53,840 nucleotides of DNA from Fragilaria crotonensis (Eukaryota > Bacillariophyta > Fragilariophyceae > Fragilariales > Fragilariaceae): assembly GCA_022925895.1 (NCBI GenBank), contig JAKSYS010000423.1, positions 1 to 53,840 of the forward strand, read 5' to 3'. The notes beneath the pieces were generated by a model. It was given only the letters and a program-made list of their open reading frames with translations. It had not been told where the DNA came from and ran no database searches. Below, piece after piece: positions 1 through 53,840 of the stretch. Numbering within the stretch: position 1 is the first letter of the stretch; each line of letters starts with the position of its first letter. A program made the translations under genes and the position numbers.

Positions 1-1187
1 GAAACACTTTGCAGGCGCCCATTACCAGGGCCAGAAATAGAATCATTAATGCCTTGTTATGCATTAAGAGCGATAAAGGCATGAGCAGAAGTGGTTGGAT
101 TCAAGAATGCTCCCAATGACAAGACACTTTTCCACGCCGAATTTGTTGACGAGAAATATGTATACAAAGTATTGAAGAGATGCAAAGGTGAGTCCTGCAA
201 AGGACAGGACTTCACCAATCGCTGCTTCATTCATAGCCAAACCAGCAGAAGCAGACATGCAGAACAGAGGAAAAGCTTCATCGACAAGTGGACACAAAGG
301 CGAACAGCCAATGGTTGATCAAAAAGCGGCGAGTTTCGGGTCGGCTCATAATTGGCGGTTCGTCCGTTGCACTACTATTTGCCAAGGATTCCGTCTGCAT
401 GGGTTCGAGCAAAGACAGTCGTTCATCGACTTTCCCCTTCTGTCCGCAATGAAATTTACTCCATTGTGAACAGGTTGTGATTATAGACTGGCATACGTCA
501 CCAGGGATGTGTCGAGGACTCCTTCGTTTTTGAGGAGGCAGTGTTTCTGGTAAATAGCACCGGATCAACAAGGCGTTCATAATACACAAAATGAAAGCCA
601 CCAGATTCGGTAAGAGGAAGGGATATTCTGTCAGCATATACCGTATCCACTCTGTTGGTTGCCACTGCGGATATTGCGACAGAGGTTCTGCCAATGCTCC
701 CCAATGGCTGGGCATATCAGGAAACCCCAAGACCTCATTCCCACAACAACGCCCATAATACGACGCTCTAATGCATCATTCGAAGGATACTTCAGTGGCC
801 ATTGTTGCACTGAGAGTACCATTGCTCATGCCAGCACAAAATCTCCAAATTAATGCGGCAGGAGAGATTTGGAAGTTCCAAAGAGTAGCGAGAACCCGCC
901 TGCGAGGACAAGTGTCCATTCCATAACAAAGATCCGACCGTAGATATCGGCCGCCTTTCCCATGCGTACGAAGTAATGAATCGACCGATCATGAAGGACG
1001 ACGCGAGAAATCCGGCGTAAGAACCAACATTGTCAACCGTAGTCCCAGGGAGTAAACTAATTACCATGAAACCGCCGTATGGAAACATGCTTATCATGAG
1101 GTAGGCGTTCATGAACGAAGACAGACTTAGTGCCACCGTTGCAACTATGGGATTGGGTTGTGGTGGGAGGTCAAAATTGGCGACCAT
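1..1187 (-). pseudogene. MFS transporter, ZIF-like, frameshifted and cut by the window edge
   Basis: Major facilitator superfamily membrane transporter resembling plant zinc-induced-facilitator-like carriers; the substrate is not inferable. The start Met is at 1187. The N-terminal part reads MNAYLMISMFPYGG, then YAGFLASSFMIGRFITSYAW, the helix 2 to loop 2-3 region typical of the family. The expected loop motif GKAADIYGRIFVMEW lies in another frame: a run of three C at 959-961 (plus strand) would need to be four. Later segments (GMRSWGF with CPAIG, YPFLLPNLVAFILC, and EAFPLFCMSASAGLAM with GEVLSFAG) alternate between frames, with further breaks near 700-850 and near 290. The C-terminus is beyond base 1. 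Either a pseudogene or a copy with several indel errors; several independent breaks favour a pseudogene. Confidence 0.75.
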
Positions 1188-1342
1188 CGTGAACACCTCA
1201 TTTTTGTGCCAGCAAGGGTGAGAAAAAGCACCAACAAATGCTCCTGAATTTTGGAACTTGTACTGTACTTTTGTACTTGTATAGGGTACCTGGTACAGTA
1301 CCAGGTACACGAGTACTACTACAACTCATGAACGAGGTTGTA

Positions 1343-1757
1343 CGGCTGGTTGCATTCATGGGAAAATTATAGTAGCCCACGTAGACCTTGGTATAAAACA
1401 TTAGCATTAACCCTGTAGACTTAAAATTATCGTGGCAAATTACATGCTGTGATCGGCTCACGATGGCGCGCAATGGTTTGTCAAGATCTCCGCCGTTTCT
1501 AGGTTTTTAGTATTTCCTCAAAAGGTTTTAGATGTGTCATTATGACCATGAGTGGAAAGCTTGCGAGGAAATATAGAAGACCTGAAAATTGTAAAATTAT
1601 GACCATATCGGTAGTTGCCACCATAGTGACACGCCATTCTTGTGTGAGTGAAACAACGAACTCGAGGGCTTCGAGTGCCTGGGAATTTCTTGGATAATTA
1701 AATCTATACGAGGGCCTACGTATCCTACTAAAATGATCTTCTCCGTGCAACCAGCTA
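1343..1757. mobile_element. Short non-autonomous TIR element (CRGCTGG family)
   Basis: A 415-bp segment with inverted ends: the left end reads TACGGCTGGTTGCA from 1341 and the reverse complement of the right end reads TATAGCTGGTTGCA. Similarity continues for about 55 bp without gaps, including a shared TAGTAG and ACGTAG block. Both ends are flanked by TA (1341-1342 and 1758-1759), the usual Tc1/mariner target duplication. No convincing coding sequence lies inside. The ends resemble those of the elements at 8833-12401 and 12612-13068, so this is probably a MITE mobilised by that transposase family. Confidence 0.65.
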
Positions 1758-1759
1758 TA

Positions 1760-3329
1760 TGTTGTATGTATCATACGACCTCCAAACGGGTTGCAAGTGT
1801 ACCTCCGGTGCAGGATAACAAAAGTAATAAGAATTGCCGTACGTACGTGCGAGTACTATTTGTACGTGACAGAAATTCGCGTCATCGTTTTTTCGCCGCA
1901 TAGCATTTTGTCAGAATAATGTACTGTAGAACCTGGTACAAATACTTGTGTAGTAGGCCTCCAAGCACTTAGTCGTTCTCTGTTACTGTTGTTATATGAA
2001 GACCTGGTTATGGTGAAACACATCATGCTAACTCAATCAAAATCACAGTAGTAACTGATTCATAACATATTAAACTACCGCAGTCTCCACTTGACAGAGC
2101 TTGCTTAGCATCTTCGAACTTGAGTTATGACTTGAGTCCCCCTCAATACTGTTAGCTGTAAAGCCAGGACAACGAAACGTCAGGTCCTTTCCTGCTGCAG
2201 GACGTTGCCGACACACCAACAGGTATTACATCATTGTTGCAGTCAGGGATTCCATAATTCGCTCATTGCCTCCAGGTTGCTATGGAGTCGGGCATCAAAA
2301 TACTCATTTTACTAGCCAAGTAACAGCATGGCAGGCAGGCAGTTTGTGATCAAACAAACTCTCCAACCGAAAGTCGATCGAGAAGTTGAGATTCCCAACA
2401 TTGCGCCAGGCACAACACCTTCCCCAAGCAAGGGTTCAATAGCTAGCTGAAATGCCATTGAGTGTGCCTTCAATGATTCCATCATGGACGCGCCAGTCGG
2501 GAATTCGATCCGGCTCTCAGTCTCATATTGTTGGGTGGATCAGTCGGATGAGCAATCCTCAGCACTGCCGTCAAACATTTCATGTAACACACCCAGTGAT
2601 GCTTCCTCCTACGTTCCATCCCTACTCCAACTCTTTCATGACACAATGTCATCGTCGTCAACAGTGATCCCACCTGAATTACGATCAAGTACGCCATCTG
2701 ACATTACATCAGAATGCATTTCCATCGGGTCCACATGTATTTCCTCGATTATTGTCGTCTTTATCAGGATTTCCTCGCCTACCATCGCATTCTATCTGAA
2801 CAGCCAAGTGATGTTCCATAAAAATTCCAATGGTGGTCCAACCAAAAGTCAATCGAGAAGTTGAGTCTTTAAAACCTCCTTCGCACGTTCTCCGAGTAAC
2901 TTGCTCGGAATATGAGTCGCCATTGATTGTGCTGACTTCGGTGATTCATCCCGGTTACACCATCACAAATCATAATCGTACATGTGGATTGATCTCGTCA
3001 ATCTCTAGAATGGGTGATGACGTGATGACTTATCCCCGAAAGATGCAAGTTGGGTCGAAAGTACGGTACGTGTAGTTGTTGTCGATGCTTCTGTGTTGTC
3101 ATTGCTAAGCTGGACGTACTCGTACCATACCAGGACGTACGTGATACCAGGTACACGTGCTTATTACAAGTCCATATTTCTGAGTGCATTCTGTGCATGA
3201 CTTTGTCCTGGTGAAGTGGATTAAAACTCCTGTAGAGGTGCAGTACGTTTGTACGACGTGAGCCAGAGTTTTGGATCCTGTAATTGGTTTTATCGGAGGT
3301 ACACTTGCAACTTGCAACCCGTTTGGAGC
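1760..3329. other. Intergenic, no gene recognised
   Basis: No recognisable gene. GTAC-rich near 1800-1950. A roughly 29-base block ending in CGAGAAGTTGAG occurs twice, near 2361-2391 and near 2838-2866, suggesting an old duplication. Open frames around 2450-2870 are serine-rich and have no recognisable domain. Confidence 0.5.
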
Positions 3330-3331
3330 TA

Positions 3332-3691
3332 CCGTATTTCACGGAGATTTGTACCCGCGCATTCCTGTACCCACCTCCCAAAATTATGCACATTTTCGAA
3401 CCACTCGACTCAAAAATGAACGTCCATTTGTTATCCTTTGGCAGAAAAATCCTGGCATTTCACCGAAACGTCAGGTCATTTGAATTCCACTTGATGAAAG
3501 CTATCTATGCATGTATAACTCAAATGATCAGAAGACGAGTTTAAATATTCATTTTCCTTTTTTTCGTCGTCAGCCCGACATCAATTTTTCACGGATTCCC
3601 TCTATCCATCTGACATTTTCGATGAAAATTTGGTGGGATTCCGGAACCCCTCGATGAACATTTGGTGGGTACAAATCTCCGTGAAATACGG
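3332..3691. mobile_element. MITE with 25-bp perfect TIRs
   Basis: A 360-bp segment with perfect inverted ends. CCGTATTTCACGGAGATTTG starts at 3332 and its exact complement ends at 3691; identity covers 25 bp and extends through the flanking TA dinucleotides (3330-3331 and 3692-3693). The interior is AT-rich and holds no convincing gene. The TA duplication and short length fit a Tc1/mariner-type MITE. The ends do not match those of the other elements in the window. Confidence 0.7.
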
Positions 3692-3693
3692 TA

Positions 3694-4183
3694 GTATGCA
3701 TAGTGGGATCGAGTTCATACAGATACATACAAAAGGAGTACTCGTACATATACTTACTGGTACCGGTAGGTGCCATACTGGTATTTCTAGGACTAACCGT
3801 ATCACCGTATACCGTATGCATATCATACACATTCTCGATAATGGCATGTCTCCTCACATATCAGCAAGCAGAAGCATACAGTAGCAGTCCCATCCATTCT
3901 AAAGGATTGATACCGTATACACAGGTTATGTACATGTACTGTACAGTTTGTATTCATAGGTACTAACAATTTGTGGATCCAGTCGCAGGTTTTGGGTGTC
4001 GCTGGTACGAAATATACCCCGTTCTACGTGCGGACTCCAAAAGATACTCACACTTTGAACTTCCATCACAGGATGCTTCAAAATGCGTTCCGCAGGCAGT
4101 GACACCTTTACACCTTACACCAGTAACTCATTGCCTGATGGGAAGACTTCCATCGAATTTTGAAGTCACCATTGAGTTTGACC
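3694..4183. other. Intergenic, GTAC/TACC-rich
   Basis: No gene recognised. Contains many short GTAC, GGTACC and ATACCGTA words; it may include the promoter of the hypothetical gene that follows. Confidence 0.4.
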
Positions 4184-5069
4184 ATGGAAACCAGTGAGCA
4201 TCATGAACTTTCTGAAGGGAGAGGACCTTTGGAATTGCTTTGTCATACGGCTATGATGCAAGGCGACAACCCAACGACATCAGAGCCCATGGTCGAAATC
4301 GAACCATTATCGGCACCTTGCACGGAGACAAGCCAAATAGATGACCTTCTCAAACCCTTGCCAGCTCTCTCATCTGAACCAGGGTCACCCTCAAATTTCC
4401 CTTGCGTCTTCGTTTCCTCTCGCGCGAAAGCTACTTCCAAGTGGGCTCCGCCTTCTTTCGTTGCGCTAAAGAAGAAGAAAAAACCATCGGTCGTTCCACA
4501 ATCTCCAACCTTGAGAATATCGATGGATCCGGGCTCTCAACACCTTCCACTTCTCCAAGCAAAGCTTGAGGAGGGCTGCTTGATTCATCTCGGTCTGAAA
4601 TGATAAGCAGCCCGCAGAGCAGGATTAAGTCATATCCCTGCCCTAAGCAACTAATTGGGAGAATGTTCAACTCAAGATCGAACTTGGAGATGCAAAGAAA
4701 GAGATTGCGAAACTCAAAAAAGAAATGAATCGAGCGAACTGTAACATTAGCGAGCTGAGATCCTTGTCCGGGGGTAACAAGATCTCAGAGATCCCGCTTG
4801 CCGACATGATTGAAATTATGCAGGAGTACGGTTCCGAGGTTTCCGGCCAGAGCTTTCAGAAACGAAAGGAGGATCCACAGCCGGCTTCCATTGTTCGGCA
4901 ATTTCGTCGTTGGAATCCAGATTTTCTCAAGTATTTTTGCCGAAAGAATGGCAAGTGGATTCCAAAATTGGGCAAGGCTGGAGAACTACAGCGCAGGCAG
5001 CTAAAGAGGGAAGCCCTGAAAGCTCACCGGCGCAACCCTTCCCAAGGTCCACCGGAACGGAACCCTTAA
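4184..5069 (+). CDS. Hypothetical basic coiled-coil protein, probably two exons
   Basis: Not recognised. The first open segment (ATG 4184 to about 4590) is acidic, Ser/Pro-rich and low in hydrophobics, with a KKKKK run near codon 105. The second (about 4648-5069) contains a short lysine-rich coiled coil (KKEIAKLKKEMNRANC), then a compact basic aromatic block (RRWNPDFLKYFCRKNGKW) and an Arg/Lys-rich tail ending at 5069. Both segments have coding character but lie in different frames and are separated by a likely small intron with an acceptor near 4647; the donor is unclear. The basic ends suggest a nuclear or nucleic-acid-associated protein, which is inference only. Confidence 0.35.
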
Positions 5070-6419
5070 CTGATGCGAGAGGAAAGCAACTTCCCGCAAT
5101 TTGTTAGGCTAGCTATAATATAGGCTGTAGATACGTAATCTCTGTTGCGTCCACTCCTCAACGTCGCAAGCGACTAGTCCAGTACAATACTCAATGGACG
5201 CTGATTACAATGCTTGAAGATTAAGTGCGCCGCATAATGCAACTTGCAACTCGCCCGTGTGCGTTGCGTCCACTTTCCTGAGGTATTAGAGTTACGGTAG
5301 AACAGGCGAAGGACAGAATCAAATTTTCGTTAGACCGGAGAAGAGGCACTGATACCTGCACTCTGCACTTCTCTGTTGTATTTTGGGCCAAAATGTGCCT
5401 TTATTTTGCTCATAATACTGGTACACTAATGATGCTTCCAACATCCAGCATCTGCTCCTCAAACCCCCACCGGTAGTCTACTGGGCAGAAACTAGAACTT
5501 TCAAACAACTCCACAGTCCACCATCCAAAGTCTGCCATCCACAGTCCGCCATCCACAGTCAACAGCCAACAGGGGTTCCATCAGGATTCATCAAAGCTGC
5601 CATCATGCATGTATTTTTGGTTGGCTTCAAGATCTCTGGTGATGGTGATTTGTCCCCAGCATTGCTTGAAATGCTGAAGAAGTGAGAGGCAGGAAACATC
5701 ACTGCTGAATATACTCATTATCATCTATACCTTTTAGGTTCTAAGCAGCAACCATGATGAGTTGTTTAATTCACAGGTTGGTAAGTAGGAAAGAGTTGCT
5801 GGCTTCTGTGATCTGGGCTGTTGTGAGGCTCATGGGGAGAGGGACATCATCCGGACCCAAAACGGGATCTTAAAGGGACTTGCTGCGATGAGGGCAAGGT
5901 AGGCCTCTGGAGAGCATGATGAGAGCATACAGGTGGCCATGATGGTTGCTCCCTGAAAACGAGTGGACAGATGTAGCGTTGGAACTAAGATCCTTCTGGA
6001 CAATGGTCAAGGTGAGGAAATTTGGTGGCACAGTGAGGCTCAAAATGGGTGTGGGGCGGGACGGGCCTCAGAAATTTTGCCGCAGTGGTGGTCGGCCATG
6101 GGTGGGTGGCGAGCTTTAACTATGTATCTATGTATCTATGTATCATTCAGTGGTATTTGCAGTTTGCAGTATTGATGAAATCGTAAGAAGACAAAATGTG
6201 GAAATTGATGAACGGCATTATCAATAAGAAGTCTGGGAAAGTCATGGCGTTTCTGATTCCTTGTCTTATGACTTTTGACTAATAACTCACGACTCTGACT
6301 CGTGACTCATGAGCTCATGAGCGATGACGTTCTGGGTGTCTAGGACGCCGTCTGTTGTTGGTTCCTTGACAAAAAGGGCATACAAGACTGGAGACTTGCT
6401 GAGAACCTCCAGTCTCCTG
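5070..6419. other. Intergenic with small tandem repeats
   Basis: No recognisable gene. A degenerate tandem of about 14 bp based on CCATCCACAGTC occurs near 5510-5565, and a TATGTATC tandem (three copies) lies at about 6120-6143. The rest is unstructured to my eye. Confidence 0.45.
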
Positions 6420-6421
6420 TA

Positions 6422-8799
6422 CTACCGTAAAGAGCGGAACACAAGCGCCAGGGAATGTACTGTTTTTTAATGCCGTGGCGCCTTTCTTCCACATATTTTT
6501 TCGAAGTGAGACACAAAGATTCCATTTGGATTCTATACGCACCGCGCCAGAACTCACCCAAAATTCAATTACAGAATGGCATCATAAACAAATAACTCCT
6601 TGGAATAGTACGATGCAGGACAGCTCTGATGATTAATCCTTGGCTTTGAGGGGAATGCAATGTCGTCAAGCACAGAAAAGGAGGCGCTTCACGAAACAAG
6701 AAAAGCTGTATTTCATTCGGAATGTCAAGAGACGACTTAAGAATGGGATGAGTCAACGAGAGGCCTGTAAGGACTTGAATATCCATCACAAGCAGTACGG
6801 CGTGTGGAGAAAGCAAATGGAAGAATTGCTACGGACGAGGAATTCAAAGGCAAAAAGTCTTTATCAAGGTTGCGTTTCTATTTTAAAAGCAGTAGTAGAA
6901 GAGGAGCTCCTGCGCTTTATCTTTGAATTGAGGGAACAGGGAATGTCAGTGTCGATTACAATGGTTATGCTTAGATAAGGTCATTTGTCTCGAAACTTTC
7001 GAGAAAAGTCACAAGTTGCACAATATAATTCTGCACGACGTTTTGTGAAGCACCAGCCATGGACTTGTACACCGGATGGATACCCACGAATCACAGCATT
7101 CTCCCAATGAAATGGCAGCTGATGCTGCGCAAGATTTCATGACCAGCCACAACAATGCCTGCCCCAAAGTTGCACAACCTTGTCGTGATGCTGCATTCAT
7201 TATAAACATGGATCAGACTCCTATCCCGTTTACATACAATTCGAGGAAAACAGGAAAACACTCGAACTCCTTGGGCGTAGAACAGTCCATGTCCAAAAAT
7301 CAACAAATGACACAAAATGAGCCACATTTGCTATGACTGTCACAGCATCAGGTGAGGTACTCACTCCTCTGGTTGTTTTCAAAGGAAAACCTGGTGGAAG
7401 GATTGCTCAGCGTGAATTTGCTACGTATCCACATGAAATGGATGAAAAGGTGATGTTGACATGGGTCGACACAATTCTGAAACCCTATGTGATGACAGCA
7501 CCAGATGGTGTTGTCCCGATTGTCTTTTGGAGCTCGTACCGATGCCATATGATGTCGTCTGTGGTTGAAGCTGTGCAGGATTTAGGTGTTGAAGTTGAGC
7601 ATATCCCTGGCGGCTGCACAGGTCTTTGCCAACCCGTTGATGTAGGCGTCAACAAACCTTTCAAGCATCGGATCCGACATCAATGGGAACGGTGGATGAT
7701 TGCTGAGGGTCTTGTTCATGGAACAACAAGTCCGCCTTCACGACTTGACATTTGCAGGTGGACGCTGGTTGCCTTCCAAAAACTACCGGAGCAAATGATT
7801 CGAAACGCTTGGAGGCATGGAGAATATACGTGGTTCCCAGGCAGCACTCGCGAGGAATACCCTCAGCCGACAGAAGGATTGCTCTTAGCAATGAGCGGGA
7901 AAGAGATTGAAGAACACAAAACAACACCACAAGCAAGAGACAACTGTGCAAGAACAGATTTGAAAGATCTGCCATCGCTAAGTTAGCAGTAAGTATTCGC
8001 AGCACCGTTAGCACTACAGTATAATTTAGCTGCAACACAGGAAATACTTCAGTACTTCTACACTACAAGGAGCAGCTAATCATTCGTCTCATTGTATTTG
8101 TCATCGTCGTTATCATTTGCGTTCTCATCCATATCTTCATCATTGCCAGGTTTGTCATTTGGGTTCTCATCTACAATTGTCTTGCTTCTGTTGTTTGTGA
8201 CAAGTCAGTACTTCAGTAGTAGGTTGCTCTGGCGGCAGCAAAGATATGATTGCAGCAAGGTAGGCAACAACCCACATTATGCCGACTCTTCTTTCGCTTC
8301 GTGGGCTTTCGCTTTCTGCTGAGTATATCTCAGTGATTTGGGCCAATGCACCGTCATAGTATTTACAGTGCTTCTTGCTGATGAGGTGCCGTTGGAGGTA
8401 TCCAAGAACATGACAGCAATCAATTCCATCTGAAACCCAGTAAGCTGCGATTGCCGACTCCTCCTTCCCTTTGCATTGACAATCTGGACCTTCCGAGTCG
8501 TACTACAACAACATCCTCTGCCAGAATAGAGCCACAAACATCATGATCTTCACATGATCTACCGTTGCTGCTTGCCTCTATCCCAACAATTTTGACCGTA
8601 ATTCCACTTGGGTGAGTCGCCATCATGAAATCAGTACGTCAAAGAAAAGTGTTTTGTTGCTTGTTGCATTTGTATGTTCATACGCATGCATGTGTTAAGT
8701 ATGAATGTTTGTTTACCAGTAAATACGGGACGATGTACAACATAATTTACTACTGGCGCGTTTCTTCCGGTGGCGCTTGTGTTCCGCTCTCTACGGTAG
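6422..8799. mobile_element. Pogo-like DNA transposon with 29-bp TIRs
   Basis: The left end CTACCGTAAAGAGCGGAACA starts at 6422 and the right end is its reverse complement ending at 8799; counting the flanking TA and one more base, 31 of 32 positions match (6419-6450 against 8771-8802). TA flanks both sides (6420-6421 and 8800-8801), the target duplication expected for Tc1/mariner/pogo elements. The element is 2378 bp and carries a damaged transposase on the plus strand. The roughly 780 bp after the transposase show no further gene. Confidence 0.85.
6640..7986 (+). pseudogene. Pogo/DDE_1-type transposase, broken
   Basis: Transposase of the pogo/jerky type. The N-terminal part (6640-6978) has a helix-turn-helix character (FTKQEKLYFIRNVKRRL, then MSQREACKDLNI). 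The middle (7076-7336) carries the first catalytic region, NMDQTPIPFTYNSRKTGK. The C-terminal part (7333-7986) has the SYRCHMM block and the last catalytic region, GLCQPVDVGVNKPFKHRI. The three parts are in different frames or separated by stops. The second catalytic aspartate, normally just before SYRCH, reads WSSYRCHMM, so Asp is replaced by Ser. With these breaks the copy should be unable to transpose itself. Confidence 0.8.
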
Positions 8800-8832
8800 T
8801 ACTGGTCGTACTACATGTACGTATTATACGTA

Positions 8833-11800
8833 TGGCAGGTTTCATGCTCAACCCTCCTAGCGTATAGTTCGGTATATTTTATACACTCCATACAAAATCC
8901 TAGAGTAGAATTCCGCCAAATAATTCTGCAATCTTTCCGCAAATCGTATCCATAATCATTCATGGTTGATCATTGCACTCCTCAACTCAGAATGCACAAA
9001 GCCATTGTCAAAGTCAAGGACACATCTGTGCCCTTTGAAGGCTTTACTCACCCTCTCAATATCGGAGTATGACAGGAGCTCCTGCTTTATGTGTGAAGGC
9101 ATTCTGGCAGCAGGAGATGTTCTGTCGGCGTTGGAAGCTGAATTCGAATCTTCATGTTCTGCTGCTGCTCGCTTCTGCTGCTCCTGATGAAGGTGGTGGT
9201 AAGTACAAATATATGCACGTGCACGCGAAGCAAACTTCTGAATCCTTTGCTTTGTCAGCACATTCAAAGGGCAGGTGCAGTCTTTTACCAGTTGTTTAAA
9301 ATTGTCGCGTCCTCGCTTCCGAGACAGCGGCATGCGTCGATAATATGCTTTCGAATGTGCCCAGCTGTATTCGATACCTTCGCCGGCAAGCTCAGCGTGA
9401 AACTTGGGTGTCAGAAGTACCGTTACTCCAAGCTGTGTTCCGAGATACTGCAGCGCCGTTTCCTCTTCTTTGAAATCTCTGCAGTTGCCAAGTAGGCTGC
9501 GAAGTGAGTAATGTAAGTCAACTTCGCCCGTGATTGAATCCTTTCGCCCTTCCAAAGTGTATTTTTCTAACGATGCTCGTTCTATTAGCCCTCGCTCTCC
9601 GAGGACTTGCAAAAGACCTTTGGGTTTCCCCTCCCATCCAGGTGTGACTTGTTCCTTGCGATCATGTAACTCAATTTGGTTGTTGCGAGCAAAATCTTGA
9701 AGTTCTTTTTTGGAATAGCCTCGTTGCTGCTGAAGAGTAACACCTTTAGCATGCAATGCTTCAAGAAGCAGCTTTTTGGATCTCTCGACAAGTCTGATCT
9801 TGCCTGTTGGTCGGTCATGTCGTTGCATGGCTTGTTGCTCTGGAGACAGGTACCATGGCCCTTTATCTTTGGCTGCGAACGTCATTGATTGAATGTCCGC
9901 AACACGCAGCTCAGGTAAGTGTGGACCAAGATATCCTTCTTCTGCCATAATTGTCGTGTCTCTCATCAATGGCTGTGCTCCTCCGTAGGATTTTGACATA
10001 TGCTGCGCGCTGAGGGCTTGATCGCGTTTGCGAGCATGACCTTGACTGTGATCGAAGAGGAAGACCAGATCGAATTCGGGATAGAGGACTTGTAAACAAT
10101 CCACGACATCTTCCAGTTGGAGACTCATGTAGAAAGAATTCCAGTATCCTTCATTGTTGGCCCTGATGAAAAGGTATTTAACAAACGGTGATTCTGTCAA
10201 TGCCACTTTGTTGATTGTGCCTAGTATTTCCATGGCTGCGTGCGTATCAGTGTAAGTAGCTCTGCTTTGTTGTCGATGTAAGTTAATCCTCGCTAACTCA
10301 TCCTCCGTTAAAGGTCTTCCAAACCCAAACTCTCGCGAGACGAACGCAGATAACATATATCCATCGCCTTCCGACTTCGGAAGAAGGGGACGCTGTCCCT
10401 TTGGTCCTATCCAAGTCTTTGCTCCTAGGAGATATTGGGCGAATACACTTTCATCCTGGCCGACGATCATTATCGGCCTCGCAATTGACGACACCCGAAT
10501 GCTGGTTGTTGGATTGATGCTTTCCTGCTGAGTGCTACTATTCATGCTGGTGGCATCGGCACCACCGCAGTGCCGACTCCAGTAGTCAATATGGAATTCA
10601 ACTAGCTCCTCGTCTCGGATAATGTCAAAATAACGATGTCCAAATCCAATGTCCAACCCTTCTATCATCGTAGCTTTTGCAACAGGCAATTGTATCCATC
10701 GATTGCAATAGGGCTCCAATTTTGTGAGATACGTCTCGCAGAAGGTTTGTCGATTTGCAACCACATCCTCCCGTTCGTGGCCATCGACATAGAAGCTCTT
10801 CCTTCTAACATCATATTTGAAGCCTAGTAACCGCATCCAGCGCCATGTAGTTGAAAAGCTCATTGACTGAAGTCTATGAGCTTGAAGAAAGGAATCAGTT
10901 ACTGCTGCTTTGTTGCGGTCAGCATTGTCGTCAGCAGTACTTGCAGTGCTTGTTCCCGACGAGTCAACAACAATTTTGTGTTGTTGTTCATGATTGTCAT
11001 CCTGCCATACTACTACCAATCGTGGTATCACCGTAGACACAATGAAGTCATGCACACCTTCTATTGTTAGGGTTGTTAAATTCCTGACACCGAATGCAAC
11101 AATCTGTTCTTTTGCATCAGGAAAAGTTTCGAGCAATCGCGGCAGTGGTCGCTTCCCACACTGGACGTAGGCATTCGGGTGGGGGAAGCATTCGAGCTTC
11201 CTGTAGATTTTATTCCACTCTGCAATGGTCCTATAGAAAGTTGCTTGTTGCATTCCAAGATCATTCAAGCGGGAACAGGCTTCCTTACAACAATCCTGCC
11301 AAGTCCATTGGTTCATTTTTTGTAGTGCAAGTTGATATGCCAGACACAAAAATGATGCTCGTTGCCGAATCTCGAAGATTTCAATCTTCGAACAGAAATT
11401 ATCAGGATCTCCGCCCTTCACCACACCACGCCAGCTGTCTTCGCTCTCATGAACTGCCTGTAGTGCTGCAATGCGACGTTCAAGCGTCTCCTGAGGACTT
11501 TCGTCCAAAGTCATTGTATCAACGAGAGTAGTACTGTTGCTGCCAACGCCGACGCTGCCGATGCCAACGCCTCTACATATTGGTCCTCTGCTGCTGAACA
11601 ACTGACAAGCCTCTGGACTTGCAGGCCAATACGAGCATGAACTGCTGGCAACCGCTTCTAATCTTTGACGCTTTTTTTGGGACTCTTCCTCATCTTCATT
11701 GGCATCACCATCAGCCCCGACACTTGTTCCAAACACTGTACTAGAATCGACGGTAGCAGGTCGTCCCCTTGTTGATGGAATTGCAAGAGCATTTGAGGCG

Positions 11801-12401
11801 ATTTCGAGCACCCTATTCTTCCAAGCTCCATTCAGTGGAGATGGATACATCACCTGCTTCAACTCTTGAGTTAAATAGTAGTAGTGACGGTGCTGGAAGG
11901 TGACTCGGAACATGCCAGTAAGGTTTGACCCATCAAACCTCAACATTGCCGATCCGTAACAGCTGGATTTGGCAAACGCTGCATTGAATTGGCGGACACT
12001 AAAGATAAGGCCTTCATCAATGTGTCCAAGCTTCCTCAGTGCTTCCACCCAAGTTTCTGCAGGGAGCCAAGAATTCAACAATCTGGGTCCGTACGTGATG
12101 TCAGAACGAATCAACATGACAGCCCTGATAACAACAGCATAAATTCTCGTGTCAGCCATCGAGATAAACAACCCAGCCAACACAGCTCGTTACTTGGGAG
12201 TATTTTGAAGGCTTCTGTGTGTGCTGGGTAGTTTAAAAAGAGTGCATCTGTTGCAAACAACGGCATGCAATATCATTGTGGAAACCTCGCTTTCAGCACG
12301 AGAGTTTTTTCTAAACGTGACGTCACAGGCGCAATAATTCTTCCATTATGTAGAATCTATACTACGGCCTGCGCTAGGTTTCTCAGTTGCGAAACCTGCC
12401 A
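8833..12401. mobile_element. Tc1/mariner-IS630-like transposon with about 54-bp degenerate TIRs
   Basis: Both ends begin TA-TGGCAGGTTTC when read inward (left from 8831; right as the complement ending at 12403), a 13-bp match. Without gaps, the following 40 bp share CCTAGCG at the same offset and a GTATA/TAC block. TA duplications are at 8831-8832 and 12402-12403. The 3569-bp element contains a single long transposase frame on the minus strand. It begins only 33 bp after the end of the pogo-like element. TIR divergence suggests an old insertion, yet the frame is open. Confidence 0.7.
8956..12183 (-). CDS. DDE transposase, Tc1/mariner-IS630-like, long form
   Basis: A frame of about 1075 codons open to the stop at 8956; the first codon of the full frame is at 12183 and MADTRI about nine codons in is a likely real start. 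The N-terminal 300 residues are low-complexity and acidic in part (EDEEESQKKRQR). The middle resembles large fungal and algal DDE transposases: a helix-turn-helix region ending WRWMRLLGFKYDVRRKSFY, then GHEREDVVANR. Candidate catalytic acids are all present: GQDESVFAQ (about residue 576), FLFDHSQGHARKRD (about 710) and the Glu in AGEGIEYSW (about 936), preceded by LTPKFHAEL. A basic C-terminal tail follows. All three acids and the open frame make this potentially active. Family assignment is by motif memory, not a search. Confidence 0.75.
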   Translation of the reverse strand: MLAGLFISMADTRIYAVVIRAVMLIRSDITYGPRLLNSWLPAETWVEALRKLGHIDEGLIFSVRQFNAAFAKSSCYGSAMLRFDGSNLTGMFRVTFQHRHYYYLTQELKQVMYPSPLNGAWKNRVLEIASNALAIPSTRGRPATVDSSTVFGTSVGADGDANEDEEESQKKRQRLEAVASSSCSYWPASPEACQLFSSRGPICRGVGIGSVGVGSNSTTLVDTMTLDESPQETLERRIAALQAVHESEDSWRGVVKGGDPDNFCSKIEIFEIRQRASFLCLAYQLALQKMNQWTWQDCCKEACSRLNDLGMQQATFYRTIAEWNKIYRKLECFPHPNAYVQCGKRPLPRLLETFPDAKEQIVAFGVRNLTTLTIEGVHDFIVSTVIPRLVVVWQDDNHEQQHKIVVDSSGTSTASTADDNADRNKAAVTDSFLQAHRLQSMSFSTTWRWMRLLGFKYDVRRKSFYVDGHEREDVVANRQTFCETYLTKLEPYCNRWIQLPVAKATMIEGLDIGFGHRYFDIIRDEELVEFHIDYWSRHCGGADATSMNSSTQQESINPTTSIRVSSIARPIMIVGQDESVFAQYLLGAKTWIGPKGQRPLLPKSEGDGYMLSAFVSREFGFGRPLTEDELARINLHRQQSRATYTDTHAAMEILGTINKVALTESPFVKYLFIRANNEGYWNSFYMSLQLEDVVDCLQVLYPEFDLVFLFDHSQGHARKRDQALSAQHMSKSYGGAQPLMRDTTIMAEEGYLGPHLPELRVADIQSMTFAAKDKGPWYLSPEQQAMQRHDRPTGKIRLVERSKKLLLEALHAKGVTLQQQRGYSKKELQDFARNNQIELHDRKEQVTPGWEGKPKGLLQVLGERGLIERASLEKYTLEGRKDSITGEVDLHYSLRSLLGNCRDFKEEETALQYLGTQLGVTVLLTPKFHAELAGEGIEYSWAHSKAYYRRMPLSRKRGRDNFKQLVKDCTCPLNVLTKQRIQKFASRARAYICTYHHLHQEQQKRAAAEHEDSNSASNADRTSPAARMPSHIKQELLSYSDIERVSKAFKGHRCVLDFDNGFVHSELRSAMINHE

Positions 12402-12611
12402 TATGCATGTGCATCCGGAACGAATGCATGCCGGTACAGTAGTACCGGTAGCTAGTAGTACAAACGGGAGTACTCATTGTATGTATCTCATACAAACGCA
12501 GAACTTGCGGTACGACACTTTTCCGCGATTTCGATCCATCTTGTGAATACGTGTATATGGTTTAAGATGTTCTACCAGTAAATATGGATTTCCTTTTTTT
12601 TAAAACATGTA

Positions 12612-13068
12612 CAGCTGGTTTCATATTCGGGCGACCTGACGTAGGCCTTGGTAATTTTCCTACGTAAAAATATTTAGCCTAAGTAAGTTGAAAAAAATTA
12701 ACACGATGACATCAACGCTTGGCCCATGCGAAATCAACGGGTCGTCAAAGTTCACAAGTTTGGTTCCCCGAGGCCTACCCCACTGCATACCCTGTGTTAT
12801 TAACTTGATTAGGGTGCAAGATGAGTGAGGCCGCGGGGTGTACAATCCGAACCCCCCAAAACAGTGATCCCATCAAGGGCCTTTATGCGCCGTTTGTGCT
12901 GATAAACACTGGTAAAGCGAATTTTGCACGCCAGCCGGGTATGTATGACATCGAGATGGCGCTGCCAACTGGTGTATATAATATGCGCGGCAATGCGCAA
13001 GGTGCCTCACCTACCTGTAGAAACATTACCATCGGGTACGTTGGGCCATTTAATTATGAAACCAGCTG
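12612..13068. mobile_element. MITE sharing the TIR type of the 8833-12401 transposon
   Basis: A 457-bp segment flanked by TA (12610-12611, 13069-13070). The left end reads CAGCTGGTTTCATA; the complement of the right end begins with the same 14 bases and later shares ACGTA and TGGTAAT blocks. Aligned without gaps to the left TIR of the 8833-12401 element, roughly 33 of 54 positions agree, including GGTTTCAT, CCT, CGTA and TTGGTA blocks. No coding sequence is supported inside. Probably a deletion derivative or a MITE cross-mobilised by that transposase family. Confidence 0.65.
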
Positions 13069-13495
13069 TATCCTACTATATTATAAATTAATTGTGTGCG
13101 TGCGTGCGTCCGTCTGTTACGGAGTATGACCACTCTGGGGTACTGTTGCACTGTTACGTGGATTACATGTAGTCGTACTACAGGTCTACAGTACATAAAC
13201 GGACGGTAATTTATGTTGAAACGACAGTGTGTTACGTTACTGAACTACAATACTGTACGAATTCAAAGTTACTAGATGGAATACTCATTGAATTTGCTGT
13301 GAACAGGTTGCTTGACAAATGCTACTGTAAAATATACCGTGCGATGAACTGCAATACTGGGGCATGATAGAGTACCTGGTACTGTACTTCATGAAGTTTC
13401 CTACGTTGGTACCATGGTACTGCATACTGTAGGGGAAAAAAGTAGTGGTACGGAGTACGACCAGGTTGGGGGTCCGATCAAATGTGAGGTACCCA

Positions 13496-14747
13496 CTAGT
13501 GTCTATTTGACTTCTGTCTTTAATTAAAGACAAATCTTTAATTAAAGACAGTTTGGAGGGTATGCCGAAAATGGACTTCCCGCAACTATCATGAAAAACG
13601 ACGATTACCGTCGTGTTCAGCATATTCTCAAACCCTGTGGCACATGACAGTTTCCTTTAACTCTCACAATAACGCCATGAATTCCACAATCCAAAGAAGA
13701 GCGATGAATTTTTGATGAGTTTTCTCAATTTATTCTCATTAGTTAAATTACGTAGAATTTATACTGTATGCCACGACAGATTGCTAATTCATGACACATT
13801 TTGACCCTATGGTTAGATCAGACACCTGTCGCTTTTGACCGAAAACGAGGGCATAAATGTATTCATTATATAACAATAAGTGTAGGTCAAATGGGAGATG
13901 TGTTTTAATTCGCGGTATCAACGAAGTACCGTTGACTGGAAACATTCGATCAACAGCAAAAAAAACCGTTGAAAAATTATGTAGAATATATACGATACCC
14001 TACGCCAGATTTTCTGATTCAAGGCACATTTTGACCCTATAGTAAGATCATGCTCCTGTCACTTTCAACCAATAGTGAGGTCTCCAACGTCTTCGGCATA
14101 TATTCATTGTCGCAAGGGCATATACAAGGTTTGTCTGAAGCACAGGTACGTAAGCAATATGATGGAATAGAAAGTGTTCGATTCTCAAAAATCAACCGTA
14201 GAAAACTCATGTAGAATATGTACTATCCTCCTCGTCAGATTCCTGTGGTCATTACTCATTTTGATCGTGTGATTTGATAATACTCGTGCCATTTTCAACC
14301 AAAAGTGAGGTCACCGTCATATTCTTCATCTTTTACATAACGCCGGGGCACGTGGGAGGTTTGTCTGAAAGTTAAGTATTTACGCAGCAGTATTCGTTGG
14401 AAAAGAGCTCAATTTAGAAAGGGATCGTTGAAAAAATTCATGTAGAATGTATACCATGGCCCACGACAGATTTCCGCGTGCCGCAGAGTATTGATACGGT
14501 GAGCTAAAACGTAAAATTATGTACCAGCAACCAACCAACATGATTGCATGAACTAACATTTGAAGGAAAAAGTGCTTATTTGTGGCGTAATTCATATCGG
14601 TTGTCGGCCATTGTTCAAGTCAATTTTTGCGTTGCCGTGGTATCGATTGCACGAAGGGCCGTCTTGCAAACGTACGAAAAAATCTGTCTTTAATTAAAGA
14701 TAATTTTGTCTTTAATTAAAGATTGAGCCCAGACGGATAGACACTAG
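13496..14747. mobile_element. Non-autonomous piggyBac-like element bordered by CTAG
   Basis: A 1252-bp element. The ends read CTAGTGTCTAT inward on both sides (13496 and 14747). Each end has two copies of the palindrome TCTTTAATTAAAGA (13517-13530 and 13535-13548; 14687-14700 and 14709-14722), the outermost about 21-25 bp from the end. The right 110 bp closely resembles the right end of the piggyBac element at 48330-51423 (shared GGCCATTGTT, GGTATCGAT, CCGTCTTGCAAA and TACGAAAA), and both left arms carry AAACCCTGTGG at similar positions. There is no transposase gene; the centre is a tandem array of about 230-bp units. It is probably mobilised in trans. Confidence 0.8.
13700..14500. repeat. 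Tandem array of about four 230-bp degenerate units
   Basis: The word TGTAGAAT followed by TATAC or similar recurs at about 13752, 13981, 14211 and 14442, a spacing of 229-231 bp. Each unit continues with a CACGACAGATT-like block, then CATTTTGACCCTATGGTTAGATCA, a CTGTC.CTTTTGACC block, and a run ending in CCGTTGAAAAA. Units are clearly diverged from each other. The array fills the centre of the CTAG-bordered element and codes for nothing recognisable. Confidence 0.7.
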
Positions 14748-15134
14748 TAGTATGTATAAAGTAAATTTTCTTCGACAATGCATGGAGATGGACATGTCGG
14801 CTATCCATAGAGCATAGAGTACATGTATTATAGGATTATAGGTTATAGGTCATTGTTGGCCAATAGATGACCTACGGCAATTGATGTACTCGGAGTAATT
14901 CATGGTATTCTCGAATATATGCGAGAGTTTAAGTGCCAGTTCTTCGTGCCTTCTCATTACTGTGCGCACCCTTCTGAGAAGGAAGGAGTCGCTTTTCCTC
15001 AACGTCGGCGCGTATCACAACCTCTGAACATTCATTAACAGGTAGGCAATCAACTCAAGGACATAATAAGTCGGGCTTCGGGTCTGTCACGAAAGTTGTG
15101 ACACCGTCCCAATCACTTTTCCGGAACCTTCGCA
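14748..15134. other. Upstream region of the PAS gene
   Basis: About 390 bp without a gene, between the CTAG-bordered element and the PAS protein start. Contains a small ATAGGATTATAGGTTATAGG repeat near 14829. It presumably holds the PAS gene promoter; no motif can be assigned. Confidence 0.4.
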
Positions 15135-16799
15135 ATGTCAGTGATGAATCGAAACCGTTCAAGTATCCCTCTTGATCTCATTCATATCGTGAATGCTTCA
15201 CTTCAACCAGCTCTCGTGATGGACAAGAGGGGGCGAGTTCGACATGCCAATGATGCATCAACCGTGTTATTCGACATAGCTGGTGATTCGCCTTTGAACC
15301 ATATCGATGCATTGATGATCTTTGTATCCTCAGCAAGAGACTTTGTCGGTGACTCAGACTCCTGTTGGAAGGATGTGTATATGGACTTGGCAGATCAAAA
15401 CGCCACGGCACAGTGGAACGTCAAATGCACACACCCGCACAATCAGACTGTCTTTTCAGCAAGTATGAACTTGGCTAAGGTGTCATGGACTGACGGAAAT
15501 GCTTATGTCGTAGGATTCTTGAATGCCAATGAGACGGAAAGAAGTGCGAAAGAAAAAGAAAAGAATAGACAGTTTGATTTGTCGTCCGATCCGATGATGG
15601 CAATAGACCAAATTGGCAATGTGCTCATGTTCAACCAAGCTGCCGTTGAAGCTATCGATTGGTGTGAGCCTGCTCTTGTCGGTCATCACATTTCTCTCGG
15701 TTTAAGACATCGAAACTTTGCGTGTCACCCTGATCCCATTATTGGCGTGGATCAAGATGGTACGATTGTGTCTGTGAACTCTGCCGCAGTTGATGACCTT
15801 TCGTGGTGCTCGCAAGACTTGGTTGGCTTGAATCTATTGAAGTTAGGCGCTAGTACAGTGGAAATGCATGACAACGTCGACGGAACAAAGCAACCATTCG
15901 CACAGCTCTCATCCTGGTTCGTCGCCAAGAAGGATGACGAGGTAAAAAGAAAGAAAGGCCCAGAAGTACTTCGCATATACGTTCTTGACAGATGCGATTC
16001 AACGCAATCGAAAAGTGCACTTCCGATGACATTAGAAAGCGGGTTCGAAGTTCATCAACAACGAGATTCCCTCATGACAGCCATTGTTGAAGCGTCACTC
16101 GACCCCATGCTCCAAATCAACGAGCAAGGGATCATTCAAATGGTCAATCAGGCGGCAGAACGCCAGTTCAGATATCGGCGCGAAGAATTGTTGGGATGTA
16201 ATATATCAATGATTTTGGGCGACGAGCACGCTGCAAAACATGATAAGTATCTCAAACGGTATTTGGAAACAGGAATTTCAGAGGTACTCGGCCAGAAGCG
16301 TGAACTTACGGCCCGAAGAAGTGACGGAACCGAGTTTCCTATCGATTTAGGAGTCGTCGAGATTGCTTCCTCTCAGGGGGACCCGCGTCTGTTCTGCGGC
16401 TTTGTTCATGACCTTTCTATCATTAAAAAGATGGAGCGCATTACACTAGACATCATGGAAGCGTCGCTGGACCCAATTTTTTTAATTGCCGAGAGTGGCA
16501 CGATTCGCATGGTGAACACGGCTGCTTCCACGCACTTTGGCTTTGATCACGAGGAATTCATCGGCCACAACATTTCACTCATTGTGGGTGGAGGGCACGA
16601 CAAGCATCACAACCAATACATTCAAAACTACCTTGCAACTGGGAACACGAAAGCTATAGGCAGGCTTCGTCAACTTCCAGCTCGACGGAAGGATGGTTCG
16701 GAGTTTCCGATTCATCTCACTGTCGTTGAAATGAAAACTAGCGAAGAAGAAGAGCGCACTTTCTGCGGCTTTGTGCACAATCTTACTGAAGTAAATTAG
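15135..16799 (+). CDS. Multi-PAS-domain protein
   Basis: A 554-residue protein built of repeated PAS sensor domains: about residues 10-130, 145-190 (short), 198-290, 308-430 and 433-554. The last two are near duplicates: EASLDPMLQINEQGIIQMVN then REELLGCNISMI, and EASLDPIFLIAESGTIRMVN then EFIGHNISLI. Each of these two is followed by a PAC-like stretch with RRSDGTEFPI or RRKDGSEFPI and ending FCGFVH. No kinase, cyclase, GGDEF or DNA-binding domain, signal peptide or membrane segment is visible. PAS domains bind small ligands or cofactors, or mediate dimerisation; no flavin-binding LOV cysteine motif is evident. The start at 15135 (MSVMNRNRSS) is the first Met of the frame. The protein may act as a soluble sensor through partners, which is inference. 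Confidence 0.85.
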   Translation: MSVMNRNRSSIPLDLIHIVNASLQPALVMDKRGRVRHANDASTVLFDIAGDSPLNHIDALMIFVSSARDFVGDSDSCWKDVYMDLADQNATAQWNVKCTHPHNQTVFSASMNLAKVSWTDGNAYVVGFLNANETERSAKEKEKNRQFDLSSDPMMAIDQIGNVLMFNQAAVEAIDWCEPALVGHHISLGLRHRNFACHPDPIIGVDQDGTIVSVNSAAVDDLSWCSQDLVGLNLLKLGASTVEMHDNVDGTKQPFAQLSSWFVAKKDDEVKRKKGPEVLRIYVLDRCDSTQSKSALPMTLESGFEVHQQRDSLMTAIVEASLDPMLQINEQGIIQMVNQAAERQFRYRREELLGCNISMILGDEHAAKHDKYLKRYLETGISEVLGQKRELTARRSDGTEFPIDLGVVEIASSQGDPRLFCGFVHDLSIIKKMERITLDIMEASLDPIFLIAESGTIRMVNTAASTHFGFDHEEFIGHNISLIVGGGHDKHHNQYIQNYLATGNTKAIGRLRQLPARRKDGSEFPIHLTVVEMKTSEEEERTFCGFVHNLTEVN

Positions 16800-17000
16800 G
16801 GAACGCATCGTTAATGGCGTTATCGGGAGATCGTTAGATTCAATGTTGTTCCAGATATGACGATCACGGCAAGATTGAAATGGTTAACCAGGCGGCAGTC
16901 GATACATTGAACGCCTCGAGTTATAATAGACGGCGTGTCTTTCATAGGAGACGGAAGTATGGCACCCAGTTTCCGATAGAGCTTGCGTGAGGCGACTGGC
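16800..17000 (+). pseudogene. Relic of a further PAS domain
   Basis: Just after the stop of the PAS gene, short stretches still resemble its repeat unit: GKIEMVNQAAVDTL near 16872-16912 and RRKYGTQFPIEL near 16950-16988, matching the two ends of a PAS/PAC module with the middle deleted. This indicates that the gene once had at least one more PAS unit, or that a copy decayed in place. Confidence 0.55.
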
Positions 17001-17125
17001 AGGAACCTTTGTGAATGTGAGAGTACAGATTCAGGATAGTGCTATGCTTTTGAAATGTAGACACAGGCATGAATTGATACAATATTTCTGGACAAACTCT
17101 AAAGCATATTTACTCTACACCTTGT

Positions 17126-18895
17126 TTAGGAAGGATCATAAGATCCGTAGTCGTACAGGGATTCCTTCTTCTTCATTTGGAAAACAGTTTCCAGATGTTC
17201 TGTCTCGGACACCTCAAACTGCTGCTGGTAATCTGCAGTTGTTTCCATTGCGGAAGAGTGCCGCAAGCTTGCATCATCGCAAAACGATTCCATAGGATGG
17301 AAGTCCCGAAGCACGAACCTATGAACGAAATTCTTTTCAAAAGTTCGCAGCTTCCCTTGCAATAATCGAGCATTAGGAGATGACTCCATGTACCTGTCTT
17401 CGTCGACATTCATCTCGATATTCAGGTAATTGAGTAGTAACTCTGTCGCGCCACCGAGAAGGAAGACAGTCACAAGGACAATCGCCATGGTCACCACAAC
17501 AAATTCCGTTTGGTGATTGAAGGTATCCGGGAACGAGCGCACACAGGCGTAGGCGACGGCTCCTCGAAGACCCGAAAACCAAAGCATGTGGGCCGTTTTC
17601 CACCTAATCTTTAAGTCGCGCCGACTCTCAGGCGTCATGCTGCTTTGCATCCGTAACTGAGGAGCATTCGATTCGTCCTTTTTCTCTTCGGTGATATCCG
17701 TCATCTCAAAATGGCCGACAAACTCATTCTTATCGCTTTCGTGATACGTCATCAAAGGGATTTCATCTCGAAGTGATCGGTTGAAGAAAAACGCAATCGG
17801 ATACACATTGGCGGCACGACCAATCAAGCATGCGAGGATAGCCCACAGAATGAAACGCCACTGAAAGTTACCTTCTCCGGCAAAGAGAGGAAAGACACAC
17901 AGACCAAGCTCGAGAAAGATGGAAACCTCAGCAATGTGAGCGGCCAGCCGGAAGAAGGCCTCGGAGTTGGTCTGGGTGGAGAGTGACAGATTCGGAACGC
18001 AATAGCGCCGCGCCGCAATACCAGTGAAGAGAATCGTTACGATACCAGACATTCTCAGAATCTCCGCGCAGAGATAAGGAACGTACATGATGAGCACGTA
18101 AAGGCTGAGCTCCAGCAAGGGTGTCTTGCGCATGTCCACTTTCTTCAACAGCAAGGCTGCCAATAAAGCAGATACGACACCCAAAACAGAGCTACCGATG
18201 AAATCGAATGTGAAATCAATCAAAAACGTCAAGATTTCCACCGCCACTTTGTCGTATTGGGTCTCCACTTGCACAAATTTGGCAAATGCGTTGAAGAGCA
18301 CCAAACCCACTGCATCGTTGAGGACCGATTCCCCAAAAACAAGATAGAAGAGATGCGGGTCAACTCGCTTTGATTGAAAGACAGCTAGTGTTGAAACAGG
18401 GTCTGTGGCCGATATCAACGCGCCAAAGGTGAAAAGCTCGGACAACGTGGGGTAGAACGTGCCAGTCAGTTCAAAGTGCACGGCCGCTTTGAGGATCAAT
18501 GCCACAACAATTGTCGATACCAAAGTCCCAATGCAGGCAAAGAGACAAATGGGGGCAATGTGCCGGAAGAATAATTCTCGACGTAAGTGATATCCGCTGT
18601 TGAAAATGATTGGGGGGAGTAGTGCTATGAAAAACACGTTGGGAGAGAAGGAGAGTAGACTCTTAATGACATCCTCATCGTCGCCTTCGTTCTCAGGTTC
18701 TTTCGCCACCAAGGTAACCAGCGTTCCAGCGACGAATCCCACTAACAGAATCATCCCTACCTCGGGAAGAAGCGATGCAACGACTTCATGATCGTGCAAG
18801 ACTTTACTGAGAATGAGCACCACTGCAAGCAGAGACGAAAAGATGACGAAATAAACCGAAATTCCTTCCTCAGTGCCTGACTCCCAGTCTCCCAT
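17126..18895 (-). CDS. Na+/H+ exchanger (CPA1/NHE family)
   Basis: A 589-residue electroneutral cation/proton antiporter with about twelve membrane helices followed by a short cytosolic tail. Hallmarks: FFIALLPPIIFNSGYHL (helix near residues 86-102, the amiloride-site region), FGALISATDPVSTLAVF (about 153-170), the transport-site motif LVFGESVLNDAVGLV with the Asn-Asp pair of electroneutral members (about 184-198), and FSGLRGAVAYACVRSFPDT (about 433). The LPPIIFNSGY form is closest to the organellar NHE6/7/8/9 group, so an endosome, Golgi or vacuole location is likely but not shown. The tail is short and acidic/Ser-rich, ending YDYGSYDPS. Single exon; the Met at 18895 is well placed just before helix 1. 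Confidence 0.92.
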   Translation of the reverse strand: MGDWESGTEEGISVYFVIFSSLLAVVLILSKVLHDHEVVASLLPEVGMILLVGFVAGTLVTLVAKEPENEGDDEDVIKSLLSFSPNVFFIALLPPIIFNSGYHLRRELFFRHIAPICLFACIGTLVSTIVVALILKAAVHFELTGTFYPTLSELFTFGALISATDPVSTLAVFQSKRVDPHLFYLVFGESVLNDAVGLVLFNAFAKFVQVETQYDKVAVEILTFLIDFTFDFIGSSVLGVVSALLAALLLKKVDMRKTPLLELSLYVLIMYVPYLCAEILRMSGIVTILFTGIAARRYCVPNLSLSTQTNSEAFFRLAAHIAEVSIFLELGLCVFPLFAGEGNFQWRFILWAILACLIGRAANVYPIAFFFNRSLRDEIPLMTYHESDKNEFVGHFEMTDITEEKKDESNAPQLRMQSSMTPESRRDLKIRWKTAHMLWFSGLRGAVAYACVRSFPDTFNHQTEFVVVTMAIVLVTVFLLGGATELLLNYLNIEMNVDEDRYMESSPNARLLQGKLRTFEKNFVHRFVLRDFHPMESFCDDASLRHSSAMETTADYQQQFEVSETEHLETVFQMKKKESLYDYGSYDPS

Positions 18896-19732
18896 TTCGC
18901 GGTGATAGACTGAATCGAAAGGAGTTATAGAATGCAGAAGTATAGGAAGCTCAGCGTCTGATGGAGGTCAGTACTTGCTGCAGATAGATGTATTGAAGAA
19001 AAGTTGTGAGATGATGGATCGTATGGATTGCATGATTACATCATCACGAAGAATTTCAGATTTGCTTGAGAACGATCTTCATGTGAAAGAATGAAGTAGG
19101 GTTTGTCCACGGAACATAACGCGTAGATACCTGTCAACGGATTTCTAAAATCGTGTCTGGGGCCTTTTAAACCTTAAAATACGGGCCCTCAGATACTGCA
19201 AGTATCATACGTGTGACATAGTAAGTAGCATAGCATGACTACACGGTACTAGTACTCGGAGGCTACTGCACTAGACACTACTGGTACTGGAGTAGGCGGA
19301 GTACTACTAAGGCATACTGCCACACGTTTCCTTTTATCACAAATCACAAGTGTATGCATTATGCATACTCTCGACTCTCGACTCTCGACTCTCGAAGTAG
19401 TACAAGTACTTGTACGTGTATATGTATGAAACAATGCTACGAGGATCAAAATCGGTAAGTCATGACTAACCAACGTCGACTCTAGAGCGGTAGCTTGAGA
19501 AGGCGTTCAATGAAAGCACGCATCCTACTGCAGCCTTCAGTATGACGGAGGTGTTCAGGTTAACAGACAATGTTAACATGAAGGTTTTAATGTCAAGAGA
19601 TGAAGGTACTGTCAGAACTAGGCTCGCTCTGGCCTTTCTGCTGGTGGAATGAACTGGATAGAGATGAATAAACCAGATGAAAAACTGCCCAAACTTGCGC
19701 TACAGCTCCCATCGGAAGTAACATTTTCTTAT
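18896..19732. other. Intergenic, GTAC-rich with a small tandem repeat
   Basis: No gene seen. A perfect 7-bp tandem (ACTCTCG, four copies) lies at about 19369-19396. GTAC words are frequent at 19240-19450. The 5' part includes the upstream region of the exchanger; the 3' end is downstream of the parvulin gene. Confidence 0.45.
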
Positions 19733-20194
19733 TCAGTACCAGTCTCCTCCACCAGTGCGCTTGTCCACTACAATCAGATGGTAGCCAAACTTGGTTTCGA
19801 CAGGACCCATGATTTCTCCAATTCTTGTTTCTGGCGAAAAGATGACCTTGTCGAATTCGGCCACCATGGTACCCGGTGAGAAGGATCCCAGAGATCCTCC
19901 TTGGGATTTCGAAGGGCAGGTGGAATACTGACTTGCCAGTAAATTCCAACTTTCGCCATTTTGGAGCTTGTCCAGAATCATATTGACGTCTTCCTTGGAT
20001 TTGACAAGAATGTGACGAGCATTGGCTTTGACCGCGTCGGGTGGAGCGCCATATTTTTCGTTGGAAAATGCTTTGGAAAGACCGTCGAAAAATCCCATTG
20101 ATAAGTGTGTGGTCCTTCCTGGAGCAGGCCATACCACAAATGCATGGGCACTGAGCCCAAGGAGAAAAGTTAACGTGATCAGTAGGTTCATCAT
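19733..20194 (-). CDS. Parvulin-type peptidyl-prolyl isomerase, probably plastid-targeted
   Basis: A 153-residue parvulin (rotamase) that isomerises peptidyl-proline bonds. The catalytic domain begins at ANARHILVKSKEDVNMILD (about residue 57) and includes FASQYS-like LLASQYSTCPS, GGSLGSFSPGTM, EFDKVIFS and the C-terminal FGYHLIVVDKR, all standard parvulin blocks. The N-terminus MMNLLITLTFLLGLSAHA is a signal peptide followed at once by Phe (AHA-F), then a Ser/Thr/Pro/Arg-rich stretch to about residue 40. This resembles the ASAFAP-type bipartite signal of heterokont plastids, so import into a complex plastid is likely. It is transcribed divergently from the RAD18-like gene. The start at 20194 is required for the leader. 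Confidence 0.87.
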   Translation of the reverse strand: MMNLLITLTFLLGLSAHAFVVWPAPGRTTHLSMGFFDGLSKAFSNEKYGAPPDAVKANARHILVKSKEDVNMILDKLQNGESWNLLASQYSTCPSKSQGGSLGSFSPGTMVAEFDKVIFSPETRIGEIMGPVETKFGYHLIVVDKRTGGGDWY

Positions 20195-20916
20195 TTCGAA
20201 TACAACAACACTATGATACTGAAGCTCGTTGTGATGCCGTTGCTTGCTGTGCTTTATGATCTATATTGTCATGGCATAGTGTGAAAGCGGAGGAGAGTTG
20301 ACTATTAGTCATCCCGTTTGTCCACCTCATCCAATTGTCAGATTCGTCAGTGGCAGAATTGCGCGCCGATATAGCAACCACCAACGACTATAGAAGTACA
20401 AGTACCAGTACCGTGGTTACATCCCGCAGTACTTGTACCACGTAACAGTCAACAGTACATGTACCAGAATCCTGCAATGGAGGTGTGGAGGACAAGGTCA
20501 TGTTGGTTTACCAGTAGATTTGTTACAAGTACCAGATAGTACTCTACGGTAGTATCATACTCGTACTTCATTACAGGAGTATACATGTGCATACTCAAAC
20601 CTGTAGGACTGTAGCTACAGTATTAGTCGTGTGTAATCCCCTACGTATGGAATACTTCAGTTCGTTCCGCGCCCGAATTTCAAATGATGGTGCTCCTTTA
20701 CGTGTTGATTCATCGTGGCTCGTGCCTCCTGTGTACATCCCGGATCCCGGGTGGACCTGAGTATACCGGTTGAGGTAACAGGTAGTACGCGAGCCAGCGT
20801 GCATGAGTGCCACAATAAGCAACAAACATCCTTGGCGGTATATTCCAAAAAAGTGGGATCATCCTCCTCTGTGCTTGTGCCTTCTGCTCACACTCTACTC
20901 AGTATTTCATAAGGAA
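20195..20916. promoter_or_regulatory. Divergent intergenic region with GTAC cluster
   Basis: A 722-bp spacer between the divergent parvulin and RAD18-like genes, so it must carry both promoters. About ten GTAC words fall within 20390-20580 by hand count, where under one would be expected by chance. No classical TATA box or named operator can be assigned. Confidence 0.45.
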
Positions 20917-22634
20917 ATGGACGACGACGAGTATGTCTGGACGACAGCCCCGTTCAGTAAGGCGAATCCATTGCACAAGGGATTGCAGGAATTCGAAAGT
21001 TGTCTGCATTGCCAAATCTGTGGCTCGTTCTACCAATCTCCGGTATCGATTCGGGGATGTTTCCATACCTTTTGCAGTGAGTGCATTCGCGGGACGATCC
21101 GCAATGGGAAGCTCAGTCTTCGGCGAACTGCGCTGTGTCCCATTTGCCGTGCACCAATAGAGGGAAACGAAAATGATTCCTTGTTGCCCAATCGCAGCAT
21201 TGAAGAGGTGGTCACCAAATTCAAGAACGTTCGAGGCAAACTTTCTACCAGCGCTATCTTCCTTGCAGGGAAGAACTGGCGAAGAAGTTTGTGTCGCCAA
21301 CAAGCAGGATACAGAAACGAGCGCTCCACCAAGTCCGCGATCTCGGAGCGACCGTCGACTCGCGAAGTCCAGTCCAGCTGCTTCCATCGTGACTGAGGAG
21401 AAAGAAAACTCCGACCCTGAACTATCGCAAACTCAACCGCTCAAGTCCAGGAAAAAGCTACCCACTACTTTCTACAACGGAATGAAACGAAAGAAGTTGC
21501 AGGAGAAATGTCGCGAGAATGGCTTGTCAGATCAAGGCACGGATCAGCAACTCAAAGCTCGGCATCAGGAATATGTTAACCTTTACAACGCCGAATGTGA
21601 TTCCTTGTATCCTCGCTCAGCCGAAGAGCTGGTGAAACTTATACACGACCGAGAAATGGCAATTCGAGTAAGTGTCTATGTAAGCGCCAGTGCATAATCA
21701 TGATTCTTCGCTGCCTTTGCTGATGATTGTCTTTTGCGAACAGGCCGAGGAACAAAAGGCGAGATTGAGTGGTGCAGCGGATCATTCCTTGCATATCCAG
21801 CGCATTAAGAATGCTCGCAAAGCGGTGGGAGAAGGAGCTTCGGTTGTAGTTGCAAGTGGGAATTCGAGTTTTGATTCCAAATTCACCCAAGGATTTAAGG
21901 AATTGTGCGCCAGTCTCAAAAAGCGAAAAATGGAAGAAACTGCCACTTCCGAGGATAATGCGGACCATAGATCGACGAAAGACCCAGGAACACCAGAGCA
22001 GATCTCCGATTCGTCTATTCCGGAATCCGCATCGTCGAAGGCCAAGTTGCCTGCCTCTCGAGACTTCATAACGAAGACCGAAGACTCGTCGGCGAATTCA
22101 CTGTCTGTCATCAAGGAAGCCCTGAAAACTCAGTCGGAAGTCAAATCACCCGAAGAACCCGTGATTGGCTCCGATTCAGGCTCAAGGCAAGGTTCAGTAA
22201 TCACCAAATCCTCGACGCATCGTAATGCGTCCCAAGTCAGGTCTGTCACCACTGCACCAGAATTGCCAGTTATTCCCCCCCAAAAGGCATTCGGTACACC
22301 AAATGAGACTGTCCATCAATGCTCCGACGACAGCAACAGTTCCTCTGTTGTGGTTATACCCAGTCACGCACTAAAACCCTCCGAAGCAGTCGGATTAGTT
22401 ACAAATCCTCAGGCAATGCAAAAGACACGCCAAAAGCGGAATTTAACTGAAGCAGAAGAGGAAATTTCACTGCAGGAGTGGAGGGCGAAGTTGCGTAGAA
22501 TTGTCGGCGACCGTAGCAGCGCACCATCCAGTGTTGGCCCATGGAACTGTCCCAGGTGCACGTTCTACAACGATGTACGAATCGGGAGCAGATCGAAGTG
22601 TGCGATGTGTGAAAGCCCTAGAGCAATTTCCTGA
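20917..22634 (+). CDS. RAD18: RAD18-like RING E3 ubiquitin ligase with RanBP2/NZF zinc finger; one frame problem
   Basis: RAD18 with RAD6 monoubiquitinates PCNA at stalled forks. Start ATG at 20917 (MDDDEYVW). The RING lies near residues 29-70: CQICGSFYQSP, then GCFHTFCSECI and CPICRAPIEG, followed by NRSIEEVVTKFKNVRGKL. The SAP-like region (MKRKKLQEKCRENGLSDQ, then YVNLYNAECDS) precedes an intron at 21668-21743 (76 bp, GTAAGT...ACAG) that keeps frame. A Ser-rich linker leads to a C-terminal zinc finger, WNCPRCTFYNDVRIG with CAMC. No UBZ is seen between RING and SAP. Between RING and SAP the frame changes near 21243-21246: either one extra T, or a 61-bp intron (21207-21267 approx) that would remove conserved RAD18 residues. 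The indel reading is preferred. Confidence 0.8.
21668..21743 (+). other. Intron of the RAD18-like gene
   Basis: Begins GTAAGT and ends GAACAG. Splicing joins codon CGA to GCC in phase 0 (residues MAIR then AEEQK), restoring a continuous frame across the two open segments. Confidence 0.8.
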
Positions 22635-23713
22635 TGCGAGATGGATTTCTTGCAGATCGATTCCGTTGTAGGGAGTGGTAGGAAAGTTCAAGGTTGACTG
22701 TCCCAGTTTCCACCAACAAGCAGAGCTGTTCCACGAAAACATCCTGCAACCAACAGTCTGCATTCCAATTCTACAAGGAAGCCTGCGTGAAGGATGTACT
22801 TCCCTTCTTGTATGCACTTTGCAAGCTTCCACGTATCTGACATAGGTGGAGTGACTTGTCCCACGATAATTGGTATTGTTGCTTGCGGCGTCGAACAAGC
22901 CATGGTAATTTGCAGAAGCAGTGGATCATTCTGCAAAATGATCATTAGCGCAAACAACATGATGCATCTTGCGGGGTTGGCTAGAATTCATCTCGGACGA
23001 AGTCTACGTTCGATTCTGGGCTACTCTAGCTATAACAATAGCTTCGAATCAAGGAGCGTACACACCAATCACGCCAGCGAATGTAGTGTCATCGTCGCAC
23101 TCTTTTCTCGCATAAATTAAAGCATCACATTCATCTCTTTGCTCATCAAAGCCTGCTGCGGAATCCTTTACTGGTACCTTCAATCGCATAACCCTCCTTC
23201 ACCGTTCAGATTCTTATTCAGGGAAAAAGTATAGTGATACAGTGAGCCGTGAGCCTTGAGCCTTGGGCCATTTTGACTTCTTTTCGTGGACGACCTCCGA
23301 CTGCCTCGAACCTCTAGACAGCTCTTTGTGATAGAGATCGCAGACGTCGGGACGTCGGGGTTCGGAAACGCCCGTCTGCCTGGTTTTTCCTATTTGAAAC
23401 ATGTGCTTTGAATATAGATTGAGATATACATAGTGTCAAATACAACGATATGGATGCATGTATGCATATGCAGTATCACAGTATCACGCGTCACGCAATC
23501 CTACCGACTACTCCGAGTTCCGAGTAAGTATGTACTCGGAGTACATAGACATGCACACGCACATAAATGGATAATACACATAAAACAAGTATAACCACAT
23601 AACCCAACAAGCGTACGAAGTGTCCTATTTAAGAGTTCGTTTGTTCATTCCGATGAGAAGAGAGAAGTTCGCCGGACAACTTCTGACCAAAAGGCGGCGA
23701 GAAGTGTCGAACC
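22635..23713. other. Intergenic, possible gene relic
   Basis: No recognised gene. On the minus strand, 22688-22960 holds an open segment with coding-like composition (TIPIIVGQVTPPMSDTW and LLVAGCFRGTALLVGG) but no family I can name and no intact flanking exons; it may be a decayed gene. From 23400 onward there are short palindromic GTAC/ACTCGGAGT words. Confidence 0.35.
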
Positions 23714-25140
23714 ATGATTGTGAAGGCCACATCCGTTGTTCCTATTGCTGGGGCATGTGGGATAATTGCCTGCCTCACCGTGGCGTCTATTGTAATTTGC
23801 CAGTGGTTGCCACCATCAAAGAAACAGCAGAAACTCTTTGCACGGCATCTCAGCCTATGGTTTGCTCGGTCTTTGGGGAGAAACTCGTTTGTTCTCAAAC
23901 GAGTGAAGGTTCCAATATCCGTCTTCCCCGTATCTGATTGTTCTTTGTCGATCATCCAGGACCAGGAAGGCTTGGTTGAGTGCAGCATATTCATAGAGCA
24001 AGGAAAGATTGGCAGCATCTCCACCGTCTTGGACGATCCCTCATGGTCAACACATTGGACGGTGGATTGCTATGGATCGATACTGATTCCTTGCTTCGTT
24101 GACGCCCACACGCATCTAGTCAAAACGCAGACAGTTCCTAGAATTCGCAACGTGTCAGGAACTATGGGAGAAGCCTTCTTTAAGTCTGAAGTGGCAGATC
24201 AGCCTCGCTGGGGAATCAAGGGGACGTCTTTCGTCGGATGGATTTTAGTGTCAGATGTGCTCTACACCATGGCACCCGAGCCATTCGCACACACTTGGAT
24301 GGATGCGATTCAGCTGACGAATGTGTGCGGCGTGAGGTCTACGCCGTTCGACGCCATCCGTGATAAATACAGGCCTTCATTATCGTTCAAGGCGTTGCCA
24401 ACTTGTACCTCTCTCTGGTCAACACCTATGGCCACTGAGCACGCGAACACGGCAAGCGCTCATGAAAATGTTGTTCTTGGGGCGTATGTAGGCCCTCCTG
24501 ACGATGAAACGACTGCGGCAATGGATGCTTTGTTTGGGCATGCACACAGACTCTCGATGGACTGCGATTTGCACATTGACGAAACCAACGACCCAGAATG
24601 CTGCGCACTTCGTAATCTCTGCGCATCCTTGTCTAAAGCACGGGCAGCTGGGTATCAAGGACGTGTCGGCCATTGCTCCTCCCTGTCGTTGCAGGATCAA
24701 GCAACACAGGATTTCATCTGCACACAACTTGCAGAGCTCCAGGCGTTCGTTATATGCAACCCATTTTCGAATCTCGGTCTTCAGGATAGAAAGGGATCGG
24801 AACCTCCCTTAGCAAATTCATCCCTGCTGACGCTCCTCGAACACCCCATTGGCGTGGTTTGACACTCCTGCAAGAACTTCGTCACGCCGGTGTCACGGTG
24901 GCCAGCGCGTCGGACAATGCGGGATCACTGGTACCCTACGGCGATTACGACATGCTCTCCGTTTGGTCTCAGGCTCAGGCGATGGGGCACTTGGACACGG
25001 ATCCTCGGAGGGATCGTGGGCGGACATTTGCACGACTGCGCCTGCGAAGGCAATGGGGCTTGATGAAGGGTCACTTCAAGTCGGGCAACCTGCGGATGTA
25101 ATCTGTTCCCAGCGCTCGTCGAGCGTCAGAATTGTTTGCT
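23714..25140 (+). pseudogene. Cytosine-deaminase-type amidohydrolase, multiply frameshifted
   Basis: Amidohydrolase superfamily (CodA-like), metal-dependent hydrolytic deamination of cytosine-type substrates. The N-terminus has a likely membrane anchor (residues 7-32). The metal motifs DAHTHL (near 24100), HIDETNDP (near 24575), GHCSSLSLQDQ (near 24670) and ASDN (near 24910), plus the late motifs PYGDYDML and APAKAMGLDEGSLQVGQPADV, are all present but in different frames. Frame changes are needed near 24213, near 24360, between 24360 and 24480, near 24855 and between 24990 and 25020. Segment 24214-24360, for example, reads GDVFRRMDFSVRCALHHGTR in another frame. Conserved blocks abut directly, leaving no room for introns at most breaks, so this is a pseudogene or badly damaged sequence. 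Confidence 0.78.
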
Positions 25141-25504
25141 AGGCCGCAAGTGGATCGACTGGTCCTACGCCATGGGAAAGTTCTAACAACGACGCTTCCT
25201 GAATTCTCTGAGCTGGATGACTTGGTTGAGACCAAGACGTGATTTGGCTTTCGAATCCACGGATACTGTTCTACCTGATAATGCGGGAACCAGGTGCAGT
25301 TGGCTTGTATAAATGCCATTGGTCTTGCTTTGTCGTCAATGTTGTTATATTTTCTTGTAGCAGAAGGTGTGAATCAGACACGCAGCATCGATTGAGTTGG
25401 AAGTCGTCGATATGCGCCACGCGGCATCTATGGACATGATGGGTAAAATTTATGACATAGATCCATACGCTGTGGTACGTTTATATAGTTGACATCTGCA
25501 CTCG

Positions 25505-26108
25505 TCAGATGAGATTGTTCTCCGTCTTAACCTTCTCGTATGCCTCAGGATCTGCCTTCCCAAGCGGATGAGCCTTGGCCCAGGCCTGAATTCTCTCTAC
25601 AACGCCGCTCCCATCCGGAGTAGACAAAGCCTCTGGAATGTCAAGTCGCAACGTTACAATGTTGTAGATATCAATGGTATCCATGTTGACGAATGCTTCA
25701 AATTCATCTAATTCCTCCGGTGACAAGCTGGGCATTTTCATTCGCCCACGTTCCCAACAACAAATCCACTTCCAACCAACCTCGTTGTTTCGATCTGTAC
25801 ACCAATCGCTTCTTTCGGACTTGCAATTCCAACTCCTCATCACTGACAAGTTCATCTTGCGGTGGACCTAACGAGGCCCTTGGAATTTCACTCAATTTGG
25901 GAAAGCGAACATGACGTTCCATAATGGCATCCGATCGTGGCATGGCGACAGTCAGGAGCTCTTGTTCCTTGGCACTCAAATTTCGGGTTTCCGCATCGCC
26001 ACTTTCTCCTCGGTAGAAGCGGATCCCAGATGCTTTAGTAGTAGTAGTTGACAAACGTAGGGCTCGTCTGGAAAGAGCGGTTGCTGACAGTACGGAACGC
26101 ATACTCAT
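25505..26108 (-). pseudogene. SDHAF2: SDHAF2/Sdh5-like succinate dehydrogenase assembly factor, single frameshift
   Basis: SDHAF2 (Sdh5) promotes FAD attachment to the mitochondrial succinate dehydrogenase flavoprotein. The first frame (from 26108) gives an Arg/Ser/Thr-rich mitochondrial leader (MSMRSVLSATALSRRALRLS), a linker, then the family core RKKRLVYRSKQRGWLEVDLL and LGTWANE. The rest, MPSLSPEELDEFEAFVNMDT and IDIYNIV, is one frame over. A run of four A on the coding strand (25735-25738) would need three for continuity, and conserved residues abut, so no intron fits. Past the break the frame runs to the stop at 25505. One-base error or a genuine early-stage pseudogene. Confidence 0.8.
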
Positions 26109-26241
26109 TGTCGCTTATTGTGGTCACGAAATTAGACACTTTGTACGCTTTGAAGCTGTTCATTGCGTATTGCGTCTAGTTGGAGGGACGCCTACTGGCT
26201 ACTTGTACGAAGCCCTTTCGATGAGTCAACAAGTGCTCTCA

Positions 26242-26385
26242 TGATTTATTGTATGCGTTGTACGGTACACGACTGTACAGTATGCGGTACAATAGCTCGA
26301 TCTCACAACTTGACCTATCCCATGATCTATACCCGTTACTAGCATATCGTTGCACCGTCTCCCTTAGCACGTCTACTTTTACTCA
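26242..26385 (+). repeat. 5' LTR of the decayed Copia element
   Basis: 144 bp, starting TGATTTATTG and ending TTTACTCA; identical by eye to 32205-32348. Confidence 0.85.
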
Positions 26386-27299
26386 GTTTATCAGACCCAT
26401 CGCTCTGGATGATGACGGACGAGGTCATCTGACGATTTCGATGGCAATGTACATGCTCTTAGTGAATAGGGCTGCTCCCTTCGCTCGCGTCGAGTGACTC
26501 GTCAGCTGTGCCCAGGCATGCGTTGAACTGCCATAAAAATTACCCGTTGAAACCAGTGAACCATAACATGCGAGATGGTGCATGTGGCCTGAATCGGAAT
26601 GAGGTGATTCGCTGATCCCCATTCAATTTGTCGAACCGATCTCGACAACCGATTGATGGATTGATCACATCCATCCTTCGATCCGTACCATCGCGGATGA
26701 AAGATTCATACATCGCCCGTTAGGCAAGAGTATATATTATACAGTACGAATGATTATACTCGCACTGGCGTAATACGTGATCTCCGTTGAACGCATCCAA
26801 CAGGGATTGACCCCGGAACTTCAGGGAGGGTCCTTGATCGCTCTTTCGGTTCTCTCCCGGTTTTGAGTTCTACGCCGACATGGATATCCTGCAATGCGCA
26901 CAGCCTTTTGCCGTATCGGGTTCTACGAACAGGCTGCACAAGCCCTCGTCGAGGACCAGGGCACCAACTCCTATAGGAGATCAGACTTCTGTCTGATGAC
27001 AAGATCGAAAGACGCCCCGGAGGAACGATTCCTCCACCCAACGGGGCCGCCGTTGGACCCGCGCAGGTCCAGAACCGTTCTACCTTCTCCGTCAGGCACC
27101 AGGTGCCTCGGAGTTGTACAGTGGTCATCGCAAACGTTACGCTCGACAACATTTGCAGCATTTGCGAATATCGTGAGTACGAATCCACCACAAGTATCCT
27201 GATGACTTGCCCGTCATCAACTTGAAGGACTGGCCGAAAGGATAGAAGCCATCGGCAAATGCCCGCCCACGCTTGGTGGTTGAAGAATATAAAATCCTG

Positions 27300-30200
27300 C
27301 TAGCGTACACCATTTGTGAGACCGAGGCGATTGCGCCAGATGAGGAGAACTTCCCAACAAGTGCAAGACGAAATGATAGCGACGGCAGATCCTGTCTACC
27401 TTGTCAATCGTAAGAAGGTAGGGTACAGGGTCTTGCTCGCGTATCACTCGTAAAGGCCCTGTCTGGACGAATGACAAACCAGCGCGGAAACTGGAGATGG
27501 TAGGATGGCCTATTAAAGCTTCTACGGCCATTACTTGGGCCCGCCGCATGGCCACGATGGCCGAAGACAAGCTGGAGTATACAGTCTACCACAGCGAGCA
27601 GCGTCGCTCGAATTTCGACAAATACGTGCACAAGCAGCAGCACTTGGTGTTGGAAGGCTTGATAGAGCACGGACATGTGGGTATTGATCCACATTCGAAG
27701 GCTCGACACTTGTCTTGTTGATGGTATCAAAACCGACAAGTTTGATGCCGTCAAAACTCGCATTACATCTGTGGAAATGTTGCGTTCCGACTTTGAAGAA
27801 GCGTGCGTAACTTTATCCCTGGTCTACATTTGCCAGACTTCGAAGAAAGGATCTTGCTTCCAAGCGCCTCAAGTGTGGCATGGCGCGAGTGATAGTGTGA
27901 TAACGAAGCGCAAAGAGAGCGACGTGCCGTCAACCGCTAGATGTCCCAATCGGCGATGCAACTGAAGAAGACCTCGGTTGCAGTAATGACAGCACTCTTT
28001 CACAGGACTCCGGCATGTCAGCCGATGAGCCTTGCAACGTGTGCAAACAATGGCACCAGCAATCGCATGAACGCGGCGCTCACGCGCCAGAAGAAAGTCT
28101 CTAACGAAGAGCCCAAGAAGTGATGCTGTGCACGCTTGGCCGCCATTCGAACGTTGGGATTGCTCGACAAGTCGGTTGCCCATGAATCTGCATCCGACCA
28201 CTGTGCCATAGTAGGCAGTAATTGTTTAGTAGTCCGTGACTACGATCGTCAGATAAAACGTGTCGGGTTACAACACATCAGGTCCTGTCGCCACGGATCT
28301 TTAAACTGTTTCGGCGGCGCTCGCGTTTGATGATTTCGTAAGCGGTGAAACAGTGATTCGTCTCATGGTTCATCAGGCGATACATATCCCTGATATCGCA
28401 CCGAATGATGTTATTCTTGTGAACAACATTCCTCGTTTCTTAACCGAAAATGGCAATGACCTGACACACTCGTTGCTGGTGATTCCCACCGCTGACGACA
28501 CCTCCACCCCGTACGTGTCTCCGCTCTCGGTGCGCGGCGTCACCTTGACCTTTCGGACGCGACAGTCGCCCATTGAAGCATATGGGACGCTCCTCATGTT
28601 ACGCTCACGGGCGAAGATCTCCCGTGGGACCCTATGACAACGTTTTCACCGACGAGGAAGCTGCCCTCACGAAATACCTGTTGGAAACAGGACCGAATCG
28701 AGCACCGCCACCGTCCAGGCGACTACTATGCTCGGTTTCCAACTCGACGATGTTGGAAACAGGGGAACGAATCGGAGCACCGCCACCGTCCAGGCGACTA
28801 CTATGCTCGGTTTCCCATGTAATTCGCTCGGAAACAGGGGACCGAATCGGGCACCGCCACCATCCAGGCGACTACTATTCTCGGTTTCTAACATGCATCG
28901 CTCGCAAGCGAATTACAGAATTATAACGAGGACTCGATGCGACGCGCGACTGCATCGCTTCGGTCGTTGCTCGCCGGAAAGCCATTTGGTCCTCAACGCT
29001 AGTTGGCAAGGGATTGGGAATTAACATGCAAACTGCGAAGCGTATGCTGTACCATATACATGACGACTCGTCAATGTGCTGGCGTAGTACTACGCACCAC
29101 CGTACTGCATCCGATGCTGTCACGTCGGCTCTGCACTAACGTCTATCAGCTACGGTACCTGGTACCGTTGTCATTCACATCGCCTGATTGCTTCTTCACT
29201 GACACTCTGATATTGAATACTACTAATTCGCGAAGGAATTGTAAATATGTACAAGTATTCGCAACGTCCGATGGCTGTGTCGTGCGTACTGTGTACACCA
29301 TGATGAAAACGGACCACGGAGCCACACACGCTGTGGTCAAAACCTGCGGAGGCCGCAATCAGACAATGGAAGAAGGGTGTCGGGAGGCAAACGATTCGAT
29401 CCGGTACGCCCAAGCGCCTTTGGGATGATTGCCTGGAATGAGAGGCGTATGTTAGATTTCTAACCACGCACGACATCTGTAAACTTGACGGGTGAGGCCG
29501 TTTCCAGCGGCTGAACTGCTGTCGTACCACCATTTGCGCTGTTCGAGTGCATCGCTGGTGTTGGGCCACGATTTGGGCCCTGATATCCAGAAAGGTCCCG
29601 CCCGCTATGACAAGGAAAGTCCTTACTAAGCGGAATGGCCAAACGGTTTATTGTTCGACTGTTCGCTTGTTGACGCCAGACAAATTGGCGGACGAGTCGA
29701 TGAAGAAACAAAGTGCGAGGACTTTACGGAGAAGGCAAACTCGATTCTAGGGGACGAATACAAATGTGAGGATTTTGCGACAAACCCAGGATTTGTTGAC
29801 CTAGAGACTCTGCCTAACATTCTCGAATTACGTCGATGATGATGACGGCGAAGTGTCTTGAGTTCCTGACGCCGATGATGAGCCTGGTGCTGACACGTTC
29901 AATCAGTCTATTAGGGCCGAGGTGACTCTGCCAAACGACGATAAGATATTGAGTGCAAAGGTTCAAAGCTGACAGGTTGCACTTGCTTGATGGAAGTCCT
30001 GTTTGAAGGGCGAACCACAATCTGATCTTGCTTGGACACTCGAACTTTTAATGTTGAGTTCGCCGACGGCCAAACGGCAGAACTATCGGCCAACGTGATG
30101 ATGCAGAAGACGTATACAATGTGCAACACAGAGGGCAATCGATTTCTCCTGCAGAAGGGGATTGTTCATCATGAAGAAGACGGTTCTGCGGTCTAACTTG

Positions 30201-32045
30201 CAGATATGCTCGTCCAGCACGGATTGAATCGCCATCATCGCGAAACGACAAAGGGTTGGCAACTCTATGTCGAATGGAACAAGGAAGCATTTGTTCATGA
30301 GAACAACTCGCGGACTTGGAAGAGTCCAATCCCGTGGAGTTTGCTGACTATGCAATCGCTCAAGGAATCAAGAGCGAACCCGCTTTCGCGTGGTGGGTCC
30401 CATTCACAATTAAAGCGGCGCGATCGGATAATTGCGACTATAAATAACCGATACTACAAGCGGGTGCATAAATTTGGACTCGAAGTTCCAAAACATATGA
30501 GGATTGCACCCGCGTCGACCTCGAAAACGGTAACATTTTATGGCGGTATGCCTTTCGGACTGAGATGACTAAGGTGCGAATAGCCTTTCAGGTAATGAGA
30601 GGTGACTCGGAACCTCCTCCATTTTTGGGAAGACCCACTGCCATCTTGTTTTGATATTCAGATGGACGTCGAACGGAAAGCTTGCTTGGTGGCCGGCGGC
30701 CACGTGACGAAATCGCAGCCTACGTATGTGGCATACGCAAGCGTTCTTTCAAACTATTGGCTGATCTCAACGACTTAGGGTGACAGTTGCCAACATTGAA
30801 AATGATTACCTGACGGCACCAGAGAGTGAGAAGATCCGGTGTCGACTCGGTCTGTTATTTGAGGCCAATGCTGAAATAGCGGCAGCAATTGTTCGGGCAC
30901 TATACAGTCTTTGAACTGCTGATGCAGATTTCATGTATCGTTTGGCCGACTACATGATTGCGGCGTTTGGGCTGAGGATCATGCGTGGCAGATCCGGATG
31001 CGTGTCTAAGGTCTACCTCTATTTGCGACCCTGAGTTTTACTTGGGTACGACGTTGTGAAATGCCACCACGTTGCCGAACGGAGTGCAACGTTGGGCGAT
31101 GAGCGAGTTCGTCCAGTGAGTACATCCACGAGGCCGTGCACAAACGTTCAGAAGTTCCATGATGTAAACTTCCCACGCGGCATTGGATATAGCAAGCAGA
31201 GAGACCGTTCCTTCCAGCTATGTGCCTGGAGTCGATGTTACTAGCCCGTTGTTGGACGCGACCTCTCTTCGTTCTCCCAGACGCAGATTGGTGTTCTGCG
31301 ATGGTGCATTGACTTGGGGCGAATCGATATCACAACTGAGATGTCGGAGTTGTTTTGTCTTGCTCAAGCGACCTCGTGACGGCCATTTGACCGCTGTCTT
31401 TTATACTTCGCGACTATCTCAATACGAAGAAATACAACGCAAGGACTGCGTTCGACCCGACGTATCTCGTGATAGACATGCCCTCGTCTAAGTAATGCGA
31501 TTGGAAGCAATGTTACGGGAACGTGAAGGAGGCGAAACCTCCGAATACGCCGGAGCCACAAGGAAGCAGTAGATCTTTGCCTACTTGTGGATTCCGATCA
31601 TGCCGGAGCTTCACGAACAGGTGAATTAGCTTCATCATCAACATGAATCAGCAGCCGCTGATTACGTGGTTCTTCTCAAGGAAACAGTCCACGATTGAGA
31701 CTAGTGTCCTCGGGGCCAAATTCGTGGCAATGAAGCAAGGCATGGGTACTCTTTGCAGTCTTCGCCACAGGCTCCGAATGATGGGTGTACAGCTATCCGG
31801 TCCCTCCTTCATTTGTTTGGGGACATGTGATACACAACACGCAACGACCGAATCGACTTTGAAAAAGAAGTCAATTCCGTACGTAATCATACAGTTCGCG
31901 AGGCGGTAGCTCTGGGTGAATGTCTGACTGGACATGTGTCAATCCACGACAACCCCGCGGACATAAGTATGAAGTTTATCCCAGGTGGACAGAAGTATGA
32001 TCACCTTGTGGGATTGATCTTCTACGACCTTGCCGATCATCGTTG
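27300..32045 (+). pseudogene. Copia gag-pol remnants
   Basis: Gag: FDKYVHKQQHLVLEGLIEHG then KTDKFDAVKTRI (27617-27770). Pre-integrase-like: MVHQAIHIPDIAP, then LSVRGVTLTFRTRQSP (28362-28575). Reverse transcriptase: RVHKFGLEVPKHM (30460-30500) and ACLVAGGHVTKSQPTYVAYA (30679-30740), followed by VANIENDYLTAP (30787-30822). RNase H: PLITWFFSRKQSTIETSV (31653 onward), RLRMMGVQLSGPS and ESTLKKKS (31851-31872). These follow normal Copia order, but frames change between almost every block, and the catalytic YVDD box is not identifiable. Confidence 0.75.
28681..28890. repeat. Three-copy tandem repeat, 72-75 bp unit
   Basis: Units begin GGAAACAGG at about 28683, 28755 and 28830 and share ACCGCCACCGTCCAGGCGAC then TACTATGCTCGGTTTC. 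They are embedded in the decayed Copia interior between the pre-integrase-like and reverse-transcriptase remnants. Minor differences distinguish the copies. Confidence 0.8.
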
Positions 32046-32204
32046 ATAACCCCCTCATTGAGGTTCGAAGGGTTCTACGGGTTACCTTGATCGTCTTTTG
32101 ACGACTAAATATCACTTTGATCCGATGTTTCGTTTACATCTTGCTCGCTATATTACGACGAACTAAGCGACTCGCCCGACTTCGTCTGATTAGTTCGAGG
32201 GGAC

Positions 32205-32348
32205 TGATTTATTGTATGCGTTGTACGGTACACGACTGTACAGTATGCGGTACAATAGCTCGATCTCACAACTTGACCTATCCCATGATCTATACCCGTT
32301 ACTAGCATATCGTTGCACCGTCTCCCTTAGCACGTCTACTTTTACTCA
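32205..32348 (+). repeat. 3' LTR of the decayed Copia element
   Basis: 144 bp, identical by eye to 26242-26385; preceded by the purine tract GAGGGGAC. Confidence 0.85.
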
Positions 32349-32582
32349 CTCACGTGTTCACGGAATTCCTCGCATTTTTGTCGGGAGTCGTCGGGGCTCG
32401 GGGCGAGCGAAGGAACTCTTGGAAATTGAGTCGAATCAATCATTCATTTCTGTGTCTTGCTGTCAACCGCACAGGATCGCAAATCGCAACCATCAATCAT
32501 CGCCAGCACTTTTCAAGATTTTGTGTGTTTTTCTCTATTCGAATGCAAATCTGTTAGTCTGACAGGCGACAAAAACGTGACC

Positions 32583-33647
32583 ATGGCCAAATCCAAGAAC
32601 AAGACGAAGAAGGTGTCTCTCAAACGTAAAGCGCAAGAAGAGGCTGAAACTGGAGATCTCAAAAGATTTGCGGGGTCTAGTGACGAAGAACAAAACGATG
32701 ATGACGATATCGAGGACGATGACAACGTAGATCGGGACGACGAAGTTGATGATCTGGCTGTGGATGAAAACGAAATTGGAGAAGACGATGAATACGGGGT
32801 TGTCATGGAAGACGGTGAGAGAGACGAAGACCGTAATGATGGTGAAGAAGCCGATGTGGAAATAGAAGAATCAGATGAAGAAGATGCACAACGCGTGCAG
32901 GAAGAAGCTTCTGGCATGGCCAACGCAATGACTCGAATTCTCGGTACACAAACCAAAAAGGGGACCGCATCCGTCGTTCTTTCAAAGACTATCACACCCT
33001 TGCAGCGCCTTCAAAAAGAAGAGAAAGAACGGATATTAGCGGCGAAAGAGAAAAGAAAAATCAATCGGGATCGGAATCTCATGGCCTTGCACATCCCGCT
33101 GTCGGTTGCATCCTCGAACGCAACCACAACGAACACGTCCAACAGTTTAGTCAATGAATTGGAATTGGAACGCACACATCGTCGTGTAGCAACGCGTGGT
33201 GTAGTAGCACTCTTTAATGCTATTGCACAACATCAGAACGATGGACAAGGTGGTGCCGAAGCATCACAGCCCACAAAGGACTCAAAGGAAGTGAAGAAGA
33301 TGACGAAACACGGGTTTTTGGATCTGATCAAGACAACGGCCAAGGAGTCAACCACATCGTCAACAACCAAAGCAAATACAAATGAAGTTACTCAAAGCAC
33401 GGGATCGAAACCGAAGTGGAATGCACTTCAAGACGACTACTTGCTCGGGTCCAGGCTAAAGGATTGGGACAAGGAATCATCGGATGACGACGATGATGCC
33501 GCCGATGAGCCAGTGGATGACACTTGGGATGATGATGCGCCAAAAGACACTAAGGCTGTTCGAACCAAAAAGGCTCCTGATACCAAGAAAACGAAAAAGG
33601 TACCAGCGAAGGGCAGAGTGCGGACAAAGGAAGCGAACGAAAGGTAA
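32583..33647 (+). CDS. RRP15: RRP15-like ribosome biogenesis protein
   Basis: Nucleolar factor of the Rrp15 family, required for 60S pre-rRNA processing. From ATG 32583 (MAKSKNKTKKVSLKRK) the protein is 354 residues. A basic start is followed by a long Asp/Glu-rich stretch (residues about 36-105), then the Rrp15 domain: VVLSKTITPLQRLQKEEKER, RRVATRGVVALFNAIAQHQ and KHGFLDLIKTTAKE. Next come WNALQDDYLLGSRLKDWD and a Lys-rich nuclear/nucleolar tail. The frame is open further upstream, but the residues before 32583 lack family resemblance. The upstream Copia LTR ends only 234 bp before the start codon and could influence expression. Confidence 0.87.
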   Translation: MAKSKNKTKKVSLKRKAQEEAETGDLKRFAGSSDEEQNDDDDIEDDDNVDRDDEVDDLAVDENEIGEDDEYGVVMEDGERDEDRNDGEEADVEIEESDEEDAQRVQEEASGMANAMTRILGTQTKKGTASVVLSKTITPLQRLQKEEKERILAAKEKRKINRDRNLMALHIPLSVASSNATTTNTSNSLVNELELERTHRRVATRGVVALFNAIAQHQNDGQGGAEASQPTKDSKEVKKMTKHGFLDLIKTTAKESTTSSTTKANTNEVTQSTGSKPKWNALQDDYLLGSRLKDWDKESSDDDDDAADEPVDDTWDDDAPKDTKAVRTKKAPDTKKTKKVPAKGRVRTKEANER

Positions 33648-33764
33648 AAAATAAGTCATGAACCACAGGATACAGGAATGGTTTAATGATGGATGACCCC
33701 TTTCGTACGGTATGCTTCTCATTTCTGACGAGCATCTTACAAGATCGTAGTAGTACTCATAAAC

Positions 33765-34579
33765 CTACACTTGAGTAATGTTTCCACCATATTCCTCCTC
33801 ATCGAGTTCGTGCAGCGTATCCAGTTGATCGTGCCGTCCTTCGTTGCCTTCACTGTCGATCGCGAGCAACTCCGAGAGCCTGAGTAGTGTCCATATCGCA
33901 TGAGCGATGCTCGAAGACGTCGAACCTTGATGACTGCTGCTGTTACGAGTCGATGGACCATGGTTATTGCACATTGGAAACCATGTCCCAATTGTTCTTA
34001 CTACGATGTGAAAGCACTCAACATGAGCCCTGCTCTCAGACCCTCCTTCTTCAAGGTCCATGGTCGGTGTCTGGCTCCATGCGTCGAACGAAGCTCTTTT
34101 CCTGTTACTTCACAAATGTGGTTTTCCTTTTGCTTTCCGCATTTACCACACCTGTAGCTCTTTCTTTTTCTTCCTTGTGGAAGTTGCACCCTTGTCTCCA
34201 ATGCGATGGTCACTGCGCCTGCTGCTGGCGGGACACATACTTCTGCATTTATTGGATCAAGTTTTTGTCTCGTTCGTTTTGGCATGGCCTCATGCACATT
34301 GTCTGAGTCTCCAATCACGCCTACAGCGAGCAGTGACGACTCGAGGCTCTCGTCTGGTAAGCATCCAAACGGACCATTCAACAGATCCTCCAGCAGAGGG
34401 TCGAGGGAATCCTCGGATGCCGTTGATTGAACCTGCAGCACGACCGGGTCCTGACTTGGGACGCTCGCCGCTGCTGGCGAGGTGAAAGGATCACGTTTCT
34501 CCTCCTGCGACAACATCGACGGATTGTCAGACGGCTCCTCCGGCGCAGTCCACATCCTGGCTACCAGCAGAGAAAGCAT
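33765..34579 (-). CDS. Hypothetical protein with a zinc-ribbon motif, possibly two exons
   Basis: Unrecognised. From 34579 the frame gives an acidic Ser/Pro-rich N-terminus (EDSLDPLLEDLLNGPFGCLPDE), a basic patch (MPKRTRQKL), then a compact Cys/His cluster YRCGKCGKQKENHICEV that could bind one zinc. The frame stops at 34001. A possible intron (GTAGTAAG...TAACAG, about 33935-34005) would join to SSHQGSTSSSIAHAIWTLLR, ending EEEYGGNITQV at 33765. The acidic plus basic plus zinc layout suggests a nuclear regulator, by inference only. Convergent with the RRP15-like gene, 117 bp apart. Confidence 0.45.
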
Positions 34580-34957
34580 GTGTGAGATTGAGTGCTACTT
34601 CGTGTCAACAACAATTCTTTAGAGTGCTCGCATACCCAGCACAGCCGCTTGCACCCTGTCGACTTTATCTATGTTTGAAGTGGAATGAGAATAAAGTGTG
34701 TGGACTTAAAATTTTCAAAGTCTACGCCATGCTATAGGCAGTCTCAGGGCGGGATGTACAGCCGGCTGGCTCTGTCCGAACTCAAGTGATTGAGGAGGTG
34801 AAGTAGCAGTCACACATTCACTGTACCAGCATACTGTACCGGTACCAGGTACGAGTACAGTAGGAACACCGATATGAAATAGAGGTGCATGATCGCAGAA
34901 CACCAACTCTCGGCAGACACTCCATCTTCATTTTTCCACGACAATCTACCTTGACTG
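34580..34957. other. Intergenic
   Basis: About 380 bp between the zinc-ribbon gene start and the acyl-CoA synthetase stop. A short GTAC-rich palindromic patch lies near 34815-34862; nothing else is recognised. Confidence 0.4.
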
Positions 34958-37201
34958 TTAAGCGCTGATCGCCTTGTCCTGTGCACGATCTCTCTCGATT
35001 TCTGCTTCCTCGTCGCCATAGATTCTATTGATGATGTCCATGTACGTTTGAATAACCTTGTGTCGTCGGATACTCATCTTTGGTGTCAGCATATTGTTGG
35101 CTGCCGTAAATGGTGCTACGAATGCCCATCGAGTTGGCACTTCATACTTCTTGAGTCTCCAACAATTCGCAACAATCTCTGCATCAATCAGCGCTTTCAC
35201 ACGCTTATCATTGATCAGGTCCTCATCAGACACTTCGTTTGGATTGTTCAGTTTTAGCTCCGCCCGAATCGCATTAAGCTCTGGGACCAGGAGTGCAACA
35301 TTGTGGGGTCTGTTCGCTCCATAGAGCACAACCTGGTTGATGAATCGGCTCATTCCGATGGCCTCTTCGATAGGAGTCGGAACAACATATTTTCCATTCT
35401 CAAGCTTGTATTGCTCCTTCAAGCGTCCAGTCACCTTAAGAAAGCCATTGTCCATTCTCCCAAGATCGCCAGTGTGGAACCTAGAGGAGAAATTCTGGCG
35501 TGAGATCCAAAAATTGCAAGCGGGCAAGACAGAAATGAAGAAGAACGACATGAAAACTTACATCCTCGAAACACCATCGGGTGCCATCGAAATCACTTCA
35601 GCGGTTGCCTCGGGATTCTTGTAATAGCTTCGCATGATATTGGGACCAACGCAGCAAATCTCACCTTCCTCACCATCGGCTGCTTCCTTTCCATCGTTCA
35701 TGATAAGCACTTGAACACCACCAATAGGACGTCCGACGTAGCCATTGCGTCGATTCTCGGGAGTGTTAATAGCAATGATAGGCGACGTCTCTGTCAAGCC
35801 ATAGCCTTCGCAGACTGCAATACCCAAATCATCCATGAAGTCCAAAACTTCGGCTGGACAGGCAGCGCCAGCAACGAAGGCATGTTTCAAGTGTCCACCA
35901 AAGCGAGCCCGTATCTTGTCCAAAATAATGCGATCAAGGACTTTGAGTTGCAAATTCTCGAGTGGTCCCAAAGGTCCTCGCAGTCCAACAGCCGCATCGG
36001 CTTGACGACGGCCCATATCAAGTGCACGTTTCATGAGACGCTTCTTGAGCGGAGATGACGATTCAATCATATTGTGAACACCGTCATAGATACGCTTGTA
36101 CAAAGTGGGGACTGAGAATAGAATCGTTGGCTTCACAAGCTGCAAATCTTCCAAAATGAGTGGCACGCCCCTTCCAATTCCAATAGAGGCACCTTGCGAC
36201 ATGCAACCCCACAATTCACAGGTTTGCCCGTACGAGTGGGCCCAGGGAAGAAAAGCCAATGTCCGATCCGACTCGTGAATGAAATTGTGTGGATCTTCCA
36301 CCATGGTGCGGACACCAGCCTTGATATTTGAAACAATGTTGTTGTGTGTCAATTCAACTCCCTTTGGCTTTCCAGTAGTGCCAGATGTATAAATCAAGTC
36401 AGCCAGATCTTCCGATGTCGGCTTGATTACAGCAGCTCGTGTGGCTCCGACCTTGTCCAGTGCCGTGGCGAAAGCGTGCGGTTCGCCGAGTGAACCGTCA
36501 AAACATAGAGTCGCCTGAACCGATGGGGTTGAAGGCAACACTTCTTTCTGTACCATCTTGTAGATTGCTTCGGTGGCGCAAAAGAGAGTCGAGCAACCCG
36601 AGTCGTTGATAATATAAGTCCAATCGTCAGGGAGTTGAGCCTCGTACATAGGAACAACAGTAGCATTGAGTGAGTAGGAAGCCGTAGCAACGGCAGCCCA
36701 CTCCCAACGATTGTTAGCGATCAGTCCAACCTTAGAGTACTCGACAACGCCTGATGAAGGGAGTGACTGTTAGAAGACGACTTGTTCACTTGCGAACAAA
36801 ACGAAGCAACAATCATCACCCGTACGATGGCGTTACGTACCAATATCTTTGAGGACTGCTCGAGTCTTGTCGACCAGAGCGCTGAACTCCTGGTAAGTCA
36901 TCCACTGAAATGCTCCGCTGTCGCCCTCCTTCGCGTAAGTTCCGAATATGTTTCTCGGTTCAAAGACTGCGCAGGCTGAGAGTTGAAGCTCATGAAGCGT
37001 CTGAAAGTTGGTGTAACCCTCGCTGTCCATCATACCAGCAGCTTGGAGCGACGCCACGCGCTCATTCTTGGTCCCAGAGGCGAAGCTTCGGAATCCAAAA
37101 TCTTTGTTCGACGGAAAGATAGCCGCACCTTGAGATCCAGAAACTCGCACAACACGCGAGCCGACGCGATGAACGAGAGAGCGGAGCTGAGGAGACGCCA
37201 T
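34958..37201 (-). CDS. Long-chain acyl-CoA synthetase, three exons
   Basis: AMP-forming ligase that activates long-chain fatty acids to acyl-CoA. Exons are 36841-37201, 35562-36750 and 34958-35480, giving 690 residues. Exon 1 has an Arg/Ser-rich N-terminus that may be a mitochondrial or other leader. Core motifs: the P-loop YTSGTTGKPKGVELTHNN (exon 2), FLPWAHSYGQ, GYGLTETSPI, then exon 3 FHTGDLG and GRLKEQYKLENGKYVVP, the adenylate-domain hinge and fatty-acid signature region. Both introns are canonical GT-AG (90 and 81 bp) and phase-consistent. Single-domain length matches eukaryotic ACSL enzymes. The C-terminal AISA is not a clear PTS1 peroxisomal signal, so location is unsettled. Confidence 0.92.
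35481..35561 (-). other. Intron 2 of the acyl-CoA synthetase gene
   Basis: 81 bp on the minus strand, GTAAGT at the donor and CTCTAG at the acceptor. Splicing joins SRM to FHTGDLG. Confidence 0.85.
36751..36840 (-). other. Intron 1 of the acyl-CoA synthetase gene
   Basis: 90 bp on the minus strand, GTACGTAAC donor and CATCAG acceptor. It splits the Gly codon between VLKDI and VVEYSK. Confidence 0.85.
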
Positions 37202-37739
37202 TGCAGCAGTAGTCGCTCTGAATTATGAGAATTGAGGAGAACTTATCGACGACAGTTGTCCCACAAGGGGTGATGGGGGTTCGGACATCGGATCGTGCCG
37301 AAGGAGGTGAACTATCACAGGGCACAGGGTGCGAAATTGATGATGCGCCGAATGTTGATGTCAAACCATTGACACCATTCTCAAGGCACCCGGAAAAGTG
37401 GCTTAAGGCAAAGTTTTTCTCGTATTAATCCTACTCGTGACGTCAATCCTTGAATTCCTATCTAATTCAGTTGTGAAAATGGACCTAGGACGTCCGGTAA
37501 ATGACGGTTGGAGTGATCTTCGGAGTAACGTCTTTGAAATTTTCGCGCGGTGGAAGCATCTGGTTCTGGCTGTCTGCGCGATGACCGATGACATCCATTT
37601 CAAGTCGCATCGTGTCTCGTGTCCCAGGTAAACGCGAAGCATTAGAACAGATTAAGTCGATCGAAGGATTTCGATTTTATTGATCAACCTCGACCAAACG
37701 TTATAGCGCTAAGGAAATATGGACATGTCGAAAACGGAT
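37202..37739. other. Spacer between cereblon and acyl-CoA synthetase genes
   Basis: About 540 bp downstream of the cereblon gene and upstream of the acyl-CoA synthetase, both minus strand. It should contain the synthetase promoter. No gene or repeat recognised. Confidence 0.4.
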
Positions 37740-39329
37740 TTAAAGTGTCGTGACTGAAGCCCCGCTTAAACCCCAAAATCGCTCAGGTCGATTGGCATCG
37801 GCTTTATTGGATCCGGATTGACTGACAGATTGGAACTTCCAACCGAGGTGAGAGAAACAATGCCGACAGTAAGTTATAGTCCATGAATAACCAGGAAACC
37901 AACTATCCTTGGTTTCTGCGCTTCCTGTGCACACAAGCTTTTGTTCTTCCACCTCTCGAACAGTGACCGTCTGGTGAATCACGCCATATTCGTTTACGTA
38001 GGCTCCAGTAGTACCATCGGCGCCTCCGACAGTAAACAAATTGGACGTGGCTGAGATCTTGGAACGACATAACTTGCAACAGACAAATGCTTGCTTCTGC
38101 TCCAGAGCAACCAACTTGATTTTCAAACACTTGAGCCGCTCCAGTGTCGACTCTAGTTCTAACAGATGCAACTTTTCAGATTCCTTGAGGGGCATGTTCG
38201 CCGCAATCCAAAAGGAAAAGGGTGTTGGATCTTTCGTCCCGATATTGTTCAATCCATTTAAGCCTGGGACTCGGACCAGAATATCTCTGATTTCGGACGC
38301 TATTTTCCAGGGCCACATCCTTTCGAGAATGAACTTTGGGATCATCGAAACAGAAGCAAGCTTGTCAATGATTCGGTCATGATGATCTGATACAGATCCT
38401 AGTGGAACTATTGGTGGAAGCGGTAGCTCTTCATCCCACATTTCCTCGACACGATAGAATCGAACTTCGGACGTGTAGTGATCAACTCTACTGGGACGGT
38501 GGCGACCGTCATCTACAGCCTGCATTACTCGGAAGCGACCAGTTCCCAGAGCAGTCACTGCCAACTCACCACTGCCGCTTGCTTGGCGCCATAATCCCCT
38601 TGACCCCAAATCTGTTGTTGTTTCATGTGTGTTCGTGATGGTGACCAGCGTTCCGATGCGGCCCAACAATGGGTCGCATTGAGAGTCATTTGGTCTTCTT
38701 GCGTGAGAACTAACTGGTACTTCGTCTTCGACTTCGTCACTTCCAACTTCGTCCTCCTGATCGTCGTCATTATTGAATAGCTGTTCCATGTCAAAATGCT
38801 GCAGCACATTCATTATATCAACACTTCTTCGACGATCGATAGTGGTTCGCATCCAGGAGTTTCGCTGCTGGGCGGCACGCCGCAGCTCCGCACGCGAATC
38901 TTCGACATCCGTCACGACACCAATTGTTATCTCTTCATCCGTTCCCAATTGTCGACTGGCATGAATTTTTTGCCCCAAATACTCAACCCAACGATCCTGA
39001 TGCAATCGAAGTGGAAGAACAGTCCCTGGAAATACAACGACATTCTTGACCAAAAGTATGGGTATTTCAATGCACTGAAGTTGACCACAGCCATCCGCAT
39101 TGTGTACATCCATATCAGCTCCACCCGGTGATGATATCGATCGACGATGCCTTTTTGCATTCATCATAGATTCAGACATGAGAGGATGGGATGTTCCTGG
39201 AAGGTACGTGTGATCTCGTGCTCGTTGCGGGACTGGAGCAGCAACAGAATCTTCTTCGTCATTGCCATCGTCGCTGTCCTCATTGGCTTGATCTTGACTC
39301 ATTCTTCTTGGGGGTGAGATGCGTGACAT
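37740..39329 (-). CDS. CRBN: Cereblon homologue (LON plus CULT domains)
   Basis: Substrate receptor of a CUL4-DDB1 E3 ubiquitin ligase in animals and plants. 529 residues, single exon, ATG at 39329; MSQDQA at 39302 is an alternative start. The N-terminus is acidic. The LON-like domain begins at IPILLVKNVVVFPGTVLPLR (about residue 76) and runs to about 380, with an Asp/Glu-rich insert. The C-terminal CULT domain starts FVCCKLCRSKI and has YVNEYGVIHQTVTV, then SWFPGYSWTITYCRHCFSHL and GWKF. The three cage tryptophans (WFPGYSW and GW) and the zinc cysteine pairs are present at the spacings of human CRBN. All key positions are intact, so it is likely functional. Confidence 0.9.
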   Translation of the reverse strand: MSRISPPRRMSQDQANEDSDDGNDEEDSVAAPVPQRARDHTYLPGTSHPLMSESMMNAKRHRRSISSPGGADMDVHNADGCGQLQCIEIPILLVKNVVVFPGTVLPLRLHQDRWVEYLGQKIHASRQLGTDEEITIGVVTDVEDSRAELRRAAQQRNSWMRTTIDRRRSVDIMNVLQHFDMEQLFNNDDDQEDEVGSDEVEDEVPVSSHARRPNDSQCDPLLGRIGTLVTITNTHETTTDLGSRGLWRQASGSGELAVTALGTGRFRVMQAVDDGRHRPSRVDHYTSEVRFYRVEEMWDEELPLPPIVPLGSVSDHHDRIIDKLASVSMIPKFILERMWPWKIASEIRDILVRVPGLNGLNNIGTKDPTPFSFWIAANMPLKESEKLHLLELESTLERLKCLKIKLVALEQKQAFVCCKLCRSKISATSNLFTVGGADGTTGAYVNEYGVIHQTVTVREVEEQKLVCTGSAETKDSWFPGYSWTITYCRHCFSHLGWKFQSVSQSGSNKADANRPERFWGLSGASVTTL

Positions 39330-40102
39330 CAATCAGGGAAGACAGATCTCTAGTTGTGGGCAGCCAGGCGTCACTTGGATTGGGTATGCGGTGCAGGGTT
39401 CAATGTGTCAAGCCATCAGTCGATTGCGAACAGCAAGCAAAGGCAACAAGCATCAAGTTTTTCATCGAAAGCTGCAAGAAGCAAGAACCGAATGTCCGGT
39501 TATGTAAGTGTGACGTGTAAATGATCGCAATATAAGCGTCTGGGAGCGAGGCGTACGTTTACTTTCTTACGACAGTCATGCACTAAATGCGTGACACATG
39601 AGCTCCTTTTTATACAAAATCCGTGCTCTGCGTCTTTATGCGTAGTGCGCTATATCATTGAAACGAGTAAGTACGGTACACAAATAGGACGTACTTTGTA
39701 CCTTGTGCATAGCGTTGAAAGTTGAAACCATTTAGACCTACTTCCAGCTTTGACACGTTTGCTGATTTTGATATGCTGTTATACAGTACCTGGTACTTGT
39801 AGCATGTGTTAAATAGCGTATAGTACCTAGTACTCCAGTACTACAGTCACGGGATTGCAATACCGGTAGCAATATTGGAGTACTGGAGTACTGTCGTGAG
39901 TCGTGAGCACCAGAAGCGCAGAAGTGTATTCGTGCACTCGTGACTCTTGTGTTACTGGTACCTGGTACGAGTTTCGAGTGATGATGTTATACTACAGTAC
40001 TTTGTACTGTAGTACATGAAAATCGTACGAAGTCCTCCACCATTATCTCATTTTCTTGATTGTTCGTCTTGCTTGTCGACATCAGATGCAATCCTCAACA
40101 TT
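39330..40102. other. Intergenic, dense GTAC cluster
   Basis: Upstream of the cereblon homologue. About twelve GTAC words occur in 39781-40020 by hand count (about one expected), many in GGTACC or AGTACT palindromes. No gene recognised. The Copia insertion begins at 40103. Confidence 0.5.
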
Positions 40103-40481
40103 TGTGGAAGTACGAAACGTCTTGCCTTAGGAGCATACGTCACGTACCTTCCATCATGTTTTTACGTTTCATTCTTATTTTCAAACCGATTTCTAAACTA
40201 TGCAAATGTGTCAGTTGGCACTTTGCACAGTTTAGTTTCGTATCACAATAATTCAATAACATGACATGCAAATCCCTTTCATCGAACTCGATCCAACTAC
40301 CGATCACCACGTCGCCCATATTCATGATCGACCATGTACAATAATCCTGCTATTGCCGTAGCATCTGCGTCGCGTGCATATACCGCTCAGTGCTATCATT
40401 CACACTTCGGATATCTAACTGCCCTTTACTAAGACGTTTCACGACTAAGCTACGGTCTAACGCAGAATACACCATTTCACA
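40103..40481 (+). repeat. 5' LTR of the young Copia element
   Basis: 379 bp; differs from the 3' LTR near 40231-40246 (CAGTTTAGTTTCG against CAGTTGGATCG). Confidence 0.92.
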
Positions 40482-40806
40482 GGTTATGAGCCCAATGTCT
40501 CGCTCCTTCTCGTTTCGCGAGATCAGAAATTATGACCGAGTTTCATCTTCATCCAAATCATCAGATTATCATTCCATCCTTTCCGGTCCAATCACGACTT
40601 TCTGAATCCTTCCATCTAGTCCCCACGTGATCACACTTCATCCTTCATCCCGCGCCACGTCCTTGACCATACCACTACCTAGCACAAGTCTACACATCTC
40701 TGGTACAAGCCATGCGCTATCTCTCATCTCTACACTCCGCCTAATTTCTCACAATTTCGACTTTTTCGACTATCTCTCCATCCCCTCATCCCTCCTTTCG
40801 TCAACC

Positions 40807-42410
40807 ATGACAACTCCAACACGTCTCGAAGATGTCGACATATCTACACTCGTTGATATCGGTCTCCCTACCGACCTTCTCAATGCCATCACCACCGCGC
40901 AGCTCGATCTTGCTAGTATCTCCATCGAGAGGGAATCCATGGAAGCCGAACGCGCCGCCGAGAGGGTTCAAACTGCCATCAACTTCGAGACCGAGCGCGC
41001 GCTACCACGAACAGACGCATTCGGGGTCTCGAAGAAGCTCTTGGTGCCCTCGCAAGCGAAAGGCCTGACGCCGCCCCCTCTTCAGCCGACGAACTTCCTG
41101 CAGCAACTGGCACCTACGCGGACCTTGTCGGGACCTATCTTCCAGAAGATCGCTCTGATCTCGACCTGACTCACTCCATCATGCAGGTCGTTACCAAGGA
41201 CGAACGCATCCGTATGTCTGCCTCCGACAAGGCCAAGCTCTATGCGACTTTCGTAAAGGGCTCTTCCACCAAGTTTAAAGCCGCCTCCACCATCGTTGGG
41301 GTGGAAGAAATCTCCACAATCGAAAACGTCTCCTCCCTTGCTCAGCTACGCTTGGAACTACAGAAGCACATCACTGGGATTTCCGTTCATCCAGTCTTCC
41401 TCGTTCTCAAGTTCGATCACGAAGGCACTCTCATTGATCCCGACACTCCCGAGGGGACTCCGACGAATCTGCTCTCCGTCAACATCCTTCCTCCCATTGC
41501 CGAAGTCGAGCAAACCGTACGTTTCTACCATCGTCGCGGGTCCACCTTCAATCGTGACAATCTCGTATGGTCCTTTGAGGCTGTTCGCAACTCGTGCGAC
41601 AAGGATCTTCAAGCCATCCTTGATGCGCAAATGTTGAAGTATCCAGCCACAGAGCACTTCGGGCCTCTATACTACTACGAGCTCATTCGTCAGATGACTG
41701 ATGTCGATAGCAAGGCCATTCGAGCAATCACGCAGGAGCTGACGTCACTTAAGGTCGTCGATCAGGACGGGCAGTCCATCACCAAGACAAGCAGCATCAT
41801 CCGCTCCACTATCATTTGGCTCGAAATGGTATCCATGGTCCCTCCCGATATCGATGCCATTGTGCTCGAGATTCTCGAGACTTGTACGGTCCCCGACTTC
41901 CAACTGTTCCTCAAGACCCTCGTCACCAATGCCAGTCTCAATCAGAAGACATTGACTCACATTGACCTCCTTCTAGCCGCGGAGAATCACTATCGCACGC
42001 TCATCGTATGCAAGAAATGGGATGCCATTGGTCACCAAGGGTCATCCTTTCAAGCTCAACGACTACCCGCACGAACTAACGCGACAAGCTCACGCCCACG
42101 TGTCAACATGCCGCCGTGGAGCAGGACTGCACCTTTAGATGGAGAGCCGCACGAAAAGGTGTTCGAAACCACTTCTTTCAAGTGGTGTTCCATCTGCCAG
42201 CGCTGGTTCTTCGGGCATCGCGCTCATCTCACTAACGAGCACCAGTCTGGGTATCCGCCCCAAGGCCGTCGTCAAAATATCGCCACTCCTACGCCTGCTG
42301 CTCCTGTCGTTTCTCCTCCTTCACCTTCAGTCCACCTTGCCGCATCCCATTCGTCCGAGGCACCAGTACCATCCTCGCTCTCCCGTACCTACTTTACCGG
42401 GGGTCTCTGA
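40807..42410 (+). CDS. Copia Gag polyprotein, with one frame shift
   Basis: Starts MTTPTRLEDVDISTLVD at 40807. This frame runs to 41169 but coding character moves to another frame around 40990-41030: downstream EEALGALASERPDAAPSS and LVGTYLPEDRSDLDLTHSIM join the frame continuing from 41181 to the TGA at 42408-42410. This looks like a one-base indel, less likely a programmed shift. The C-terminus has WCSICQRWFFGHRAHLTNEH, a C2H2-like zinc motif where many Copia Gags have a CCHC knuckle. Gag forms the virus-like particle in which the element RNA is copied. Confidence 0.8.
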
Positions 42411-45400
42411 ATGCTTGGCCGAGTGCTCTTACCCCTGGTTCTTAGAGCGCTCGTTGGCCATCCTCCTTCTACCACGGCGTTCCCAGCACCCAGCTATGGC
42501 GACTCATGTCTTACACAACCCATCCATCGGCAGCTTTTCGGTGCACCGACCTTCGACCCCACACCTCAAGTCACCGCCCTTCTGCAAAATCATCTCCTTT
42601 CGCCATCATCTCTCGGCCGCCTTCTTCGCACCGTCCTCCTTCGGTACCTTTTCTCCCGCCTATTCATCTGTCTTCGCATAGTGTCTCTACTCCCATCGTG
42701 CCTCCTCCATATCTTCTTCCCTTCTCCGCAAGGAACTCACACACCCATCGTCTCGCTCCCATCCTTCATCCCTCTTCATGTCGCTCCATCTGCTTCTCCT
42801 TCTGCTCCTTCCCCATCTTTCGTCTTTCCCCTTCGTCTCACCTCGGGCATGTCCTCTCTCCCTCTGGCTCTCAATGCGCACATCGCTCGCTCCGACTTTG
42901 ATCCTGATTTCGTGGCTGCGCTTCTCTCCCGCACTCCCGGCGCCGACGTTGTCGATATCATTCTCGACACTGGCTGCACCTTCTCCATAACGCCCGACAA
43001 ACGCGATTTCGTCACCTACGAACCCGCTCACGTTAGCCAGGTCCAGACCGTAAATGGCCCTACTGCTTTGGTGGGCACCGGTCTCGTTCGCTGGACTCTG
43101 ATCAGCGAGGACGGCCAAACAATGGATCTTCTTATCCCATGTCATCACGTCCCTGCCTCATCCGTTCGCCTGCTGTCACCCCAAGATTTCTGCCAGTTCC
43201 ATGGTTTCGATCGCTCTCAAGATCATTTCGGGGGAAATTCCAACTACTTTTGGATGCACGCTGATTCTCAGCGCACCCGCTTCCAGTGTCCCATTGACCC
43301 ACGGTCCAATCTCCCCGTCGCTCTTGCCAAAACTCCTTGCAATCCGGGGGGGTGCATTGCTCTTGAAAGCTCTACTCCTGAATCGCCGGGTCCTCCTTGC
43401 GCATCTTGCCAGCGTCACAGCCTCGTCAGTCTATCCGTCCTCGACGAAACCAATCAGAACATCACCGCCGCTCAAAAGGATCTCCTACTCTGGCACTTTC
43501 GTCTCGGCCATCTTGGCTTCTCGCACCTTCAACACTTGATGCGACCTCGAACAATCGAAGACCTCCGCTCGAAAATCAAGTCCGAGAAACCAATTGTCAT
43601 TGATCCATGCATTGTGCCCAAGAATCCGTCAACACGCACCTGCAAGCCACCACTCTGTGCATCATGCCAGATCGCTCGCGCCAAACGACGCCCAACTGAT
43701 GTCTCAACCACTGTCGTGCACCAAGAATCCATCCTCAAGGAAGAGAATCTCGCTCCTGGGTCGCGCGTGTCCATCGACCAATATGAATCAGCCGTACGTG
43801 GTCGTCTCGCCACCACAAAAGGACGCGAAGCTTTCGGCCATAAGTATGCGGGCGGTACCATCTTCTGCGATCACGCAAGCGGCTACATCCAATGCTTCCA
43901 TCAGGTGTCTCTACGGACTGCCGATACCCTCGTTTCAAAACGTGCATTTGAACGGTCTGCCAAGTCATGCGGCGTCAAGATAAAATCCTACCACGGTGAC
44001 AACGGCGTTTTCAAAGCAAAAGAATTCACAGACTCCATCACGCAGTCGGACCAAGAACTACAATTCTCAGGAGTCGGCGCTCATCATCAAAATGGAGTCG
44101 CCGAACGGGCCATTCGCACCGTAACCGAGAAGGCTCGCACGATGATGCAACACTCCTTCATCCACTGGCCTGACGAATTTCAGGTACAACTCTGGCCCTT
44201 TGCGTTGGACTATGCTTGCTGGCTTCACAACCACACTCCACACAACTCTCATGGTTGGGCCCCGCTCGAGCTGTTCTGTGGAACGCAGGTTGATTGTCAA
44301 CATTTACAGCGAGCTCGCGTCTGGGGGTGTCCTTCTTATGTTCTCAGCCCAACTCTACAAGATGGCAAGAAAATTCCGAAATGGGCACCAAGAGCGCGTC
44401 GTGGCCAATTTCTTGGTTTCAGCCAGACTCACTCTTCCATGATCGGTTTGATGCGAAATGTACAGACAGGCTCCATCACGCCCCAGTTTCACGTGGTCTT
44501 CGATGAACTCTTCTCTACCGTCCACAGTCTCGATGAAGACGACCCCACATGGGTCGAATTGTTCGTATCGGAGCGCGATTACTATGGCCCCGATGAAGAG
44601 GAAGAAGACGCCGATGCCATCGCCTTTCCAGATATCGATCCCTCCTGGCTTCCCATCTCCGAAATTCACCAGCATCCTACAGAGGAGTCCACAACCGCTA
44701 TCCCCACTGCCGTCATTGACAGTCGTACCGTACACCGAACAAGCACTGAAGCCACTATTGATGATAATCCTCCCCCTTCCGCGCCAATCGATGTCACAAT
44801 TTCAGAGAGCACTGACGATGGAGTCGACATCCAGAACGAAACCGCCAGATATGATAACCCTGACGAGGATCACATTCCACTCGAGACCCCACTTCGCTCC
44901 GCACGCGTTCGTCAGCCAAACCGAAGAGTCTTTGGTGACGAATGGACCAACCACACCGTCCAATTAACTCCGACATCTCGTACCATGCTCGGGCACATCA
45001 TTCCCAGTCTCACACACGATGACCTCTTCCTCCACTCCCTCGATTGGGACGCTCCGTTCTCCTCCGAGTATGGGTCTCTCCACAGCCTCAACCTCCTTCA
45101 CGTCGATCCTTTCACCAACGAAGTCGATTGGGTTCATCCATTTACCCTGGCAGCAAAAGCATCCAGTGCCGATACTCCTACCTTTCGTGAAATTCTGTTA
45201 CTGCCACCTGACGAAGTCGAACTCTGGTACGAGTCCATGGACATCGAGCTCCAGGCATTGCACAACAAGAAGACCATGACAGAAATCAATCGTGTCGACG
45301 TCCCACACGGCAAGCAAATCGTCAAATCCACCTGGGCCTTCAAGAAGAAGAGACGGCCAAATGGAGAAATGTACAAACGCAAATCACGTTTTTGTATTCG

Positions 45401-46763
45401 AGGGGATCTTCAGATACTCGACGACAACGACAGCACATTTTCTCCTGTGGTCGACTGGAGTACCGTTCGCCTGCTCTTCATCATCTGCGTCGCACTCGGA
45501 ATGAAGAGTCGAACCATCGACTTCAATTCGGCTTTCGTCCAGAGTGACTTGCCCGAACCCATCTATCTCGAGTTACCGCCCGGTTACGGCGTTGTCGGTG
45601 AAGACAAGGTCTATCGCGTCGACAAATCCCTCTACGGTGACGTACGCGCTGCCCGCCTCTGGTACAAGCACCTTACCATGGCACTCCTCACCAAGCTTGG
45701 ATTCGTCAAAAGCGAGATTGATTCCTGCTTATACCTCCGCGACAACTTGATTTTTGTCTTCTATGTTGATGATGGCATCATCATCAGTCCCAACGACGAT
45801 GCCATTTTGAGTTTCATTGACGAGCTTCGCGTATGCGGTTTCGATCTTGACATTGAAGCCGACTACGCTGGGTATTTGGGAGTTGACATCATCACACAAC
45901 CCGATGGCACGATCCTGATGGCGCAATCCGGCCTCATCGCTCGTATTCTTACCGACTTTGGTCTCAGCGATTCCGCGTCCTCGAAGGTCACTCCTGCTTC
46001 CGAAGTTCTTGGACCCTTTAAGGCAAGCCCTCCTTTTGACGAGCACTTCAACTATCGCTCTGTCCTGGGCAAAATCCTCTACGTCTCTTCCAATACTCGC
46101 TGCGAAATCACATTGGCAAATCATCAGTGTTCCAGGTTCTCGATCGATCCAAGGTCACCTCACGGAGTCGCACTCAAACGGATTGGACGATATCTACTCG
46201 GTACCCGCGACAAAGGCATGATCATAAAGCCTAGCAAGGACCTCACTCTCGACTGCTACGCCGACGCCGACTTCTGCGGTCTCTTCTCCACTTCGGATCC
46301 AGATGACCCAAAATCCGTCAAATCCCGCTCTGGTTATGTCATCACTCTAGGGAAGATTCCCGTATCTTGGGGAAGCAAATTGCAGACCGAGACCGCCCTT
46401 TCTACCATGGAGGCTGAATACATCTCCCTTTCCCAGGCCTTGCGCGTTCTCTTACCCCTTCGTATCATTCTCGAAGAAGTCTCCAGTCATCTTCATCTCA
46501 AGCCCGATCCACGTTCCGTAATCAAGTCCACCATCTTCGAAGATAACCAAGCCTGCCTCCTTCTGGCTACTTCTGATCCACCCAAGCTTACTCCGCGGTC
46601 AAAGAGCATCGCCGTCAAATACCATTGGTTCCGCGAACACCTTGAGCCGGGCGTGATCGACATCAAACCCATCGCTTCTGAAGACCAACTCGCAGACATC
46701 TTTACAAAACCACTGGCTGCGATCAGTTTTCTCAGGTTGCGCAAACGATTGCTCGGCTGGTAA
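42411..46763 (+). CDS. Copia Pol polyprotein, intact
   Basis: 1450 codons, same frame as the end of Gag, starting with the ATG that directly follows Gag's TGA. Domains in order: aspartic protease IILDTGCTFSITPD (about residue 183); GAG-pre-integrase zinc region LLLWHFRLGHLGF with CASCQIARAKRR; integrase with SIDQYES, YHGDNGVF and NGVAERAIRT (D, D, E); reverse transcriptase RTIDFNSAFVQSD and the catalytic FYVDDGIII (about 1117); RNase H LDCYADADFCGLF, LSTMEAEYISLSQA and EDNQACLLLA, ending QLADIFTKPL. All catalytic residues are present, so the enzyme part appears functional. Confidence 0.95.
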   Translation: MLGRVLLPLVLRALVGHPPSTTAFPAPSYGDSCLTQPIHRQLFGAPTFDPTPQVTALLQNHLLSPSSLGRLLRTVLLRYLFSRLFICLRIVSLLPSCLLHIFFPSPQGTHTPIVSLPSFIPLHVAPSASPSAPSPSFVFPLRLTSGMSSLPLALNAHIARSDFDPDFVAALLSRTPGADVVDIILDTGCTFSITPDKRDFVTYEPAHVSQVQTVNGPTALVGTGLVRWTLISEDGQTMDLLIPCHHVPASSVRLLSPQDFCQFHGFDRSQDHFGGNSNYFWMHADSQRTRFQCPIDPRSNLPVALAKTPCNPGGCIALESSTPESPGPPCASCQRHSLVSLSVLDETNQNITAAQKDLLLWHFRLGHLGFSHLQHLMRPRTIEDLRSKIKSEKPIVIDPCIVPKNPSTRTCKPPLCASCQIARAKRRPTDVSTTVVHQESILKEENLAPGSRVSIDQYESAVRGRLATTKGREAFGHKYAGGTIFCDHASGYIQCFHQVSLRTADTLVSKRAFERSAKSCGVKIKSYHGDNGVFKAKEFTDSITQSDQELQFSGVGAHHQNGVAERAIRTVTEKARTMMQHSFIHWPDEFQVQLWPFALDYACWLHNHTPHNSHGWAPLELFCGTQVDCQHLQRARVWGCPSYVLSPTLQDGKKIPKWAPRARRGQFLGFSQTHSSMIGLMRNVQTGSITPQFHVVFDELFSTVHSLDEDDPTWVELFVSERDYYGPDEEEEDADAIAFPDIDPSWLPISEIHQHPTEESTTAIPTAVIDSRTVHRTSTEATIDDNPPPSAPIDVTISESTDDGVDIQNETARYDNPDEDHIPLETPLRSARVRQPNRRVFGDEWTNHTVQLTPTSRTMLGHIIPSLTHDDLFLHSLDWDAPFSSEYGSLHSLNLLHVDPFTNEVDWVHPFTLAAKASSADTPTFREILLLPPDEVELWYESMDIELQALHNKKTMTEINRVDVPHGKQIVKSTWAFKKKRRPNGEMYKRKSRFCIRGDLQILDDNDSTFSPVVDWSTVRLLFIICVALGMKSRTIDFNSAFVQSDLPEPIYLELPPGYGVVGEDKVYRVDKSLYGDVRAARLWYKHLTMALLTKLGFVKSEIDSCLYLRDNLIFVFYVDDGIIISPNDDAILSFIDELRVCGFDLDIEADYAGYLGVDIITQPDGTILMAQSGLIARILTDFGLSDSASSKVTPASEVLGPFKASPPFDEHFNYRSVLGKILYVSSNTRCEITLANHQCSRFSIDPRSPHGVALKRIGRYLLGTRDKGMIIKPSKDLTLDCYADADFCGLFSTSDPDDPKSVKSRSGYVITLGKIPVSWGSKLQTETALSTMEAEYISLSQALRVLLPLRIILEEVSSHLHLKPDPRSVIKSTIFEDNQACLLLATSDPPKLTPRSKSIAVKYHWFREHLEPGVIDIKPIASEDQLADIFTKPLAAISFLRLRKRLLGW

Positions 46764-46806
46764 TAGTTCTTCGCCCATCAGTCATTCTTCCGAAAAACAG
46801 GGGGAG

Positions 46807-47183
46807 TGTGGAAGTACGAAACGTCTTGCCTTAGGAGCATACGTCACGTACCTTCCATCATGTTTTTACGTTTCATTCTTATTTTCAAACCGATTTCTAA
46901 ACTATGCAAATGTGTCAGTTGGCACTTTGCACAGTTGGATCGTATCACAATAATTCAATAACATGACATGCAAATCCCTTTCATCGAACTCGATCCAACT
47001 ACCGATCACCACGTCGCCCATATTCATGATCGACCATGTACAATAATCCTGCTATTGCCGTAGCATCTGCGTCGCGTGCATATACCGCTCAGTGCTATCA
47101 TTCACACTTCGGATATCTAACTGCCCTTTACTAAGACGTTTCACGACTAAGCTACGGTCTAACGCAGAATACACCATTTCACA
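46807..47183 (+). repeat. 3' LTR of the young Copia element
   Basis: 377 bp, matching 40103-40481 apart from one small difference cluster. Confidence 0.92.
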
Positions 47184-47188
47184 ACATT

Positions 47189-48179
47189 AGCAAATGGAAA
47201 CGACGACAAAAGCAGTCATTTAGATATCGACGACGATGGCTTGCAGGAAGGTTGGGTCCAGTTGCATTCGAAGCGCGACAGGAAGGTGTAGATCAGACGA
47301 TCCAGAAATGTGGCACAGGCAGCAACAGGAAGTCTACAACCACACCACTGTGACCAACCCTCCACTGAGCTTCCCCGGAATAACACTGATTATTTCAAAA
47401 GAGTATTGGGATGATCGATTCGCCGAAGAAGAGAGTGAACAATTGGTTGGTGACCTACGACGACGTTAAAGATCAACTTGCTCCTACCTGACCCCGAGTC
47501 GAAGATATTGGTAGTCGGATGCGGCAACTCGACGTTTTCGGAGGAAGTCTACGATGCAGGGTTCCATAACCTGTGGAATATCGATTTTCCGACGTTGTAA
47601 TTGAGGCCATGCGACCAAATATCGAGTCTCGAGACCGGACATGAAGTGGATTGTACGTATACAGTTCTAAGGTGGAGCCCTTGTCCTGAAAACCCCTCGT
47701 CGCCGTATTTGATATTTGATTACACTCACTTCCTCATCACAAAACGCCTCTTTATCTACTTCTAACTTAAGGTCATGGATATGACCGACATGAGCGAATT
47801 GGAGGATGAATCTTTCGACGTTGTGCTGGACAAGGCAGCCATGGATGCGCTTTTGTCGGCCGAGGGCGATGTGTGGCACCCTGATCCCACCCTGGTGATT
47901 TTGGCACACCGCATGTGTCAACACATCGCTCGCATCCTAGCACGGCAACATGGTCATCATTTGCAGATTTCCTTTGCGCAACCTCATTTTAGGAAAAAAT
48001 ATTTGCTGGGATGGCATTATTACGATAGTCATCCCGACGAACGGAAGATTGTGGTGGATACGCCGAATCTGGAAGATTATAGCCATGAATATGGGTGGAC
48101 ATTTCGATACGAAGCTATCCAAGAGAATCGTGGCTGTTTTCATCACTACCTGTACATCATGACAAAGGATACGAGATAG
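47189..48179 (+). pseudogene. EEF1A-lysine-methyltransferase-like (METTL13/EEF1AKMT4 family), broken
   Basis: Class I SAM-dependent methyltransferase of the group that modifies translation factor EF1A. Recognisable blocks: EYWDDRFAEEES (near 47405), WLVTYDDVKDQL (near 47445), the SAM-binding ESKILVVGCGNSTFSEEVYD (near 47500), NLWNIDF, VVIEAMRPN, MKWIV, then exon 2 MDMTDMSELEDESFDVVLDK (from 47775), DAL, ISFAQPHFRKKYLL and the C-terminus YLYIMTKDTR. A likely 119-bp GT-AG intron lies at 47653-47771. Four frame changes occur between 47430 and 47645, although the blocks abut directly. The recent Copia insertion sits immediately upstream and may have split the 5' part. Confidence 0.75.
47653..47771 (+). 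other. Intron in the methyltransferase pseudogene
   Basis: GTACGT donor after MKWI and a TTAAG acceptor before VMDMTD; 119 bp, phase 0, ends in a pyrimidine-rich tract. Confidence 0.65.
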
Positions 48180-48329
48180 CATATTCTCACTCTGACGACC
48201 TCAAATTCGAACCCATTGATTTCTCAGAGTGGTCTTGAAACCTGGTATTTCTATCTTGCCCTCCTCTAGGCTTTCAGCAGATGGGATCGGATGATAGCCG
48301 TCGGTTCTGGTTCATAGATGTACTTGTAT

Positions 48330-51300
48330 CTAGTGTCTAAACGCCCGCTGTCGTTAATTAAAGATGGTCCACTGGTGAAATCTTTAATTAAAGATCAGTT
48401 TTGGCCCTTACTCAACTTCTTCATTTTTCATTTTTCACCAAAATTGAGACGGCCAATGTGTTTTCCATTGAATTAAACCCTGTGGGCCAAATGGGTGCTT
48501 CTTAGTTAGCGACAGTTCCTGAATAATGCTTTAGAAAGCAAAACTGGAGCCCATTTTCGGTGAGTTTTTGGGGTCGAAAAATAACACGTTTTGAGTACAT
48601 GCCTACGCAGCCTACACAGGGTCAGGTCCGTCGAGGCCTCAATTGACTCATCAAGTTCATCATCTTCCACTCGGATTGAGCCAAAACACAGAGTTACAAT
48701 TGCATTGATACGCTTTTATAGAAGAGGGTTGTTACTTCGGTACATATCCAGTTTTCATTCTTTCGTGAGTGATTCCAAGGCCATTGAGCCTCATCCAGAA
48801 AGAAAAAAATCCTTGTCTGACGAGCGCCACTATTTCTTTGACACCGCAATTCTTGATTCCGTGCTGTGATCAGCGTGTTGTTGACCATGCCACTTCAACC
48901 CAACGACCAAAGAGTTGTTGCTGGTGCTTGTGTTGAAACGAAGGCCATGTTTGTGACGGCCATGGCTGAGTGCAGTCGTCGCTTTGGCACCAACGCGAAG
49001 ACAAAAGTAGTCCCAGGAGTTGTTGTGTCAGTCAGCCATGAAAGTCCTCCTGGCCGAGCCCGTGCTACTACATTCATAATTGCAAATTATTACTTCGGTC
49101 CGAATGATGTGAAACAAGGTAAGGTGAATATTCGAAGCGTCGCGGCTGTCGAATGTTCCCAGTTGCATGAGGAGCTCAAAGAAATTCTGCGTCAACGTGA
49201 ATCACCAATCAACAATATTGCGGTGTCACCTCCAGCTGCCAATGCCCCGAACATAATGGCACATCAACCGTCACAAGCAGCAGCAAGAGGAGATGACGGC
49301 AGCAGTGCTACTACTCCTACTACTGCAAGCAGTATCAGGACACCACCAGGAACAACAACAACAACAACTACAACACCGGCAGCTGATGTTCGCACCACCA
49401 ACGATGACGAAGGTAGTCCCACACCTTTGATTTTTCATGAGACTGAATGGTTTGAAGCAGATCCGACAGTATTGGAACAAGACATGAATGGTCCAGTAGT
49501 CCGAAGGTTGTGGTCAATTCGAGATCATCGCACTGGTACCTTGTTGGAACAAGATTGCGATGAAGGTACATTGATGACACGACTCGACTATTTTCTGTGC
49601 ATGTTTCCTCCGCAAGCACTTCTGTCCATTGTCCGGTTGACAACTCGACAACTTACTCTTTTATCAAAACCAGCAACATCGAAAGGTGAGATTGTGAAGT
49701 TCTTTGGAGTGATTGTTTTGATAACTAAGTTCGAATTCGATGATCGTCGAAGTCTCTGGGCAACAACGGCGACGTCGAAATATATTCCGGCGCCATTGTT
49801 TGGAAAGATGATGTCACGCAATCGCTTTGATGATTTATGGCGATGTATTCGATTCAGTGATCAGCCATCAGTTCGTTCTACTGACATGACGGCAGAACAG
49901 TATCGTTGGAAACTTGTCGATGATTTTGTAAGGGAGTTCAATGATCATCGAGCATCAACATTTTCTCCATCGGAGAGAATTTGTGTTGATGAGTCTATCT
50001 CTCGCTGGTACGGAAAGGGAGGCCATTGGATAAACCATGGGCTGCCCATGTACGTTGCTATCGATCGCAAGCCCGAAAATGGATGCGAGATTCAGTGTGC
50101 ATCCTGTGGACAAAGTGGTGTCATGATTCGATTGAAGCTTGTAAAGACAGCCGAGGAGGAAGCTCGCCACATTTCATTGATGGATGAAGCTGCATCCGGT
50201 GAAGTCATGTCTGATCAAGGACTCTTACATGGGGCGAAGGTGATGAGAGACCTACTCATGCCATGGATGCATTCCGACAGAATTGTATGCGGTGATTCGT
50301 ACTTTGCTTCGGTTCCAGCGGCAACGATGATGATGAGGTATGGAATGCGATTTATTGGGGTAGTGAAATCTGCGACTCGACAATATCCTATGGCTTTCCT
50401 ATCACAAGTTGAATTGAACAATCGTGGCGACCGAAAAGGGATGGTGACAAGAGGTGGAGATACTGCTGGCGATCCGAAATTGCTGGCTTTTGTCTGGATG
50501 GATCGACAGAGACGATATTTCATTGCAACGTGTTGTTCGCTTGCTGAGGGGAGTCCGTACAAGCGACAGCGATGGAGACAGCTTGATGATTCATTGGAGG
50601 AGGACGAACATGCCGATCCGCAGCGTGTGGATTTAGTGGTGCCTCAGCCAAAAGCAGCCGAAACTTACTATGAGACATGTGCTATGATCGATCGTCACAA
50701 TCGACATCGACAGGATACGCTTGGAATTGAGAACAAGCTTGTCACACAAAGTTGGTCGATGCGGGTCAACTTGACTATTCTTTCGATGATAGTGGTTGAC
50801 ACTTGGCTTGCATACAAACAATGCAGGAGCGAGCAGGTGGAGAATCAGAAGAGTTTCTACACATTGCTGGCAGAAGAACTCATAGATAACAGATTGGATG
50901 CGGTGAATCCTCGAGATCGCTTTTCGACGCCAAGGAGGGAAGAGTTTGCACAATTGATTTATGACCGAACCGGCGATCCCAGAGCTGGAGTATCAGCTCA
51001 CCTCACCCCAACAAAGAGAAAGAAGCAAACGGCTATGGGGGAGATCACTTCGTTTAGTCTTCAGGGCCGATGCCGAGTCTGCAAGTCTCTGACGACGTTC
51101 ATCTGCTCATTGTGCGAAGATCAATTGGAGTGCATGACCACAATTTGGATTTGTCATACCAAGAAAGGAAAACTGTGCTTTCCCACTCACCTGGAGTCAT
51201 GCCATGGTGAATAATTAATAGGTTTCAATTGTTACTTTATGATTGTTATGCTTGATGTGTGATGATATTGACGACGGCAATTGGCCATTGTTGATGTCGA

Positions 51301-51423
51301 ATTTTGTGTTGGTGATGGTATCGATGTACATCGACCGTCTTGCAAAACATACGAAAATAGCCATCTTTAAAAAACGACAGATTTGTCTTTAATTAAAGAT
51401 ACCCCCGGGCGTTTAGACACTAG
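48330..51423. mobile_element. piggyBac-like transposon bordered by CTAG
   Basis: A 3094-bp element. The left end CTAGTGTCTAAACGCCCG (48330-48347) and right end CGGGCGTTTAGACACTAG (51406-51423) are perfect 18-bp inverted repeats including the CTAG on each side. Subterminal palindromes TCGTTAATTAAAGA (48351-48364) and TCTTTAATTAAAGA (48381-48394) are mirrored on the right at 51386-51399 and, with two mismatches, at 51364-51377. The outermost sits about 21-24 bp from each end. It contains one intact transposase gene. It separates the methyltransferase pseudogene from the Timeless gene. Confidence 0.88.
48887..51214 (+). CDS. piggyBac-type (DDE_Tnp_1_7) transposase
   Basis: 775 residues from ATG 48887 (MPLQPNDQRVV); the frame is open slightly further upstream but this Met is a natural start. 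The N-terminal 170 residues are low-complexity (Thr, Ala, Pro). The catalytic core shows the three family aspartates: ERICVDESISRWYGKGGHW (about residue 366), RIVCGDSYFASVPAA (about 468) and YYETCAMIDRHNRHRQDTLG (about 600), followed by the helical SWSMRVNLTILSMIVVDTWL. The C-terminal Cys-rich domain, CRVCKSLTTFICSLCEDQ, then C and CHTKKGKLCF, with HLESCH, is the zinc-binding end typical of piggyBac transposases. No stop or frameshift, so it may be active. Confidence 0.93.
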   Translation: MPLQPNDQRVVAGACVETKAMFVTAMAECSRRFGTNAKTKVVPGVVVSVSHESPPGRARATTFIIANYYFGPNDVKQGKVNIRSVAAVECSQLHEELKEILRQRESPINNIAVSPPAANAPNIMAHQPSQAAARGDDGSSATTPTTASSIRTPPGTTTTTTTTPAADVRTTNDDEGSPTPLIFHETEWFEADPTVLEQDMNGPVVRRLWSIRDHRTGTLLEQDCDEGTLMTRLDYFLCMFPPQALLSIVRLTTRQLTLLSKPATSKGEIVKFFGVIVLITKFEFDDRRSLWATTATSKYIPAPLFGKMMSRNRFDDLWRCIRFSDQPSVRSTDMTAEQYRWKLVDDFVREFNDHRASTFSPSERICVDESISRWYGKGGHWINHGLPMYVAIDRKPENGCEIQCASCGQSGVMIRLKLVKTAEEEARHISLMDEAASGEVMSDQGLLHGAKVMRDLLMPWMHSDRIVCGDSYFASVPAATMMMRYGMRFIGVVKSATRQYPMAFLSQVELNNRGDRKGMVTRGGDTAGDPKLLAFVWMDRQRRYFIATCCSLAEGSPYKRQRWRQLDDSLEEDEHADPQRVDLVVPQPKAAETYYETCAMIDRHNRHRQDTLGIENKLVTQSWSMRVNLTILSMIVVDTWLAYKQCRSEQVENQKSFYTLLAEELIDNRLDAVNPRDRFSTPRREEFAQLIYDRTGDPRAGVSAHLTPTKRKKQTAMGEITSFSLQGRCRVCKSLTTFICSLCEDQLECMTTIWICHTKKGKLCFPTHLESCHGE

Positions 51424-51903
51424 AGAGCCCAGAATCCAGATCAGCTTTGAACTCTGAGACAAACCACTACCAGTACTCGATTTCTCCAATATCAGTACTG
51501 CTACCAGGGAAACTGCTACTACCTGCTAACTCCTAGTAGTATGCATAAATCTGCTGTACTGTACGTAATCGATCAATAACCAGTATTCTGTACTGGCAGT
51601 ATAGTTCCGGTACTGTAATATCTCGGATATTCTATGTAGCACTCCATTACCTGGTACTCCGTCCTGTAGAAATCTAACTCAACCTGTGAGTACTGTAAGT
51701 CTTGTGTCTGAGGCGGGCACCATTCTCACGCGCCATAATTTCACACAGACTCTCTCAGAAATCTTTCCCTCCAAAACAAAATCCCCCAACATGATTACCT
51801 TTCTCAATCGATGATCAATCGCGGCTTATTCATCTATTTATACCCAGTGCTGATTGTTCGCTGCTCTTGCGTCGCTCGGTCCCTCCACACTTAAACGCCT
51901 ACC
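51424..51903. other. Intergenic, GTAC-rich, upstream of Timeless
   Basis: About 480 bp with repeated CAGTACT, GGTACT and TACTGGCAG words between 51465 and 51700, then a more ordinary pyrimidine-rich stretch leading to the Timeless start. No gene. Confidence 0.45.
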
Positions 51904-53840
51904 ATGTCAACAGCCCAAGTATCGCCATCGGCTGGCAACAAGATTAAACAATCCGGCAAAGCAATCGTTACGCCATCTGATGATACTTTGTACAAACGCA
52001 TGACAGCGGAACGCGGTGTTGTCGACGAACTCTTGCTCGTGTGTGGCGTCATTGGAACCACCAACACCGACGGAGATGAGTTGGTTCCCGTTACCGACTG
52101 TCTTAATTGGTTGCAGGATCTCAACGCCTTGCGACGAGACGATGATACATTTCGGCCAGTTTCGTTGTTGCTTGGCAAATGGAAGGTTGTACAACAAAAG
52201 TTGTTACCACTGGTCATGACGTGCCGATATGATACTCCCATGATCTTGACTATTGTCAAGATCTTGGTTAACTGACAAAGCCCCGGGACGGCCAAAGGCT
52301 GGACGCTTTGCAATTGATACAAAGAAGTATAGTGAAGAGTACGTGCAATCGTCACAATAGAACTGCTATTCAGCATCTTTCTAACCCGAGTGTTCTTTTT
52401 CAAATAGAACGATTAAGGAACAAATCAAACTCAGAGAAGAATGCCTTGGCGCAAAGCGAAATGTTGATGGAGTTCAAACGCGCAATGACACACCATCCAT
52501 CGCATTCCGGTGGCAAGGTGGAGGACTATTCTCCGTTTTTGTTTCACTGCTGGCGGAGCCAATCTCAAGACTGGTTCCGCTCGCAGCGACATGGATCATT
52601 TGACAATTGAACTAGTTCTGCATCTCTTTCGCAATCTTCTGACTGCAGAACCTCTTATCAAAAATTCGGCTGATGTATCAAACCAGCTCACAACTGCACC
52701 AGGAACTCGTGTGTTTGTTTGAGAGTGAGCTGGTGCTCAAATTCTATTGGTCGTTGCTCAAGACATGGAATCACGTGAGAATCAAATTACAATCTTCTCA
52801 TGATGGAATTGTTGAACCTGCTCCTCAAGTCGCAAGATCCCACCGCAGTGGCGAGGTCAATTAAAATTCAACCTTTCGTAGGTGGCAAGAACAAACCAGA
52901 AACAACTTCCTTACTACGAGACAGTCTCGCCAAAGAAAGACAGAAAATTCGCGCTATCGCCACATCCTCGCGCCATTCCAACTTTGGCGGGACGCTCGTA
53001 GTTCGAAAGCCCGACGGAAAACGGCAGTACCTGTCCGCGGCCCTCCTGGAGTCGTCGAACCACCAGGTGCCAGAAACGTCGCAATCGAAAACGGGAAGCC
53101 TTTGTGGGGGCCGGGCGCACCATGGTCTCACACACGGGGTGTCCATGCCCCCAGTCCCTCGGCCCTGAAGGCCCAACAAACGATTCATTCGTTTTGTGAA
53201 CGATTTACAGAGAATTGCTATGGGCCACTAATGAAGTCTATTAAAAACGGAATTTCGTCGCGATTCCGTGCGTTTGGAAGATGGTGACACCGTTGTCTTT
53301 TCGCATCGTTTGGTTCTTTGCGCAATGGTGGAGAATTTGTCGAAAGGAAGGACTGGGGCACTTGATTTTACTATGGATGTCTTCTCCTTCAAATTGGTCT
53401 TGGAGCCATGGACAACTATCTGCAGCAGAAGAAGTACCCGCAGTTGGCACAAACCACTGCGTTGTACAGTGAAATGATGCACTTGCTTTATGTAATGTAC
53501 TCCTCGAAGGATTCGACTGAAAACATGATGGCTCTGGGTCTCATGGACACCTTATTCTACGGAAATGAGCCTTTGGATCGGCTGCCAGCTCCTCTCCGGA
53601 TGGACTCCTGGAACGTCGACACGCGAGTATCTTTGCGACTTGGCTGAAGTTGTTCACATGACGTTAAAGCTCCTCGAGACCAACGCGACTGCGTGTCTCA
53701 GGACGAGGATCACGACGAGCACACTTCCAAGAAGGAGAAGAAGGATGCGAAGAAGAGGATGCCATCGCAAGCATGAAGGCGAACGCTGCTGAATTCGATG
53801 TCAACTCATACCTTCTCCGCAAACTTATTTCGAACCAGAC
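51904..53840 (+). pseudogene. Timeless/Tof1/Swi1 replication fork protection protein, frameshifted, 3' end outside window
   Basis: Timeless-type protein that stabilises paused replication forks and aids the S-phase checkpoint. The first frame (51904-52275) gives VPVTDCLNWLQDLNALRRDD, then RPVSLLLGKWKVVQQKLLPL and TCRYDTPMILTIVKIL. Later blocks are spread over all three frames: NALAQSEMLMEFKRAMTHHP, KTGSARSDMDHLTIELVLHL, FRNLLTAEPL, SSRHSNFGGTLVVRKPDGKR, ALKAQQTIHSFCERF, MDNYLQQKKYPQLAQTTALY and LFYGNEPLDRLPA. A plausible intron is GTACGT...AAATAG at 52339-52407. At least seven frame changes are required, some next to homopolymers (for example GG near 52266). Either a pseudogene or error-ridden sequence. 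Confidence 0.82.

Follow-up and report, generated by a model that had tools for sequence, protein, structure and literature searches.

A piggyBac-type transposon clade flanked by CTAG target duplications in the diatom Fragilaria crotonensis

Duplication of the tetranucleotide TTAA is treated as a hallmark of piggyBac transposons. In the element from T. ni, whose catalytic residues are numbered D268, D346 and D447, residue N440 contacts a target A, and the stringency for TTAA has been put down to contact of the first T with the last A in the unpaired target (PMC7351741; this and the other papers below are cited from the portions of their text available). Known departures from TTAA are minor or isolated. 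Pokey of Daphnia is found at TTAA in 88% of cases and also at TTAT, ATAA and, in 0.85%, CTAA (PMC3849761); PiggyBac-2_Cvir of the oyster is reported with the target-site duplication TATG, alongside a few other variants, in a survey where nearly all other elements have TTAA (PMC10813416); the non-TTAA flanks of piggyBacs in seven bee species were called possible mutations (PMC10140906); and PiggyMac of Paramecium acts at sites described by TA, not TTAA (PMC8086355). A weakly piggyBac-related element has been noted in diatoms, with no target description in the available part of PMC2806351, and we found no piggyBac target sequence in the available parts of PMC5963040 and PMC9860276. In the open-access library searched, we recognized no CTAG-specific piggyBac.

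We analyzed a 53,840-nucleotide stretch of Fragilaria crotonensis DNA (the window), which is contig C363 of the 62.1-Mb, 881-contig assembly that we searched as the genome. The element at 48330-51423 reads CTAG-TGTCTAAACGCCCG ... CGGGCGTTTAGACA-CTAG. An earlier note on this DNA described perfect 18-bp inverted ends with CTAG outermost, and these are real: positions 48330-48347 (CTAGTGTCTAAACGCCCG) have their exact reverse complement at 51406-51423, and the outer flanks, GTAT and AGAG, also agree with that note. The 18 bp comprise a 14-bp terminal inverted repeat (TIR) plus the palindromic CTAG, and inside the CTAG exact identity ends at 14 bp. Short TIRs with internal palindromic repeats are a trait of the piggyBac superfamily, and both are present here (Table 1). 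Perfect palindromes of at least 12 bp lie near an end in nine of ten elements examined, and palindromes centered on TTAATTAA in eight of the ten, C827 having none and C764 only CCTTATATAAGG. By analogy with T. ni piggyBac, the palindrome nearest the left TIR is presumed to be a site for the transposase CRD (PMC7351741). Just upstream of the element, the window carries a Copia-type (RVT_2) retrotransposon frame of 1450 residues (42411-46763).

Table 1. Coordinates of features in the window
Feature	Position	Strand	Basis
Non-autonomous relative, CTAG-TGTCTA at both ends	13496..14747	.	sequence, genome search
CTAG, left copy of target-site duplication	48330..48333	.	sequence; duplication status from tally and empty sites
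Left 14-bp TIR, TGTCTAAACGCCCG	48334..48347	+	sequence
Imperfect subterminal palindrome around TTAATTAA (GTCGTTAATTAAAGAT)	48350..48365	.	presumed transposase CRD site, by analogy
Perfect subterminal palindrome, ATCTTTAATTAAAGAT	48380..48395	.	presumed transposase CRD site
Intact piggyBac-type transposase gene, 775 residues counting ATG	48887..51214	+	ORF, Pfam and PDB matches
First catalytic Asp (ICVDES; residue 367 counting from 48890)	49988..49990	+	alignment; counterpart of piggyBac D268
Omega-loop region, SRWYGKGGHWINHGLP	50000..50047	+	alignment; candidate target-specificity element
Second catalytic Asp (IVCGDSYF; residue 469)	50294..50296	+	alignment; counterpart of D346
Third catalytic Asp (AMIDRHN; residue 601)	50690..50692	+	invariant in alignment
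C-terminal Cys/His-rich domain (C728, C731, C739, C742, C755, C763, H767, H772)	51071..51205	+	invariant columns
Perfect subterminal palindrome near right end, TCTTTAATTAAAGA	51386..51399	.	palindrome scan
Right 14-bp TIR	51406..51419	-	sequence
CTAG, right copy of target-site duplication	51420..51423	.	sequence; tally and empty sites

The element encloses an intact piggyBac-type transposase, as had been claimed from the sequence: the frame opens with the ATG at 48887 and runs without internal stop to the stop codon at 51212-51214, and its product matches Pfam PF13843 with E 9e-37 (127.6 bits against a cut-off of 22.4). In a sequence search of solved structures, the window protein matched only piggyBat (2.8e-9) and T. 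ni piggyBac (3.3e-6) at E ≤ 1; a profile search returned piggyBat at 1.2e-9 and piggyBac at 1.5e-7, and these two were also the only solved-structure matches at E ≤ 0.001. AlphaFold modeled the full protein poorly (mean pLDDT 47.6) and the core, with 15 sequences, weakly (mean pLDDT 52.9); in comparisons of fold, the matches to piggyBac and piggyBat are conspicuous. The protein has the superfamily's catalytic triad, DDD within an RNase H-like fold, and its third Asp (residue 601) we take, judging by eye, to be the counterpart of piggyBac D447. Also present, at the level of sequence, is the superfamily's C-terminal Cys-rich domain, whose Cys/His set is invariant in 11 sequences. The N-terminal ~95 residues (48887-49180), outside the Pfam match, are conserved (AKAxHVT...ECxRRYGxNAKTK...) and form the most confident part of the full-protein AlphaFold model.

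We searched the genome for copies with TGTCTAAACGCCCG at no more than one mismatch, leaving CTAG out of the pattern. This returned 97 matches (50+47) against 6 (1+5) for a reversed control, which excludes chance; the pattern lacked CTAG, yet most copies read were bordered by it. Ten of the 97, every one with one mismatch, lay outside the fetched set. Among the 48 fetched loci (L001-L048), both ends were found by pattern in 39, and the other nine (one end or none) were dropped; together with four copies of the type of the second element in the window and eight from other lineages, the 39 gave 51 rows, which fell to 46 distinct sites after shared flanks were merged. The tetramers on the two sides are identical at 40 of the 46, in keeping with the 4-bp target duplication of the superfamily. 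Aligning the copies' ends, a check proposed in the earlier note, gave CTAG/CTAG at 36 sites and another paired tetramer at four: CTTG/CTTG twice (L008 and L025), CTAA/CTAA (L011) and TTAG/TTAG (L016). The remaining six are non-matching. One merged site counted as CTAG includes an allele, L029, with a changed right copy (CTAG/CCAG). Each of these four variants differs from CTAG by a single substitution; among them positions 1, 3 and 4 each vary at least once, and T is constant at position 2. TTAA, the hallmark of TTAA-specific piggyBacs and of the copies that had been named as counterevidence, is the tetramer at none of the 46 sites. Nine single ends outside the tally carry CTAG (five), AGAG (one), TCCC (one) and GTAG (two, one of them C592); the ends recognized in L052, L053 and L055-L058, likewise outside the tally, carry CTAG. 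Going outward from CTAG, T and then A are mildly preferred (46% and 49% of flanks, 35 sites). Having the traits of the piggyBac superfamily (DDE_Tnp_1_7) and CTAG in place of TTAA, the element belongs to that superfamily and is not a TTAA piggyBac.

Could the duplication be only the central TA, 2 bp long, with the outer C and G supplied by the element or by target preference? Such a model writes the same letters for most copies, and non-TTAA insertions of other piggyBacs retain T and A at the center (PMC3849761). We reject it as very improbable on the outer base, which is altered on both sides together in L011 (CTAA) and L016 (TTAG). An empty allele described below, CTAGCTAG, moreover has two full tetramers, and piggyBac chemistry is staggered by 4 nt (PMC7351741).

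Since a single CTAG in element-free sites had been proposed as proof of target duplication, we built queries from the adjoining 50 bp on either side plus a single tetramer and searched the genome with them for 33 of the 46 sites, in batches of 12, 13 and 16 (eight of the 16 repeated). Where repeats gave many matches, two to four were read. At least nine of the 33 sites have an element-free counterpart among the best 40 candidates scored per search: five with a clean single CTAG, one consistent with it, two footprint-like and one ambiguous (L041). The C209 counterpart of L026 is identical at 204 of 204 positions with one CTAG and is 99.4% identical over 1296 bp, which makes it allelic. Each of the four empty copies read for L023 has one CTAG; the C827 lineage has two clean single-CTAG empty copies (99.0%), and the C764 lineage has clean ones matching at 203/204 and 204/204. 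For L012, two of the four empty copies read have CTAG and the other two CTAT. CTAT stands at the aligned place in the repeat copies L061 and L062. An empty relative of L022, L074, has one CTAG and another, L075, is without it; in L022 itself, an additional CT adjoins the right CTAG. The three repeat relatives of L041 differ by 7 bp beside the site. Relatives of L031 (L069 and L070), repeat copies ~90% identical, are without CTAG at the aligned place. The repeat that holds the C764 element is paired ~7.4-7.5 kb apart on several contigs (C614, C869 and C405) and probably represents retrotransposon LTRs.

These sites also bear on whether CTAG is simply part of an 18-bp TIR, the true duplication being absent or elsewhere. 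The window element does carry CTAG within a perfect inverted repeat at both ends, and because the motif is palindromic, a single copy cannot discriminate. Four copies, however, have non-palindromic tetramers (CTTG twice, CTAA and TTAG), each repeated in direct orientation on either side of its copy, something a TIR would not produce, and empty sites retain one CTAG. An 18-bp TIR is refuted by these non-palindromic duplications together with the empty allele that matches at 204/204, and we regard it as extremely unlikely. CTAG is a 4-bp target duplication outside the inverted repeat, the reading that the earlier note had offered first and that the four paired variants and the single-CTAG empty sites uphold. 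That the lineage "changed" its specificity, as worded there, is a matter of direction, which we infer; no TTAA-using relative is found among the elements read.

Two further empty alleles are inexact. The one opposite L004 reads CTAGAG (99.4% over 2707 bp) and the one opposite L031 reads CTAGCTAG (98.3% over 944 bp). Insertion into either sequence with a 4-bp duplication would leave extra bases in the filled copy, and these are absent, so excision with leftover CTAG is the simpler account; in both cases we infer excision footprints built from CTAG. With one of three allelic empty sites an exact single CTAG and two not, seamless excision, a trait of TTAA-specific piggyBacs, does not appear to be the rule at these sites, and the exact site may be a never-filled allele.

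Some copies have other irregularities at their ends. L039 (C408:49659) is a 748-bp copy lying exactly in the CTAG that borders another member's end (...CGGGAGGCTAGACA[CTAG]), and the tandem pair resembles one reported for Pokey at TTAA (PMC3849761). In L019, L022, L044, L020 and at the right end of C691, 2-4 extra bases (AG, CT, CTA or TAAG) separate CTAG from the TIR; they are mostly fragments of CTAG, as though a 4-nt flap from the prior site had been trimmed incompletely. L054 likewise has additional bases next to its TIR. Mis-repaired CTAG flaps would suit several of these cases and not all, and we hold this as an idea, since the CTA-rich flanks make chance plausible.

The second element in the window, at 13496-14747, had been cited as making chance less likely because it shares the CTAG borders. 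It does share them, its ends reading CTAG-TGTCTA, and the pattern count given above agrees. Its longest ATG frame is 71 residues, and we therefore class it as non-autonomous. At its right end, 142 bp are 76% identical to the end of the window element; both its termini are similar to those of lineage C3, and the genome holds two more near-full copies (C763 and C27, at 97% and 95%).

A protein search of the genome returned related frames 34-100% identical to the window protein. We read the ends of ten lineages besides the window's, with transposases 46-60% identical to it: C3 (60%), C827 (54%), and C93, C108, C386, C691, C166, C123, C764 and C608 (46-50%). CTAG-TGTCTA stands at both ends in eight of the ten, the rest of the TIR having diverged; C691 has CTAG on the left and CTAC on the right, and C608 has CTAG at the sole end read. 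Frames are unbroken in eight lineages and broken in C123 and C608. Four pairs gave dN/dS of 0.12, 0.12, 0.11 and 0.14 with dS of 0.9-1.8, partly saturated, and on this footing purifying selection on the clade's transposases is indicated. Near-identical copies at different sites (e.g., L009 and L011, 99.9%) point to recent movement. Outside this genome, a single-protein scan of viral contigs found no relatives, and an alignment-based scan of them found one, L136 (IMGVR_UViG_3300049043_000356), which shares 59-65% identity with seven of the 11 proteins in the alignment and 47-53% with the remaining four. Only its left end was recognized, as CTAG-TGTCTA; L136, catalogued as viral, comes either from a virus into which an element has inserted or from misclassified eukaryotic DNA. 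A scan of genome contigs found L137 (JAHDDY010000183.1), a very GC-rich 3.4-kb contig under a Rhodobacteraceae MAG, to which it is probably foreign, most likely as a eukaryotic contaminant. Its transposase is 41-48% identical to the CTAG clade, and it is uninformative on target choice, as no TGTCTA ends were seen on this short contig.

The same genome contains a second piggyBac-like group. Searching it with PF13843 gave 84 matches, and this group (L112-L115 and C6, C66, C280, C560, C59, C145, C227, C239, C230 and C24) is absent from the list returned by the window protein. L112 matches PF13843 with E 4.9e-57; a sequence search of solved structures with it returned no piggyBac chain. The group resembles the CTAG clade in its homologous catalytic core (23-25% identity, DDD aligned) and its 4-bp duplications, and differs in its TIR, in the looseness of the duplications and in being without the omega-loop insertion. 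Its ends read CGGATATTGGACCACCC ... GGTGATTTYTAARCCG, and the 4-bp flanks match in nine of ten elements (TTAT, ATCT, GTAT, CGAT, GTAT, ATAC, ATAC, ATTT and ATAG), the tenth being TATT/ATTT. Four further elements, read by eye, have ATAC, AAAA, GTAG and one mismatch (TTCT/TTTT). The tetramers thus match in 12 of the 14 elements read, with a central TA in eight of the 12, and are loose and AT-rich. Neither CTAG nor TTAA is among the duplications of these 14, the scope within which we also found no TTAA-using piggyBac in the genome.

That group serves as a control for host effects. All CTAG copies read, save L136, come from one genome, as would be expected if chromatin, methylation or repair in the host, and not the transposase, favored CTAG. 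The second group, however, duplicates varied tetramers in this same genome, none of them CTAG, and CTAG is the rarer motif in the window (65 against 112 for TTAA). We accordingly reject a host-wide CTAG bias as scarcely credible; the specificity goes with the transposase clade. Helitrons end in CTRR, and literature on CTAG with target-site duplications, in the part available, partly concerns Helitrons and Helentrons, but a Helitron-like or unrelated transposon with CTAG as a terminal motif has a probability next to nil, refuted by inverted repeats at both ends, a duplicated target and a PF13843 DDD transposase whose solved-structure matches are piggyBac and piggyBat only.

We are highly confident in reading the element as an autonomous DNA transposon of the cut-and-paste kind, with a piggyBac (DDE_Tnp_1_7)-type transposase whose preferred target is CTAG. 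Homology, the intact DDD triad and the 4-bp duplication of CTAG and its one-base variants come from the data above, as do the single-CTAG empty sites, the clade-wide conservation and the host control. Following T. ni piggyBac, the transposase would most likely cut at the TIR and form 4-nt hairpins from the flanking CTAG, and opening of these would give 5'-CTAG overhangs, their polarity taken from the same element. The 3' transposon ends would then be joined to a new CTAG, chosen by the enzyme as in T. ni piggyBac, with a 4-bp stagger, and repair would leave a CTAG at each end of the element. At the donor site, where the CTAG overhangs are complementary, closure would be either exact, with one CTAG, or accompanied by leftover CTAG bases.

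How the transposase might choose CTAG is a matter for proposal. The omega-loop region is 6 residues longer in the alignment than in the second group, and we propose that this clade-specific insertion sets the C/G preference. Tentatively, and with somewhat more doubt than belief, we suggest that the clade switched its outer target pair from T/A to C/G by lengthening its omega loop, with the 4-nt stagger and the central TA unchanged; by analogy, the loop would be the part that handles the unpaired tetramer. The idea is put forward only as a proposal, because target-contact residues were mapped by sequence and eye alone. Aligned by eye, piggyBac N440 presumably falls on a variable E/D/S/T position of the clade. 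If true, and taken with the loosely specific second group of this genome, the proposal would make TTAA one of several targets open to the superfamily and would place target choice in a short loop that can be swapped. Such a switch would also contradict the suggestion, in the available text of PMC7351741, that the T0-A3 contact is impossible with another base at T0.

For the T-A contact explanation, a clade that prefers C...G at these positions and retains several unbroken copies amounts to a natural experiment. Aligned proteins of differing specificity are available for swap tests and could yield an integration tool directed at another four-base sequence, and for annotation, TTAA alone should neither identify nor exclude piggyBac-like elements. 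The window element shares with T. ni piggyBac and piggyBat a DDD transposase of the same fold, a Cys-rich C-terminus, a 4-bp target duplication and a short TIR with internal palindromic repeats. It differs from them in its target, CTAG rather than TTAA, in the ~95-residue conserved N-terminal region of its clade, and in a TIR that starts with TGTCTA, where animal piggyBacs have CCC or CAC (PMC10813416, PMC10140906). PiggyMac belongs to the same family but is domesticated and excises IESs, and is no mobile element with its own TIRs. PiggyBac-2_Cvir is reported to depart from TTAA as the CTAG clade does, but is one transposon type in its survey, whose available text describes no empty sites (PMC10813416). 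Pokey, also of the piggyBac superfamily, likewise has some non-TTAA duplications and keeps the central TA; it is mostly found at TTAA, whereas in the clade described here CTAG is the norm.
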